Origin: Candidatus Fraserbacteria bacterium
GTDB lineage: Bacteria > Bipolaricaulota > Bipolaricaulia > RBG-16-55-9 > JAJCYT01
Assembly: GCA_029262795.1 (NCBI GenBank)
Contig: JAJCYT010000002.1
Location: forward strand, 1 to 48,286
Reading direction: 5' to 3'
Length of the DNA stretch: 48,286 nt
Shown: piece by piece, positions 1-48,286 of the stretch
How the letters are laid out: each line of letters opens with the position of its first letter
How positions within the stretch are numbered: the stretch's first letter is position 1
Notes under the pieces: generated by a model
Told to the model about the DNA's origin: nothing
Database searches by the model: none
Seen by the model: the letters and a program-made list of their open reading frames with translations, nothing else
Translations under genes and position numbers: made by a program

Positions 1-15
1 CTCCTGAAGAATGCA

Positions 16-50
16 AAGCGCGTGGAAAGATTTTTGCTTTCCACGCGCTT
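16..50 (-). terminator. Hairpin terminator after the PhnD-like gene
   Basis: A perfect 14-bp stem (16-29 with 37-50) closes a 7-nt T-rich loop, 15 bp beyond the stop of the minus-strand gene at 65-1093. Only a weak T-rich run follows on the minus strand, so intrinsic termination is likely but not textbook. It suggests that the binding-protein gene is monocistronic or the last gene of its unit. Confidence 0.7.
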
Positions 51-64
51 GCGACTAAATCAAC

Positions 65-1093
65 TTATTGGTTGGAACATTGTGCAATGATGGGTTCAAC
101 TTGAGTGATCGCATTGCGGATTACATCAAAGTCTGCGTTGGTCAACACGCCGTCATCGGACACAGCCACAAATTCAGTTGCTGTAACCAAATTCAAAATG
201 TTGTCAGAACCGGCACCCAAACTCAGGTTCACCAATTCTTCTTTGATAGCCTGTTTCAGGTCGGCGGGCAAGTTCCCAGCTACAACCTGAGGGTCGTTAG
301 GCACAAAGTCGGTGTAGCCCAGCAAAGAAACCTGAGCCACAACTTCCTGCCAAACATCAAACTCGTCGCGGCCATTTTCCAAATCCACTGGTGCTAAACC
401 AGTGTCATCAGGGCGTCTTCGGAAACCTTCACGCACGTCGTCAAAGCCCCAGCCTGCATCAGCATCGCCGTTATAAACAGCGAGGAAAGAGCTGGAGTGA
501 CCGCCAGCAAAGAATGTTTTGAAGTTAGGGAAGTCACCAGGCAGGATGCCCAACTGTTGAAGTTTCAGGCAAGGGAACAAAAAGCCACTGGTGGAACCAG
601 GAGACGTGTAGCTCATGGTCACATTTTCGCCAGCTTGAACGCGGGTAACGAAGTTGTCGATATTGGCAAGGTTGGTGTCTTTACCACGTGTCATTAATTG
701 ACCTTTAAACTTCAATGCGCCAAAACGCACGGAAGCGGTCACGATTTCTGCACCTGAATCTTGTTCGGCTCGAACTGCACTTAATGGGCCCATAAAGCCA
801 ATGTGGACTTCGCCTGTGCCCAAAGCGGCAATCGTAGCTTCTTCGCTGGTCAGTACCACGGCTTGAACGGAATCAACCGCAAAGCCTCGTGCTTGAAGTG
901 CTTCGGCCAACAGATCACCAAACGGTTGCAAATCAGGCAACAATACATCTGGTTCACGCGATGGAATCATCGCCAGCACCAACTCGCTTGGTACATCCTG
1001 CGCCTGAAGCACAGCTTCTGAACTGGACGAAAGCGCCAGTGCGCCCATCAGCACAATTAATGTGCTTAAAACAAGCCATCTTTTGGTAAACAT
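65..1093 (-). CDS. PhnD-type phosphate/phosphonate ABC transporter binding protein
   Basis: This 342-aa exported protein looks like the periplasmic substrate-binding component of a phosphonate/phosphite/phosphate ABC importer (PhnD/PtxB family). A signal peptide covers about residues 1-30, with a hydrophobic core LVLSTLIVLMGALAL. The mature part has the family layout, including AALGTGEVHIGFMGPL and a serine-rich S-P-G-S-T-S-G-F loop, which in PhnD contacts the phosphonate oxygens. An AAGGAGGG ribosome site lies just before the ATG. No permease or ATPase gene lies beside it here; partners may lie outside the window or elsewhere. The ligand cannot be read from sequence; other small anions are possible. 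It diverges from the SARP-type regulator gene, with palindromes between them. Confidence 0.85.
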   Translation of the reverse strand: MFTKRWLVLSTLIVLMGALALSSSSEAVLQAQDVPSELVLAMIPSREPDVLLPDLQPFGDLLAEALQARGFAVDSVQAVVLTSEEATIAALGTGEVHIGFMGPLSAVRAEQDSGAEIVTASVRFGALKFKGQLMTRGKDTNLANIDNFVTRVQAGENVTMSYTSPGSTSGFLFPCLKLQQLGILPGDFPNFKTFFAGGHSSSFLAVYNGDADAGWGFDDVREGFRRRPDDTGLAPVDLENGRDEFDVWQEVVAQVSLLGYTDFVPNDPQVVAGNLPADLKQAIKEELVNLSLGAGSDNILNLVTATEFVAVSDDGVLTNADFDVIRNAITQVEPIIAQCSNQ

Positions 1094-1179
1094 TTAAACC
1101 CTCCTTGGTTTTTCGATGGTACATTCATTTTTCTTTTTAGAATCAAAAAAATTATCAAAAGCTCCGAACAAGATTTCAA

Positions 1180-1191
1180 TGACCTAGGTCA
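1180..1191. promoter_or_regulatory. 12-bp perfect palindrome TGACCTAGGTCA
   Basis: TGACCTAGGTCA lies in the 401-bp divergent intergenic region between the PhnD-like gene and the SARP-type regulator, about 90 bp upstream of the former. It is a plausible binding site for a dimeric regulator. No regulator can be assigned. Confidence 0.4.
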
Positions 1192-1231
1192 ATCTACATC
1201 AAAGCACTCGTTATATCGAATCAGTATCCCC

Positions 1232-1246
1232 TATATACTGTATATA
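1232..1246. promoter_or_regulatory. 15-bp palindrome TATATACTGTATATA
   Basis: Two 7-bp half sites, TATATAC and GTATATA, flank a single central T in the same divergent region. It could be an operator or overlapping -10 elements for both directions. The rest of 1094-1494 shows no further gene. Confidence 0.4.
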
Positions 1247-1494
1247 AAAAGAAACCCAAAGGTCAAACTGCTCATTTCATTTAAAGAAGAGTATGAGGTA
1301 AGTTGGCCATCTACTCCATACTTTAAAGTGAATCCATTAATTTTTGTAGTTACATCTCTTTTAAGTGCTCTTTGCTGGAACATTCAAAGTGTGCCACCAA
1401 GGGGGCTATACAAGCGCATTGGGCTATTTGATAAACGAAATCGAAAAAGTATAACCTGAAAGAAAGAAATATTTTGACAGAAAAGGGGAGGGTG

Positions 1495-1791
1495 ATGGGC
1501 AACGACCTGCGCGTTCGACTTTTTGGCACGTTTGAAGTTTGGCAGGATAATGCCCCCATTTCAGCGAAAGCCTGGCCTCAACGAAAAACACAAACGCTGC
1601 TCAAAATTCTTGTTTCCCAGCGAGGCCAGGTATTTACTCAGGATCAACTCATTGACATGCTGTTTGTCGATATCCCCTATGACAATGCCAGTCGCAATCT
1701 GCACAAACGTATTAGCGAACTGCGTCGTTTGCTAGAACCTGATTTAAAGCGAGGGGCAGAATCCCAATTCGTCATCCGAAGTGGCCAATGA
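1495..1791 (+). CDS. SARP regulator, N-terminal DNA-binding fragment (ends at in-frame TGA)
   Basis: This is the OmpR-type winged-helix DNA-binding domain that begins a SARP/BTAD transcriptional activator (LRVRLFGTFEVWQD, then RKTQTLLKILVSQRG and ASRNLHKRISELRRLLEP). I chose the ATG at 1495, behind the purine-rich stretch GGGGAGGG, rather than the upstream in-frame TTG at 1474. The frame stops at TGA 1789-1791. The same frame then continues at once with YLFSKDAPCWVD, which is the normal BTAD continuation, so one codon interrupts a single gene running 1495-4995. A Gly is usual at that place in relatives, as I recall the family, so GGA to TGA is the simplest explanation. As it stands this piece would make a DNA-binding domain without its activation domain. 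Confidence 0.75.
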   Translation: MGNDLRVRLFGTFEVWQDNAPISAKAWPQRKTQTLLKILVSQRGQVFTQDQLIDMLFVDIPYDNASRNLHKRISELRRLLEPDLKRGAESQFVIRSGQ

Positions 1792-1821
1792 TATTTATTC
1801 AGCAAAGATGCCCCATGCTGG

Positions 1822-4800
1822 GTGGATTTGGAAATGTTTGATCGCGCACTTGCAGATGCTCACAATTCAGAAGCAGAAGGCGAATGGTCTGAAACACAAA
1901 GCCTTTATCAGGAAATCGAATCAATATATGAAGGCGATTTCCTGAGTGAAGATCTTTATGAGGAGTGGACCATGCCCCTGCGAGCCTACTGGCAGGAACG
2001 ATTTTTAGATGCAATGGAACACTTGGCAGAAAGTCACGCCCGTGTGCGTCAATACCGCAAAGCAATCGAGTATTGCAACAAATTGTTGCAGCGCGATCAC
2101 TACCGAGAAGGCGCATACCGAAAACTCATCCGTTATTATTGGCGCTTGGGAGAGCAATCTAAAGTGTCCCAAACTTATCAGTTGTGTCAAGAAAAACTCG
2201 ATCAACTCTCCATCACCCCCTCAGACGAAACGCAAGCCCTTTATCAGCAAATTTTGGATGGCAATGTCAGCGATCTGGAACATCTTTATTTGCCGCCCGA
2301 ATCCGTTCCAACAAAATCAACTTTTTCACCTGCAAAAGCATCGAAAACCATCGAGGCACCTTCTGGCATGGTGACATTTCTCTTCACTGATATTGAAGGC
2401 AGCACGATCCTATGGGAACAACATCCTGAAGAAATGAAAGTTGCTTTGGAACATCACGACACATTGCTCAGAAAAACACTTGAAAAGCATGGGGGATATG
2501 TTTTCAACGTGGTTGGCGATGCTTTTTATTCAGCTTTTAGTCAAGCATCTGAGGCATTGGAAGCGGCTATTGAAGCACAGCACAATTTGCTAAGTCATGG
2601 GTGGCATGAGAATACATCATTGAAAGTGCGCATGGCATTGCACACCGGCCAAACTTATGAGCGTGAAGGGAATTATTTAGGTCCTGTGCTCAATTATTTA
2701 AGCAGGCTTTTGGCGCTAGGGCATGGCAGCCAGATTTTAGTCTCTCAGGATACCCAGGAACTTGTGCCCCATGCTGCATTGAAAAGTGTTTTACTCAAAG
2801 ATTTGGGCCACCATCGATTGAAAAGTTTCAGTCAACCTCAACGTGTTTTCCAGGTGGATCATCCAGAATTGCAAAAAGAATTCCCAAAACTTCAAGCTGC
2901 CACCGACAGCCCAAACAACTTGCCTCGCCAATTGACCAGTTTCATTGGTCGACAGAGGGATGTGGAGGAAGTAAAGCAACGTATGCAACAGACCAGTCTG
3001 CTCACGCTAACAGGAATCGGTGGTGCAGGAAAAACCAGGCTTTCATTGCGGGTTGCAGCAGATCTGATCGAAGAATATGAGGGCGGTGTTTGGTTTGTGG
3101 AACTGGCAGCAATCAGCGACCCTGACCTGGTTTCCAGAAGAATTGCCTCCGTGCTAAGCTTGCAGGAAGTGACTGGACAAAGTCTGATCGAATTGATTCA
3201 GGGCAAACTCCGAAGTCAACATGCATTGCTTATTTTAGATAACTGTGAGCATTTACTTGGTACTTGTGCCCGGATTGCAACTGAGTTGCTCACACATTGC
3301 CCCGATTTAAGAATTCTGACCACCAGCCGAGAGCCATTAAAAGTGATGGGCGAAATGCTTTGGCCAGTGGCTCCGTTGTCTGTGCCCAACTTGCAAACCA
3401 TTATTGATCTCCCTGATCCGGTTCCAATGTTAACACGATCCGAAGCCGGCCAGCTCTTTTTGGACAGAGTGCTTGCAGTACGACCGAACTTTGAGTTGAC
3501 CACAAGCAATGCGCCAGCCGTTGCCACCATCTGTCATCGACTGGATGGTATTCCTCTGGCATTGGAATTGGCCGCAGCCCGAATTTCTACGATTCCCGCA
3601 TCCACTTTGGCCGATCGCCTGGAGGATCGTTTCAAATTGCTATCTGCTGGAAGCACCGCCAGTTTGCCCAGGCATCAAACATTAAGGGCCACCATTGACT
3701 GGAGCTTTGAATTGTTAGGCGCACATGAACAATTACTTCTTACTCGCCTCTCTGTGTTTCGAGGCACCTTTGTGTTGGAAGCGGTGGAAGCTGTTTGTGC
3801 AGGTGGTAATATTCACAAAGATGTCATCATTGATTTATTGGAACAATTGGTTCATAAGTCCTTGGTCGAAATCATTTATGAAAAAGATCAAATTCGCTAT
3901 CGGTTACTAGAAACCGTACAGCAATATTCAGCTGAAAAACTTGAGCAATTGGGTGAAGCTGCGAACTTACAACGTGCGCACTGTCGTCATTTCACTTGGT
4001 TTGCTGAACGGGCTGATGAAGGCTTGAAAGGTGAACATCAGGAAGAATGGATCATGCACGTTCGGCTGGATCACGGTAACAGCCGCGCTGCCTTGAAATG
4101 GGCTTTGGAAAATGAGCCAACAGAAGCCCTTCATCTGGCAGCTGCCATGAGTCGGTTTTGGTGGACGCATGGCAACTTTACTGAAGGCGGAAGCTGGCTA
4201 CAACGTTCATTGGAAGCTGCCCCTAAAGAACCATCAAAATGGCGCGCCCATGCCCTTTGGGGATTAGGCTTGTTCCACCGATATCAAGGGAATTCGGCCA
4301 TTTCTAAGACACATACCGAAGAAAGTTTGGCCATTTATGAGGAAATCAAAGATCAAAGAGGTATGTCCACTGTGCTTGGCAGTTTGGGCAATCAGGCATT
4401 GGAAGCAAATGATCCTGATACGGCGCGCTCTTATTTTGTAAGAAGTTTAGAAATCTCTAGGTCTCTTAACGATCACTGGGCGGTTTCCAGGCACCTGGAT
4501 AGCATCGGCTTAGCTTATTTCATGAAAGACGATTTTGTTCGCTCGGAAGAATATCATCGCGAAGCATTGAAAGTTTGCGAGGGTATCAATGACCCTCAAG
4601 GGATTGGTATTTCGTCTTTGAATTTAGGGCACGTTCTCTTTGAGCAAGGAAATACAGATGAGGCAAAACTATGCTATGAAAAAAGCCTGAAAAATAGCAG
4701 CAAGATTGGCCATCGCTTACTCACCGTTTATGGCTTGACAGGTATTGCCGTGGTCGAAGCAGAAGATGGGAATAGTGAATGGGCCGTCCAGCTTATTGGC

Positions 4801-4995
4801 CTAGTGGATGCCAGTCTAAAGTTTTTGGATGCTATTCGCGATCTTATTGAACAAAGCAGGTACGATGATGTGGTCGAAAAACTTCACTCTTCTTTAGACG
4901 ATCAAGCCTATCAGCAAGCCGTTTCTGAAGGCGAAAAAATGACCATTGATGATGCTGTGGCTAAAGTTTTGAAGCTGGATGAAACACTTTCGTAA
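1822..4995 (+). CDS. SARP regulator main part: BTAD, class III cyclase, NB-ARC ATPase, TPR
   Basis: This large cytoplasmic signalling regulator is cut off from its DNA-binding domain by the TGA at 1789. Domains in order: a bacterial transcriptional activator (BTAD) helical domain, about residues 1-140; a class III adenylate/guanylate cyclase domain, about 182-345, with metal Asp190 in FLFTDIEGST, a second Asp in NVVGDAFYSAF and N-x-x-x-R in LNYLSR; an NB-ARC/STAND ATPase with Walker A GIGGAGKT at 398-405 and LLILDNCEH; and C-terminal TPR repeats from about 760. The GTG at 1822 follows no ribosome site, so translation of this part would need readthrough or an internal start. The architecture is typical of Chloroflexota-type regulators. 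The direct repeats at 6494-6639 are candidate targets. Confidence 0.8.
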   Translation: MDLEMFDRALADAHNSEAEGEWSETQSLYQEIESIYEGDFLSEDLYEEWTMPLRAYWQERFLDAMEHLAESHARVRQYRKAIEYCNKLLQRDHYREGAYRKLIRYYWRLGEQSKVSQTYQLCQEKLDQLSITPSDETQALYQQILDGNVSDLEHLYLPPESVPTKSTFSPAKASKTIEAPSGMVTFLFTDIEGSTILWEQHPEEMKVALEHHDTLLRKTLEKHGGYVFNVVGDAFYSAFSQASEALEAAIEAQHNLLSHGWHENTSLKVRMALHTGQTYEREGNYLGPVLNYLSRLLALGHGSQILVSQDTQELVPHAALKSVLLKDLGHHRLKSFSQPQRVFQVDHPELQKEFPKLQAATDSPNNLPRQLTSFIGRQRDVEEVKQRMQQTSLLTLTGIGGAGKTRLSLRVAADLIEEYEGGVWFVELAAISDPDLVSRRIASVLSLQEVTGQSLIELIQGKLRSQHALLILDNCEHLLGTCARIATELLTHCPDLRILTTSREPLKVMGEMLWPVAPLSVPNLQTIIDLPDPVPMLTRSEAGQLFLDRVLAVRPNFELTTSNAPAVATICHRLDGIPLALELAAARISTIPASTLADRLEDRFKLLSAGSTASLPRHQTLRATIDWSFELLGAHEQLLLTRLSVFRGTFVLEAVEAVCAGGNIHKDVIIDLLEQLVHKSLVEIIYEKDQIRYRLLETVQQYSAEKLEQLGEAANLQRAHCRHFTWFAERADEGLKGEHQEEWIMHVRLDHGNSRAALKWALENEPTEALHLAAAMSRFWWTHGNFTEGGSWLQRSLEAAPKEPSKWRAHALWGLGLFHRYQGNSAISKTHTEESLAIYEEIKDQRGMSTVLGSLGNQALEANDPDTARSYFVRSLEISRSLNDHWAVSRHLDSIGLAYFMKDDFVRSEEYHREALKVCEGINDPQGIGISSLNLGHVLFEQGNTDEAKLCYEKSLKNSSKIGHRLLTVYGLTGIAVVEAEDGNSEWAVQLIGLVDASLKFLDAIRDLIEQSRYDDVVEKLHSSLDDQAYQQAVSEGEKMTIDDAVAKVLKLDETLS

Positions 4996-5018
4996 ATAGA
5001 ATCCTAGAAAAAATATAA

Positions 5019-5046
5019 ACGGTTGGCTTGCCCTGAAGCCAACCGT
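5019..5046. terminator. Bidirectional hairpin between convergent genes
   Basis: A perfect 11-bp stem (5019-5029 with 5036-5046) with a 6-nt loop sits between the end of the regulator and the stop of the minus-strand gene at 5083. A T-rich run follows on the minus strand. On the plus strand a run of seven T lies about 15 nt further on. Confidence 0.75.
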
Positions 5047-5082
5047 CCAATATTAGGCATTTTTTTATATTTCCCCAGGCAA

Positions 5083-5886
5083 TCACACACGTTCGCCTTG
5101 AATCCAGATGTGAATGAGCTCAAGGATTTCACTGTCACTGATGGTTTTACCTGTATCAGAAATAGTTTCACCATTGATCCAAATTGTCATGGCTGCCATG
5201 ATTTCAGAATCTTCAAGAGAGCCACTGTCATTCGAATCCACGGTCTGCGCCAATGTTTCTGGAGCAGGGTTTTCGTTGGCAGGGGCAAAGATGGCAAACT
5301 GGACATCCCTGCAAGGTGTATTGGGTGGCTCTGGATCACAACCACCGTTTAATGAAGACAACTGTTCACTACGCAGCTCAAGCACCATTGGGCCATGGGT
5401 ACGCAAGACCAAATGGATTTCAGCGCCCATTGGATTGGTCAATCCCGGCCCAAATATCGCTTCGGTTGTGTCATTGGGAAGAAGGATGCTAGCAAATCTG
5501 GCTTTGCCTTGTGTGTCCACAACTTTGCCATCTGCATACAATACAGACACACCTGCGGCTGTGTTTCCTGGGGGGGGCAATACATCATCCTCGCCACACA
5601 CTTGATCAGTGCACAACTCAGGCTGATTAAACACCACCCACCAAGCAGTCACAGCATCGCCAGTTGTTAATTCATTTGCTTCAAATACCATGGACACGGC
5701 AAAGGGTTCTGCGGTTAATTGAGCAAATCCACCGGATACTTCTTTGGCAGGCTGAATTTCATTGCCCAGTTCATCATGTACTGGAAACGTGAAGGCAGGG
5801 CTGCTTGCAGTTTGCCCAGCCAAAACCTGAATTCCAATCCCTAATACCAACATACCTACAAATAACAAAGCTTGTTTCATTTTCAT
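5083..5886 (-). CDS. Secreted protein with conserved core and dockerin-like tail
   Basis: This 267-aa exported protein of unknown function has a signal peptide at about residues 1-24. The core starts at FTFPVHDELGNE and contains AVTAWWVVFNQPELC, GEDDVLP, GVSVLYADG, FGPGLTNPMGAEIH and LRTHGP. It is a clear paralog of the lipoprotein at 8039-8683, with matching cysteines. Unlike that paralog it ends in a module: one Ca-loop-like D-S-N-D-S-G-S-L-E-D-S-E-I helix ending in WING, then a second helix ISDSEILELIHIWIQG without the loop. This recalls dockerin/EF-hand pairs and recurs in the protein at 29520-31646. Start: GAAAGGA lies 7 nt before the ATG at 5886. It follows the DoxX-like gene by 12 bp and is probably co-transcribed with it. 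Confidence 0.8.
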   Translation of the reverse strand: MKMKQALLFVGMLVLGIGIQVLAGQTASSPAFTFPVHDELGNEIQPAKEVSGGFAQLTAEPFAVSMVFEANELTTGDAVTAWWVVFNQPELCTDQVCGEDDVLPPPGNTAAGVSVLYADGKVVDTQGKARFASILLPNDTTEAIFGPGLTNPMGAEIHLVLRTHGPMVLELRSEQLSSLNGGCDPEPPNTPCRDVQFAIFAPANENPAPETLAQTVDSNDSGSLEDSEIMAAMTIWINGETISDTGKTISDSEILELIHIWIQGERV

Positions 5887-5898
5887 TTGAATGTCCTT

Positions 5899-6417
5899 TC
5901 AGTTTGAAATTTTTTCAATTTTTCGTTCGTAAATTCGACCACCCAATACCAGGGCAGCCCCAATCAACACCACATTTTTGATGATGTATTGACCCTCTAT
6001 GGTGAGCACATGAGGAAACTTCACCCATACCACCTCTGGCAACACCAACAAAGGCAGCAACGTACCCCCCATCTGGATAAAGATCAACAACAAAACCACT
6101 CGCATATAACGGTTGATCACCAATCCCAACCCAATGATCATTTCCCAGATGCCTAAAAATGGCACAAACCAAGCAGCATCCAAGAAAAAGACCGTATCTC
6201 GAACCAGTCCTTCTGCAGGACTTAACCCAGGGGCCAGCTTTAGTGCGCCGAACCAGAAAAAGACAAGACCCAGTCCAACGCGCAAAATTGGCAAACCAAT
6301 ACGAGACATAAAGCTTAAACAACGTTCGTCAAATTGTTTGACGGATTTTAAAAAATGGCTTACGCCGATAGATGTCAAACTAATCGTTTGTAAATTCATT
6401 GTTAATTTATTTCTCAT
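5899..6417 (-). CDS. DoxX-like integral membrane protein
   Basis: This small membrane protein of the DoxX/YkgB-like superfamily has about four transmembrane segments. The first carries LRVGLGLVFFWFGALKL, a typical start of the family, and the last carries EGQYIIKNVVLIGAALVLGG. Members occur in redox and stress operons, but their biochemical role is mostly undefined. I chose the ATG at 6417, with AAGGTG about 7 nt upstream, over the GTG at 6426. It is the first gene of a leftward two-gene unit with the secreted protein at 5083-5886. Its promoter region carries two direct repeats (6494-6509) that mirror those before the divergent methyltransferase gene. Confidence 0.8.
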   Translation of the reverse strand: MRNKLTMNLQTISLTSIGVSHFLKSVKQFDERCLSFMSRIGLPILRVGLGLVFFWFGALKLAPGLSPAEGLVRDTVFFLDAAWFVPFLGIWEMIIGLGLVINRYMRVVLLLIFIQMGGTLLPLLVLPEVVWVKFPHVLTIEGQYIIKNVVLIGAALVLGGRIYERKIEKISN

Positions 6418-6493
6418 GATCTTCACCTTTTTTCAATAAATCTTTTGCAATTGCTTTATGGCATCACTCTAGCAGTGGTCATTCCCTGAGTTG

Positions 6494-6511
6494 TCCTAGA
6501 AATGTCCTAAG
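6494..6511 (-). promoter_or_regulatory. SARP-type direct repeats before the DoxX-like gene
   Basis: Read on the minus strand, the heptamers AGGACAT and AGGACAA are separated by 4 bp, an 11-bp period of one helical turn. A possible third, degenerate heptamer follows at the same spacing. This is the arrangement bound by OmpR-type domains of SARP regulators. A weak -10-like TAGAGT lies about 20 bp beyond the second copy. Confidence 0.55.
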
Positions 6512-6610
6512 TTTTCTGGAAACACTGGCGGATTGGAAATCTAAAAATCATATCTAAAATCTCCAAAATCAAGTTCAGAACTTAACTTTCTTCGAATTTG
6601 TGATGAACTG

Positions 6611-6639
6611 AGGACATGGTTAGGACTTCGTCAGGACTC
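6611..6639 (+). promoter_or_regulatory. Triple SARP-type direct repeat before the methyltransferase operon
   Basis: Three heptamers, AGGACAT (6611), AGGACTT (6622) and AGGACTC (6633), are each separated by exactly 4 bp, giving an 11-bp period. A -10-like sequence TGATAAAAC begins 5 bp after the last copy. This matches the SARP activator geometry, in which the repeats take the place of a good -35 box. The same core is repeated in the opposite orientation at 6494-6511 for the divergent unit. Confidence 0.65.
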
Positions 6640-6707
6640 CCGTTTGATAAAACCTGAGTGTGAGCCAGATGGAACACACAAAACAACACACTGTGAAAGG
6701 ACAAACC

Positions 6708-7781
6708 ATGACAAAATTACTTGCATTCAATGAAATCAAGGCTGAAGCCTTTGCGGATCGACTGATTAATGTACTAAACGGTGGGGCTTTGACGCTGATG
6801 ATTAGCCTTGGCCATCGCAGTGGGTTGTTTGACACCTTGCGTGAAATGCCTGCAGCCACAAGCTTGGAAATTGCCCAAGCCGCCAACTTGGACGAACGAT
6901 ACGTACGTGAGTGGTTGGGCACTATGGTGACAGGAAACATTGTGGATTATGACTCTGAAGAAGAAACGTACGTACTTTGCCCGGAACACGCTGCATTCCT
7001 CACCAGAAAAGGGTCCCCAGACAATTTTGCCGTGGTGATGCAGTTCATTCCAATGTTGGGCCAAGTTGAAGACGACATTTTAAATTGTTTCCACAAAGGC
7101 GGTGGCGTGCCTTATGAAAAGTTTGAACGCTTCCATGACATCATGGCCGAAGAAAGCGATCAAACGGTGGTTGCTGGACTGTTGGAATACATTTTGCCAT
7201 TGAAAACTGGCTTGGTTGAAAACTTGGAAAAAGGGATACAGGTGGCCGATATTGGCTGTGGCAGTGGTCGTGCATTAAATGTAATGGCCAACCGTTTTTC
7301 AAACAGTGAATTTATTGGCTTTGATTTGTCCGAAGAAGCCATTCATAACGGTCAAGTACAAGCTCAGGCTAAAGGCTTGAACAATCTGAGTTTTGAACAA
7401 CAAGATGTCACTCATTGGCATGCCAATGAAACGTTTGATTTGATCACTGCCTTTGATGCCATTCACGATCAAGCAGACCCGTTGGCTGTGCTGAAAAACA
7501 TCAATCGTTCGTTGAAACCGAATGGTCTCTTTCTAATGCAGGACATACACGGTTCCAGCCACTTGGAAAAGAACATGGAAAATCCCATAGCTACCTTCCT
7601 CTACACCATTTCGTGCATGCATTGCATGACCGTGTCTCTGGCTCAAGGTGGCGAAGGTTTGGGAACGATGTGGGGCGAAGAACAAGCGCGAGATTTATTG
7701 GCAGAAGCTGGATTTGGAAAAGTTACCGTCCATCGCCTGCCACACGATATTCAAAACAGCTATTACATCTGTAAGAAATAG
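6708..7781 (+). CDS. SAM-dependent methyltransferase with winged-helix N-terminus
   Basis: This 357-aa class I methyltransferase has an N-terminal helical/winged-helix region, about residues 1-100 (GLFDTLREMPAATSLEIAQ, then LDERYVREWLGTMV), as in the Rv2258c-like group. The SAM-binding Rossmann core carries motif I DIGCGSG near residues 181-187, an acidic loop FIGFDLSEEAI and FDLITAFDAIHDQADP. The substrate is unknown; it is cytoplasmic, while its operon partners are exported. The start at ATG 6708 follows GAAAGGA. The leader resembles that of the lipoprotein gene at 8039 (both have ACAAAACAACAC then GAAAGGA). It is the first gene after the triple repeat at 6611-6639. Confidence 0.85.
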   Translation: MTKLLAFNEIKAEAFADRLINVLNGGALTLMISLGHRSGLFDTLREMPAATSLEIAQAANLDERYVREWLGTMVTGNIVDYDSEEETYVLCPEHAAFLTRKGSPDNFAVVMQFIPMLGQVEDDILNCFHKGGGVPYEKFERFHDIMAEESDQTVVAGLLEYILPLKTGLVENLEKGIQVADIGCGSGRALNVMANRFSNSEFIGFDLSEEAIHNGQVQAQAKGLNNLSFEQQDVTHWHANETFDLITAFDAIHDQADPLAVLKNINRSLKPNGLFLMQDIHGSSHLEKNMENPIATFLYTISCMHCMTVSLAQGGEGLGTMWGEEQARDLLAEAGFGKVTVHRLPHDIQNSYYICKK

Positions 7782-7799
7782 CTCTCAAAAGGAGGCACG

Positions 7800-7985
7800 A
7801 TGAATGCTATAGAACATATGCCCGTTTGGACTTCAATCAAAAAAGTGTTGGATATGTGGAGCAATTACAAGATTTTGATGAAGAAAAATCTTGAACAGTA
7901 CTTGAAGCAAGATGCGGACACACAATTTGCTGGAAAAGGTTGGGTTGAGCCTATTCAGCCACCACAGCAGATAAGACATTTGTAA
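7800..7985 (+). CDS. Small protein of 61 aa, unknown
   Basis: I do not recognise this 61-aa protein. It is supported by a strong AAAAGGAGG ribosome site about 5 nt before the ATG and by close packing, 18 bp after the methyltransferase and 53 bp before the lipoprotein gene. It is basic in the middle (WSNYKILMKKNLEQYLKQD), has no signal peptide or membrane segment, and ends in a Pro/Gln-rich tail (EPIQPPQQIRHL). It may act with the methyltransferase. Confidence 0.6.
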   Translation: MNAIEHMPVWTSIKKVLDMWSNYKILMKKNLEQYLKQDADTQFAGKGWVEPIQPPQQIRHL

Positions 7986-8038
7986 ACGAAAGATTTTAAA
8001 AAACAAACAAAACAACACGATATGCGAAAGGAAACAAA

Positions 8039-8683
8039 ATGAATGTTTTAAAACAAATGATGACGTTGGTTGGTGTTGGTTCGATAATCTTCTTGCTCAC
8101 AGCTTGTGCAGGACTCAAATTGCAGGAAGAAAACCGTAAGGATTATTTTCAGAACGTATACACGTTCCCAGTCCATGATGCCCAGGGAAATGAAGTTAAA
8201 CCTTCTGTCATGGTAAACAATGCCACTGCAGAACTTATTACAAGCGTTGGCGGTACAGTGATGGCAGTACGTGGCTTTGGCTTGCCGGAAGGCGATGCAG
8301 TCACCGCATGGTGGGTTATCTTCAATCAGCCTGAAAACTGCAGTGATGGTGTTTGTGGTGAAGACGATGTGTTACCGATGCCTGGCAATGAGGCCGCTGG
8401 TGTGTCCGTCTTGTTTGCCGACGGTCAAGTAATCAATGAACAAGGGAGTGCCTTCTTCTGGGATGCCTTGGGACGTGGCGACACCATGGAAGCTGTTTTT
8501 GGCCCAGGATTGACCAATCCGATGGGCGCTGAAATCCACTACGTGCTTCGCACACATGGTCCGGTTCAGGAAGACATCAAAGAAGAGCAGCTTACCACCT
8601 TAATGGGTGGCTGTGCAGCCGAAGCTCCGCACGCGCCTTGCCAGGACCTTCAATACGCTGTATTCAAACAAGTATTGCCATAG
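8039..8683 (+). CDS. Lipoprotein paralog of the secreted protein at 5083-5886
   Basis: This 214-aa predicted lipoprotein has a signal peptide ending in the lipobox LLTAC, with Cys23 to be lipidated. The mature core is colinear with the protein at 5083-5886: YTFPVHDAQGNE, AVTAWWVIFNQPENC, CGEDDVLPMPGN, GVSVLFADG, FGPGLTNPMGAEIH and LRTHGP. Four cysteines are shared in pairs and could form disulfides. It lacks the C-terminal dockerin-like module of its paralog. The function is unknown. One paralog in each of two divergent units under matching repeats suggests a shared surface role. GCGAAAGGA lies just before the ATG. Confidence 0.8.
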   Translation: MNVLKQMMTLVGVGSIIFLLTACAGLKLQEENRKDYFQNVYTFPVHDAQGNEVKPSVMVNNATAELITSVGGTVMAVRGFGLPEGDAVTAWWVIFNQPENCSDGVCGEDDVLPMPGNEAAGVSVLFADGQVINEQGSAFFWDALGRGDTMEAVFGPGLTNPMGAEIHYVLRTHGPVQEDIKEEQLTTLMGGCAAEAPHAPCQDLQYAVFKQVLP

Positions 8684-8837
8684 GCAGTAAGGGCTCTTAG
8701 GGATGAGGGCTACAGGGAGAGGGGTCAATGATTCCTCTCCTTACACACTAAAACCTGAACTCAAAAAATTCCTTTGGACAATCCAGGGAATTTTCACCTA
8801 TAAAACTTTTCCAAAGCAAAACCCAGGAGAGATTAAA

Positions 8838-9818
8838 ATGAAACTTAAGCATTTGATATATTTAGTCATGGTCTTATTTGCCATCCCATTTATTGGGGTG
8901 GATAGCGGAGAAGTGTTTTCCCAGGACTGTAGTCGCGTGCCGACCGCCTGCCCCCCTCCCCCAGACGATGGTGGCGATGATCCAGAAGACGAGGATGACC
9001 CAACTGACACACCAAACGATGATCCTTGTATCGCACAAGGTGAGGACCAAGACGGCGACGGCATTTGCGATTCTGAGGATGATTGTCCCGAAACATCAGG
9101 CAACCTGCCAAATGGGTGTCCAGATGAAGATGATCCAAGTGATGATCCTTGTGGCTCTCCCACCACGGGCTATGACGATGTCTATGTTCAGGAAGCCTGC
9201 CCCGAAGATGAAGAAACTGACACCTCCGGGAATGGGCCGGATGAAACTTCAGAAAATCCTGACCTAGAAATTCCAACGTTGTACATCAATGAATTGACCC
9301 CAGGTGGTTTAACAAGCAACCCGAATCAGTTTTATATTGAGTTTGCTGTTGCCGATAGAAACAAACATCGTGTAGATGGCTTCACCTTGGAATTCTACGA
9401 AATCTTGCCAAATGGTCAGCAGGTACTTTACGCACAAATCACTTTGGAAGGTGAAACCAACGAAGACGGTTTGTTCCTGCTGATGAGCGAAGCCCACGTG
9501 GTTCTCCACTTGAGTCAATCCATGCCAGAGATCCAAGTATCATCGTTTTCATTGCTCAAGGATAACTTGTCATTGGTGCTTAAAGATCCAGAAAATCAAG
9601 TGATCAGTACTTATAACCATGATGGTCAGACTGCTCCCGAAGGGGCAGGTCAAGGTGAACAGGCCGTTGAGCGTACTTTGCGCCTCGCGCCAGACCAAGA
9701 AGGCTGTTGGCAACTAAACACCGCCACTAACCCTTATTTTGTAGACCAATCCGGTATGCCCATTTATGGTAGTCCTTTGCAGGAAAACCCCGATGTTGAA
9801 GGAGGGAGCGCATGTTAA
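8838..9818 (+). CDS. Secreted Asp-rich protein with thrombospondin type 3-like repeats
   Basis: This 326-aa exported protein has a signal peptide at about residues 1-29, then an acidic, Cys-containing low-complexity region, about 30-150. Calcium-binding thrombospondin type 3-like repeats are visible in DQDGDGICDSEDDCPETSG. The C-terminal globular part (LYINELTPGG, then FYIEFAVADR and LSLVLKDPENQVIST) has the strand pattern of a lamin-tail-like domain, though this is tentative. I chose ATG 8838 behind AGGAGA; the open frame extends upstream to 8703 but without a ribosome site. The end overlaps the next gene by 7 bp, which suggests translational coupling. Role: probably cell-surface or matrix binding; unproven. 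Confidence 0.8.
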   Translation: MKLKHLIYLVMVLFAIPFIGVDSGEVFSQDCSRVPTACPPPPDDGGDDPEDEDDPTDTPNDDPCIAQGEDQDGDGICDSEDDCPETSGNLPNGCPDEDDPSDDPCGSPTTGYDDVYVQEACPEDEETDTSGNGPDETSENPDLEIPTLYINELTPGGLTSNPNQFYIEFAVADRNKHRVDGFTLEFYEILPNGQQVLYAQITLEGETNEDGLFLLMSEAHVVLHLSQSMPEIQVSSFSLLKDNLSLVLKDPENQVISTYNHDGQTAPEGAGQGEQAVERTLRLAPDQEGCWQLNTATNPYFVDQSGMPIYGSPLQENPDVEGGSAC

Positions 9819-10999
9819 AAATGAAGATATTTGTACTGACTTTGTGTTTCATGGTCTGCGTTGTGGCTGTTGCGTCGGCGCGTACTTTGAATGTGGGTGA
9901 AGGCATGACGTTTCAAACGATCCAGTCTGCCATTGATGTCGCTCAGGCGGGTGACGTGATTGAAGTGGCTGCAGGCGTTTACCAAGAATCGCTCTTTATC
10001 AAAAAATCCCAGTTACAGATTAATGGGGCAGGCGCAGAACAAACCATCATTGAGAGTAACAGCATTGTGATCAGGTTTTCGGACATTGACAGTGGTCGCT
10101 TCAGCGGTTTCACCGTGCGAGCAACTGGAGAGGCGATGCGTCCTGCTGTCCTAATGTCAAATGCATCCGCCTTGTTGAGTGCCAATATCATTACAGGAGC
10201 AACAACAGCTGGGGTGGATGTTTTGAACAGTGGCAACCCTACATTATTAAATAATCGCATTATAAATAACCATGGACCTGGCGTCTTGGTGCAACGAAAA
10301 GCAAATGTCGTGCTATTTAGCAATGACATCGAACAAAATGGACTTGGGTCCCAACGAGCAGGCGTTGAAGTTCGAGGCTCAGCCACAGCGATGCTTCGTT
10401 ACAATCGTATCTGGCTCAACGACGGAAGTGGTGTGTTTGTTCACCAGGCTGGAGAGGCGCAACTAATTGGTAATAGTATCATTGGGAACAGCTTACATGG
10501 AGTTTCTGTCAACACAGCGGCTCAAGTTGATCTGGTGTCTAACTCCATTGTGTTAAATGCTCAAGTGGGCGTTCGTGTCAAAAATAATGCAAGCGCCACG
10601 TTGAATGGAAACGTAATATCCAAAAATGAAGTTGGGTTGCTGACTGATACCCAGCTTAAAATTTCTGCCACGGATAACATTTTCTTTCAAAACCATAAAG
10701 ATTCTTTGGGACGAGGCTTGTCTCTTGAAGATGCCAATTTGAGCAATACCGTTTTGTTACACCCACAAATAGCTTCATTATTCGGGTTGTTGTTTCAACT
10801 AAATGACACCATTCAATCCTTGGCAGAAACCCCATCCGCAAATTCTCATAGTGAGATGGTTGACTATTCGCAAAGGTTAGAATTTATTTATGCAGATCTT
10901 TTTCTTACAGAGGGTTTAGAGTCCATTGCTCAAACAAGATTAAATTTAGCTGTTTCACTAGCACCAGAAAGTGTTCTTGCTCAACAAGCTCAATCATAA
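9812..10999 (+). CDS. Exported right-handed beta-helix (NosD/pectate-lyase-like) protein
   Basis: This 395-aa protein has a signal peptide at about residues 1-23, followed by the typical start of parallel beta-helix proteins, GEGMTFQTIQSAIDVAQAGDVIEVAAGVY. About ten rungs follow with the N-x-I pattern (NIITGATTAGVDV, NRIINNHGPGVLV, NRIWLNDGSGVFV, NSIIGNSLHGVSV). Such folds occur in NosD-type copper-site factors, polysaccharide lyases and surface adhesins. No catalytic site is evident, so an enzyme role is not claimed. The C-terminal 100 residues are helical. GGAGGG lies 5 nt before ATG 9812, overlapping the previous gene; a second in-frame ATG follows at 9821. It is the last gene of the unit that starts at 6708. 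Confidence 0.85.
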   Translation: MLKMKIFVLTLCFMVCVVAVASARTLNVGEGMTFQTIQSAIDVAQAGDVIEVAAGVYQESLFIKKSQLQINGAGAEQTIIESNSIVIRFSDIDSGRFSGFTVRATGEAMRPAVLMSNASALLSANIITGATTAGVDVLNSGNPTLLNNRIINNHGPGVLVQRKANVVLFSNDIEQNGLGSQRAGVEVRGSATAMLRYNRIWLNDGSGVFVHQAGEAQLIGNSIIGNSLHGVSVNTAAQVDLVSNSIVLNAQVGVRVKNNASATLNGNVISKNEVGLLTDTQLKISATDNIFFQNHKDSLGRGLSLEDANLSNTVLLHPQIASLFGLLFQLNDTIQSLAETPSANSHSEMVDYSQRLEFIYADLFLTEGLESIAQTRLNLAVSLAPESVLAQQAQS

Positions 11000-11134
11000 A
11001 ATGTAAAAGTCTTTACAGAATTATGCTAAATTGTTTGTTATTTTGAAAACCTGTTCCCTTCAAAACCACTTCAGTCCCAATGAAGAAGAGTCTTTTGAAA
11101 CTAAATATAGGTGCAGATTTTTAAAAGGGGAGTT

Positions 11135-11731
11135 ATGAACAATCCGCTGATTATTATAGGTGCAATTGTAGTGGTGGCTGTTTTAGGATGGCTATTGTTT
11201 ACCGGTGGTGTAACTGGCCCCATTGATGCGGTTGGCGCAAGGGATTCAGTAAAGATTGCGTATGAAAGCGATGGATCACTGATAAGGCCCGACATTGGAT
11301 ATCGTCAATGGATTTTCGTAGGAACCCCAGTTACGCCAAACGATATGAACAATGGCAGTGCACCATTTCCTGAGTTCCATAATGTCTATATCAACCCAAA
11401 AGGCTATGCAGGATATGAGAAAACTGGCGTTTGGCCAGAAGGCACTGTGATGCTCAAAGAACTGACCAGTGTTGGAGCTAAGCAAGCGAGTAGTGGCAAC
11501 GGCTATTTTATGGGTGACTTTATCGGGCTGGAAGTTGCCATCAAAGATATCAACCGATACCCAGATGAGCCTGATGGATGGGCTTATTACAGTTTTGGTC
11601 ACTCATATCCATTGTTAGAATCGGCCATGCCCCAAGCGACTGGCTCCTGTGCAGCCTGTCACGTTGCAAATGCAGGAGACAACATGGTGTTTACCCAATA
11701 TTACCCTGTGCTTCGTGCGGCCAAACCATAA
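11135..11731 (+). CDS. Membrane-anchored cytochrome P460 family protein
   Basis: This 198-aa protein has an N-terminal membrane anchor (residues 3-19) and a cytochrome P460/c'-beta-type domain (YRQWIFVGTPVTPNDM, EFHNVYINP, VWPEGTVMLKEL). One haem c site, C172-A-A-C175-H176, lies near the C-terminus, so the domain should be extracytoplasmic. Family members act on hydroxylamine or bind NO. Whether the Lys-haem crosslink of true P460 exists cannot be told from sequence. The start at ATG 11135 follows AAAAGGGG. A paralogous domain lies in the next gene, and the local ccsA could supply haem attachment. Confidence 0.85.
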   Translation: MNNPLIIIGAIVVVAVLGWLLFTGGVTGPIDAVGARDSVKIAYESDGSLIRPDIGYRQWIFVGTPVTPNDMNNGSAPFPEFHNVYINPKGYAGYEKTGVWPEGTVMLKELTSVGAKQASSGNGYFMGDFIGLEVAIKDINRYPDEPDGWAYYSFGHSYPLLESAMPQATGSCAACHVANAGDNMVFTQYYPVLRAAKP

Positions 11732-11759
11732 TTCATGTGAACTATTGATCCAACATGAC

Positions 11760-11794
11760 ACACACCTCAACCAACAAACTTGGTTGAGGTGTGT
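11760..11794. other. 15-bp perfect hairpin between two P460 genes
   Basis: The stem 11760-11774 pairs exactly with 11780-11794 around the 5-nt loop CAAAC. No T-run follows, so it is unlikely to be a strong intrinsic terminator. An mRNA processing or stability element that sets different expression of the two neighbours is possible. Confidence 0.5.
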
Positions 11795-11832
11795 CTAAAT
11801 ACAGCATTTGATTTAGTGCAGAAGGGGGATTT

Positions 11833-12966
11833 ATGGACACTAAGGTTTTAATCCTGTTGGGAATTGCAGCCGCAGCAACCCTTGGAGTGGTGGTTTGGTT
11901 CTTTGTTGGTTTAGAGCCTGATTCATCAAAGCCCATTACCACGATTTCCCTCAACACAGACACCAGGGCAACATCATCCACCACACCAACAATATTGAAT
12001 CCGCCGTCCTCATTTACAGACAGTTTCACCAAGTACGTGGATGGAATGGGCCAGATGACGTTGCCCGATGATTTTCGATCCTCATGGATTCATCTGGGTG
12101 GCTTTGTGGACCCTGGCAATTTATCTGATGGCTATCATGACGTTTATACACAGCCCGGTGTGATTGAGGCCTATCGGCGCACCGGCACCTTTCCCGATGG
12201 GGCTGTCCTTATTAAGGAAGTGCGCGGACTGACCTCTGGTAATATGACCACAGGCCATATCAGTTGGGCCACAGATGTAGCCATCTGGTTCATGATGGTT
12301 AAGGATGAACAAAACCGCTATCCCAACAATCCTTTATGGGGTGAAGGGTGGGGATGGTCGCTGTATGAGGAAAAAGACCCAAACAAAAACATTGCTTCAA
12401 ACTATCAAAGCGATTGTCTGAGTTGTCATATTCCCGCTCAAGACAACGACTGGATCTACATCCAGGGCTATCCTGTCCTCCACGACGGGCAAGTAAGCTC
12501 ACTTCCGCCGCCAGCTCAATCGCCCACTGAGTCCACGCAAGTGGAGCCACCTGCAACGGGTGAGGTACACACGATCACCATCAACAGTGCAGGCAGTGAG
12601 AATTTCTTTGAGCCAGATCGGTTGCTCATTCAACCGGGAGATACTGTGAAATGGGTCAACGAAAGTGGCGCACACACAGTGACGTCCTTTCATCCGGACA
12701 ATGCCCGCCCCCTTCGTATCCCTGAAAGCGCCACCAGTTTTGATTCAGGCGTCATGCTAGAAACTGGTCTGACTTTTGAATTCACTTTTACTGAGCCTGG
12801 GGTGTACGACTATTTCTGCCTGCCTCATGAGTTTTTTGGCATGGTGGGCACCATAGTGGTTGGCGAAGCATTGGACGGCCCCGGTCTGGCCTCGGCCCAG
12901 GAAGACCTTCCAGATCCAGTCAAAGATGCATTGAGTGATTTGAATGAATGGGCCAAGCAGCAATAA
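11833..12966 (+). CDS. Cytochrome P460-cupredoxin fusion protein
   Basis: This 377-aa protein is anchored by an N-terminal membrane segment (about residues 4-24). A cytochrome P460-like domain (about 60-220: SSWIHLGGFVDPGN, FPDGAVLIKEV) ends in the haem c motif C195-L-S-C198-H199. After a Pro/Thr-rich linker comes a plastocyanin-like type 1 copper domain (about 244-350) with the copper ligands in order: H281 in GAHTVT, then C329, H332 and M337 in FCLPHEFFGM. A haem domain tethered to a blue-copper domain suggests electron transfer between substrate oxidation or NO chemistry and the respiratory chain. The cupredoxin is nearly identical, over about 320 bp, to that in the next gene. Start: GAAGGGGG before ATG. 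Confidence 0.85.
   Translation: MDTKVLILLGIAAAATLGVVVWFFVGLEPDSSKPITTISLNTDTRATSSTTPTILNPPSSFTDSFTKYVDGMGQMTLPDDFRSSWIHLGGFVDPGNLSDGYHDVYTQPGVIEAYRRTGTFPDGAVLIKEVRGLTSGNMTTGHISWATDVAIWFMMVKDEQNRYPNNPLWGEGWGWSLYEEKDPNKNIASNYQSDCLSCHIPAQDNDWIYIQGYPVLHDGQVSSLPPPAQSPTESTQVEPPATGEVHTITINSAGSENFFEPDRLLIQPGDTVKWVNESGAHTVTSFHPDNARPLRIPESATSFDSGVMLETGLTFEFTFTEPGVYDYFCLPHEFFGMVGTIVVGEALDGPGLASAQEDLPDPVKDALSDLNEWAKQQ
12565..12888 (+). repeat. Duplicated cupredoxin-coding segment, copy 1
   Basis: This segment aligns without gaps to 13860-14183 (offset 1295 bp) with high nucleotide identity. It encodes the same blue-copper domain at the ends of two otherwise unrelated proteins. It indicates recent module duplication or gene conversion. 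Confidence 0.8.
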
Positions 12967-12995
12967 AAAACGATCAAAATTGAGGGAGGCAATAA

Positions 12996-14261
12996 ATGGA
13001 AATTAGAACCCTTGTTGTAATCGGCTTACTTGCGGCACTTGGTGTTGCAGCTTTCTTCATTATCCAAGACACAACGATCTCTCCTACGACACCTCAAAAA
13101 GATTTGAGTTTGTATGAAAGGCTGGGAGGCAGGGATGCCATTACATCGGTCGTCAGCGCATTTGGACAACGTCTCTTTGATGATGCGAAATTGGATTCGT
13201 TTTTCGGCCGTTTAAATGAACAAGGCGAACAAAGGTTTATTCAACTCAATGTAGAATTTCTCTGCCAGGCGGCGGGTGGCCCCTGCCAATACACAGGCCG
13301 AAGCATGATTGATACCCATCGTGGCATGGGCACGTCCAATAACGATTTCGAACTTGTCGCTCAGCATTTAAGAGTGGTCTTAAAACAATTTAGCGTGCCA
13401 GCCAGAGAACAACGTGAGATTCTTGCTTTGATTGAAACCACCAGGAGTGATATCGTAGAGCCAGCTTTAACAGCTGAAAATTTAAGTCTATATGATCGGT
13501 TAGGTGGCTTGGATGCCATTTCTGCGGTCGTCAACAGTTTTACACAACGGCTCTTCGTAGACCCCGCAATGGATCGGTTCTTTGCCACCTGGGACGATGC
13601 AAAAAAACAACGGATCACTCAACTCATTGTGGAATTTCTTTGTGTGGCGGTAGGCGGCCCTTGCGAATACACAGGTCGTAGCATGAGTGATTCTCATCGT
13701 GGATTTGGTATTACCAATGACGATTGGACCCTCATGTCCCAGCACTTGAAAGCGACTTTCATTCAATTCAGTGTGCCAGACAGGGAACAAGGTGAACTTT
13801 TCACTTTAGTAGAATCCATCAAAAGTGATATCATAGAGTCATCCGCAACAACAAGTACCGTACACACGATCACCATTAATAGTGCAGGCAGTGAGAATTT
13901 CTTTGAACCCGATCGATTGGTTATTCAACCGGGGGACACCGTGAAATGGGTCAACGAAAGTGGCGCACATACCGTCACGGCTTTCCACCCAGATAACGCA
14001 CGTCCCCTTCGTATTCCTGAAGGCGCCACAAACTTTGATTCAGGCATCATGGCGGAAGCTAGCTTAACGTTTGAGCTTACCTTTACTGAACCTGGGGTTT
14101 ACGATTATCTATGTTTGCCTCATGAATTCTTCGGCATGGTGGGCACCATTGTGGTGGGCGAATCATTGGATGGTCCCGGCCTGACACCCCCACAGGGCGA
14201 ATTGCCCGGCGCTGTTCGGATTGCTCTTGATGAACTCAACGATTGGGCAAAAGGGCAATAG
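12996..14261 (+). CDS. Tandem truncated globins fused to a cupredoxin, membrane-anchored
   Basis: This 421-aa protein has an N-terminal membrane anchor (about residues 5-23). Two consecutive group I truncated haemoglobin-like domains (about 37-155 and 163-282) each begin LSLY-x-RLGG and contain GGPC-x-YTGRSM, with a proximal His (H108 in DTHRGM, H234 in DSHRGF). The helix-B Tyr that stabilises bound O2 in TrHbN is Gly in the first and Thr in the second, as judged from remembered alignment. Each globin has an extra Cys pair, FLC-x6-C, which could be a disulfide. The C-terminal blue-copper domain has H325, C373, H376 and M381. Exported globins joined to copper domains are rare. Haem binding, NO or nitrite chemistry is inferred. 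A GAGGGAGG ribosome site precedes the ATG. Confidence 0.85.
   Translation: MEIRTLVVIGLLAALGVAAFFIIQDTTISPTTPQKDLSLYERLGGRDAITSVVSAFGQRLFDDAKLDSFFGRLNEQGEQRFIQLNVEFLCQAAGGPCQYTGRSMIDTHRGMGTSNNDFELVAQHLRVVLKQFSVPAREQREILALIETTRSDIVEPALTAENLSLYDRLGGLDAISAVVNSFTQRLFVDPAMDRFFATWDDAKKQRITQLIVEFLCVAVGGPCEYTGRSMSDSHRGFGITNDDWTLMSQHLKATFIQFSVPDREQGELFTLVESIKSDIIESSATTSTVHTITINSAGSENFFEPDRLVIQPGDTVKWVNESGAHTVTAFHPDNARPLRIPEGATNFDSGIMAEASLTFELTFTEPGVYDYLCLPHEFFGMVGTIVVGESLDGPGLTPPQGELPGAVRIALDELNDWAKGQ
13860..14183 (+). repeat. Duplicated cupredoxin-coding segment, copy 2
   Basis: This is the second copy of the 12565-12888 segment, in the tandem-globin gene. The copper ligand codons are at the same relative positions. 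The short C-terminal tails after it (ending WAKQQ and WAKGQ) are also related. Confidence 0.8.
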
Positions 14262-14335
14262 AAAGTTTTTCTCAAAATCCCTGAACAAAGGATATGACCT
14301 GACTGTTTTGCAAATAATACAAGGAGGCATTTGAT

Positions 14336-15238
14336 ATGATAGACAGTACTCTATTCTTTTTCCTAAGTACAATTGGCTATTTTTTTGCATTTCTGTGTTA
14401 TTTGTTTTATGTGGTTTTTAAGCCTCACACACCTTTATCCAATAATTCAACCAGTCTTGGCATCACGGCCACCAGTGGAGCTAGTGCTATCCGTATTGAT
14501 TGGGGAAAATGGGGATCGAGGGTTACATTTGCCACGATGTTGGTTGCCTTTATCGGGGTCATTTTACGTACCATCGAGATTGGCAATGCCTCAAATTGGG
14601 TAATGAACGTGTTTTTGCCTGTCACTACAACCTATGAAACATTGGCTTTTTTCTCGTGGTTGATTCCGTTGGCGTATCTCATCATGGAACGGATGCACCC
14701 CATTCGCAGTGTGGGCGTCTTTGCCACAGGAATTGCATTGGTGATGTTAATTGTTGCTTCATTCCCCGACATCGCACCCAGGCAGGCCTCACCCATTGTG
14801 CCTTCCTTGCAAAGTTATTGGTTGGTCATTCACGTTTTGTCGATGATTATAGGGATGGCTTTTTTTACTGTGAGTTTTGGTTCAACCACTCTTTATGTGA
14901 TCCGTCGCTTACGAGGGGCTTCGTTTGATGATATTCGTCGGATTGAAGAAATGACTTACCGCGGCATTGCCCTGGGCTTTCCCTTTTATGGCATTGGCGG
15001 CTTGGTGTTTGGCGGCATTTGGGCCAAGGAGGCTTGGGGTGCTTATTGGGAATGGGACCCCAAAGAAACAGCCATGCTCACTGCCTGGCTTGTTTATGCG
15101 ATTTATCTACATGCAAGAGTGAAATGGGGACCACAAGCAAAAATCGTGGCTTGGTTATCAATTGCCGGATTCTTGGCTGTGATGTATGCTTGGATTGGAA
15201 TTAATTATTTTGTTGGTGGACTCCATAGCTTTACGTAA
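14336..15238 (+). CDS. ccsA: CcsA/ResC-type cytochrome c haem-handling protein
   Basis: This 300-aa polytopic membrane protein of the CcmC/CcsA family belongs to System II cytochrome c biogenesis, which delivers haem to apocytochromes outside the membrane. The tryptophan-rich WWD segment is clear (WGAYWEWDPKETAML), along with histidines in flanking helices (LVIHVLSMIIGMAF, AIYLHARVKWG) and about eight membrane spans. A strong AAGGAGG lies 9 nt before ATG 14336. CcsB, its usual partner, is not in this window. Its position right behind two c-type P460 proteins suggests it serves them. The stop lies 2 bp from the stop of the convergent Crp/Fnr gene, with no terminator between them. Confidence 0.88.
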   Translation: MIDSTLFFFLSTIGYFFAFLCYLFYVVFKPHTPLSNNSTSLGITATSGASAIRIDWGKWGSRVTFATMLVAFIGVILRTIEIGNASNWVMNVFLPVTTTYETLAFFSWLIPLAYLIMERMHPIRSVGVFATGIALVMLIVASFPDIAPRQASPIVPSLQSYWLVIHVLSMIIGMAFFTVSFGSTTLYVIRRLRGASFDDIRRIEEMTYRGIALGFPFYGIGGLVFGGIWAKEAWGAYWEWDPKETAMLTAWLVYAIYLHARVKWGPQAKIVAWLSIAGFLAVMYAWIGINYFVGGLHSFT

Positions 15239-15240
15239 GT

Positions 15241-15906
15241 TCACACCTCAATTAAATTTTTTAAAAGGCTAAGGTCATTCAAAACAATTTCTTTTCCACA
15301 TTTACTTATCAGGTTTTTTCGCTTTAGTTCTCCTAAAATTATTGAAGTGTATTCTCGAGATGTTCCAATCATGTAAGCTAAATCTTGATGTGTCAAATTA
15401 AAGCGTATATAGATTTTCCCATTGTCTTTTTCCCCAAATTGTTCTGCAAGGTCAAACAAGACATTAATTAGTCGATCCTTAATGGTCTTAAAAGTCATAG
15501 CCACCAATTTGTTTTTAATACTACCCAGTCGCTGACTAATCAATTCAGCAATTTCCAATATCAGTTCAGGATCTGTTTCAGCAATGTGCAAAAAATCATT
15601 TTTATGAATGACAAACACGGTGGTATCTTCAACAGCTTCAACAAAACAGCTTTGGCTCATATCGTTTGTCAAAGCTGTTTCTCCAAAAATTTCACCCGTT
15701 TGCATCATATCAATGGTTAACAGGTTCCCATCTTCGTTTCGAAAGCTTAGTTTTACAAGCCCCGATGAAATGAAAAAAAGTGAATTGTTGATTGATTCAC
15801 GTGCGTAAATGATTTCGCCTGATCTATAGTGCGAAGACCTAAAATACGGACTTTCTGTAAAATATTCCGTCCTCGAGGGTAAATTCTTTAATTGTAGATC
15901 AGGCAT
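15241..15906 (-). CDS. Crp/Fnr family transcriptional regulator
   Basis: This protein of about 221 aa has an N-terminal cyclic-nucleotide-binding-like beta roll (SGEIIYARESINNSLFFISSGLVKL, GEIFGETALTN) and a C-terminal winged helix (LTHQDLAYMIGTSREYTSIILGELKRKNLI). It lacks the N-terminal Cys cluster of FNR, so it is not an obvious Fe-S oxygen sensor. DNR/NnrR-like haem or small-molecule sensing is possible. The recognition helix keeps E-x-x-S but has Ile where FNR has Arg. I prefer ATG 15906 (AGGGG 7 nt upstream) over ATG 15927, which would overlap the preceding gene by 11 bp. Facing the P460/globin/CcsA cluster, it may control it. Confidence 0.85.
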   Translation of the reverse strand: MPDLQLKNLPSRTEYFTESPYFRSSHYRSGEIIYARESINNSLFFISSGLVKLSFRNEDGNLLTIDMMQTGEIFGETALTNDMSQSCFVEAVEDTTVFVIHKNDFLHIAETDPELILEIAELISQRLGSIKNKLVAMTFKTIKDRLINVLFDLAEQFGEKDNGKIYIRFNLTHQDLAYMIGTSREYTSIILGELKRKNLISKCGKEIVLNDLSLLKNLIEV

Positions 15907-15916
15907 TTTTGAACCC

Positions 15917-16201
15917 CTAGTTATCATTACAATCCGATTTGCAACTCTTTTCTGTTTCCACTTGGTTTATAGAAAGAATGGTTAATCCCAAGTTTTTGAT
16001 TTTTGCAATTAAGCCATACAAAGCCGCCTGATCTTTAATGCAGCCAGTCAGAATCGTTACAGATTGACCATCTTCATGACTTCGGGTGGTAATGGTCACC
16101 TGATCCAACCAGTCAGACCAATTAGCATTCAGCTTTCCTCGGATGCTTACCTCATAAACTGCGGGTAAGTCTGGTTTGTTTTGCCAATGTTTTTCACTCA
16201 T
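15917..16201 (-). CDS. Small conserved protein upstream of the Crp/Fnr gene
   Basis: This 94-aa protein has no signal peptide. It follows a pattern I have seen in unnamed small proteins of Chloroflexota: YEVSIRGKLNANWSDWLDQVTI, then DQAALYGLIAKIKNLGLTILSINQVE. It ends with a Cys pair (SCKSDC). The strands and helices suggest a compact alpha/beta fold. The function is unknown. It ends 10 bp before the preferred start of the Crp/Fnr gene and is probably co-transcribed with it, so it may modulate that regulator. Confidence 0.7.
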   Translation of the reverse strand: MSEKHWQNKPDLPAVYEVSIRGKLNANWSDWLDQVTITTRSHEDGQSVTILTGCIKDQAALYGLIAKIKNLGLTILSINQVETEKSCKSDCNDN

Positions 16202-16343
16202 TCATTCAACTTTCTAAACCTGGTGTCTGAATTCTTTAGAATCGTAGCCCTACGACGGTATTAATTACATCACCCAAAAGGGTTATTTGAGGTTCTAATG
16301 AGGTATTAGGTTTGGAGTTTACGTGATCGAATGAGGGTTCTGC

Positions 16344-19016
16344 TTAAGATAGGATATTTAGATTTCGGGCTTTGGCAATAGCATCCGTACGACTGTTGGC
16401 ACCCAATTTCCGATAGATTCGGTTCGTATGTACCTTGACTGTGTTGACCGACAAGAAAAGTTTACGAGCAATTTCTTTGTTTGTTAACCCTTTCGAAAGC
16501 GCTTGTAAAACTTCCAACTCACGCTTGCTCAAGGCATCAAGTAGGTGGTTTTTGGTTTTTGAAGAAGGTCTTATATCTTCTTCAACATTTTGTAAGGTGT
16601 TTTGAAGTTTGATAACAAAATCTGATGAGCTGTTTTTTTCGCTCACCTGTTGAAGGAGATAAGATATTTCATCCCCTTTATCCGTGAATAGGCGAACAAA
16701 ACCTTCCGACTCAGCAAGGGATAACGCTTGTGAAAACACAGACAGAGCTTTATTGATATCATCCTTTGACAGGTAAGCCAGTGCTTGAAGGATGTGGACT
16801 TCAATAACGCTTCTTAAACGGTTGTTATCTTCGGCTTCCTGTTTTAAGTGGTTTAATAGTTCCAAGGCTTCATCTGAATCCTGCTCCTCTTGGGAAAGAA
16901 GAAAACGTGCTTTTATAAGATTTTCAACTTCGTATTTGTAACCAAGTTCTGTCTTTATGCTAAAACCACTTTCGTTCACCCAATGGGCAGCTTCTGAAAA
17001 ATTTCCTTGAATCAATAACAGTTGTATTCGATAAGCAATGACTGATGGAATGGTCCAATATAAATTTTTACCATATTGGGCAATATTTCTTTCCGCCGTT
17101 TCAATGGACTCTATTGCTTCTTTTTCATCCCCCAAGGCCTGCTGTATCTGCGCCAAATTTACATAATAGCAAACCATCATATCGGGATTGCCTGAACGAT
17201 TTACGGAGTTAAAGGCTTCGCTTAAATATTGTTCAGCTTCCTCTACTCTGTTTTCTTCTAACAGCAATTCACACTGTGCCAGATAATGATAGCCAATGGC
17301 AGGCGAACTATTCCGCTCATTTTCACTCATCAGGTTTGAGGATGCTTCTAGAATCCTATGAGCTGCTTTTAACTTTCCTAAAGAGATTTTTATTCGAACT
17401 CTTAAATAGGTGGTGACCATGGCCAGGATGATTGAAAAAGTTTGGCCCTTGTTATTGGCTTCCTTGAGGTATTGCTCGGCATTCTCAAAATCGCCCAGCA
17501 AATAGTTGGCCCTTCCCAATCCTAATAATGTTGCTCCTTGTAAAAACAGATCGTTTTCAGGCAGGCGTTTGTAGGCTTGATGATTCAAATTAATGGCACC
17601 CAGCAAGTCTCCCGAAAGAAGTGCCAATTGAGCCTGGATGGTTTCTGTATGGCTAATCATGGCTTCTTTATCTATTGCAAAAGGTTTCGCATTGTAGTGT
17701 TTTTTAGCTTCATTTAATCTTCCTTCAGCTTTATTCGATTGGCGGGTTAGTGCCAATGCCAAAGCATGATAAATAGATAACCAAGGCCTACTGGTCACCA
17801 ATTCATCTGGCATATTGTTTAGCCATCCTAACAATGTGCCAAAAGCACCTTTTTGCAACATGCCCTGAGCCACTCGCTCTGCTTTGAGGGCAGCCCCTTT
17901 AAAATCTTTTCCTTCTAAAGCGTGATGGATCGATTCAGGAGCAAACTGATTTTGCTCAAACCAATCTGCTGCCCGAAGGTGCAGTTCAGCTACTTTTTCC
18001 GGTTGCATTTGCATGAGTCGTTGGCGCAGCATACTTGCAAACAAGCGATGATACCTGAACCAATGACGTTGATTATCGAGCGAAACAATAAACAAATTTG
18101 ATTTTTCGATGGCTTCTAACATGTTCTGGCCATTTTTTGTCTCTGTCACAGCATCACAAAGATCGCCTGATAGGCGATCAAGAATAGAGGTTTGAAGTAA
18201 AAAATCCTTGATAACTTCAGGCTGTTTTTCAATCACTTCCTCCGCCAAATAATCCACTATATAACGATCATTGTCGGCAAATGCCTTAATGAAGCTTGAG
18301 GTGTCTTGATTCCCCTGCAGAGAAAGGGCTGCTAGCTGCAGGCCTGCAATCCAACCCTCAGTAAAAGATTCCAGGGTGCGAATATTTGCGAGTGAGAGTT
18401 GCGTGCCTAAGGTATGGCTAAAAAATTCCTTGGCTTCATCTATTGAAAAGCGTAAATCATCCACACGGACTTCCATGATTTGCTGCCTTGCGCGCAGTTG
18501 TGCTAATGATAACGGAGGATCTTCACGAGTTATAATTACTAGGTGCATATTGGGCGGTAAATGTTTAATCAGAAAGCTAGTTATCTCGTGAATAGGATTT
18601 GATTGGATAAAGAAATAATCATCTAGCACAAGGATAAATTCATGAGATAAAGCTGAAATTTCATTGATAAATGGTGTTAACAATATTGTTGGGGAAGCCA
18701 AACCTGGGGAAAACACCACATTTTGAAGCCCCAAATCCAATTCTGGAAAAACCTGTGTAAGAGAAGCTTCTAAATATGTGAGAAATCGCGTAGGCTCATT
18801 ATCATCCTCATCTAAAGAAATCCATATGTTTGGCAATTCACTTTTACGAACCCAATCACTAATTAAAGTTGTTTTACCAAATCCTGCCGGGGCAGAAACA
18901 AGAATAAGCCGCTGAGACAATCCCTTATCCAACAAGTTGACTAATCTTGGCCGAGGAACATTGTTCTCATTTGGAAAGGGGCTGTATAATTTTGTAGTTA
19001 GTATTTGGGTTGGCAA
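16344..19016 (-). CDS. MalT-like LuxR family regulator (ATPase-TPR-HTH)
   Basis: This 890-aa STAND-type regulator has an N-terminal ATPase with Walker [10 protein letters not shown] at residues 42-50 and a Walker B-like [12 protein letters not shown] long helical region of TPR-like repeats follows, then a C-terminal LuxR-type helix-turn-helix ([42 protein letters not shown]). The architecture matches MalT-family activators, which bind DNA after sensing an inducer. The start is TTG at 19016, supported by AAGGAAG 7 nt upstream. It sits between the redox cluster and the glucan locus. Regulation of the latter is a possibility, but MalT-like proteins are numerous in such genomes and targets vary. 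The 142 bp between it and the small gene at 16201 hold nothing clear. Confidence 0.87.
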
Positions 19017-19462
19017 GAGTTATCTTCCTTTTCCAATCAATGTGAATATTATAAGGCATATGATTGGGCGATGTTTTTGGAAAAGCCAGGTGAGAATATG
19101 GAAGTCAAAGGGTTGGAATGAGTACAAAAGCAGTAGGTGCTATATGGTAAGATTTTGCCTATATTTTTGTAAAGCTTTCTTTTGATGGTTTTTCAGAAAT
19201 CCTCTCTTGGAAAATAATAACCACATTTACAGGTTCGTATGGCTCTCAACTAACAATGGAGGTTGTTTGTGGCTAAAAGGTTAAAATCTCTTTGCCTGTA
19301 TAAGAAATTTTCAATTCTAAAAACTAAATCCTGGCCATCTTGTAACCCTAACTAATCAGAGGGAAGATGCCTGTGCCGTTGTTCGTAATGCAGCTACAGG
19401 TCAAGTTTCTGGCCCCACTCTTTTGCTGAGTCAAGCAAAGGAGATTCTCGTTGACTTCGAGG

Positions 19463-19897
19463 AACCAAGCTGTAAGTATTGCAATACGATCCGGTTTTCA
19501 ATTTGGATTTGAGCACAACACCATCAAATAACCATTGTTCGGCGCCCCAGCCCAATGCAAGGCTTTGATTGAAGCCGTTTCCGGCTTAAACTTTGTTTGG
19601 GACATCAATCACACCAAAGCAGAGCACGTATCAGCGTTTCAAGCGCTGACCCCTCACATGAACATGCTCCACGTGTCTGACACGCCTTTACCCAAGGTCA
19701 ATTACCATTGGCCTCTGGAGCGAGGAAACATCAATTTGGAAGCTTATTTTCAAAAGATTTCTCAAAAGAATTTTAGCGGACCAGCCATCCTGGAAATCGG
19801 TGGTCAACCGTTTCCGGGTGGCTACGGACAGGACACGGACGAAGCTCTGGTCAATTCGAAAATCCACCTCGAACACATATTGGCCCAAGCCAGCTGA
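19463..19897 (+). pseudogene. Sugar phosphate isomerase/epimerase remnant
   Basis: The frame from 19463 reads AVSIAIRSGFQFGFEHNTIK, meets TAA at 19529, then continues as PLFGAPAQCKALIEAV, FVWDINHTKAEHVSAF, MLHVSDTP and AILEIGG. This is the C-terminal half of a xylose-isomerase-like TIM-barrel (AP endonuclease 2 superfamily) sugar isomerase/epimerase. The N-terminal half is missing. No ribosome site precedes the TTG at 19535. I call it a decayed fragment. The 446 bp upstream (19017-19462) hold the promoter region of the MalT-like gene and no other gene. A short open stretch in another frame (about 19348-19510) could be further debris. Confidence 0.65.
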
Positions 19898-20210
19898 ACC
19901 TCTCTGAGGCGGACCTAGAAAATTCAGCATTGGCTTCCACGATTTAAGCTTTGACCCGAAAGTAAGTGGGATGACCATCGTTAATCCTTGGCCTCTACCA
20001 ACCCGGAGACATCTTCGCCTATCCCATCCCTTAATCTTTACTCAGGGATTTCACAGAGTTTTTTTCATACAAAGAAACACCGGACATTTTCGCTGAAATA
20101 CTATTATCTATTCTGTTTCATTAGCAATAGTGGTTAATTCATGAACGGGGATTTTCGATTATAATTTTGAAAGGTATCTGTTATCAAGTATAAATTTATG
20201 GGAGATGAAT

Positions 20211-20241
20211 ACTTACTTGCTTTTCCAAAATAAGTTAACTA
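20211..20241. promoter_or_regulatory. Candidate ROK-repressor operator before the GH13 gene
   Basis: This 31-bp element (ACTTACTTGCTTTTCC then AAAATAAGTTAACTA) matches 21968-21998 upstream of the ROK gene at 25 of 31 positions. Its core is a quasi-palindrome ACTT..TTTT..AAAA..AAGT, in the style of XylR/NagC-family boxes. It lies about 46 bp before the GH13 start. The rest of 19898-20286 shows nothing clear. Confidence 0.6.
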
Positions 20242-20286
20242 TGTTGGCACCATAACCTGAACAGCTATCTTAGAGAAGGGTGTTGC

Positions 20287-21915
20287 ATGTTACGCTGGCT
20301 TCTACTAATAGTAATTGCGGGATCTATGTTGTTGCTCTTACCTATACTTGACAGCAAGTCGGAGGGAACGTTGTACAAGGGAACCGAAGGCCATCCATGG
20401 TGGAATGATGCGGTGTTTTACGAAATATTTGTGCGCAGTTTTTATGACAGCAATGGCGATGGCATCGGCGATTTTCAAGGCATGGTTGAAAAGCTGGATT
20501 ACCTCAACGATGGCAATCCTGACACCGATATCGACCTAGGCATCGGCGCGCTGTGGCTGATGCCCATCATGCCATCTCCTTCCTATCACGGTTATGACGT
20601 GACTGATTATTATGACACACATCCTGATTACGGCAGTATTGACGATTTTAAGCACCTGATTGAGGCTGCTCATCAGCGTGGCATCAAAGTGATTATTGAT
20701 CTGGTCTTGAATCACACCAGCCGAGAACATCCCTGGTTCAAAGCGGCATTGCGTGGTGAACAGCCGTATCGAGATTACTATCTCTGGAGCGAAGAAGACC
20801 CTGGCTATGCTAGCCCGATAGGTGGTCCGGCATGGCACCCTTCGCAAGCTGGTTTTTATTATGCGGCGTTTTGGGGCGGGATGCCGGATTTGAATCTGGA
20901 ACATCCAAAAGTGATTGAAGAAATTGAAAACATCACGCGATTCTGGCTCAAAGATGTGGGTGTAGATGGGTTTCGATTGGATGCAATTCAGCACTTTGTT
21001 GAAGAAGGAAAGAACCAAACCAATACGGAAAGCACGCATCGCTGGTTGCAAAACTTCTATCGCAGTTACAAAAAAATGAAGACAGAAGCCTTTACCATTG
21101 GTGAAGCCTGGACATCAACCCGTGAGATTGTACCTTATGTGGTGGACAAAGCTGTGGATGCGGCGTTTGAGTTTGAAACCGCAGGTGCAATGATGGTGGC
21201 GGCCCGTACCGAAAACAATGGCCCTATTCGCATTGCACATGCGGTGGATCAAAAAAGCTATCCGCCTCAACAGTTTGCCATGTTCCTAACCAATCACGAT
21301 CAGAACAGGCTGATGAGCGAACTTGGTGGCGATATCGGCAGGAACAAAGTGGCAGCCAGTTTATTGCTGACTTCGCCTGGAATTCCATTCCTTTATTACG
21401 GTGAAGAAGTGGGCATGACGGGTGTGAAACCGGATGAAGACATTCGCCTGCCAATGCAGTGGGAGGCATCGGATACCGCCGGTTTTACCACCGACAAGCC
21501 CTGGCGTTCGCCCAATGAGAACATCGAATTGTCGAATGTCATGACTCAAAAAGATGAACCTGACAGCCTGTTCAACCACTACCGTAGATTAATTCATTTA
21601 CGCAACAAACACGATGCCCTGAGGATTGGTGCTTGGGTGAAAGTGAGAAGTTCACATCGAAGTGTGTATGCCTACATTCGCCAAAGTGCACAGGAAATGT
21701 TACTGGTAGTTGTCAACCTCGGTGGGCAGGGACTCAGTGATTATGACCTTCGACTGTTGCCTAACGATGGCGCACTTTCTGGTGCGTCTGTTGAAGACAT
21801 TTTTGATGGTCATTCCATCACAGCGCCAACGCTGGTTGAGGATGGCACGTTTGATGACTACAAGCCCGTGGATGTGTTGTTGCCTCACCAATTGCTCATC
21901 ATCAAAATCAGCTAG
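20287..21915 (+). CDS. GH13 alpha-glucosidase/alpha-amylase, exported
   Basis: This 542-aa enzyme of the alpha-amylase family resembles the oligo-1,6-glucosidase/trehalose synthase-like group. The (beta/alpha)8 barrel begins WWNDAVFYEIFVRSFYDSNGDGIGDF and has DLVLNHTS. The catalytic triad is visible: nucleophile D232 in GFRLDAI, acid/base E273 in IGEAW, and D338 in TNHDQNR. An N-terminal hydrophobic stretch (about residues 2-20) indicates export or membrane anchoring. It should hydrolyse alpha-glucans outside the cell to feed the MalEFG importer downstream. AGAAGGG precedes the ATG. A candidate ROK operator lies upstream. Exact linkage specificity cannot be told. Confidence 0.9.
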   Translation: MLRWLLLIVIAGSMLLLLPILDSKSEGTLYKGTEGHPWWNDAVFYEIFVRSFYDSNGDGIGDFQGMVEKLDYLNDGNPDTDIDLGIGALWLMPIMPSPSYHGYDVTDYYDTHPDYGSIDDFKHLIEAAHQRGIKVIIDLVLNHTSREHPWFKAALRGEQPYRDYYLWSEEDPGYASPIGGPAWHPSQAGFYYAAFWGGMPDLNLEHPKVIEEIENITRFWLKDVGVDGFRLDAIQHFVEEGKNQTNTESTHRWLQNFYRSYKKMKTEAFTIGEAWTSTREIVPYVVDKAVDAAFEFETAGAMMVAARTENNGPIRIAHAVDQKSYPPQQFAMFLTNHDQNRLMSELGGDIGRNKVAASLLLTSPGIPFLYYGEEVGMTGVKPDEDIRLPMQWEASDTAGFTTDKPWRSPNENIELSNVMTQKDEPDSLFNHYRRLIHLRNKHDALRIGAWVKVRSSHRSVYAYIRQSAQEMLLVVVNLGGQGLSDYDLRLLPNDGALSGASVEDIFDGHSITAPTLVEDGTFDDYKPVDVLLPHQLLIIKIS

Positions 21916-21967
21916 GGAATCCAAGATGAATGCAAAATACTCAACCAAAAATGGATCGGCAAACACC

Positions 21968-21998
21968 ACTTACTTGTTTTTCCGAAAAAAGTTTGTTA
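21968..21998. promoter_or_regulatory. Candidate ROK-repressor operator before the ROK gene
   Basis: ACTTACTTGTTTTTCC then GAAAAAAGTTTGTTA, ending 18 bp before the ROK start. It is the second copy of the 20211-20241 element, with a better palindromic core (ACTTGTTTTT / AAAAAAGT). It suggests autorepression. Confidence 0.6.
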
Positions 21999-22016
21999 TC
22001 GTAATCATTAAAGAAA

Positions 22017-23195
22017 ATGAAACACACAAAAGGCGATCCAAAATTTATTCGATCTTTAAATCGACGCCTGGTGATTGACACCCTGCGCCGCAAAGGCAAG
22101 ATGTCGCGCACCGATCTTGGGCGGCGTATTGGTGTCGAAGCCTCCACCATCACCTCAATTGTGCAAGACTTGATGCAAGAGGGGTTGGTCAAAGAAGTGG
22201 GGATGGGAACCTCCACCGGTGGACGCCGCCCGATTCTGTTAAATCTCAATTACAATTATGGGCACACTTTGGGTGCCAAAGTCGAAGCCGAACGCGTGCT
22301 GGTTGGCTTGATTTCTTTGGATGGCCGTCTTGAAGCTTCCTCTGAAGCCAAGTATTCGCGTGGCAGTTCCCCGCAAAAAGTGTTTGGTGCGTTAGAAAGA
22401 GCCGTTGTCAAATTACCACAAGCAGCACGCTTGTTGGGGGTTGGTGTTGGCATTTCCGGATTCGTTCATTCTTACCAAAATCATCTGATGTATTCTCCCA
22501 TTCTGGGTTGGAAAGATGAAGATTTGGGCACACCGCTACAGGAGATGTTCGATTGCCCCATATCCATTTCCAACGATGTCAATGCCTTGGCCCTTGGCGA
22601 AAAGTGGCACGGAGTCGGACGAAATTTCCGACACTTCATTTGTGTCACCGTGGGTGAGGGAATTGGTGCTGGCATTTACTTGGAAGGTCATTTGTATGAA
22701 GGCGCTTCTGGCGGAGCTGGCGAGTTAGGGCATACGTGCATTCAAATCAACGGACCGCAGTGTCGGTGCGGTGAATATGGCTGCCTGGAAGCGCTGGCTT
22801 CGGACGACTTTTTAGCGCGTGAAGCACAACGGTATCAACTACCACTGGACCCCAACAAACTGGTTAAAGCTGCCGACAACGGGGATGAAAAAGCCAGAGA
22901 TATTTTTCAGCAGATGGGCAAGCATTTAGGGGTGGGGTTGAAAAATCTGGCCAACCTACTGAACCCCGAAGCCATCATTATTGGAGGCGAACGCCTCAAC
23001 GCCCTGAAGTGGTTTCAAGGGGCGATGGAAGAAGAATTACACCGGCATAGTTTTTCTGATGAACCCAATAAAATTGAAATTATTGCAGCAGATTTGTCCG
23101 AAGCAGGCTGGCTGATTGGCGCAGGCACGTTGCCATTGCGCGCACGCTTCCTGCCTTCGATGCCAAATAATGCTTCGATGCAGGTGATTGGATGA
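22017..23195 (+). CDS. ROK family transcriptional repressor
   Basis: This 392-aa NagC/XylR-type regulator has an N-terminal winged helix (MSRTDLGRRIGVEASTITSIVQDLMQEGLV) and a ROK sugar-kinase-like fold with the zinc motif CRCGEYGCLE and GVGVGISGFV. It probably senses a sugar and represses the surrounding glucan operon. The ribosome site is weak (AAAGAAA). Its stop overlaps the next start as ATGA, so the GH36-like enzyme is translationally coupled. The operator candidate at 21968-21998 suggests that it controls itself and, through 20211-20241, the GH13 gene. Confidence 0.9.
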   Translation: MKHTKGDPKFIRSLNRRLVIDTLRRKGKMSRTDLGRRIGVEASTITSIVQDLMQEGLVKEVGMGTSTGGRRPILLNLNYNYGHTLGAKVEAERVLVGLISLDGRLEASSEAKYSRGSSPQKVFGALERAVVKLPQAARLLGVGVGISGFVHSYQNHLMYSPILGWKDEDLGTPLQEMFDCPISISNDVNALALGEKWHGVGRNFRHFICVTVGEGIGAGIYLEGHLYEGASGGAGELGHTCIQINGPQCRCGEYGCLEALASDDFLAREAQRYQLPLDPNKLVKAADNGDEKARDIFQQMGKHLGVGLKNLANLLNPEAIIIGGERLNALKWFQGAMEEELHRHSFSDEPNKIEIIAADLSEAGWLIGAGTLPLRARFLPSMPNNASMQVIG

Positions 23196-25366
23196 GTCAA
23201 CCAAAAGTAACTTTTGAAAACAATCAGTGGCATATCCAGGTGGAGGATGTGGCCTGGGTGCGCGACCTTTCTCTCTCGGTGCGGCATCAGGGCGACTGGG
23301 CGTCAACGCGCGACGATCAACTTCGCGCGGCACACGTTCAATCCGGCACAGATCGGATTGAAGTGATCTATCACGACCAGCACGGGCCATGTGTGGCTCT
23401 GCGGGCGCAAACGTTTGAACACGCCATTCGATTTGAAGCCGAAGCGCTTCGAGACTTTAAAAATACCGACGTGGCTGACAGCTTTGTGCAAAGCACGTTT
23501 CGCGCCCCTGTGTTTGAATTTGAACGGGATGCCAAAACACTGGCCTACGTATGGGGCAAAGTGGATGACCGCAAAGACATTCCGGGTGAGGATTGGCCAC
23601 ATGCTGTATTTGATAAATCACTCAACAGTTTGCCCAAAGACAAAGCGTTCGCGCCGGTGGTGGTGTCCCAAAAGGATCAGTCATGTGTGATTTCTCCGTG
23701 CAGTCATTTCATGGTCAGTCCCATTCATTTGGATGGCGATCTGGCATTGGCACGTGGATTAAGCGGGGCAATCAACCAAATCAAGGCGGGGCTAAAAACG
23801 CAAACCATCATGGTTTTTGGCCAAGACCCAATGGACACGCTCATGGCCTGGGGTACGTTGCTAAGACAATGGGGTGGCAAGCAAAGCGTCGATCCAACTA
23901 AATTTCGCTTGCTCAATAAATTGGGATATTGGAATGCTTACGGCGCTTATTATGCGGAACTTTTCAAAGGCATGGACGGCGAACAGCTGGACCAGGTCGG
24001 CAAACACTTTAACGAAATCGGGCTGCCAGTGGATTACATTGGTCTGGATTTGTGGTATGAATTTGACCAGATTGGGTTTGCCAAATCTTTCCGCCCTGAT
24101 CCCAAACGATTTCCTGACGATTTAAAACCATTGGCCGAAGCCAATGACAAACCGTACTGGTTCCATCTGTCTGCTTTTGCCAAAGACAATAAATACACCG
24201 ACAAATACAATTTCACCAACGAAGAAACTGATGGCTCCGCCTATCCGACCAAGCCCGACTTTTATCAAGACTTAGGCCGAGCGCTCAAATCGCAAGGCGC
24301 AGAAGGTATCTGGTACGACTGGTTGTTTGTACAACAGTTTGATGTTAAGGCGCTGCGCGATGACCCCGAAGCGGCAGATCGTTGGTATCGGGAATTTGTG
24401 GAAGGCTTTGGCGCCTCTGGTCTTCCGGTGTTGTTGTGCATGACCACTGCCGGTTTCCTGATGGGGTCCACACAATTTGACAACGTGATTGCCAGTCGCA
24501 GCTACACGGATTATTTATTCAAGCGTGCTGAGCAACTCAAACAGTTGCCCGATTTTGGTGATGCACTGCCGGAACAAACTTATCTGATTCAGGACACCTT
24601 GGTGGGCCACTTGCTCAACGCTTTGGGACTGACGTCTTTTTACGATCTGTTTATCAGCAGTGCGGATCATCCCGAAGGATTTGTTGATCCGCTCAACATT
24701 CAGGAAGCGTGGCGGCGTGCGCTCAGCGCGGGCATCATCGGCTTTGGCGACAAAATTGGTTGTGAAAATCCTGAAGTGCTTTGGCGTTTTATGCTGCCGG
24801 ATGGGGTGCTTTGCAAGCCCGACCACCATCCACATGTGTCGTTTGACAGTCTGTTTGATCAAGTGTTGGTGGCTGAAACACAAACAACCGTGGACGATTA
24901 TCAATGGCGATATGTGTCCGGCTTCAATGTGGGACAGTCTTCAACGGAGTGGCAATTCAAGGCCAAGCAAACAGAAACAATCTGCTTTGATCCTATTGAA
25001 CAAAAGGTGGTCGAACACCCCCAAACATCACTCGATCCGGTTGAAGGCAAATACTGGATGTTTGCACCCAAGCATCAGGGCATTGCTGTATTGGGCCTCG
25101 CCGAAAAATTCATTCCCATGGCAACCAATGTCATTCAATCGGCAAAAACATTGGAAAATGGCTGGCGCATTGAGCTCAAACTTCCAGTGAACCACAACTA
25201 TCAATTTGGCTTTTTCAGCGAGCAGTCTGCAGCCGTAAATATTGAAGGCGCAGACATTGACCAAACTCATTTTAGTGCAGGGCTTCAGTTGATTAACTTG
25301 AAGGCGAAAGAAAGTATTATTCAAATTGACATTACAAGTGAGGATTCAAGTGACGTGTTAGGGTGA
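23192..25366 (+). CDS. GH36-like (Sip1-type) glycoside hydrolase
   Basis: This 724-aa probably cytoplasmic enzyme has no signal peptide. The central barrel shows KLGYWNAYGAYY, VDYIGLDLWYEF, GIWYDWLF and PVLLCMTTAGF. These recall the alpha-galactosidase/raffinose-synthase (Sip1) branch of GH36 and its relatives. Candidate catalytic acids lie in GLDLWYEF and in IWYDW, but I cannot assign them. N- and C-terminal beta domains flank the barrel. It is coupled to the ROK gene by a 4-bp ATGA overlap and precedes the sugar-binding protein, so it likely acts on oligosaccharides taken up by MalEFG. It could be an alpha-galactosidase or another exo-alpha-glycosidase. Confidence 0.7.
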   Translation: MSQPKVTFENNQWHIQVEDVAWVRDLSLSVRHQGDWASTRDDQLRAAHVQSGTDRIEVIYHDQHGPCVALRAQTFEHAIRFEAEALRDFKNTDVADSFVQSTFRAPVFEFERDAKTLAYVWGKVDDRKDIPGEDWPHAVFDKSLNSLPKDKAFAPVVVSQKDQSCVISPCSHFMVSPIHLDGDLALARGLSGAINQIKAGLKTQTIMVFGQDPMDTLMAWGTLLRQWGGKQSVDPTKFRLLNKLGYWNAYGAYYAELFKGMDGEQLDQVGKHFNEIGLPVDYIGLDLWYEFDQIGFAKSFRPDPKRFPDDLKPLAEANDKPYWFHLSAFAKDNKYTDKYNFTNEETDGSAYPTKPDFYQDLGRALKSQGAEGIWYDWLFVQQFDVKALRDDPEAADRWYREFVEGFGASGLPVLLCMTTAGFLMGSTQFDNVIASRSYTDYLFKRAEQLKQLPDFGDALPEQTYLIQDTLVGHLLNALGLTSFYDLFISSADHPEGFVDPLNIQEAWRRALSAGIIGFGDKIGCENPEVLWRFMLPDGVLCKPDHHPHVSFDSLFDQVLVAETQTTVDDYQWRYVSGFNVGQSSTEWQFKAKQTETICFDPIEQKVVEHPQTSLDPVEGKYWMFAPKHQGIAVLGLAEKFIPMATNVIQSAKTLENGWRIELKLPVNHNYQFGFFSEQSAAVNIEGADIDQTHFSAGLQLINLKAKESIIQIDITSEDSSDVLG

Positions 25367-25460
25367 AAGGAGGAGGCTGGGAACATCACTTAAGGAACCA
25401 CATGTATCCAGAAAATAATTATTAATGCTGACCTTTAAAAATATCTCAAGGAGGATATTC

Positions 25461-26651
25461 ATGAAAAAACTATTTATCTTGGCGTTTGCGCTGTTGGCTG
25501 TGGGCAGCTTCTGGGCTGCTGCAGATCCGGGTGTTTTGGAAATTTGGGGAGACGAAAACCGTGCGCCAATCTGGGAATCACTGGCTGATACGGTGGAAAC
25601 CGAATTTGGTTTGCCTGTTGAAGTGACCGATTTTGGTAAACCGGAACCTTTGGATGATGCCTTCAAATCCGGTGCAGCTTCCGGTGAAGGCCCAGACATT
25701 TTGCTCGGCATCCATGACCGCATCGGCACCTTGATTGCCAGTGGCTTGCTTGAACCCATCGTGATCAGCGATGAGTTGCGTGCTCAGTTTAATCCTGGCG
25801 CGCTCAGTGCATTTACCTCAGGCGGGAACCTTTACGGGATTCCAAATGCCACCGAAGCCATTGTGATGTTCCGCAACACAGACTTGGTGCCTGATGCCCC
25901 TGCAAGCTTTGAGGAAATGTTGGAAATTTGTGATGGAATGGGCGATGCCATTGACTTTTGTGTTACCTGGAGCATCAACCAGTTTTTCTTCAGCATTCCA
26001 TTCCTAACTGCCAATGGAGGCTTCGTCTTCAACGATGGCCCAGATGGTTTGGAAGGCTGCAACATGGGCTTGGACAACGCAGGTGCCATTGCTGGTGCTG
26101 AGTTCATGCGCCAATTGGTGGTAGATGGTTACACCCCAGCCGAAGGTATTGGTTACGGTGAATCCATCAGCCTCTTCAAAGAAGGCCGCGCACCTTTCTA
26201 CATCAGTGGCCCATGGGAATTTGCAGGCTTCCGCAACGATGAGTTTAACTTTGAAGTGCAGCACATTCCAAGCTTTGGTGGTGCTGCGCCTTTGCCATTC
26301 CTGGGTGTGCAGGGCTTTATGGTGAGCGCATTTTCTGACAACAAAACGTTGGCAGCTTCTGTGTTGACCGACTACTTTGCCACGTTGGAAGTGCAAAGAG
26401 AATTCTTCCTGCAGGACCAGCGCATTCCTGTGTTCTTGCCTCTGTTGGAAGATCCAGCTGTTGCTTCGGATGCCGCTTTGGCGGTCGTGGGTAGCGCAGC
26501 TGGTGTGCCAACGCCAAACATTCCAGAAATGGGCAATGTTTGGGGTGCAATGGACAACGCTTTGACATTGATCGTCAGTGGTCAGGAAAGTGCTGAAAGC
26601 GCTTTGACCAATGCCGTTGAAACCATCAAAGCCGCAAACAGTTGCGAATAA
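25461..26651 (+). CDS. Maltose/maltodextrin-type ABC substrate-binding protein
   Basis: This 396-aa extracytoplasmic sugar-binding protein is of the MalE type. A signal peptide covers about residues 1-21 (KKLFILAFALLAVGSFWAAA). The MalE-like start VLEIWGDENRAPIWESLADTVETEF, GPDILLGIHDRIG, LYGIPNATEAIVMFRN and GPWEFAGF are present. The very strong AAGGAGGATATTC before ATG 25461 fits high expression. A terminator-like hairpin follows before malF, so the binding protein may be made in excess of the permeases. No ATPase is encoded here; a shared MalK/MsiK-type ATPase is expected elsewhere. Confidence 0.92.
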   Translation: MKKLFILAFALLAVGSFWAAADPGVLEIWGDENRAPIWESLADTVETEFGLPVEVTDFGKPEPLDDAFKSGAASGEGPDILLGIHDRIGTLIASGLLEPIVISDELRAQFNPGALSAFTSGGNLYGIPNATEAIVMFRNTDLVPDAPASFEEMLEICDGMGDAIDFCVTWSINQFFFSIPFLTANGGFVFNDGPDGLEGCNMGLDNAGAIAGAEFMRQLVVDGYTPAEGIGYGESISLFKEGRAPFYISGPWEFAGFRNDEFNFEVQHIPSFGGAAPLPFLGVQGFMVSAFSDNKTLAASVLTDYFATLEVQREFFLQDQRIPVFLPLLEDPAVASDAALAVVGSAAGVPTPNIPEMGNVWGAMDNALTLIVSGQESAESALTNAVETIKAANSCE

Positions 26652-26667
26652 GTTAAATGAGTTGTAA

Positions 26668-26702
26668 AAACAGGACTGTCCATTTTTTGGGCAGTCCTGT
26701 TT
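26668..26702 (+). terminator. Hairpin terminator/attenuator between malE and malF
   Basis: The 11-bp stem 26668-26678 pairs with 26692-26702, extended by a further GC pair zone inside, and is followed by TTCTCTTT. It probably lowers transcription of the permease genes relative to the binding protein. The 160 bp up to malF also hold a C-run/G-run repeat (about 26757-26782) and no gene. Confidence 0.75.
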
Positions 26703-26862
26703 CTCTTTAAACTGCGAGAAAAGACTTATTATCTTTAAATTTTAAAAAGCTTCCTAACCCCCAACCCCATTTCAAAAGGGGGCTACGATAAGACTGCGTA
26801 AGAGCGTTCTTTAACTGGAAAATTTTCTTGGCAGGGGTGGATTCAGTTAAAATGAAAAAATT

Positions 26863-28428
26863 ATGACGGTTTTATATGTGCTGCGGCTGCTGTTGCTTGG
26901 ATTAATTGATGCGCTTGGCATCGTTGCTCTGGTCAGTTTATGGAGCGGGGAACAGTGGGCTGTTTTTGCTATTCTTACCTTTGGTTTAATCATCACCAAC
27001 ATCATCATGTTGTTTCAGCAGGCGTATCCGCTTCGCTATATTTTTCCTGGTCTGCTTTTCTTTGCAGCATTTGTTGTGTATCCGATGTTTTACACTGTGT
27101 ATTTATCATTCACCAACCTCAGTGCAGGACATCTGCTGGCCAAAGAGCAAGTGATTGCTCAATTGCAAGGCAAGGTGGTGTCTATCCCCAATGCGCCCAG
27201 ACTTGATTTTTGGGCCTATGGCAACCAGGAAGGTGTGCCGGTCAACCTGCTCTTACGTGATGGAGAAGGCAGCTATTATCTCATCCACATTGAAGATCAA
27301 TCATTAAATCCCATTGACGCACAAGACCAGCGCTTGGTGGATCAGGATGGCGATTCGGTGTTCGATTCGTTCAACAATCTAACGTTGCTGGAAGGCCGTG
27401 ACTTGTTGCGCCAGATGTCTACTTTTGAAAACCTGGTCTTCCCGTTCGGCGAAGATGTGGTCAAAGTGGCGTCCCGAAACACCTTTACCACGGCCAAACG
27501 CCAGTTCCAATACGACGCTCAGACGGATAAGTTGCTGGAACTGTACCGTTTTAATCAAAGCACCAACACGTGGGATTCACAGGAAACGCCCTTGACATAT
27601 GAAGCCGATGGGGCGCAGGGTTTCTTTGTGGATGGGGCAGGCGAAGTGCTTACTCCTGGTTGGCAGGTGTGGGTAGGGCTCGATAATTATTTGAATATTT
27701 TTAGAAACCCGCGCATCCTGACACCATTCATGGGGGTGTTTGGCTGGACCATCACGTTTGCCTTGGTGTCTGTGTTGTTGACATTTGCTTTGGGATTGTT
27801 CCTGGCCATTTTACTCAATGATGAAAATCTAAGGTTCAGTAAATTTTACCGTGGCCTGTTGATTCTGCCCTGGGCCATTCCCGCATTTATTTCGATCATG
27901 GTGTGGCGTGGATTGATCAATCCGGTCGGGCCAGCCAACATGGGCATCCCTTGGTTTACTGATCCATTCTGGGCGAAAACAGGGCTGATTATGCTCAATT
28001 TGTGGCTCGGTTTTCCCTACATGATGACCATCAGCCTTGGCTCACTGCAGGGCATTCCCTCCGAATTGTATGAGGCCGCTTATGTGGACGGGGCCTCTCA
28101 CTGGAAGCAATTTTGGAAAATCACCTTCCCCTTGTTACTGGTGTCGATGGGGCCGTTGTTGGTGGGGTCGTTTGCTTTTAACTTCAACAACTTCAACGTG
28201 ATTTTCCTGTTCACCGCAGGGGGACCTCCGATTCCAGAAGCACAAACACCGGCAGGCGCCACGGACATTCTGATTAGTTACACCTATCAGGTGGCTTTCA
28301 ATGGTGGATGGGGGCAGCAATACGGGTTTGCTTCGGCTATCACCATTGGCATCTTTTTACTGGTGGCAACCATCAGCGCCATTAACTTTAAGTTTACGGG
28401 CGCATTGGAGGAGGCGGGCAAAGATTGA
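26863..28428 (+). CDS. malF: Maltose-type ABC transporter permease MalF
   Basis: This 521-aa inner-membrane permease has extra N-terminal membrane spans and a large periplasmic insertion (about residues 90-270), both characteristic of MalF. The remaining spans carry the cytoplasmic EAA loop EAAYVDGASHWKQFWKITFP, which contacts the ATPase. It pairs with the MalG-like protein that follows; their genes overlap by 4 bp. The ribosome site before ATG 26863 is poor. Inference: maltodextrin or related alpha-glucoside import. Confidence 0.9.
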   Translation: MTVLYVLRLLLLGLIDALGIVALVSLWSGEQWAVFAILTFGLIITNIIMLFQQAYPLRYIFPGLLFFAAFVVYPMFYTVYLSFTNLSAGHLLAKEQVIAQLQGKVVSIPNAPRLDFWAYGNQEGVPVNLLLRDGEGSYYLIHIEDQSLNPIDAQDQRLVDQDGDSVFDSFNNLTLLEGRDLLRQMSTFENLVFPFGEDVVKVASRNTFTTAKRQFQYDAQTDKLLELYRFNQSTNTWDSQETPLTYEADGAQGFFVDGAGEVLTPGWQVWVGLDNYLNIFRNPRILTPFMGVFGWTITFALVSVLLTFALGLFLAILLNDENLRFSKFYRGLLILPWAIPAFISIMVWRGLINPVGPANMGIPWFTDPFWAKTGLIMLNLWLGFPYMMTISLGSLQGIPSELYEAAYVDGASHWKQFWKITFPLLLVSMGPLLVGSFAFNFNNFNVIFLFTAGGPPIPEAQTPAGATDILISYTYQVAFNGGWGQQYGFASAITIGIFLLVATISAINFKFTGALEEAGKD

Positions 28429-29288
28429 AACAGCGTGGATGGCGTGTGCTTTGGAAACATGCGGTGATTTGGGTCATGCTTCTTTGGGTGTTGTTCCCAT
28501 TGATCTGGATCATCATTGCCTCGTTCGATCCACGCGGTATTTTGGTCAGCCAGTCGATCATTCCACCTGAGTGGAGCCTGAAGCATTACCTTGACCTGTT
28601 TTCGACGCCGACACAGCCGTTTGGCATCTGGTTGTGGAACAGCATTTATGTTTCGCTGATCACCTCTGTTCTGGCGGTGTTGCTTTGCTCTTTGGCAGCC
28701 TACGCGTTCTCTCGTTATCGCTTCCGAGGGCGGCGGGGTGGTTTGCTAACCTTGCTGATTTTGCAAATGTTCCCTCAACTTCTGGCTTTTGTAGCGCTTT
28801 ATGTGCTGTTGCAGGACATTACAAAGATCCCTGTGTTGGGTGACTTGATTGGGTTTAACACCCATGCAGGGCTCATTTTCGTCTATCTGGGCGGTGCCAT
28901 TGGTTTTAATACATGGTTGATGAAAGGTTTTTTCGATACGCTGCCAGCATCTTTGGAGGAGGCAGCCATGATCGACGGAGCTTCCCGACTCCAGGTGTTC
29001 TGGCTCATCGTGTTGCCACTCACTAGACCTGTGCTGGCGGTCATCTTTATTTTGGTTTACATCCTCACCTATGCCGATTTCTTGTTGGCCCGTGTGCTGA
29101 TCACCGATCGCGATTTATTCACTTTCTCTGTTGGGCTGCAACGCTTCATTGCCAACAACTATGGCACAGTTCGCTGGGGCATGTTCTCTGCCGCCACAGT
29201 GATTGGTTCTATCCCCATTGTGACGGTGTTTCTAATCGCACAACGATGGATCATCTCCGGCTTGACACGTGGATCAGTTAAAGGCTGA
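28425..29288 (+). CDS. malG: Maltose-type ABC transporter permease MalG
   Basis: This 287-aa permease has six membrane spans and an EAA loop EAAMIDGASRLQVFWLIVLPLTRP. The start is a TTG at 28425 overlapping the malF stop; GGAGGAGG lies 8-15 nt upstream, which supports coupled translation. MalG-type features include the N-terminal WVLFPLIWIIIASF and the conserved FDTLPASLEEAA. It is the last gene of the glucan operon. The 231 bp after it, up to the convergent gene at 29520, show nothing clear. Confidence 0.9.
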   Translation: MKQRGWRVLWKHAVIWVMLLWVLFPLIWIIIASFDPRGILVSQSIIPPEWSLKHYLDLFSTPTQPFGIWLWNSIYVSLITSVLAVLLCSLAAYAFSRYRFRGRRGGLLTLLILQMFPQLLAFVALYVLLQDITKIPVLGDLIGFNTHAGLIFVYLGGAIGFNTWLMKGFFDTLPASLEEAAMIDGASRLQVFWLIVLPLTRPVLAVIFILVYILTYADFLLARVLITDRDLFTFSVGLQRFIANNYGTVRWGMFSAATVIGSIPIVTVFLIAQRWIISGLTRGSVKG

Positions 29289-29519
29289 ATGAGTTGTCCT
29301 TCATTGCTACAAAATGAATAAAATTTCAGGTGTCTCCACATGGACTCTTCTCAGATAGATATATTCGAAGAATAACCCGGTGCCTCTGTGTGTGGGGCAG
29401 GTCATCATTAAACTCAAATGTCGTAATCTTTCCAGAAAGCTACTCTTTTCACAGCAGTTTAAGTCTCTATATGGATGTTCCAAAATTGATTAGCCTCAAG
29501 CAACCCGTAGCTCCTTTCT

Positions 29520-31646
29520 CTAGCGCAGAATGGCCAGTTTCTTCACGTCACTTTGCCATTGGGTGCCGGATAAACTGACCGTTCTGATGACGTACAAATA
29601 AGTGCCATTTGCCAACACTTTGCCGTGGTCTGCATTCAAGTTAAAAGATAGGTGGCGTCCTGGCGTGTATTCGCGAGCGACCATCTGGCCATTTAAATCG
29701 TAGATACAAACTTCCATTTCCTGGATGTCGGGGGTGTTGAATATCAATTCCCAAAGCTGTGGATGCATTGCCTTCAACGTAAATCGTGGTAAGTGGTTTT
29801 TCGCCACCGCCACTGAGGCTACTGAAAGCGGTTCACCCAGAATCCATTTTTGGATCAACTCACGGATTTTAGCATCGCTGATAGTCTGATTGGTGCCAGG
29901 AACGGTTTGCCCCAAGATCCAATACTGGATGGCCTGACGAATTTCCGTGTCGTCCATCACATCGTTGCCGTTGCTATCCAGGCTGATTTCAATGGTGTCT
30001 CCTCCAGGTGGAGCACCGACTGGTCCCTGTGGACAGACGGTGACTGCAAACTCGATGCTGTTGGCTTCATTGATGTAATAGGCAGAGGCTTCCAGCATTC
30101 CGTTGTCTAATGTGAGCATATCCACACGACCATTTCGAGCAGTTTCCTCATCCATGATGATCATGTAGTCATGGCCGCTTCTAAATTCGTAAGGGCCAAC
30201 ACTTTGCCAGTTGTTAAAGGTTCGATTTGGACCTGCTGTTGAGGTCCACACCATGTAGTTACCAGGGGTGAGTAAAGGCCCGGTTATTTCGGTGTTTGGT
30301 TTAAGTGTCATAAACTGGATTTCGCAAGGGCTGGTTCCTGTTGGAGGAGATGGCGGTGGTGGCGGTGCTGCAACAGGGCAGACTGTGATAGCAAATTCCA
30401 TATTAAAAGATTCATTCACATAATAAGCAGAAGCTTCTAACATGCCGTTATCCTGTTTGAACACGACAACTTCGCCATCATCGTCCGTGTCCTGATCCAT
30501 CACGATGGTGTATTCATGACCTGGCTTGAATTCAAAGGGGCCATAACTCTGCCAGTCGCTAAAGGTTCGATTTGAGCCCGCAACCGAAGTCCAGACCATG
30601 TAGTTGCCAGGCGTGAGTAAAGGTCCTGCGATTTCGGTGTTTGGGTTGAGTGTCATGAAATTGATTTCACATGGACTGGTCCCTGTGGAGGGTGGCGGGG
30701 GTGTTGTACTGTCACCAATGGAGATAGTGACACTGGCTTCAGCCGTTCCACCTTTACCATCGGAAACCATAACTCGGATGGTATGCGTTCCAGCACGAGG
30801 ATTATCCCATTTAACCTGGTTGGTGACGACATTGGGTTGATGTGTGCCGTTGACATACCACGAATAGGTCAATGTGTCTCCATCAGGATCGAAAGCATCT
30901 GCAAACAACGTCAATATGTCCGATGGAGTAACCGTTGCAGGGGTATATGTCAAGGAGACTGACGGTGCACGATTCTGGCCAGGTGGAGGTGGTGTGGTTG
31001 TGCTGCCGGAAACCCAATCATAAATGTATCTGTATTCCATTCCCGTTATGCCGCCTGAGTAACTGCTGTTTTGAAATACCTGAACGTAAACAGCAAATTG
31101 CTGAGTGATGCCTGGAATGGTTTCGAACCCTTCTACATCAACAACCATTTCTTCAGGAATGGGCGAACCGGCCGGCACAGTAACCTGTCCAGCGGTTGGT
31201 CTATTTCCACTCAAGTGAATGCCGTAAGTGAGTTCGATAACGCCATCGGATGAAGTGCCAACGGTGTCCGATTTGGCCACCACTTTGAGGTTCAACTGGG
31301 CGATTTCGTGTGGATTCAAAGTTTGTGGCGGTGGTGTCCAGAAAAACTCATAGCCAAACGTGCCATTGGTCACACGATTTGCACCATCGCAAACGGCTGG
31401 AACATTCGTTGTGATTTCAGCATATCCTGATCGGATGGTGCCTTCTCCGTAGTTACAGGACACGGGCGGGTTATCAATCACAATGGGTTGTTCTGCTGTG
31501 AGTTCCCAGTACCCTGTTTGCCCTGATGCATCAAAGGCCATCCATGGGATGAAAATCAGTGTCAAGACCAGTATCAGGAAAACTTGGCCTTGGCTCTGTG
31601 AAAGCCATTTACATTTATTGCTTCTGGTTTTACGATTGAAAATCAT
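29520..31646 (-). CDS. Large secreted modular protein with PKD, repeat, dockerin-like and FlgD-like parts
   Basis: This 708-aa exported protein has a signal segment at about residues 1-43 (VFLILVLTLIFIPWMAF). In order: a beta domain of unknown type; a PKD/Ig-like domain (NRAPSVSLTYTPATVTPSD to VSDGKGG); two tandem copies of a domain of about 105 residues starting GTSPCEI and ending EFA-x-TVCP; a dockerin-like pair (D-S-N-G-N-D-V-M-D-D-T-E-I, then WILG and a second helix ending WILG); and a C-terminal FlgD/sorting-like segment (VCIYDLNGQMVARE, ANGTYLYVI, VKKLAILR). The modules suggest cell-surface or extracellular binding. AAAGGGGG precedes ATG 31646. The dockerin-like pair matches the tail of the 5083-5886 protein. 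Confidence 0.8.
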   Translation of the reverse strand: MIFNRKTRSNKCKWLSQSQGQVFLILVLTLIFIPWMAFDASGQTGYWELTAEQPIVIDNPPVSCNYGEGTIRSGYAEITTNVPAVCDGANRVTNGTFGYEFFWTPPPQTLNPHEIAQLNLKVVAKSDTVGTSSDGVIELTYGIHLSGNRPTAGQVTVPAGSPIPEEMVVDVEGFETIPGITQQFAVYVQVFQNSSYSGGITGMEYRYIYDWVSGSTTTPPPPGQNRAPSVSLTYTPATVTPSDILTLFADAFDPDGDTLTYSWYVNGTHQPNVVTNQVKWDNPRAGTHTIRVMVSDGKGGTAEASVTISIGDSTTPPPPSTGTSPCEINFMTLNPNTEIAGPLLTPGNYMVWTSVAGSNRTFSDWQSYGPFEFKPGHEYTIVMDQDTDDDGEVVVFKQDNGMLEASAYYVNESFNMEFAITVCPVAAPPPPPSPPTGTSPCEIQFMTLKPNTEITGPLLTPGNYMVWTSTAGPNRTFNNWQSVGPYEFRSGHDYMIIMDEETARNGRVDMLTLDNGMLEASAYYINEANSIEFAVTVCPQGPVGAPPGGDTIEISLDSNGNDVMDDTEIRQAIQYWILGQTVPGTNQTISDAKIRELIQKWILGEPLSVASVAVAKNHLPRFTLKAMHPQLWELIFNTPDIQEMEVCIYDLNGQMVAREYTPGRHLSFNLNADHGKVLANGTYLYVIRTVSLSGTQWQSDVKKLAILR
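30030..30687 (-). repeat. Tandem domain duplication inside the secreted modular protein
   Basis: Two adjacent copies (about 30030-30341 and 30372-30687) encode the same domain, with long matching stretches such as LLTPGNYMVWTS and DNGMLEASAYY. They are separated by a Pro-rich linker. Confidence 0.75.
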
Positions 31647-31946
31647 CTGTTGCCCCCTTTATGCAAGGAGAACGCACAAATTAGCAGACATCCCTGTTGA
31701 TGTATCAAAAATGCAGATTCAATTCACTTTGTGTTTCTAAACGAACCTTGATGTATGGTTGATTGAAAACAGAAAAGGATTCTTCTGCAGCGATCAGCAA
31801 GGCAATGCTGCTTGCAGGTGTTCTCGGATCATACGACTTGTATGGTTGATTCATGGCAACCACCTGTTTCGACAAACGGCAAATCAAAGCAGCTTGTTCA
31901 AAGAATCAAAATCAATTCAGGGCGAATCTGTTAAACGTTGTTTCCC

Positions 31947-32123
31947 TCAGTGGACAATGAAGTCCACCACTTTGGGTCTCACCAGTTTCTTGAAATCGGC
32001 AAATCTTAATTTGATGGCTTCATCGTGATTGCCAGCTTCAAAGAAGCAGCGGTGGTGCTTCAGGGTATGATAATTGACCTGATGTTCATCCAGAAAGGTT
32101 TTCAGCGTAAATGCCAGAGACAT
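31947..32123 (-). pseudogene. Possible truncated YbaK-like gene, 58 aa
   Basis: The first 20 residues (SLAFTLKTFLDEHQVNYHTLKH) recall the N-terminus of YbaK/EbsC-type aminoacyl-tRNA deacylases, which are near 150-160 aa. The rest does not fit and the frame ends early. AAGGTG lies 7 nt before ATG 32123, so it may still be translated. It is probably a remnant. The surrounding 31647-31946 and 32124-32204 hold no convincing gene. Confidence 0.35.
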
Positions 32124-32204
32124 CACAATCACCTTCCCTCATACGCTTTGATTTATTATGAAATGGCACTGATGGATGAACGATGATGGGGGTCAGGATT
32201 TGGC

Positions 32205-32218
32205 TTGATTTAAATCAT
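32205..32218. promoter_or_regulatory. FNR/DNR-like box upstream of tdh
   Basis: TTGATTTAAATCAT fits the TTGAT-N4-ATCAA consensus with one mismatch. It lies about 300 bp upstream of tdh. A second such box lies at 32367. Either could be bound by a Crp/Fnr protein, perhaps the one encoded at 15241-15906. Confidence 0.4.
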
Positions 32219-32243
32219 ATTGCTTCAACTAAGCTACCCAATC

Positions 32244-32347
32244 GATTCTGTCGCAAAGAATTGGTTGGGGTAGAATCGAGACAGATTTATACTAAGCTAG
32301 GAGCACAGTTTAGGCGATTCCGACCAGAGATTTTTTGCGACAGAACC
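32244..32347. mobile_element. Small inverted-repeat element with IS6-like ends (MITE-like)
   Basis: Left end GATTCTGTCGCAAAGAAT (32244-32261) and right end, read inverted, GGTTCTGTCGCAAAAAAT (32330-32347) are imperfect inverted repeats. The similarity continues inward (GGTTGGGGTAGAATCG against TGGTCGGAATCGC). The ends resemble IS6-family termini such as GGTTCTGTTGCAAA. There is no room for a transposase, so it is either a non-autonomous element or a remnant. A related element lies at 37198-37309. Confidence 0.45.
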
Positions 32348-32366
32348 AACGATCTCATGGTATTGA

Positions 32367-32380
32367 ATGATTTAGATCAA
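32367..32380. promoter_or_regulatory. Second FNR/DNR-like box upstream of tdh
   Basis: ATGATTTAGATCAA fits TTGAT-N4-ATCAA with one mismatch. It lies 133 bp before the tdh start, on the other side of the inverted-repeat element. This position is more suitable for activation of tdh-kbl than the 32205 site. Confidence 0.4.
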
Positions 32381-32512
32381 TCCATAGTTCACTCAACGAA
32401 GATATGATCATTGGAGAAGCGATCGGATACGCTTCCTCATTCTTTTATTCTTGGGAGTCAAGAAAGGAAATATTGATGAAACGAATGGCGATCTGGTGAA
32501 AGCAATTCCATT

Positions 32513-33553
32513 ATGAACACAATGAAAGCTTTAGTGAAGCAGAAAGCTGAACCCGGGCTGATATTGGAAGAAGTGCCCCTTCCGGCAGTTGGTATTGATG
32601 ATGTTTTAATCCAGGTGGATAAGGCATCCATCTGTGGCACGGATGTTCACATCTACAACTGGGATGAGTGGGCACAGCAAAATCTTTCGCCCCCGGTGGT
32701 GATTGGACACGAATTTGTAGGGCAGGTGGCTGCGGTGGGCGACAATGTTCACGACGTCCACATGGGCCAGCTTGTCTGTGGAGAAGGCCACATCGTCTGC
32801 GGCCACTGCCGCAATTGCCTTGCCGGGCGCCGCCACCTGTGCATGAACACCCAAGGCGTGGGCATTCATAGAAACGGCGGCTTTGCCGAATATGTGGCGA
32901 TTCCTGTGGACAACGTATGGCACGCCGACCCCAACATCTCCACCGACATTCTTTCTTTTTTCGATCCACTGGGTAATGCAGTCCACACAGCACTGGAATT
33001 TGATGTACTTGGAGAAGATGTACTCATTACAGGAGCTGGGCCAATTGGTATCTTGGCCGCTGCCATCGTCAGACACGCAGGTGCGCGTCATGTGGTCATT
33101 ACCGACTTGAATCCATATCGTCTTGAGTTGGCCCGAAAAATGAACCCGACCTGTGTCGTGAACGCAGCCGAAGAAAAAATTGAAGCCGTGATTGACGAAT
33201 TGGAGATGAAAGAGGGCTTCGATATTGGCTTGGAAATGTCTGGCAGCCCCCAGGCATTAAATGACATGATCAAACTAATGTGTCATGGTGGCAAGATCGC
33301 CATGCTAGGCATCTTTGCCCAGCAAGCCGCCATTGATTGGAATCAAGTGATTTTTAACGGCCTCACTTTAAAGGGCATTTACGGACGCAAAATGTACGAA
33401 TCCTGGTACAAAATGACCAGCATGATTCAATCTGGCCTGGATGTGTCAGGGGTAATCACACACCACTTTCCTTATCATGAATTTGAACAGGGGTTTGAGG
33501 TCATGCGCTCAGGCCAATCCGGCAAGGTGATCCTCAATTGGCAATCCGCCTAG
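32513..33553 (+). CDS. tdh: L-threonine 3-dehydrogenase
   Basis: This 346-aa zinc-dependent medium-chain dehydrogenase oxidises L-threonine to 2-amino-3-ketobutyrate with NAD. Near the N-terminus [19 protein letters not shown] carries the catalytic zinc Cys, and GHEFVGQV the zinc His-Glu. The structural zinc Cys set is in [21 protein letters not shown], and the nucleotide fold has [15 protein letters not shown]. Length and motifs match E. coli Tdh. The start may be ATG 32513 or ATG 32522 (MKALVKQ), which aligns better with E. coli; neither has a strong ribosome site. kbl follows after 10 bp as an operon. Confidence 0.95.
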
Positions 33554-33563
33554 AAAGGCATGT

Positions 33564-34748
33564 ATGTCTTACACAATGGATACGTTTCTGCAACAAAAGT
33601 TGCAGGAGATCGAAGCTGAAGGGTTGTATAAAAAAGAGCGGATTATTGGTGGACCGCAACACGCGCAGGTCAAACTCCAAGACGGCCAACAGGTTTTAAA
33701 CTTGTGCGCCAACAACTATCTTGGTTTGTCGAATCATCCTGAGATCGTTCGTGCTGCACAAGAAGGCATGGAACAATGGGGATTTGGATTGTCCTCCGTG
33801 CGCTTTATCTGCGGCACACAGACCATTCATAAAGAATTAGAGCATAAACTGTCCAAGTTTTTAGGCATGGATGACACCATCCTCTACAGTTCCTGCTACG
33901 ATGCCAACGGCGGCTTGTTTGAAACATTGCTGGGGCCGGAAGATGCCGTGATCAGCGACGCCCTCAACCACGCCAGCATCATTGACGGGATTCGGTTGTG
34001 TAAAGCCAAGCGGTTTCGCTATCAAAATAGCGACATGGCTGACCTGGAAGCCAAGCTCATAGAGTCTGCCGATTGTCGTTTTCGTCTCATCGTCACTGAC
34101 GGTGTGTTTTCAATGGATGGCTTCATCGCCAAACTGAAAGAAATTTGTGATCTGGCAGATCGTTATGACGCTATGGTGATGGTGGACGACTCTCACGCAG
34201 TTGGTTTCATGGGTAAACAAGGGCGCGGCACCCACGAACATTGTGATGTAATGGAACGCATAGACATCATCACAGGTACGTTGGGGAAAGCTCTGGGAGG
34301 AGCCAGTGGTGGCTATACCAGCGCCAGGCAGGAAATCATTGATTTGCTGCGGCAGCATTCTCGACCTTATTTATTTTCTAATTCGTTGGCCCCCAGCATT
34401 GTGTGCGCTTCCCTCAAAACCCTTGAGTTGTTGAATGCAACAACCGAACTGCGGGATCGGCTGCAAGCCAATACAAGCTATTTTCGTGAGAAAATTGCAG
34501 ACATTGGACTGGAGGTGCTCCCTGGAAGCCATCCTATCGTGCCTGTGATGTTTGGCGATGCCAAACTTACTCAACAGGTATCCACAAGGCTCTTGGAACA
34601 AGGAGTTTATGCCATTGGGTTTTTCTACCCTGTGGTGCCCAAGGGCACGGCTCGAATTCGCACCCAGATGTCAGCAGCCCATACACGCGAAGATCTGGAC
34701 ATCGCTATTAAAGCCTTCCAGAACATTAAACTTGAATTTAAACTTTGA
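33564..34748 (+). CDS. kbl: 2-amino-3-ketobutyrate coenzyme A ligase
   Basis: This 394-aa PLP-dependent alpha-oxoamine synthase cleaves 2-amino-3-ketobutyrate with CoA to glycine and acetyl-CoA, the second step after Tdh. Family motifs: [54 protein letters not shown] (PLP aspartate) and the lysine-bearing [15 protein letters not shown]. Length is normal. AAAGGCATGT precedes the ATG. Together with tdh it makes threonine a source of glycine and acetyl-CoA. Confidence 0.95.
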
Positions 34749-34836
34749 ATTAACTGAATGATGTGATGCAACACGACTGCAAAAATATTCTTAGCCAAAC
34801 CAAAGTAAGACAGAAACAATCGCCGTCTAAATAAAA

Positions 34837-34867
34837 AATCCCTCCCACAGCACTTGTGGGAGGGATT
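34837..34867 (-). terminator. Hairpin terminator for the DUF885 gene
   Basis: A perfect 13-bp stem (34837-34849 with 34855-34867) and 5-nt loop are followed on the minus strand by TTTTATTT. It lies about 200 bp past the stop of the minus-strand gene and 90 bp past kbl, so it may serve both. The rest of 34749-35074 is featureless. Confidence 0.75.
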
Positions 34868-35074
34868 GATAGATCAAGCTTTGAACCGATGATTAAATTG
34901 TGACCGCTGGTTCACAAATATTTGAGTTCAGACTCCTAACCGGTTATCTGGAAAGATTTGTTTGATAAGATGCATTAGGGATTGAATCTCTTAAATTCAC
35001 TTTTGAGACATCTTTCATCTAGGCATTCCCAACTAAACGGTCACTCGGAGTAAGCCTGTGAGGTTGACCAAATT

Positions 35075-36949
35075 CTAATTCGATTCCCCTATGGCGCTTT
35101 CGATGTAAAGCTGAACTTGCTTTTCCAACACGCTGAGCGGCATTTGGCCATACTGAAGCATGATATTGTGAAATGCCTTGATGTCAAAGGTTTCTCCCAG
35201 TTCGTCGTTGACACGCTTGCGCAGTTCCAAGATTTTGAGTTCCCCAGCTTTGTAAGAAACTGCTTGCCCCGGCCACGCGATATAGCGATCAACTTCATAA
35301 GATAGTGAAAATCCCAGATTATCTTCTGCATATCGGCGAGCTTCATCACGGGTCCATCGCTGAGCGTGAATGCCGGTATCCAGCACCAAGCGTGCGGCTC
35401 GGAACAACTCTAACCAGCGATTGTCGATTTTGCTGTGCAGGTCGGGGTACATGCCAATGGATCGCACAAGCTTCTCCGCATAGAGGGCCCAGCCTTCGAC
35501 GTGTGCATTAAATGTCAACACCTTTTGGACCAGTGCCAAGTCAGATTCCATTTGTAGTGCCAACTGAAAGTGGTGACCTGGAACAGCTTCGTGGAATGTC
35601 AGCGAGCGCATTTCGGATTTGAATGGCGGCGGATTGACGTTTGCAAAAAACGTTCCCGGGCGGCTGCCATCGAAGCTGGGCGGCACATAATGGGCGGGTG
35701 CGCCAGCTTTCTCTGGAGGCATGGCGCGGACTTGCACGGGCGCCTGGGGCAACACATCGAACAAACCGCTAATCTGTTGTTCCACCTCACGGATAATCAT
35801 TGTGTAATCATCCAAGGCCTGCTGATGGCCCTCTGCGGTATCGGGATAAGTATCTTTCGGCCTGCCGCGGTAGCGACCCCAATATGTGCGAATTACGTTG
35901 CCGAAATTGGGATCACGTGCGCCAATGCCCAACTCGGAGATGAAGCCCCGAATTTCAGTTTGAATGCGTTCGACCTCAATGAGGCCAATGTCATGGATCT
36001 GTTGAGGCGTCATGTCGGTTGTGCTGTGGTGGCGCAACGTGTGGGCGTAATACGCATCGCCGTCGGGGAGCTTCCATACGCCTGCGTTGTTTGTGGCAAC
36101 CGTAACCTGATGTTCAATTTCCGCGCGTAAGTTGTCAAAGGCAGGAATGACGTGATTGGCAATTGCTGTAATTGCGCTTTCCCCAAGCTCAGATTCTTCT
36201 AAGGCGCTTAGGCCGTCAGCAGCCGCAAGCTTACCAACAAACGAAGTGTAAAGAGAGTTTTGACTCGGTTCGCGGTCTCCAGGGTTCAGATTTTGCAGCA
36301 CGGTTTCCAGAATAAATTTGGGTGCAATTATGCCCAGTGACTTCTGGGTGCGCAGAATTTCGATGAGTTGATCAAACTTATTTTCCACTGCCACAAGGCG
36401 CGCAATATAGTTTTGGGCGTCCAATTTGGTGTGAACCTCGTGAGTGTCCAGCATCAATTCGAGAAAGTCAGAGTGCACTGAATACAATTGCCGGACACGG
36501 TAGTCGTGGAACATGAACTCTTCCCCACGCACCTGGTCTTCTAAGAACCAGCCCAGCACTTGGGTGGTCAATTGCTGGGCTGGGCTTTGAGATGCGAAGT
36601 CGAAGCTGCGCAGCTTCTCAAGGCCGGACTTGACAAATACCATATCCTGTTGTTGGCGCGTAATGGAAAGATCATTGAGCAAGTGTCCGCTGGGATCAAG
36701 CTCCGATCCAAATAGCCTCAGGCTGGTGACCCACTCTGGAAAGCGATTGACATATGCCAAAAAGAAAACGTGATGGAATTCGCCCAAATCCTCTATGGCG
36801 TTAAGCGTTGAGATTTCATTTTGAATAGATTCGGACGAACTGGGTGTAATTGCACCAGACGACGCCACACCAGTGATGTTGAGCAGCAACCAAACACTTA
36901 ATAAGGCCACCGATCTAATGGCCAGCAACAACAGATTTCGCACCTTCAA
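35075..36949 (-). CDS. DUF885 family metallopeptidase-like protein, exported
   Basis: This 624-aa protein has a signal peptide at about residues 1-29 and then a mostly helical DUF885 domain. The zinc-site motif HEAVPGHH is present within LTFHEAVPGHHFQLALQ, with a further Glu in HVEGWALYAEKLV, as in gluzincin-like peptidases. The length is usual. The family is widespread and rarely characterised, so an extracytoplasmic peptidase role is inferred. It is monocistronic, convergent to tdh-kbl, with its own terminator at 34837. AGGAGG lies 6 nt before ATG 36949. Confidence 0.85.
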   Translation of the reverse strand: MKVRNLLLLAIRSVALLSVWLLLNITGVASSGAITPSSSESIQNEISTLNAIEDLGEFHHVFFLAYVNRFPEWVTSLRLFGSELDPSGHLLNDLSITRQQQDMVFVKSGLEKLRSFDFASQSPAQQLTTQVLGWFLEDQVRGEEFMFHDYRVRQLYSVHSDFLELMLDTHEVHTKLDAQNYIARLVAVENKFDQLIEILRTQKSLGIIAPKFILETVLQNLNPGDREPSQNSLYTSFVGKLAAADGLSALEESELGESAITAIANHVIPAFDNLRAEIEHQVTVATNNAGVWKLPDGDAYYAHTLRHHSTTDMTPQQIHDIGLIEVERIQTEIRGFISELGIGARDPNFGNVIRTYWGRYRGRPKDTYPDTAEGHQQALDDYTMIIREVEQQISGLFDVLPQAPVQVRAMPPEKAGAPAHYVPPSFDGSRPGTFFANVNPPPFKSEMRSLTFHEAVPGHHFQLALQMESDLALVQKVLTFNAHVEGWALYAEKLVRSIGMYPDLHSKIDNRWLELFRAARLVLDTGIHAQRWTRDEARRYAEDNLGFSLSYEVDRYIAWPGQAVSYKAGELKILELRKRVNDELGETFDIKAFHNIMLQYGQMPLSVLEKQVQLYIESAIGESN

Positions 36950-37197
36950 AACAGCCTCCTCATCCGGACGTCTGATCTTAAATGCTTCTCTTTATAGTTT
37001 TCATAATCGCTCTTCCACGTATCATTCTGACACCACATTATTTAGGTAAACTTAATAGATATCCCTAATCGCATCTAAGAAACATTGGGCACAGTTGCTA
37101 ATTACTTTTTAGGACATCTTCAAGGCAGTGCGCCTCTGGCGTGAAATGCTTCAAGGTCATGATCTTGTTTATTGAGCTAGGTTCACTTTAGGATTAT

Positions 37198-37309
37198 GGG
37201 TAGTGTCGCAAGAAATTGTTCCAGCAACTATAGTGGCGAGATGAACAACACTCAACTAAAGTCGCTTATACGTCTAGCTTCTCACATCCAGCCATTTTTT
37301 GCAACAGAC
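37198..37309. mobile_element. Second small inverted-repeat element with IS6-like ends
   Basis: Left end GGGTAGTGTCGCAAGAAATTG (37198-) and right end, read inverted, GGTCTGTTGCAAAAAATGG (about 37291-37309) are imperfect inverted repeats. They resemble those at 32244-32347 and IS6-type termini. The interior is about 70 bp and non-coding. It lies about 100 bp before the TorD-like gene. The remainder of 36950-37410 holds a near-palindrome CAAGGTCATGATCTTG (37152-37167) and no gene. Confidence 0.4.
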
Positions 37310-37410
37310 CAATCAATTCTGTTAACCTGACACAAATCATTCGCTGAGTTGCCCCCATCGCCCTAAAATTGACCAACTCACTCTGCTTCAGATTCAACCA
37401 AAGGAGCATT

Positions 37411-38094
37411 ATGGATCAGCAAACTATTACAGAAGTTCGACAGACAGCGCTTCAACGGACTCGAATCTATCGTTGGTTGTCCCATTGCTTTGCACGAGAA
37501 CTTGATGAGGAAGCATTGCACGAATTTACGAAAGCAGAAGGCCAGTTGTTTCTAGAGGCGTTAGCCGAAAACCTTGCGCTAAAGCCAGGTATTGATGCTT
37601 TAAGAACGTATTTTTCGGAGAACGGTGACTTGCCAGAGATGGTGGTACCTCTCTCCAGCGCTTTTTCCTTTCTATTTCTGGGAGCAGGAGGCAAAAAATC
37701 TGCACCACCCTACGAGTCGGTGTTCATCAGTGAGCATGGCTCAATGTACCAAGAGCCTCACTCACAGATGCTACAGATTCTTCAGGAGCAAGATTTGTCC
37801 ATTCCTGAGGGTTTTCACGAACCAGCAGACCATATTGCTGTTCAACTTGACCTGATGGCGCAACTGTCAGAGAGGATGCTCCAAGAAGACAAGCCTAACG
37901 GATCAGTAAAAATCGCTCTGGATGGTCAACAGCAATTTTTGGATCAACATTTGTTGAACTGGGTTCCCAATTTCTGTCAACGGTGTATTGAACATGATCC
38001 AAGCACTTTCTACAGAGGGTTATCACAAGTGCTTCTGGCATTTATCCAGGAAGATCGTACTTACGTAGAGGATGTATTGAAGGATCTATCTTAA
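37411..38094 (+). CDS. torD: TorD/DmsD-type molybdoenzyme chaperone
   Basis: This 227-aa cytoplasmic chaperone of the TorD/NarJ superfamily binds the Tat leader of a DMSO-reductase-family enzyme and helps cofactor insertion before export. Family marks: SSAFSFLFLGAGGKKSAPPYESVFIS and EPADHIAVQLDLMAQLSERM. It is all-helical with no signal peptide. I chose ATG 37411, with AAAGGAG 5 nt upstream, over an upstream in-frame start at 37369. It precedes the matching reductase by 462 bp that contain a riboswitch, so the two are probably transcribed separately. Confidence 0.88.
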   Translation: MDQQTITEVRQTALQRTRIYRWLSHCFARELDEEALHEFTKAEGQLFLEALAENLALKPGIDALRTYFSENGDLPEMVVPLSSAFSFLFLGAGGKKSAPPYESVFISEHGSMYQEPHSQMLQILQEQDLSIPEGFHEPADHIAVQLDLMAQLSERMLQEDKPNGSVKIALDGQQQFLDQHLLNWVPNFCQRCIEHDPSTFYRGLSQVLLAFIQEDRTYVEDVLKDLS

Positions 38095-38312
38095 TCGAGA
38101 CCCTTCTGTAAACGTTCTTCCCTGCATAAGTTGTTACTGGTGTTGCCGACGGTCTCGATTTTCCTCACAAGGTTCATTCACCGGGTTGTTGCGAACCGCG
38201 ACATATTAATTCTAACACCTATCATAATATTAACTGTTTCAAATCATTTACTTTGTACTTACTGTAACTACTATGAAAACTGAATAAAACTAACGAAAGG
38301 GGGTAAAAATAT

Positions 38313-38341
38313 TTGCTGTCATCTAGCAAGGGTGACAGCAA
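38313..38341. promoter_or_regulatory. 9-bp inverted repeat TTGCTGTCA..TGACAGCAA
   Basis: Perfect half sites at 38313-38321 and 38333-38341 around an 11-bp centre, upstream of the riboswitch. There is no T-run after it, so an operator for the reductase promoter is likelier than a terminator. A TorR-, ModE- or Crp-type regulator cannot be told apart. Confidence 0.45.
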
Positions 38342-38395
38342 GCAAAAACTACAGTCACTCAGTTAGATTTTGTGTTTCCTATTCTTAAAAGTTCT

Positions 38396-38531
38396 CTTCG
38401 AGTGTTTGTGCCTACGGGTGATGGCATCTAAGGTTCAAAAACCGTACCGCAGATAGACTGCGGGGCAGCCGCTGGGCTGTCGTGGGCCGGTTGTGGAAAC
38501 AGGCCGACCTCCTCGTGCTTGGAAAGAAGAG
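38396..38531 (+). promoter_or_regulatory. Molybdenum/tungsten cofactor (Moco/Tuco) riboswitch candidate
   Basis: This structured leader ends 25 nt before the GTG of the molybdoenzyme gene. It contains stem-loops CCGCA/TGCGG and CAGCC/GGCTG. Its 3' part (TGGAAACAGGCC, then CTCGTGCTTGGAAAG) matches what I remember of the Moco RNA motif, including a GAAA tetraloop. CTCTTC near the 5' end can pair with GAAGAG at the 3' end. Control of a molybdopterin enzyme is the expected context. A partly matching sequence recurs before the ABC importer at about 43335-43455. A covariance-model search would settle it. Confidence 0.65.
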
Positions 38532-38556
38532 ATTTATTTTCAACAGGAGGTTTAAA

Positions 38557-40971
38557 GTGAGTGCACCAATTGAAAAGAGCCGATTTTCACGTCGGTCGTT
38601 CTTGAAGGGTGCTGCATCAGCAGGGATTTTTCTATCAGTATCTCCTCTCTTGGCACAAGGACAAGTTCCAAGTTTAGCCAACCTTGAAACCTACACCAAA
38701 TTCACCTCATCTCACTGGGGTGCTTTTGAGGCAGTGGTAGAGGGAGGGCGCCTCACGCAGGCAAACCCCTTTAGCAAGAACCCTAATCCTAGCCCTGTCA
38801 TTCAAGGTTTGCCTGATCTTCTTTATTCACCAAACCGTGTTAAATATCCCATGATTCGAGAAGGCTTCTATAAGAACCGACATTTCAGCGATACCACCGG
38901 CCGTGGTGCCGATAGCTTTGTCAGGGTGTCCTGGGAAGAAGCATTGGATATCGTGGCTGAAGAACTAGAACGTGTTAAAGGTCAATATGGCAACGAAGCA
39001 ATCTACGGGGGAAGTTACGGGTGGAATAGCGCAGGTCGTCTCCATGGGAGGTTCCCCAACAGGTTGGTGCATCGCTTCCTTAATCTGTTTGGTGGCTATG
39101 TGGATGATCGTAACACCTATAGCGGCCCTGTGGAACCCGTGATCATGCCTTATGTGGTGGGCTCTCGCGGCGTGCAAACTACCGTCTGGCCCAACATTGT
39201 GGAGAATACCACATTGTTAGTCACCTTTGGTTATGCTGGCTTGACCATCAACCAGGTTGGCAAAACCGAAGATGAAGTGCCAACGTGGATTAACGAACTT
39301 AAGAACAAAGGGGTTCCTGTTGTTTCGTTCAATCCGGTCCGCGAAGACTTTGACGAATTCATTGGCACAGAATGGAAACCGCTAAGACCAAACACGGATA
39401 CAGCCTTGATCTTGGGGTTTGCCCATGTTCTGTACAATGAGAACCTCTACAATCAAGACTTCATCGATAAATACACCGTCGGTTTTGATAAGTTTGTTCA
39501 ATACCTCAACGGTGAAACCGACGGCCAGCCCAAGACGCCAGAATGGGCCGCTTCCATCAGTGAAGTGGACGCTGACACCATTCGCACGCTGGCACGACGG
39601 ATGGCTGAAAACCGCACCTTGCTCTGGGGTGGGTACTCGCTGCAGCGACAGGATCATGGCGAACAGCCCGAGTGGGCATTGGTTACACTCGCTGCGATGC
39701 TCGGCCAGATTGGTCTTCCGGGTGGTGGTGTGCACCTTGGCTATCCTGCCAATAAGGGTGTACCTCGCGGTTCAGCACCGTTTGTGCCCACGATCACCGA
39801 AGGGGACAATCCCATTGACAAGTTTGTCCCTGTCAACATGTGGGTAGACCTGTTGCTCAATCCAGGCAAGACCATTGACTACGATGGTGGAAAGATCACC
39901 TATCCTGACATCAAATTGACCTACTGGATCGGGGGGAATCCTTTCCATCACGCCCATGACACGAACAGGGTTTTGCAGGCATGGCGTAACCCCGAAGTGC
40001 ATATCGTCCAAGAACATAGCTGGACGGCAACCGCAAAGCACGCCGATATCGTATTGCCTGCCACAACCACAATGGAACGCAACGATATCGAAGGCTCAGA
40101 CCGCAACATCATCGCGATGCAGAAAGTGGTTGACCCCTTGTTTGAATCCCGCAATGACTTCGATATCTTCGCTGGCCTGGCGAAACGTCTGGGTTTTGAA
40201 GAGCAGTTCACAGAAGGTAAAGCGGAAATGGACTGGATCCAGCAGTTCTACAACGTTGCCCGAACTCAGGCTCAGGCTAACGGTGTTAACATACCAGACT
40301 TTGATGCCTTCTGGGATCAAGGGTTTGTGGAATTCGACGTTCCTGAAGAAGCAAACAACTTTGTTGCTTACGCCGACTTCCGAGCCGATCCCGGTGCAAA
40401 CCCGCTGGGGACTGCATCAGGAAAGATCGAAATCTATTCGGAAACCATTGCCAGCTACAACTACAACGATGTTCCACCCCATGCGTCCTGGGTTGAACCG
40501 TTTGAGTGGCTGGGAAGCGATAAGGCCAATGTCTATCCACTGCACGTTGTGACCAGCCATCCAAAATATCGGCTCCATTCCCAGATGAACAACACCTGGA
40601 TTCGCACCTTGTACGAAGTTAATGAACGCGAGCCCATCTGGGTCAACCCGCAGGATGCCGAAGCACGGGGCATTGAAGATGGCGACATCGTTCGCGTGTT
40701 CAATGACCGTGGTCAAGTCCTGGCTGGGGTCGTTGTGACCGATCGGGTCCGAGCAGGGGTGGTTCAGCTCCGCGAAGGTGGGTGGTATGACCCTGAAGAG
40801 CCTGGAAAGGTTGGCACACTCTGCAAACACGGAAATGTCAACATGGTCACCAGTGATGAGGGCTCCTCGAAGCTTGCTCAGGGAAACCCATCAAACACCT
40901 TGCTCGTGCAGATTGAGAAGTATGACGGGCGTCCACACATCACGGCCTTTGAACCCGGGAAAGGACAATAG
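38557..40971 (+). CDS. torA: TMAO/DMSO/biotin-sulfoxide reductase (TorA/BisC type), Tat-exported
   Basis: This 804-aa molybdopterin (bis-MGD) reductase of the TorA/DorA/BisC branch of the DMSO reductase family lacks an N-terminal Fe-S cysteine cluster. The Tat leader FSRRSFLKGAASAGIFLSV gives periplasmic export. TSSHWGAFEAVVEGGR, the Mo-ligand Ser189 (TYSGPVEP), TLAAMLGQIGLPGGG, KHADIVLPATTTMERND and LHSQMNNTWIR are present and colinear with TorA. I chose GTG 38557, with ACAGGAGG 6 nt upstream; the longer frame to 38482 would run through the riboswitch. It probably takes electrons from the TorC-like cytochrome that follows. Preferred substrate (TMAO, DMSO, methionine or biotin sulfoxide) is not decided. 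Confidence 0.9.
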   Translation: MSAPIEKSRFSRRSFLKGAASAGIFLSVSPLLAQGQVPSLANLETYTKFTSSHWGAFEAVVEGGRLTQANPFSKNPNPSPVIQGLPDLLYSPNRVKYPMIREGFYKNRHFSDTTGRGADSFVRVSWEEALDIVAEELERVKGQYGNEAIYGGSYGWNSAGRLHGRFPNRLVHRFLNLFGGYVDDRNTYSGPVEPVIMPYVVGSRGVQTTVWPNIVENTTLLVTFGYAGLTINQVGKTEDEVPTWINELKNKGVPVVSFNPVREDFDEFIGTEWKPLRPNTDTALILGFAHVLYNENLYNQDFIDKYTVGFDKFVQYLNGETDGQPKTPEWAASISEVDADTIRTLARRMAENRTLLWGGYSLQRQDHGEQPEWALVTLAAMLGQIGLPGGGVHLGYPANKGVPRGSAPFVPTITEGDNPIDKFVPVNMWVDLLLNPGKTIDYDGGKITYPDIKLTYWIGGNPFHHAHDTNRVLQAWRNPEVHIVQEHSWTATAKHADIVLPATTTMERNDIEGSDRNIIAMQKVVDPLFESRNDFDIFAGLAKRLGFEEQFTEGKAEMDWIQQFYNVARTQAQANGVNIPDFDAFWDQGFVEFDVPEEANNFVAYADFRADPGANPLGTASGKIEIYSETIASYNYNDVPPHASWVEPFEWLGSDKANVYPLHVVTSHPKYRLHSQMNNTWIRTLYEVNEREPIWVNPQDAEARGIEDGDIVRVFNDRGQVLAGVVVTDRVRAGVVQLREGGWYDPEEPGKVGTLCKHGNVNMVTSDEGSSKLAQGNPSNTLLVQIEKYDGRPHITAFEPGKGQ

Positions 40972-41004
40972 GCTCAAATCACGATTCGAAATGTGAATTC
41001 AGTG

Positions 41005-41032
41005 AAGAGGGGACATCCTGGTGTCCCCTCTT
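41005..41032 (+). terminator. Hairpin between reductase and cytochrome genes
   Basis: The 11-bp perfect stem 41005-41015 with 41022-41032 is followed by only TCT. It is probably a partial terminator or mRNA-end stabiliser that sets the ratio of the two proteins. Confidence 0.6.
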
Positions 41033-41054
41033 TCTGAACCAAGAGGGGGGATTA

Positions 41055-42956
41055 ATGATGAACTCTTTGATGCACCTCGTTGGGAAATGGGGCCATCCTT
41101 TCATGCTGCTTCGCGGCACACTTGTGCTGCTGCTGGTTTTGGCTGGTACGGTGGTGGGGCAAGAAAACGATGATGAGCTTGCGACCCTTCGTGAAAAACT
41201 CATTCTGGGTGAAATTAAGCCACAGGCCTATACCCAAAGCCATAATGTGGTGAAAACCGAATTCGAAACGGCCATCATTGCCGGGTTGCCGGTGCGCCAA
41301 CATCCCGTAAACCTCGGCTTGTTTCAGATCGGCGGGTGCGAACAGTGCCACCGCATCAATGCGCCACTGCCGCGTGAAAACAGTGCGCCCCCCGATGTCT
41401 TTGCCCAACTGGCCGAACGCTTCCCTATCTCAAACACGGCACCGCCGTCTAATCATTTCACTCGATTAAGCCAATCATCGGGCCGGGAGGAGTTTCCTGT
41501 CTGGTCCCCGGACGGCGAACATATCCTGTACTCCGCCGACAACAACGACAACCACTGGAACCTGTGGTTGGTAAGCGCAGATGGGTCCAATTCTCAACAA
41601 CTTACTTTTGCACTATCTGCTGGCTGGCCCAGCTGGAGCCCTGATGGAAAGCACATCGTCTACTGGGAAAGCGACCAGGAACACCGGGGCAATATATGGA
41701 CGATGGATGCCGATGGCTCAAACAAGCAACAGCTTACCTTCGAAGAAATGACTGCATTCCCTCAGTGGAGCCCCACTGGCAACCAGCTCGTCTACCAGGC
41801 ACGCCGTGATGGGAAGTGGTCTATTTGGCTTGTGTCGCCTGATGGATCGAGCTCCAACCCGATTAGCCCTGAAAATCAATTCATGGTAGGAAGCCCTCAG
41901 TGGTCGCCAGATGGCACTCAGATTTTTTATCAGGCAAGGGCCGGGAAGTTTTTCGAACCCTGGCGGCTCATCTTTCGCACGGGGGAGGACGGGAAGCCCG
42001 ATTATGCATCCCCACCCGATGCACATCCTTCGTCTTCCTTGTTGCCCATGGATATTGGCTTAGGTCAGGGAATCGGCACATGGAGTCCAGATGGTCAGCG
42101 AGTGGCCTACCTTATGGTGGACTTACAAACCCTGCCCACTGGCCAAAACGCCCTGACCTATAAAACCTGGCTGAGTGATATTGACGGCTCCAACCCCAGC
42201 TTGTTGATGCCGAATGGGACGATAGCGGACCGGGACCCCACCTGGAGTCCCGATGGCACAAAGATCGCGTTTGCCAGCAACCGGGCGGGAACCTTCGATA
42301 TTTGGATTGCTAATGTGAGCATACTGCTCTCATCTTTGGCGACAAACTTGCAAACGGCTGACCCACCAGAAGAACCTTCCGAAGTGTTTTGTGCCCTTCG
42401 GTCCACAGGATTATCTCTTGATTCTGAACAGGAAGCGAGCGGCCAATTGATCGTCACATCTGAAGTCAGTGTCATTGAAGACCAAGGGGAATGGGTGAAG
42501 GTTCGATTAGAGGGATGGCAAGAAGATGGCACATCCTCTCTTCTCTACGCGCTTCCTGGCCTTCGTATTCGCAAGGCCCAACTGGGGGAGGCACTCCAAG
42601 ATGAGGCGGAAATCCGCGATATGTACACAGACCCCATTACAGAGATTCTTTGGAATGATGTCTTGTTGGATGGCATGTGGGTGCCAAGGGAGGATTTGAC
42701 GAATGACCTTGCGCCAGTATGGGAAGAAGCAGCACAGTTGTTCGAATCAACTTGCTCTTTGTGTCACGAATTACATCATCCAGAACAATTCTTTGCAAAT
42801 CAATGGCCATCAACGATGGAGGAAATGGGAGTTTATATCAATTTGGATAAAAACAGTGAGGAATTCAAGCTGATGGCCAGCTATCTCCAATACAATGCCC
42901 GCGATACAAAAGACCTGGCTGGTGTCGTTCCCTGCGAGCCAAAGACCCAAGATTAA
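41055..42956 (+). CDS. TorC-like cytochrome with TolB/PD40 propeller insertion
   Basis: This 633-aa membrane-anchored protein has a hydrophobic segment at about residues 19-33. A first haem c site C95-E-Q-C98-H99 is followed by a PD40/TolB-type beta-propeller (about 130-430) with repeats such as PVWSPDGEHILYSAD, PSWSPDGKHIVYWES and PTWSPDGTKIAFASN. The C-terminal 190 residues resemble the C-terminal half of TorC/TorY: an SH3-like part (GEWVKVRLEGWQEDG, LLYALPGLRIRKAQLG), WVPREDLTNDLAPVWEEAAQLF and the haem site C567-S-L-C570-H571 with FFANQWPSTMEEMG. The usual TorC tetrahaem domain is absent. It probably passes electrons from quinol-side carriers to the reductase. Start: GGGGGG stretch before ATG 41055; ATG 41058 also possible. 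Confidence 0.82.
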   Translation: MMNSLMHLVGKWGHPFMLLRGTLVLLLVLAGTVVGQENDDELATLREKLILGEIKPQAYTQSHNVVKTEFETAIIAGLPVRQHPVNLGLFQIGGCEQCHRINAPLPRENSAPPDVFAQLAERFPISNTAPPSNHFTRLSQSSGREEFPVWSPDGEHILYSADNNDNHWNLWLVSADGSNSQQLTFALSAGWPSWSPDGKHIVYWESDQEHRGNIWTMDADGSNKQQLTFEEMTAFPQWSPTGNQLVYQARRDGKWSIWLVSPDGSSSNPISPENQFMVGSPQWSPDGTQIFYQARAGKFFEPWRLIFRTGEDGKPDYASPPDAHPSSSLLPMDIGLGQGIGTWSPDGQRVAYLMVDLQTLPTGQNALTYKTWLSDIDGSNPSLLMPNGTIADRDPTWSPDGTKIAFASNRAGTFDIWIANVSILLSSLATNLQTADPPEEPSEVFCALRSTGLSLDSEQEASGQLIVTSEVSVIEDQGEWVKVRLEGWQEDGTSSLLYALPGLRIRKAQLGEALQDEAEIRDMYTDPITEILWNDVLLDGMWVPREDLTNDLAPVWEEAAQLFESTCSLCHELHHPEQFFANQWPSTMEEMGVYINLDKNSEEFKLMASYLQYNARDTKDLAGVVPCEPKTQD

Positions 42957-43076
42957 AAGGCTGCAAGGAAAGTCTTTTGCTGGCGGGCAGGGTTGAGGCC
43001 TGAATCACTGTAATCGAAGATGAATAAGGCTATTTGAGTCACATAACTTGCGACTAATCTAACCCACATCGAAAAA

Positions 43077-43264
43077 ATGGAAACGACCATCCAGGCAGAG
43101 CAAACGAGCGTGGTCATTGTGGCTGGTGGGTCAAAGCCCTGATTCAACTAGATCCAGAGCTAGAGGCATGCACAAATATAAACACCTGGGCCGATTTTAA
43201 ATGTGCTGAATTAAGCAGTATCCAGTCATGTATTCAACTTATTACAGATCAGAATTATTTATGA
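43077..43264 (+). pseudogene. mobA-like remnant with internal deletion
   Basis: An ATG at 43077 opens a short frame reading TSVVIVAGGSKP, like the N-terminal nucleotide loop of MobA (molybdenum cofactor guanylyltransferase), ending at TGA 43140. A frame shifted there continues ALIQLDPELEACTNINTWADFKCAEL, like the C-terminal NINTPEDL motif of MobA, ending at 43264. About 120 residues of a normal MobA are missing. I read this as a decayed gene left after an internal deletion. MobA supplies bis-MGD, needed by the TorA-like enzyme, so a functional copy should exist elsewhere. Confidence 0.45.
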
Positions 43265-43334
43265 TACAAATCATCGTTTCATTACAAGACCAAGATTATG
43301 CTGAGAGTAGTTCTTGTTATCTCTATGAATCGTT

Positions 43335-43455
43335 GTTTCTAGGAAAATTTGCCAACGAGTAGCAGTTGTGGCGTAGACAGACCACGGAATAGGCAAAACT
43401 CGATTCTCAAGCCAGGCATGGAAACATCTTGGCTCACTCGTGCTAGGAAAAGGGA
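43335..43455 (+). promoter_or_regulatory. Second Moco/Tuco-type RNA element candidate, before ABC importer
   Basis: The 3' part (TGGAAACA, then CTCGTGCTAGGAAAA) aligns without gaps to the 38396-38531 element at 26 of 38 positions. It forms a 10-bp stem with a GAAA tetraloop and one bulged C (about 43403-43427). A terminator hairpin at 43493 follows about 40 nt later, as in an attenuating riboswitch. The 5' half differs from the first element, so it may be a tungsten-type variant or a degenerate copy. The rest of 42957-43612, apart from the mobA-like remnant, shows no gene. Confidence 0.45.
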
Positions 43456-43492
43456 GATGATGAACGTAGGTATGGTTGTATCTTAATGTAAT

Positions 43493-43519
43493 ACCACTGA
43501 TACACTCGGTGGTTTTTTT
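43493..43519 (+). terminator. Intrinsic terminator upstream of the ABC importer operon
   Basis: An 8-bp stem (ACCACTGA with TCGGTGGT, one G-T pair) is followed by a run of seven to eight T. It lies 94 bp before the importer and has no gene ending just before it, so it probably works as a regulated (riboswitch) attenuator. Confidence 0.75.
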
Positions 43520-43612
43520 GTTTCTTCTTCGGCGTCGCAGATAACAGAATTTCATAACTTTGGGGGGGCTACAAATTGTGTTCACACATCAATCTGGGAG
43601 GAGGTTGCGCTT

Positions 43613-44707
43613 ATGATTCGTGCAAACCGATGGATTCTTGTATGTGGAATTCTCATCTGTACATTCTCACTTTCTGTCACTATCCATCCGCTTGATGCTT
43701 CCGCAAATGAGTTTCTCCTGATCACCGATGCATTGGGCAGGCAAGTTCAATTGGAACAGTTGCCTGAGCGGATCGTCATTGCTGGAAAAGCTTTTCATGG
43801 AATTGCCGATGCTGTGTATTTGTTTCCAGAAGCTGTAAATAAAGTGGTAGCTATGCCAAATAACGCTGCTCAGTCCTTCGAGAACTTCCTTGCATTGCTC
43901 GACCCATCACTACACGAGAAAGCAGTTTTGGAGGGCTTGGGTGGTCCGGAACAGATTGCCCCCCTTAAACCTGATGTGGTGGTCATGAAAACTTTCATGA
44001 AAGACCAGGTTGGGGATCCATTGGAACAGGTGGGCATACCTGTGGTCTATGTGGAGTTGGAAACACCCGAGCAATACCTAAACGATTTGGTCATCCTGGG
44101 CCAACTCTTGAACAACCCCCAGCGTGCGCAGGAAGTGGTCGCTTATTATGAGGCCAATTTGAGCAGGATAAACGTGAAATTGGCTGACTTGCAGGAAGGA
44201 GAGATGCCAACCGTGCTGCTGTTGTATTACAGTGATCGGGGGGGAAGCGTCTCTTTCAACGTGGCACCCGCTTCTTGGATGCAAACCCGACTGGTAGAAA
44301 TGGGTGGCGGCCATCCCGTTTGGGCGGAGAGTACCGATTCGGGGGGATGGATGGTTGTCAGCTTCGAGCAGATTGCTGCATGGAACCCTGAACAGATTTA
44401 CATGATTGATTACCGTGGTGACTCCTCGGATGTGGTGGTCAACTTAAAACAGGACCTCAAATGGAGAGCCCTGCCAGCGGTTCAGGCAAACGAGCTCTAT
44501 GGGTTCCCGGCAGATGCTTTCAGTTGGGATCAATCTGATCCTCGATGGATTCTAGGACTTACTTGGCTGTCTGCCACAATGAATCCTGAGAGGTTTTCTG
44601 ATTTAGATATCATCGAAGAGGTTTACACTTTTTTCGAGCAAATGTACGGTTTGGATCGCACCACAATCGAGGCACAGATTTTGCCAACCCTGAAAGGGAC
44701 GCTGTAA
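43613..44707 (+). CDS. ABC transporter binding protein, metal/cobalamin/oxyanion type (BtuF-like)
   Basis: This 364-aa exported protein of the BtuF/FepB class (Peripla_BP_2) has a signal peptide at about residues 1-32. Typical strands and clamshell segments are ITDALGRQVQLEQLPERIVIAG, IAPLKPDVVVMKTFM, DLVILGQLLNNPQRAQEVVAYYE and YGFPADAFSWDQSDPRW. GGAGGAGG precedes ATG 43613. It heads a four-gene operon with permease, ATPase and a THEP1-like NTPase. Such type II importers carry iron chelates, corrinoids or, as in MolBCA, molybdate/tungstate. The Moco-type RNA element upstream favours molybdate or tungstate. Confidence 0.87.
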   Translation: MIRANRWILVCGILICTFSLSVTIHPLDASANEFLLITDALGRQVQLEQLPERIVIAGKAFHGIADAVYLFPEAVNKVVAMPNNAAQSFENFLALLDPSLHEKAVLEGLGGPEQIAPLKPDVVVMKTFMKDQVGDPLEQVGIPVVYVELETPEQYLNDLVILGQLLNNPQRAQEVVAYYEANLSRINVKLADLQEGEMPTVLLLYYSDRGGSVSFNVAPASWMQTRLVEMGGGHPVWAESTDSGGWMVVSFEQIAAWNPEQIYMIDYRGDSSDVVVNLKQDLKWRALPAVQANELYGFPADAFSWDQSDPRWILGLTWLSATMNPERFSDLDIIEEVYTFFEQMYGLDRTTIEAQILPTLKGTL

Positions 44708-44729
44708 TAGCATTCTTTAGGAACAGGCA

Positions 44730-45785
44730 ATGACAACAAACTCATTTTCCAAGAGAGTAATATCGAAGTCGAAGCACTCATCAGACACAATTGCAAGGTT
44801 TGTTTTAAAATCACCATTGTTCTACTTAGGGCTTACGCTAGCCGTGGTGTTTGCTTTATCATTGTTTGTTGGCCGATATCCGCAGCCCTATTGGATGTCG
44901 CCTGCACTTCTAGAACAGGATGAACTTGCCAGGCAACTTGTCTTGAACCTTCGTTTGCCCAGAATGCTGTTGGCCATGTTGTTGGGCATGTCTCTGGCTG
45001 GCGCAGGGACCGTGATGCAGATGATCTTTCGTAATCCTTTAGTAGAACCAGGTTTCCTAGGAGTCTCGCAAGGTGCTGCATTTGGGGCTGCTTTGGCCTT
45101 CGTGTTTGTCGGCAGTTCCCCGCTGGTTGTTGAAGGGCTGGCGGCGACATTTGCAGCTCTAGGCATGGTGCTTTCCTACTTCCTCGCGCGACGACTGCGC
45201 TTCGGGGGTTGGGTCTTACGGCTGATTCTTTCAGGCATTGCCATCTCTGCCCTGTTTTCATCAGGTGTCGGTATCCTCAAGTATGTCGCAGATCCTTTGA
45301 GTGAACTGCCTACCTTGACGTTTTGGTTATTGGGGGGACTTTGGAGTGCAACATGGAGCGATCTGATTTATATTCTACCGTTTGTACTGCCCTCGTTGTT
45401 AATTATGTACTTGATGCGATGGCGGCTCAACCTCCTCTCATTGGACGACAAAACGGCCTTCTCTTTGGGGATTTCTTCAGCTTATGAACGTTTGTTGCTA
45501 CTTTCCGCAGCCGTATTGGCCACTGCAGTGGTTGTGTCCGTGGCTGGCATCGTTGGCTGGATTGGACTAATTGTGCCACACATCGCTCGTCGATTCATGG
45601 GGGCCAATGGCGTCACTGCGCTGCCTTGCGCCATCCTGATAGGAGGGATTTTAGGATTAATTTGTGATACGGTTGCACGTTCAGCCATAGCGGGCGAAAT
45701 TCCTTTAGGCATCCTGACTGCAATGATAGGTGCCGTTTCCTTTTCGGTTTTGATGATGACCAATCGCGTGAGGTCTCGAGAATGA
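44730..45785 (+). CDS. FecCD-family ABC permease
   Basis: This 351-aa polytopic permease of the BtuC/FecCD type has about ten membrane spans, with LRLPRMLLAMLLGMSLAGAGTVMQMIFRNPLVEPGFLGVSQGAAFGAAL, a hallmark block near residue 70, and VAGIVGWIGLIVPHIARRFMG near the C-terminus. It forms the channel for the substrate delivered by the preceding binding protein. AGGAAC is a weak ribosome site before ATG 44730. Its stop overlaps the ATPase start as ATGA, giving coupled translation. Confidence 0.92.
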   Translation: MTTNSFSKRVISKSKHSSDTIARFVLKSPLFYLGLTLAVVFALSLFVGRYPQPYWMSPALLEQDELARQLVLNLRLPRMLLAMLLGMSLAGAGTVMQMIFRNPLVEPGFLGVSQGAAFGAALAFVFVGSSPLVVEGLAATFAALGMVLSYFLARRLRFGGWVLRLILSGIAISALFSSGVGILKYVADPLSELPTLTFWLLGGLWSATWSDLIYILPFVLPSLLIMYLMRWRLNLLSLDDKTAFSLGISSAYERLLLLSAAVLATAVVVSVAGIVGWIGLIVPHIARRFMGANGVTALPCAILIGGILGLICDTVARSAIAGEIPLGILTAMIGAVSFSVLMMTNRVRSRE

Positions 45786-46558
45786 ATTCCCCAAGCATCA
45801 TTTCCCTTAAAGACCTGGAATTTGGCTACAACGACCAGAAAGCTGTACTCAATGGATTCTCGTTGGATATCTCCCTAGGTTCCACCACAGCCATCCTTGG
45901 CCCTAATGGCACAGGAAAGACAACTCTACTTTACATCATCTTAGGGCTTCTGTCTCCAAGCAAAGGGAGCGTTCATATCCTAGACAAGTCTCAAACCAGC
46001 TATTCAAGGAGGCAGATGAGCCAACTCATTGGACTGGTTCCTCAGAGTGAATATGTGCCTTTCGATTTCTCTGTATTCGAATACGTGTTGTTGGGGCGCG
46101 CACCTTACTTAAGCACGCTGCAACTACCTTGTGAGGATGATCTTTATGCTGCATCTACAGCGCTAAAAGCAGCTGGTTTGCAACAGATGCGCAATCGACC
46201 CATTCCCCAACTCAGTGGAGGCGAGCGACAACTGGCCATGGTCGCCCGTGCTCTGGCCCAACAGCCTCGCATCCTGTTGTTGGATGAGCCAACAGCTCAC
46301 CTTGATCTTGGGAATCAAGATCGCATTATTAACATCCTCAGGCGGCTTTCCCGAGATGACGTGACGACAGTCTTTACAACTCATAACCCAAATATTGCAA
46401 GCATTGTGGCTGATTCTGTCGTGTTGCTGAACCAAGGGCGCGTTTTCAGCACTGGGAGCACATCATCTATGCTAACACATGAGAATCTTTCAAAAATCTA
46501 TGGTGTCGACATTGAGGTTGTTAAAGCCAATGGTAAACATATTGTCTTGAACGCGTAA
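45782..46558 (+). CDS. ABC transporter ATP-binding protein (FecE/BtuD type)
   Basis: This 258-aa ATPase has Walker A GPNGTGKTTL, the signature LSGGERQLAMVARAL, Walker B RILLLDEPTAHLDLGNQ and the switch His in TTVFTTHNPN. It powers the FecCD-type permease encoded just upstream. Gene overlaps on both sides (4 bp with the permease, 1 bp with the NTPase) show tight co-expression. Confidence 0.95.
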   Translation: MNSPSIISLKDLEFGYNDQKAVLNGFSLDISLGSTTAILGPNGTGKTTLLYIILGLLSPSKGSVHILDKSQTSYSRRQMSQLIGLVPQSEYVPFDFSVFEYVLLGRAPYLSTLQLPCEDDLYAASTALKAAGLQQMRNRPIPQLSGGERQLAMVARALAQQPRILLLDEPTAHLDLGNQDRIINILRRLSRDDVTTVFTTHNPNIASIVADSVVLLNQGRVFSTGSTSSMLTHENLSKIYGVDIEVVKANGKHIVLNA

Positions 46559-47109
46559 TGATGGTCAATCCAAACATTCTGTTAATTACAGGCGATCGTG
46601 GGACTGGCAAGACAACCCTATGCTCACACCTCATTCAGAGCGCTCAATCCCTGAATTGGGAGACTCGCGGCGTCCTTTCCCTGTCGAGATTTACTAATGG
46701 TGCCAAAGCCCGCATTGAAGCACAGGATATCCACAGTGGTAAACATCAGCTTCTGGCTTGGCGGCGCTCACCAGGACAGAAAATTGGCAACTCGCTCAGT
46801 ATTGGTCACTGGATGTTTAACGAAAAGACATTTGAATGGGGAAATAAGTTGTTGAAAGAAGCAACTCATTGTGATCTTCTCGTTGTGGATGAGCTTGGGC
46901 CTTTGGAGTTTCAAATCAGGCAAGGGTGGTGCGAAGGTGTAAATGCAATTCTTGCAGGCCGATACCGTCTTTTGATAGTGGTTGTCAGATTTGAATTCAT
47001 TCAAAGAGCGCTTCAGCGATGGCCGCAAGCCTATGTTGTGCTGCTAAACGAGGATTCATTGGTTGATATGTGTGATCTACTAAGTACGAAGTTCTTGACT
47101 CCACTGTGA
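46558..47109 (+). CDS. THEP1-like nucleoside-triphosphatase
   Basis: This 183-aa P-loop protein of the NTPase_1/THEP1 family has Walker A GDRGTGKTTL near the N-terminus and DLLVVDELGPLEF, the family's D-E-x-G-P-x-E Walker B. It hydrolyses nucleoside triphosphates in characterised relatives; its cellular role is poorly known. Here it overlaps the ABC ATPase by one base (TAATG), so it is translated with the importer and may act on the imported metal or on cofactor assembly, for example nucleotide attachment. That link is inference from context. Confidence 0.85.
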   Translation: MMVNPNILLITGDRGTGKTTLCSHLIQSAQSLNWETRGVLSLSRFTNGAKARIEAQDIHSGKHQLLAWRRSPGQKIGNSLSIGHWMFNEKTFEWGNKLLKEATHCDLLVVDELGPLEFQIRQGWCEGVNAILAGRYRLLIVVVRFEFIQRALQRWPQAYVVLLNEDSLVDMCDLLSTKFLTPL

Positions 47110-47261
47110 AGATTAAAAGAGATCTGAGACAAGTCACACATATATCTGCTAAACTCGTCAGATTATACGGCGGTGATGGCAATGGTCACTAACCCTGCTA
47201 AGTCGGACATCGTAATCTTTACATAATGATAGGAATCAAGGTGAATTGTAAACATTTTACG

Positions 47262-47273
47262 AATTCCGCATTA
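47262..47273 (+). repeat. Short repeat AATTCCGCATTA
   Basis: This element recurs as AATTCTGCATTA at 47338-47349 and inverted at 47356-47367. It is part of the repeat-rich 505-bp region (47110-47614) before the recombinase, and could be a recombinase or regulator arm site. Confidence 0.45.
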
Positions 47274-47338
47274 CGCGCAAACTATTCCAATTCCTGATCT
47301 CTTAAAACCCGCTTCCCTACTCATCCCCACTTTCGCTA

Positions 47339-47366
47339 ATTCTGCATTATGGTTATAATGCAGAAT
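47339..47366. repeat. 11-bp inverted repeat ATTCTGCATTA / TAATGCAGAAT
   Basis: Perfect arms 47339-47349 and 47356-47366 around a 6-bp loop TGGTTA, without a T-run. It is a candidate attachment-site core, arm site or operator of the element that carries the recombinase. Confidence 0.5.
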
Positions 47367-47510
47367 ATCAACCATTTCACTTATTGGTCATTACACCCCA
47401 AAACCTTGCCGAATTCCGGCGCCTAAAACATTGATCTACTAACAAGGGCATGGTATCTTATTGGCCAGAATACTTATTTGACCAATTGCACTGGCCCACT
47501 GCTGAACTCT

Positions 47511-47537
47511 TGTCACATTTTCGCACAGAATGTGACA
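47511..47537. promoter_or_regulatory. Inverted repeat TGTCACATT..AATGTGACA
   Basis: Perfect 9-bp arms (47511-47519 and 47529-47537) around a 9-bp spacer. The half site TGTGACA is repeated in the palindrome at 47596, so one regulator probably binds both. Confidence 0.55.
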
Positions 47538-47595
47538 TCTTTATTTTCGCCTTCCAAATTATTCCCATCTGATCACTTGCGTCTATATCATAAAT

Positions 47596-47610
47596 GTGAC
47601 ATATTGTCAC
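47596..47610. promoter_or_regulatory. Palindrome GTGACATATTGTCAC abutting the recombinase start
   Basis: A 15-bp palindrome ends 4 bp before the ATG of the recombinase and shares its half site with the repeat at 47511-47537. It likely controls the gene tightly. It also takes the place where a ribosome site would be. Confidence 0.6.
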
Positions 47611-47614
47611 CATC

Positions 47615-48220
47615 ATGACAAAAGCGAGACAAACTCCCAAACATGCCCGTGATGATTTTCTGGATGGCACGGAACTTGGAGAATTGTTTCAGGCATGTGA
47701 AGACATTCATGAAAAACTTTTGGTTTGTTGCAGTGGGCAGTTGGGAATGCGTGTGGGTGAAATTGCGCATCTGCACAAATCTTGGATTGATTTCCAAGAT
47801 GATTTTATTCACATTCCAAAATCTATGGAATGCAACTGCTTTGAGTGCAGAAAGAACAACAATACCTGGCAACCTAAAACTAAAGCTGGAGTACGTTCCA
47901 TTCCCTTTAAATATTTCCCCGTTACTCGAGAAGTTCTCAAGGGATTTTTTGGTGCGTATGATGCTATAGGAGCTTCCCGACGCACGCTCCAAAGACGACT
48001 CAAGACCATAGCCCAAAGAACCACACTGACCAAAAAGCTCTACACCCACGCACTTCGCTCTACTGCGGCCATGCAATTTGCCAACGCGGGGCTTTCAACC
48101 CAGGCGTTATGTGAAGTGATGGGTTGGGAAGACCTGCGAACAGCCCAAGTGTATATCCGACGATCTGGGCGTACCGCAGCCAAAGAAATTGAAGAGCGTA
48201 AAGCTGAGTTCGTACTATGA
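47615..48220 (+). CDS. Tyrosine recombinase/integrase, catalytic-domain only
   Basis: This 201-aa protein consists almost only of the phage-integrase catalytic domain. Active-site residues: Arg in GMRVGEIAHL, Lys in KTKAGVRSIPF, H-x-x-R in THALRSTAAMQFA, Trp in VMGWED and Tyr in TAQVYIRRSG. An insertion with CNCFEC between the first strands, and the SWIDFQDDFIHIP segment, recall haloarchaeal integrases as I remember them. The N-terminal core-binding domain is absent. There is no ribosome site; a palindrome abuts the ATG, so a leaderless or very short leader mRNA is possible. It overlaps the next open frame by 4 bp (ATGA). Confidence 0.82.
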   Translation: MTKARQTPKHARDDFLDGTELGELFQACEDIHEKLLVCCSGQLGMRVGEIAHLHKSWIDFQDDFIHIPKSMECNCFECRKNNNTWQPKTKAGVRSIPFKYFPVTREVLKGFFGAYDAIGASRRTLQRRLKTIAQRTTLTKKLYTHALRSTAAMQFANAGLSTQALCEVMGWEDLRTAQVYIRRSGRTAAKEIEERKAEFVL

Positions 48221-48286
48221 CCATGAAACCTATACGTCTTCACTGGCAGTTGATCGATCCCTCAACCAACAAAGCTCGATGGTACT
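48217..48286 (+). CDS. Partial open frame coupled to the recombinase
   Basis: The ATG at 48217 overlaps the recombinase stop as ATGA and the frame stays open to the window edge (TMKPIRLHWQLIDPSTNKARW). It is too short to identify. It probably belongs to the same mobile element. Confidence 0.45.
   Translation, partial: MTMKPIRLHWQLIDPSTNKARWY

Follow-up and report, generated by a model that had tools for sequence, protein, structure and literature searches.

The window analysed here, a 48,286-nucleotide stretch of DNA from Candidatus Fraserbacteria bacterium, carries four plus-strand genes in a row, which encode a cytochrome P460, a P460-cupredoxin fusion, a globin-globin-cupredoxin fusion and CcsA, with a Crp/Fnr-family gene on the opposite strand (Table 1). 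We argue, at a probability of about one half and from conserved residues and domain composition, that the cluster would be a membrane-tethered extracytoplasmic module in which hydroxylamine is oxidised, NO is bound and electrons travel via blue copper. The four-gene arrangement had been proposed in a sequence-only reading of this DNA and is borne out by Pfam matches. The proposal that the P460 is membrane-anchored also holds as a fair prediction, and it extends to genes 1-3, since each has one strongly hydrophobic N-terminal segment (Kyte-Doolittle 19-mer maxima of 2.84, 2.56 and 2.77, respectively, all at residue 5).

The cluster is composed of new architectures of known families. In the literature searched, no paper was found that joins cytochrome P460, cupredoxin and globin; P460 and plastocyanin were paired, among the matches listed, in one paper only, with plastocyanin solely in its references; titles and abstract openings covered gave no description of this gene set; and none of the 31 papers found with at least two names of the Bipolaricaulota lineage mentioned P460. 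The sequence-only reading likewise named no described system with this set.

Table 1. Features of the cluster and its surroundings (positions within the window)
Feature	Position	Strand	Match or basis
Gene 1, predicted membrane-anchored canonical cytochrome P460, 198 aa	11135-11731	+	PF16694 7e-27; domain 11297-11695
Gene 1 capping Phe78	11366-11368	+	aligns with Phe76 of AL212 P460
Gene 1 cross-link Lys108	11456-11458	+	aligns with Lys106 of AL212 P460
Gene 1 distal Glu133, predicted catalytic carboxylate	11531-11533	+	shares an alignment column with AL212 P460 position 131 and with N. europaea P460 distal Glu
Gene 1 haem c attachment site CAACH	11648-11662	+	CXXCH motif
Perfect 15-bp hairpin without T-run, probable gene 1 terminator	11760-11794	+	between genes 1 and 2
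Gene 2, predicted membrane-anchored P460-cupredoxin	11833-12966	+	P460 12064-12459, PF16694 1e-23; cupredoxin 12604-12861, PF00127 6.9e-13
Gene 2 Lys128, cross-link position conserved	12214-12216	+	alignment
Gene 2 Phe153 replacing catalytic carboxylate	12289-12291	+	alignment
Gene 2 haem c attachment site CLSCH	12415-12429	+	CXXCH motif
Gene 2 type-1 copper ligands His281, Cys329, His332, Met337	12673-12843	+	order as in plastocyanin
Gene 3, predicted membrane-anchored globin-globin-cupredoxin	12996-14261	+	PF01152 7.5e-30 (two stretches), PF00127 2.2e-11
Gene 3 domains	globin 1 about 13107-13454, globin 2 about 13485-13835, cupredoxin 13899-14156	+	
Globin 1 pocket: Gly57 (B10), Asn85 (E11), His108 (F8); Cys90, Cys97	13164-13319	+	
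Globin 2 pocket: Thr183 (B10), Ile211 (E11), His234 (F8); Cys216, Cys223	13542-13697	+	
Gene 3 type-1 copper ligands His325, Cys373, His376, Met381	13968-14138	+	
Gene 4, CcsA-type cytochrome c biogenesis protein	14336-15238	+	PF01578 4.2e-38
Crp/Fnr-family regulator	15241-15927	-	cNMP_binding + HTH_Crp_2; convergent with gene 4, 2-nt gap

Two P460 proteins of different kinds

Gene 1, which likely starts at ATG 11135 with AAGGGGAG just before it (the list of open reading frames has GTG 11111 instead), matches the solved P460 chains of N. europaea and AL212 at 4e-51 to 4e-49 and aligns with the N. europaea enzyme (2je2, 8gar) across the whole domain, sharing its Lys, Glu, Phe and CXXCH. As described in PMC11928373, hydroxylamine oxidation by P460 requires the cross-link Lys, the distal carboxylate and CXXCH; the role of the capping Phe is taken from the same source. 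Gene 1 has the fold together with all three of these elements, the Lys-haem cross-link itself being invisible in sequence, and would likely oxidise hydroxylamine. It differs from N. europaea P460 in its predicted N-terminal membrane anchor, its copper-fused haem protein neighbours and its probable Bipolaricaulota host.

Judged by their aligned residues, the two P460s of the cluster are not equivalent: the catalytic carboxylate is missing from gene 2, where Phe153 stands in its place, so that gene 2 lacks a defining feature of hydroxylamine-oxidising P460s and probably does not carry out this reaction. Nor does it fall among the cytochromes c'-beta, which are defined by the absence of the cross-linking Lys: Lys128 is present, and Lys is kept, with Phe at the carboxylate column, in all 18 aligned domains of this type, a pattern that is also invariant across 13 rows of a further alignment. 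Gene 2 belongs to a second P460 subfamily, divided from the gene-1 type by one column (carboxylate versus Phe), and this very division suggests that the two types work as a pair. The closest precedents are AL212 P460 (6amg) and other "halfway house" P460/c'-beta members, in which Lys is likewise present and the distal carboxylate gone; AL212 P460 has Ala at the carboxylate position and is inactive on hydroxylamine (PMC11928373). Gene 2, by comparison, has a bulky Phe rather than Ala, the motifs of its own subfamily and a C-terminal cupredoxin.

Fusion to an electron carrier recurs in this subfamily. An extra CXXCH (cytochrome c) is found in 19 of 66 typed relatives, and the P460 domain is followed by the carrier in proteins such as P0055 and P0094; their carrier is a cytochrome c, whereas that of gene 2 is blue copper, a cupredoxin being present, among the 66, in gene 2 itself and one relative only. 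Fusion to a gene-1-type P460 accounts for 2/66. The tandem proteins P0050 and P0051 unite a gene-1-type and a gene-2-type domain, as the cluster does, but in one polypeptide and with no copper or globin domain by Pfam.

A double globin with its own copper domain

Both globin domains of gene 3 have the PF01152 match, the fold match and the proximal His F8 of group-1 truncated haemoglobins, and share fold and proximal His with M. tuberculosis HbN (1idr) and S. benthica HbN (8ugz). Unlike in HbN, the domains are in tandem, predicted to be membrane-anchored and attached to a cupredoxin. The signature of HbN-type NO dioxygenases is absent, with Gly/Asn and Thr/Ile in place of TyrB10/GlnE11 and small residues at B10. 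In HbN, TyrB10 and GlnE11 form a functional signature and hold O2. The paired cysteines of the globins, considered as a possible disulfide, occur in 34 of 39 YTG motifs among the globin-search matches, as counted with a loose regular expression. In S. benthica HbN, Cys residues at E16 and F10 are too far apart for a disulfide (PMC11904497); the E16 cysteine is shared by the gene 3 globins, whose second Cys lies in the E-F region instead.

In genes 2 and 3 the cupredoxin domains, 89% identical to each other, have the full His-Cys-His-Met set of type-1 blue copper within a predicted cupredoxin fold. With ligands complete in sequence and folds predicted, the cluster proteins may bind haem and copper, and the earlier suggestion that blue copper links the haem sites to the electron chain fits both these ligand sets and the carrier fusions of the relatives.

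The same architecture could serve oxygen, with the gene 3 globins reducing or buffering O2 outside the cytoplasm at the expense of cupredoxin electrons and the P460s playing a minor part. Many of the globin-search matches are themselves tandem globins, and in cable bacteria globin-pentahaem fusions (PMC11976967) similarly join an extracytoplasmic truncated globin to an electron carrier, there a multihaem cytochrome, with O2 reduction as a suggested alternative terminal oxidase. We consider this reading unlikely: five proteins of the haem-copper oxidase family scored above cut-off in the genome, so that no oxidase is missing, and both pockets lack the O2-holding pair of HbN.

Transcript units, neighbours and occurrence

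A single-operon reading is weakened by the hairpin that separates gene 1 from gene 2 (z of -4.95; an equally good fold in 0/200 shuffles). None of the six perfect hairpins found in the window (stem of at least 11 bp, loop 3-8) falls inside any of the 31 listed genes, which makes this one a probable end point of the gene 1 transcript. Genes 1-4 would thus probably form two transcripts, gene 1 apart from genes 2-4, with gene 4 likely transcribed together with genes 2 and 3. Consensus scans gave no excess of promoter-like (7 versus 10.4 in shuffles) or terminator-like (5 versus 5.8) sequences.

Gene 4 is counted as a CcsA family member (System II), its TIGR03144 score of 182.2 bits being just below the 187.6 cut-off. 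That the cluster brings its own haem-attachment factor is correct insofar as a CcsA is encoded there, but the genome has at least two, the second, on contig C18, being 45% identical to gene 4; no ResB was found in the neighbouring genes scanned, the two of the genome being on contigs C18 and C30; and the haem of globins is of b type, which CcsA would not attach. Similarly, the Crp/Fnr gene described as facing the cluster is indeed on the other strand, but it is convergent, which rules out a common promoter. The regulator has no N-terminal Cys cluster of an FNR-type oxygen sensor (two Cys, neither near the N-terminus; PRK11161 51.5 bits versus 228). Crp/Fnr-like palindromes with at most one mismatch are absent from 11000-16400; the window has 10 of the TTGAT type (shuffle mean 4.2) and three of the TGTGA type (2.3). 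A NosD assignment for the gene at 9812 was rejected (TIGR04247 49.1 bits, cut-off 300).

The co-occurrence of the four families proposed as a check did not emerge: the complete set was seen in no other genome searched. Both copper fusions recur, within the searches made, in one other genome only (P0012, 86%; P0002, 82%). At 29 other P460 loci, the flanking sequence (up to about 1.5 kb) carries no globin, cupredoxin or CcsA (0/29), and a neighbourhood search of genome contigs returned 14 stretches at three loci with no fusion relative: two Streptomyces loci match the cupredoxin (36-37%) and one proteobacterial locus matches 21 residues of the anchor.

The cluster might also consist of loose neighbours with three separate functions, in gene 1, in genes 2 and 3 and in gene 4, as would agree with the hairpin, with the lack of a gene-1 relative from the second genome among the matches listed (120 of 3017) and with the scarcity of P460 in the phylum Bipolaricaulota (2/100 genomes). 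This seems improbable in view of the fused types in P0050 and P0051, the 89% identity of the two cupredoxins and the finding that P0167 (gene-1 type, 71%) and P0021 (globin) seemingly come from one genome.

Nitrogen oxides and a proposed route of electrons

Elsewhere the genome encodes a NirK that scores above cut-off and carries an extra cupredoxin domain, a NorB-like protein whose only two PDB matches are NorB, and NnrS (336.8 bits). Searches of the genome for octahaem HAO-type proteins (PF13447) and for NosZ gave no match, and the control genomes were silent as well. Redox partners fused to nitrogen-oxide enzymes are also known from three-domain copper nitrite reductases, to which a cytochrome c is tethered (PMC13324648), and from Chloroflexi Nir chimeras (PMC8756737); the cluster differs from these in enzyme and carrier and, in gene 2, probably in the direction of electron flow.

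The hydroxylamine and NO module that we favour can be envisaged as follows. Gene 1 would oxidise hydroxylamine and pass electrons to gene 2, within which they would move from the haem to the attached copper domain, just as in relatives they would move on to the fused cytochrome c. Genes 2 and 3 would bind NO arising from hydroxylamine oxidation, the gene 3 globins binding NO (or O2) and being kept redox-active by their own copper domain, and the blue-copper domains would deliver electrons to the respiratory chain or draw them from it. The purpose may be protection from hydroxylamine and NO where the host's own NirK would make NO. There is a precedent for the first transfer in cytochrome c'-beta, which took electrons from hydroxylamine-reduced P460, although the same paper considers electron acceptance unlikely as its primary role (PMC6427953). 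The surface module of the sequence-only reading is consistent with the residues, the relatives' fusions and the nitrite- and NO-reductase genes, whereas its NO-respiration variant found no specific support. Against the module as a whole, the empty HAO search, with its silent controls, yielded no source of hydroxylamine in the host.

Alternatively, hydroxylamine electrons could enter NirK, NOR or oxidases via cupredoxin, making the system respiratory rather than protective. The wired carriers of genes 2 and 3 speak for such energy conservation, as does the co-existence in one genome of NirK with its extra cupredoxin, the NorB-like protein and the oxidases; the missing HAO match, to be read with the silent controls, speaks against it, and we regard it as doubtful. 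Just as tentative is a full copper pathway from hydroxylamine to N2O as part of respiration, with the catalytic P460 feeding the P460-copper protein, the globin-copper protein managing NO and the cupredoxins supplying NirK, NOR or oxidases.

Bipolaricaulota are known mainly from anaerobes, and the cluster would give a likely member of the phylum an N2O-forming enzyme family in addition to genes of the NirK/NOR type. Cytochrome P460 has, to our knowledge, no agreed physiological electron partner. In one P460 subfamily, fusion to cytochrome c, to the catalytic P460 type and, in this cluster, to a cupredoxin provides a directly testable candidate for this partner and, were the respiratory copper pathway true, P460 would gain a physiological electron partner that is genetically encoded.

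Organization of the cluster

The four cluster genes lie adjacent on one strand, as shown by the gene listing and by Pfam and NCBIfam searches and as the sequence-only reading had claimed. That reading also placed them facing a Crp/Fnr-type regulator; the regulator gene is indeed present, its orientation being convergent with gene 4. Each of genes 1-3 encodes a single hydrophobic segment at the N-terminus, and the ATG of all four genes is directly preceded by a purine-rich ribosome-binding sequence. The intergenic gaps are, in order, 101, 29 and 74 nt, the first of them containing a perfect 15-bp hairpin that is overlapped by a mechanical 96-aa frame on the opposite strand. A scan of the window that required a perfect stem of 11 bp or longer and a loop of 3-8 gave six hairpins, every one of them outside the 31 listed genes. 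We infer that these are terminators without a T-run, which may be a terminator type of the source lineage; since the hairpins are read in this way, gene 1 is probably on its own transcript and genes 2-4 on another.

Coordinates of the cluster and of other features of the source genome
Feature	Contig	Position	Strand	Remarks
Four-gene cluster	C2 (window)	11135-15238		
Crp/Fnr gene	C2	15241-15927	-	convergent with gene 4
Perfect hairpins	C2	16-50, 5019-5046, 11760-11794, 34837-34867, 41005-41032, 47339-47366		stems 11-15 bp, no T-run
Two-gene segment	C2	8039-9818		lipoprotein-like 214-aa protein, acidic 371-aa protein
L069, NirK cluster	C1	5043-9833		NirK, then cytochrome c, CoxB-like, ba3-like haem-copper protein, Rrf2 regulator
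L071	C18	6727-9878		NorB-like, small cytochrome c, NnrS consecutive; CcsA and ResB further along
L005, anchored globin	C6	1501-1983		160 aa, anchor type as in gene 3

Predicted haem and copper sites

What the analysis shows of the module is its domain content, its ligands, its predicted folds and the fusions in relatives. Gene 1, aligned across the domain with the P460 of N. europaea and AL212, retains the cross-link Lys, the distal Glu, the capping Phe and CXXCH. According to a review, P460 activity requires both the cross-link and a well-placed carboxylate, and the AL212 protein, with Ala at the carboxylate position, is inactive (PMC11928373). Because the required residues are kept, gene 1 is predicted to be competent for hydroxylamine oxidation.

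Gene 3 combines two group-1 truncated globins with a cupredoxin; its predicted model (pLDDT 84.4; pTM 0.44, so that domain placement is uncertain) matches trHb1 and pseudoazurin folds in a structure search. Both globins have His F8, and the B10/E11 residues are Gly/Asn in globin 1 and Thr/Ile in globin 2 (Tyr/Gln in HbN). Since P0002, a gene-3 relative from another genome, has Ala/Asn and Thr/Ile, the difference between the two pockets is, at these residues, mostly conserved. A globin Cys pair is found in 34 of 39 motifs of gene-3 homologues. Among the 49 gene-3 matches, P0002 alone shares the full architecture, and P0028 is a single globin with a cupredoxin. The genome also encodes a second membrane-anchored globin (L005), adjoining a gene that is TetR-like by reading of its sequence.

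Identity between the gene 2 and gene 3 cupredoxins is 89% in the source genome and 93% in the relative; the orthologues of the two genomes are 90 and 89% identical, so that identity within a genome is about as high as that between genomes. This likeness reflects either duplication with conversion or strong constraint.

Distribution

P460 was found in 2 of the 100 genomes covered by both phylum searches (the family search covered the source genome alone), and the other phylum protein is not close (60 bits against the gene-1-type profile). In a wider sample, P460 occurs in 33 of 389 genomes; of 29 loci examined, up to about 1.5 kb on each side, none had a globin, cupredoxin or CcsA nearby, one (L037) was a close gene-1 type, and none was a close gene-2 type.

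The records of P0002, P0012 (a gene-2 relative) and P0018 give the same longest contig, 3,217,265 bases, and those of P0167, of the gene-1 type, and of the globin-PepSY protein P0021 share a longest contig of 9,315 bases; the shared figures suggest, without proving, the same contig in each case. On these grounds, a second genome has relatives of both gene 2 and gene 3, and a third probably has a P460 with a globin; the 120 gene-1 matches listed, out of 3017, include none from the 3.2-Mb contig. Conserved co-occurrence of all four families, proposed earlier as a check, was thus not borne out beyond these pairs: among the genomes examined, the complete set occurs once, in the source genome. That the cluster genes are loose neighbours seems improbable to us. 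P0018 and P0021 are globin-PepSY fusions, 65-69% identical to the gene 3 globins, and the relatives carrying them seem also to carry P460 or copper fusions.

The families of the cluster are already known, and the architectures are new to us. A literature search, with most subscription journals and all preprints outside its coverage, found neither work treating cytochrome P460, cupredoxin and globin together nor work on the source lineage mentioning P460.

Genomic context

The assembly comprises 4,054,461 bases (91.94% complete, 4.37% contamination). Its phylum is very probably Bipolaricaulota, since P0030, assigned by one source to Candidatus Bipolaricaulota bacterium, matches locus L021 of another genome in the order at 257 of 257 residues. 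Cupredoxins related to those of the cluster occur on four of its other contigs (46-55% identity), and further genomes from the order carry them too (up to 53%); several have the same C-terminal tail. Contig C6 encodes a globin whose anchor is of the gene-3 kind (58%). The window contig is therefore no evident contaminant. The G+C content of the Crp/Fnr gene, 34.6% compared with 46.7% in the window as a whole, may point to a separate origin. The proteins of the two-gene segment have no Pfam or NCBIfam match at 0.01.

The NirK of L069 bears an extra N-terminal cupredoxin domain, comparable to the Nir-cupredoxin chimeras described in Chloroflexi (PMC8756737). The L069 subunit shows weak CoxB similarity, and the haem-copper protein is closest to ba3-type oxidases; L069 is possibly a cluster for nitrite/NO reduction in what is likely a genome of Bipolaricaulota. 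Both PDB matches of the NorB-like protein of L071, two in all, are NorB, and from its position we read the small cytochrome c as NorC-like. Given NirK and the NorB-like and NnrS genes, the cell likely makes NO itself. In all, five haem-copper proteins of the genome exceed the Pfam cut-off; two of these we take, from their neighbours, to be aa3-type and cbb3-like. With such proteins in the genome, a role of the cluster in energy conservation was considered, and we regard it as unlikely. Of two ResB genes, the first is accompanied by CcsA; the second, with a thioredoxin-like gene, has no CcsA among the frames of 150 aa or more around it and could be the partner of gene 4.

Proposed function

Oxygen chemistry, as suggested for cable bacteria (PMC11976967), is a doubtful role here. 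For the cluster, we infer haem and copper loading, an electron path, substrates, a purpose and a hydroxylamine source. The reading we favour, with a probability of about 0.5, is detoxification of hydroxylamine and NO: gene 1 would oxidise hydroxylamine, genes 2 and 3 would bind NO, and the copper domains would serve as a wired electron carrier.
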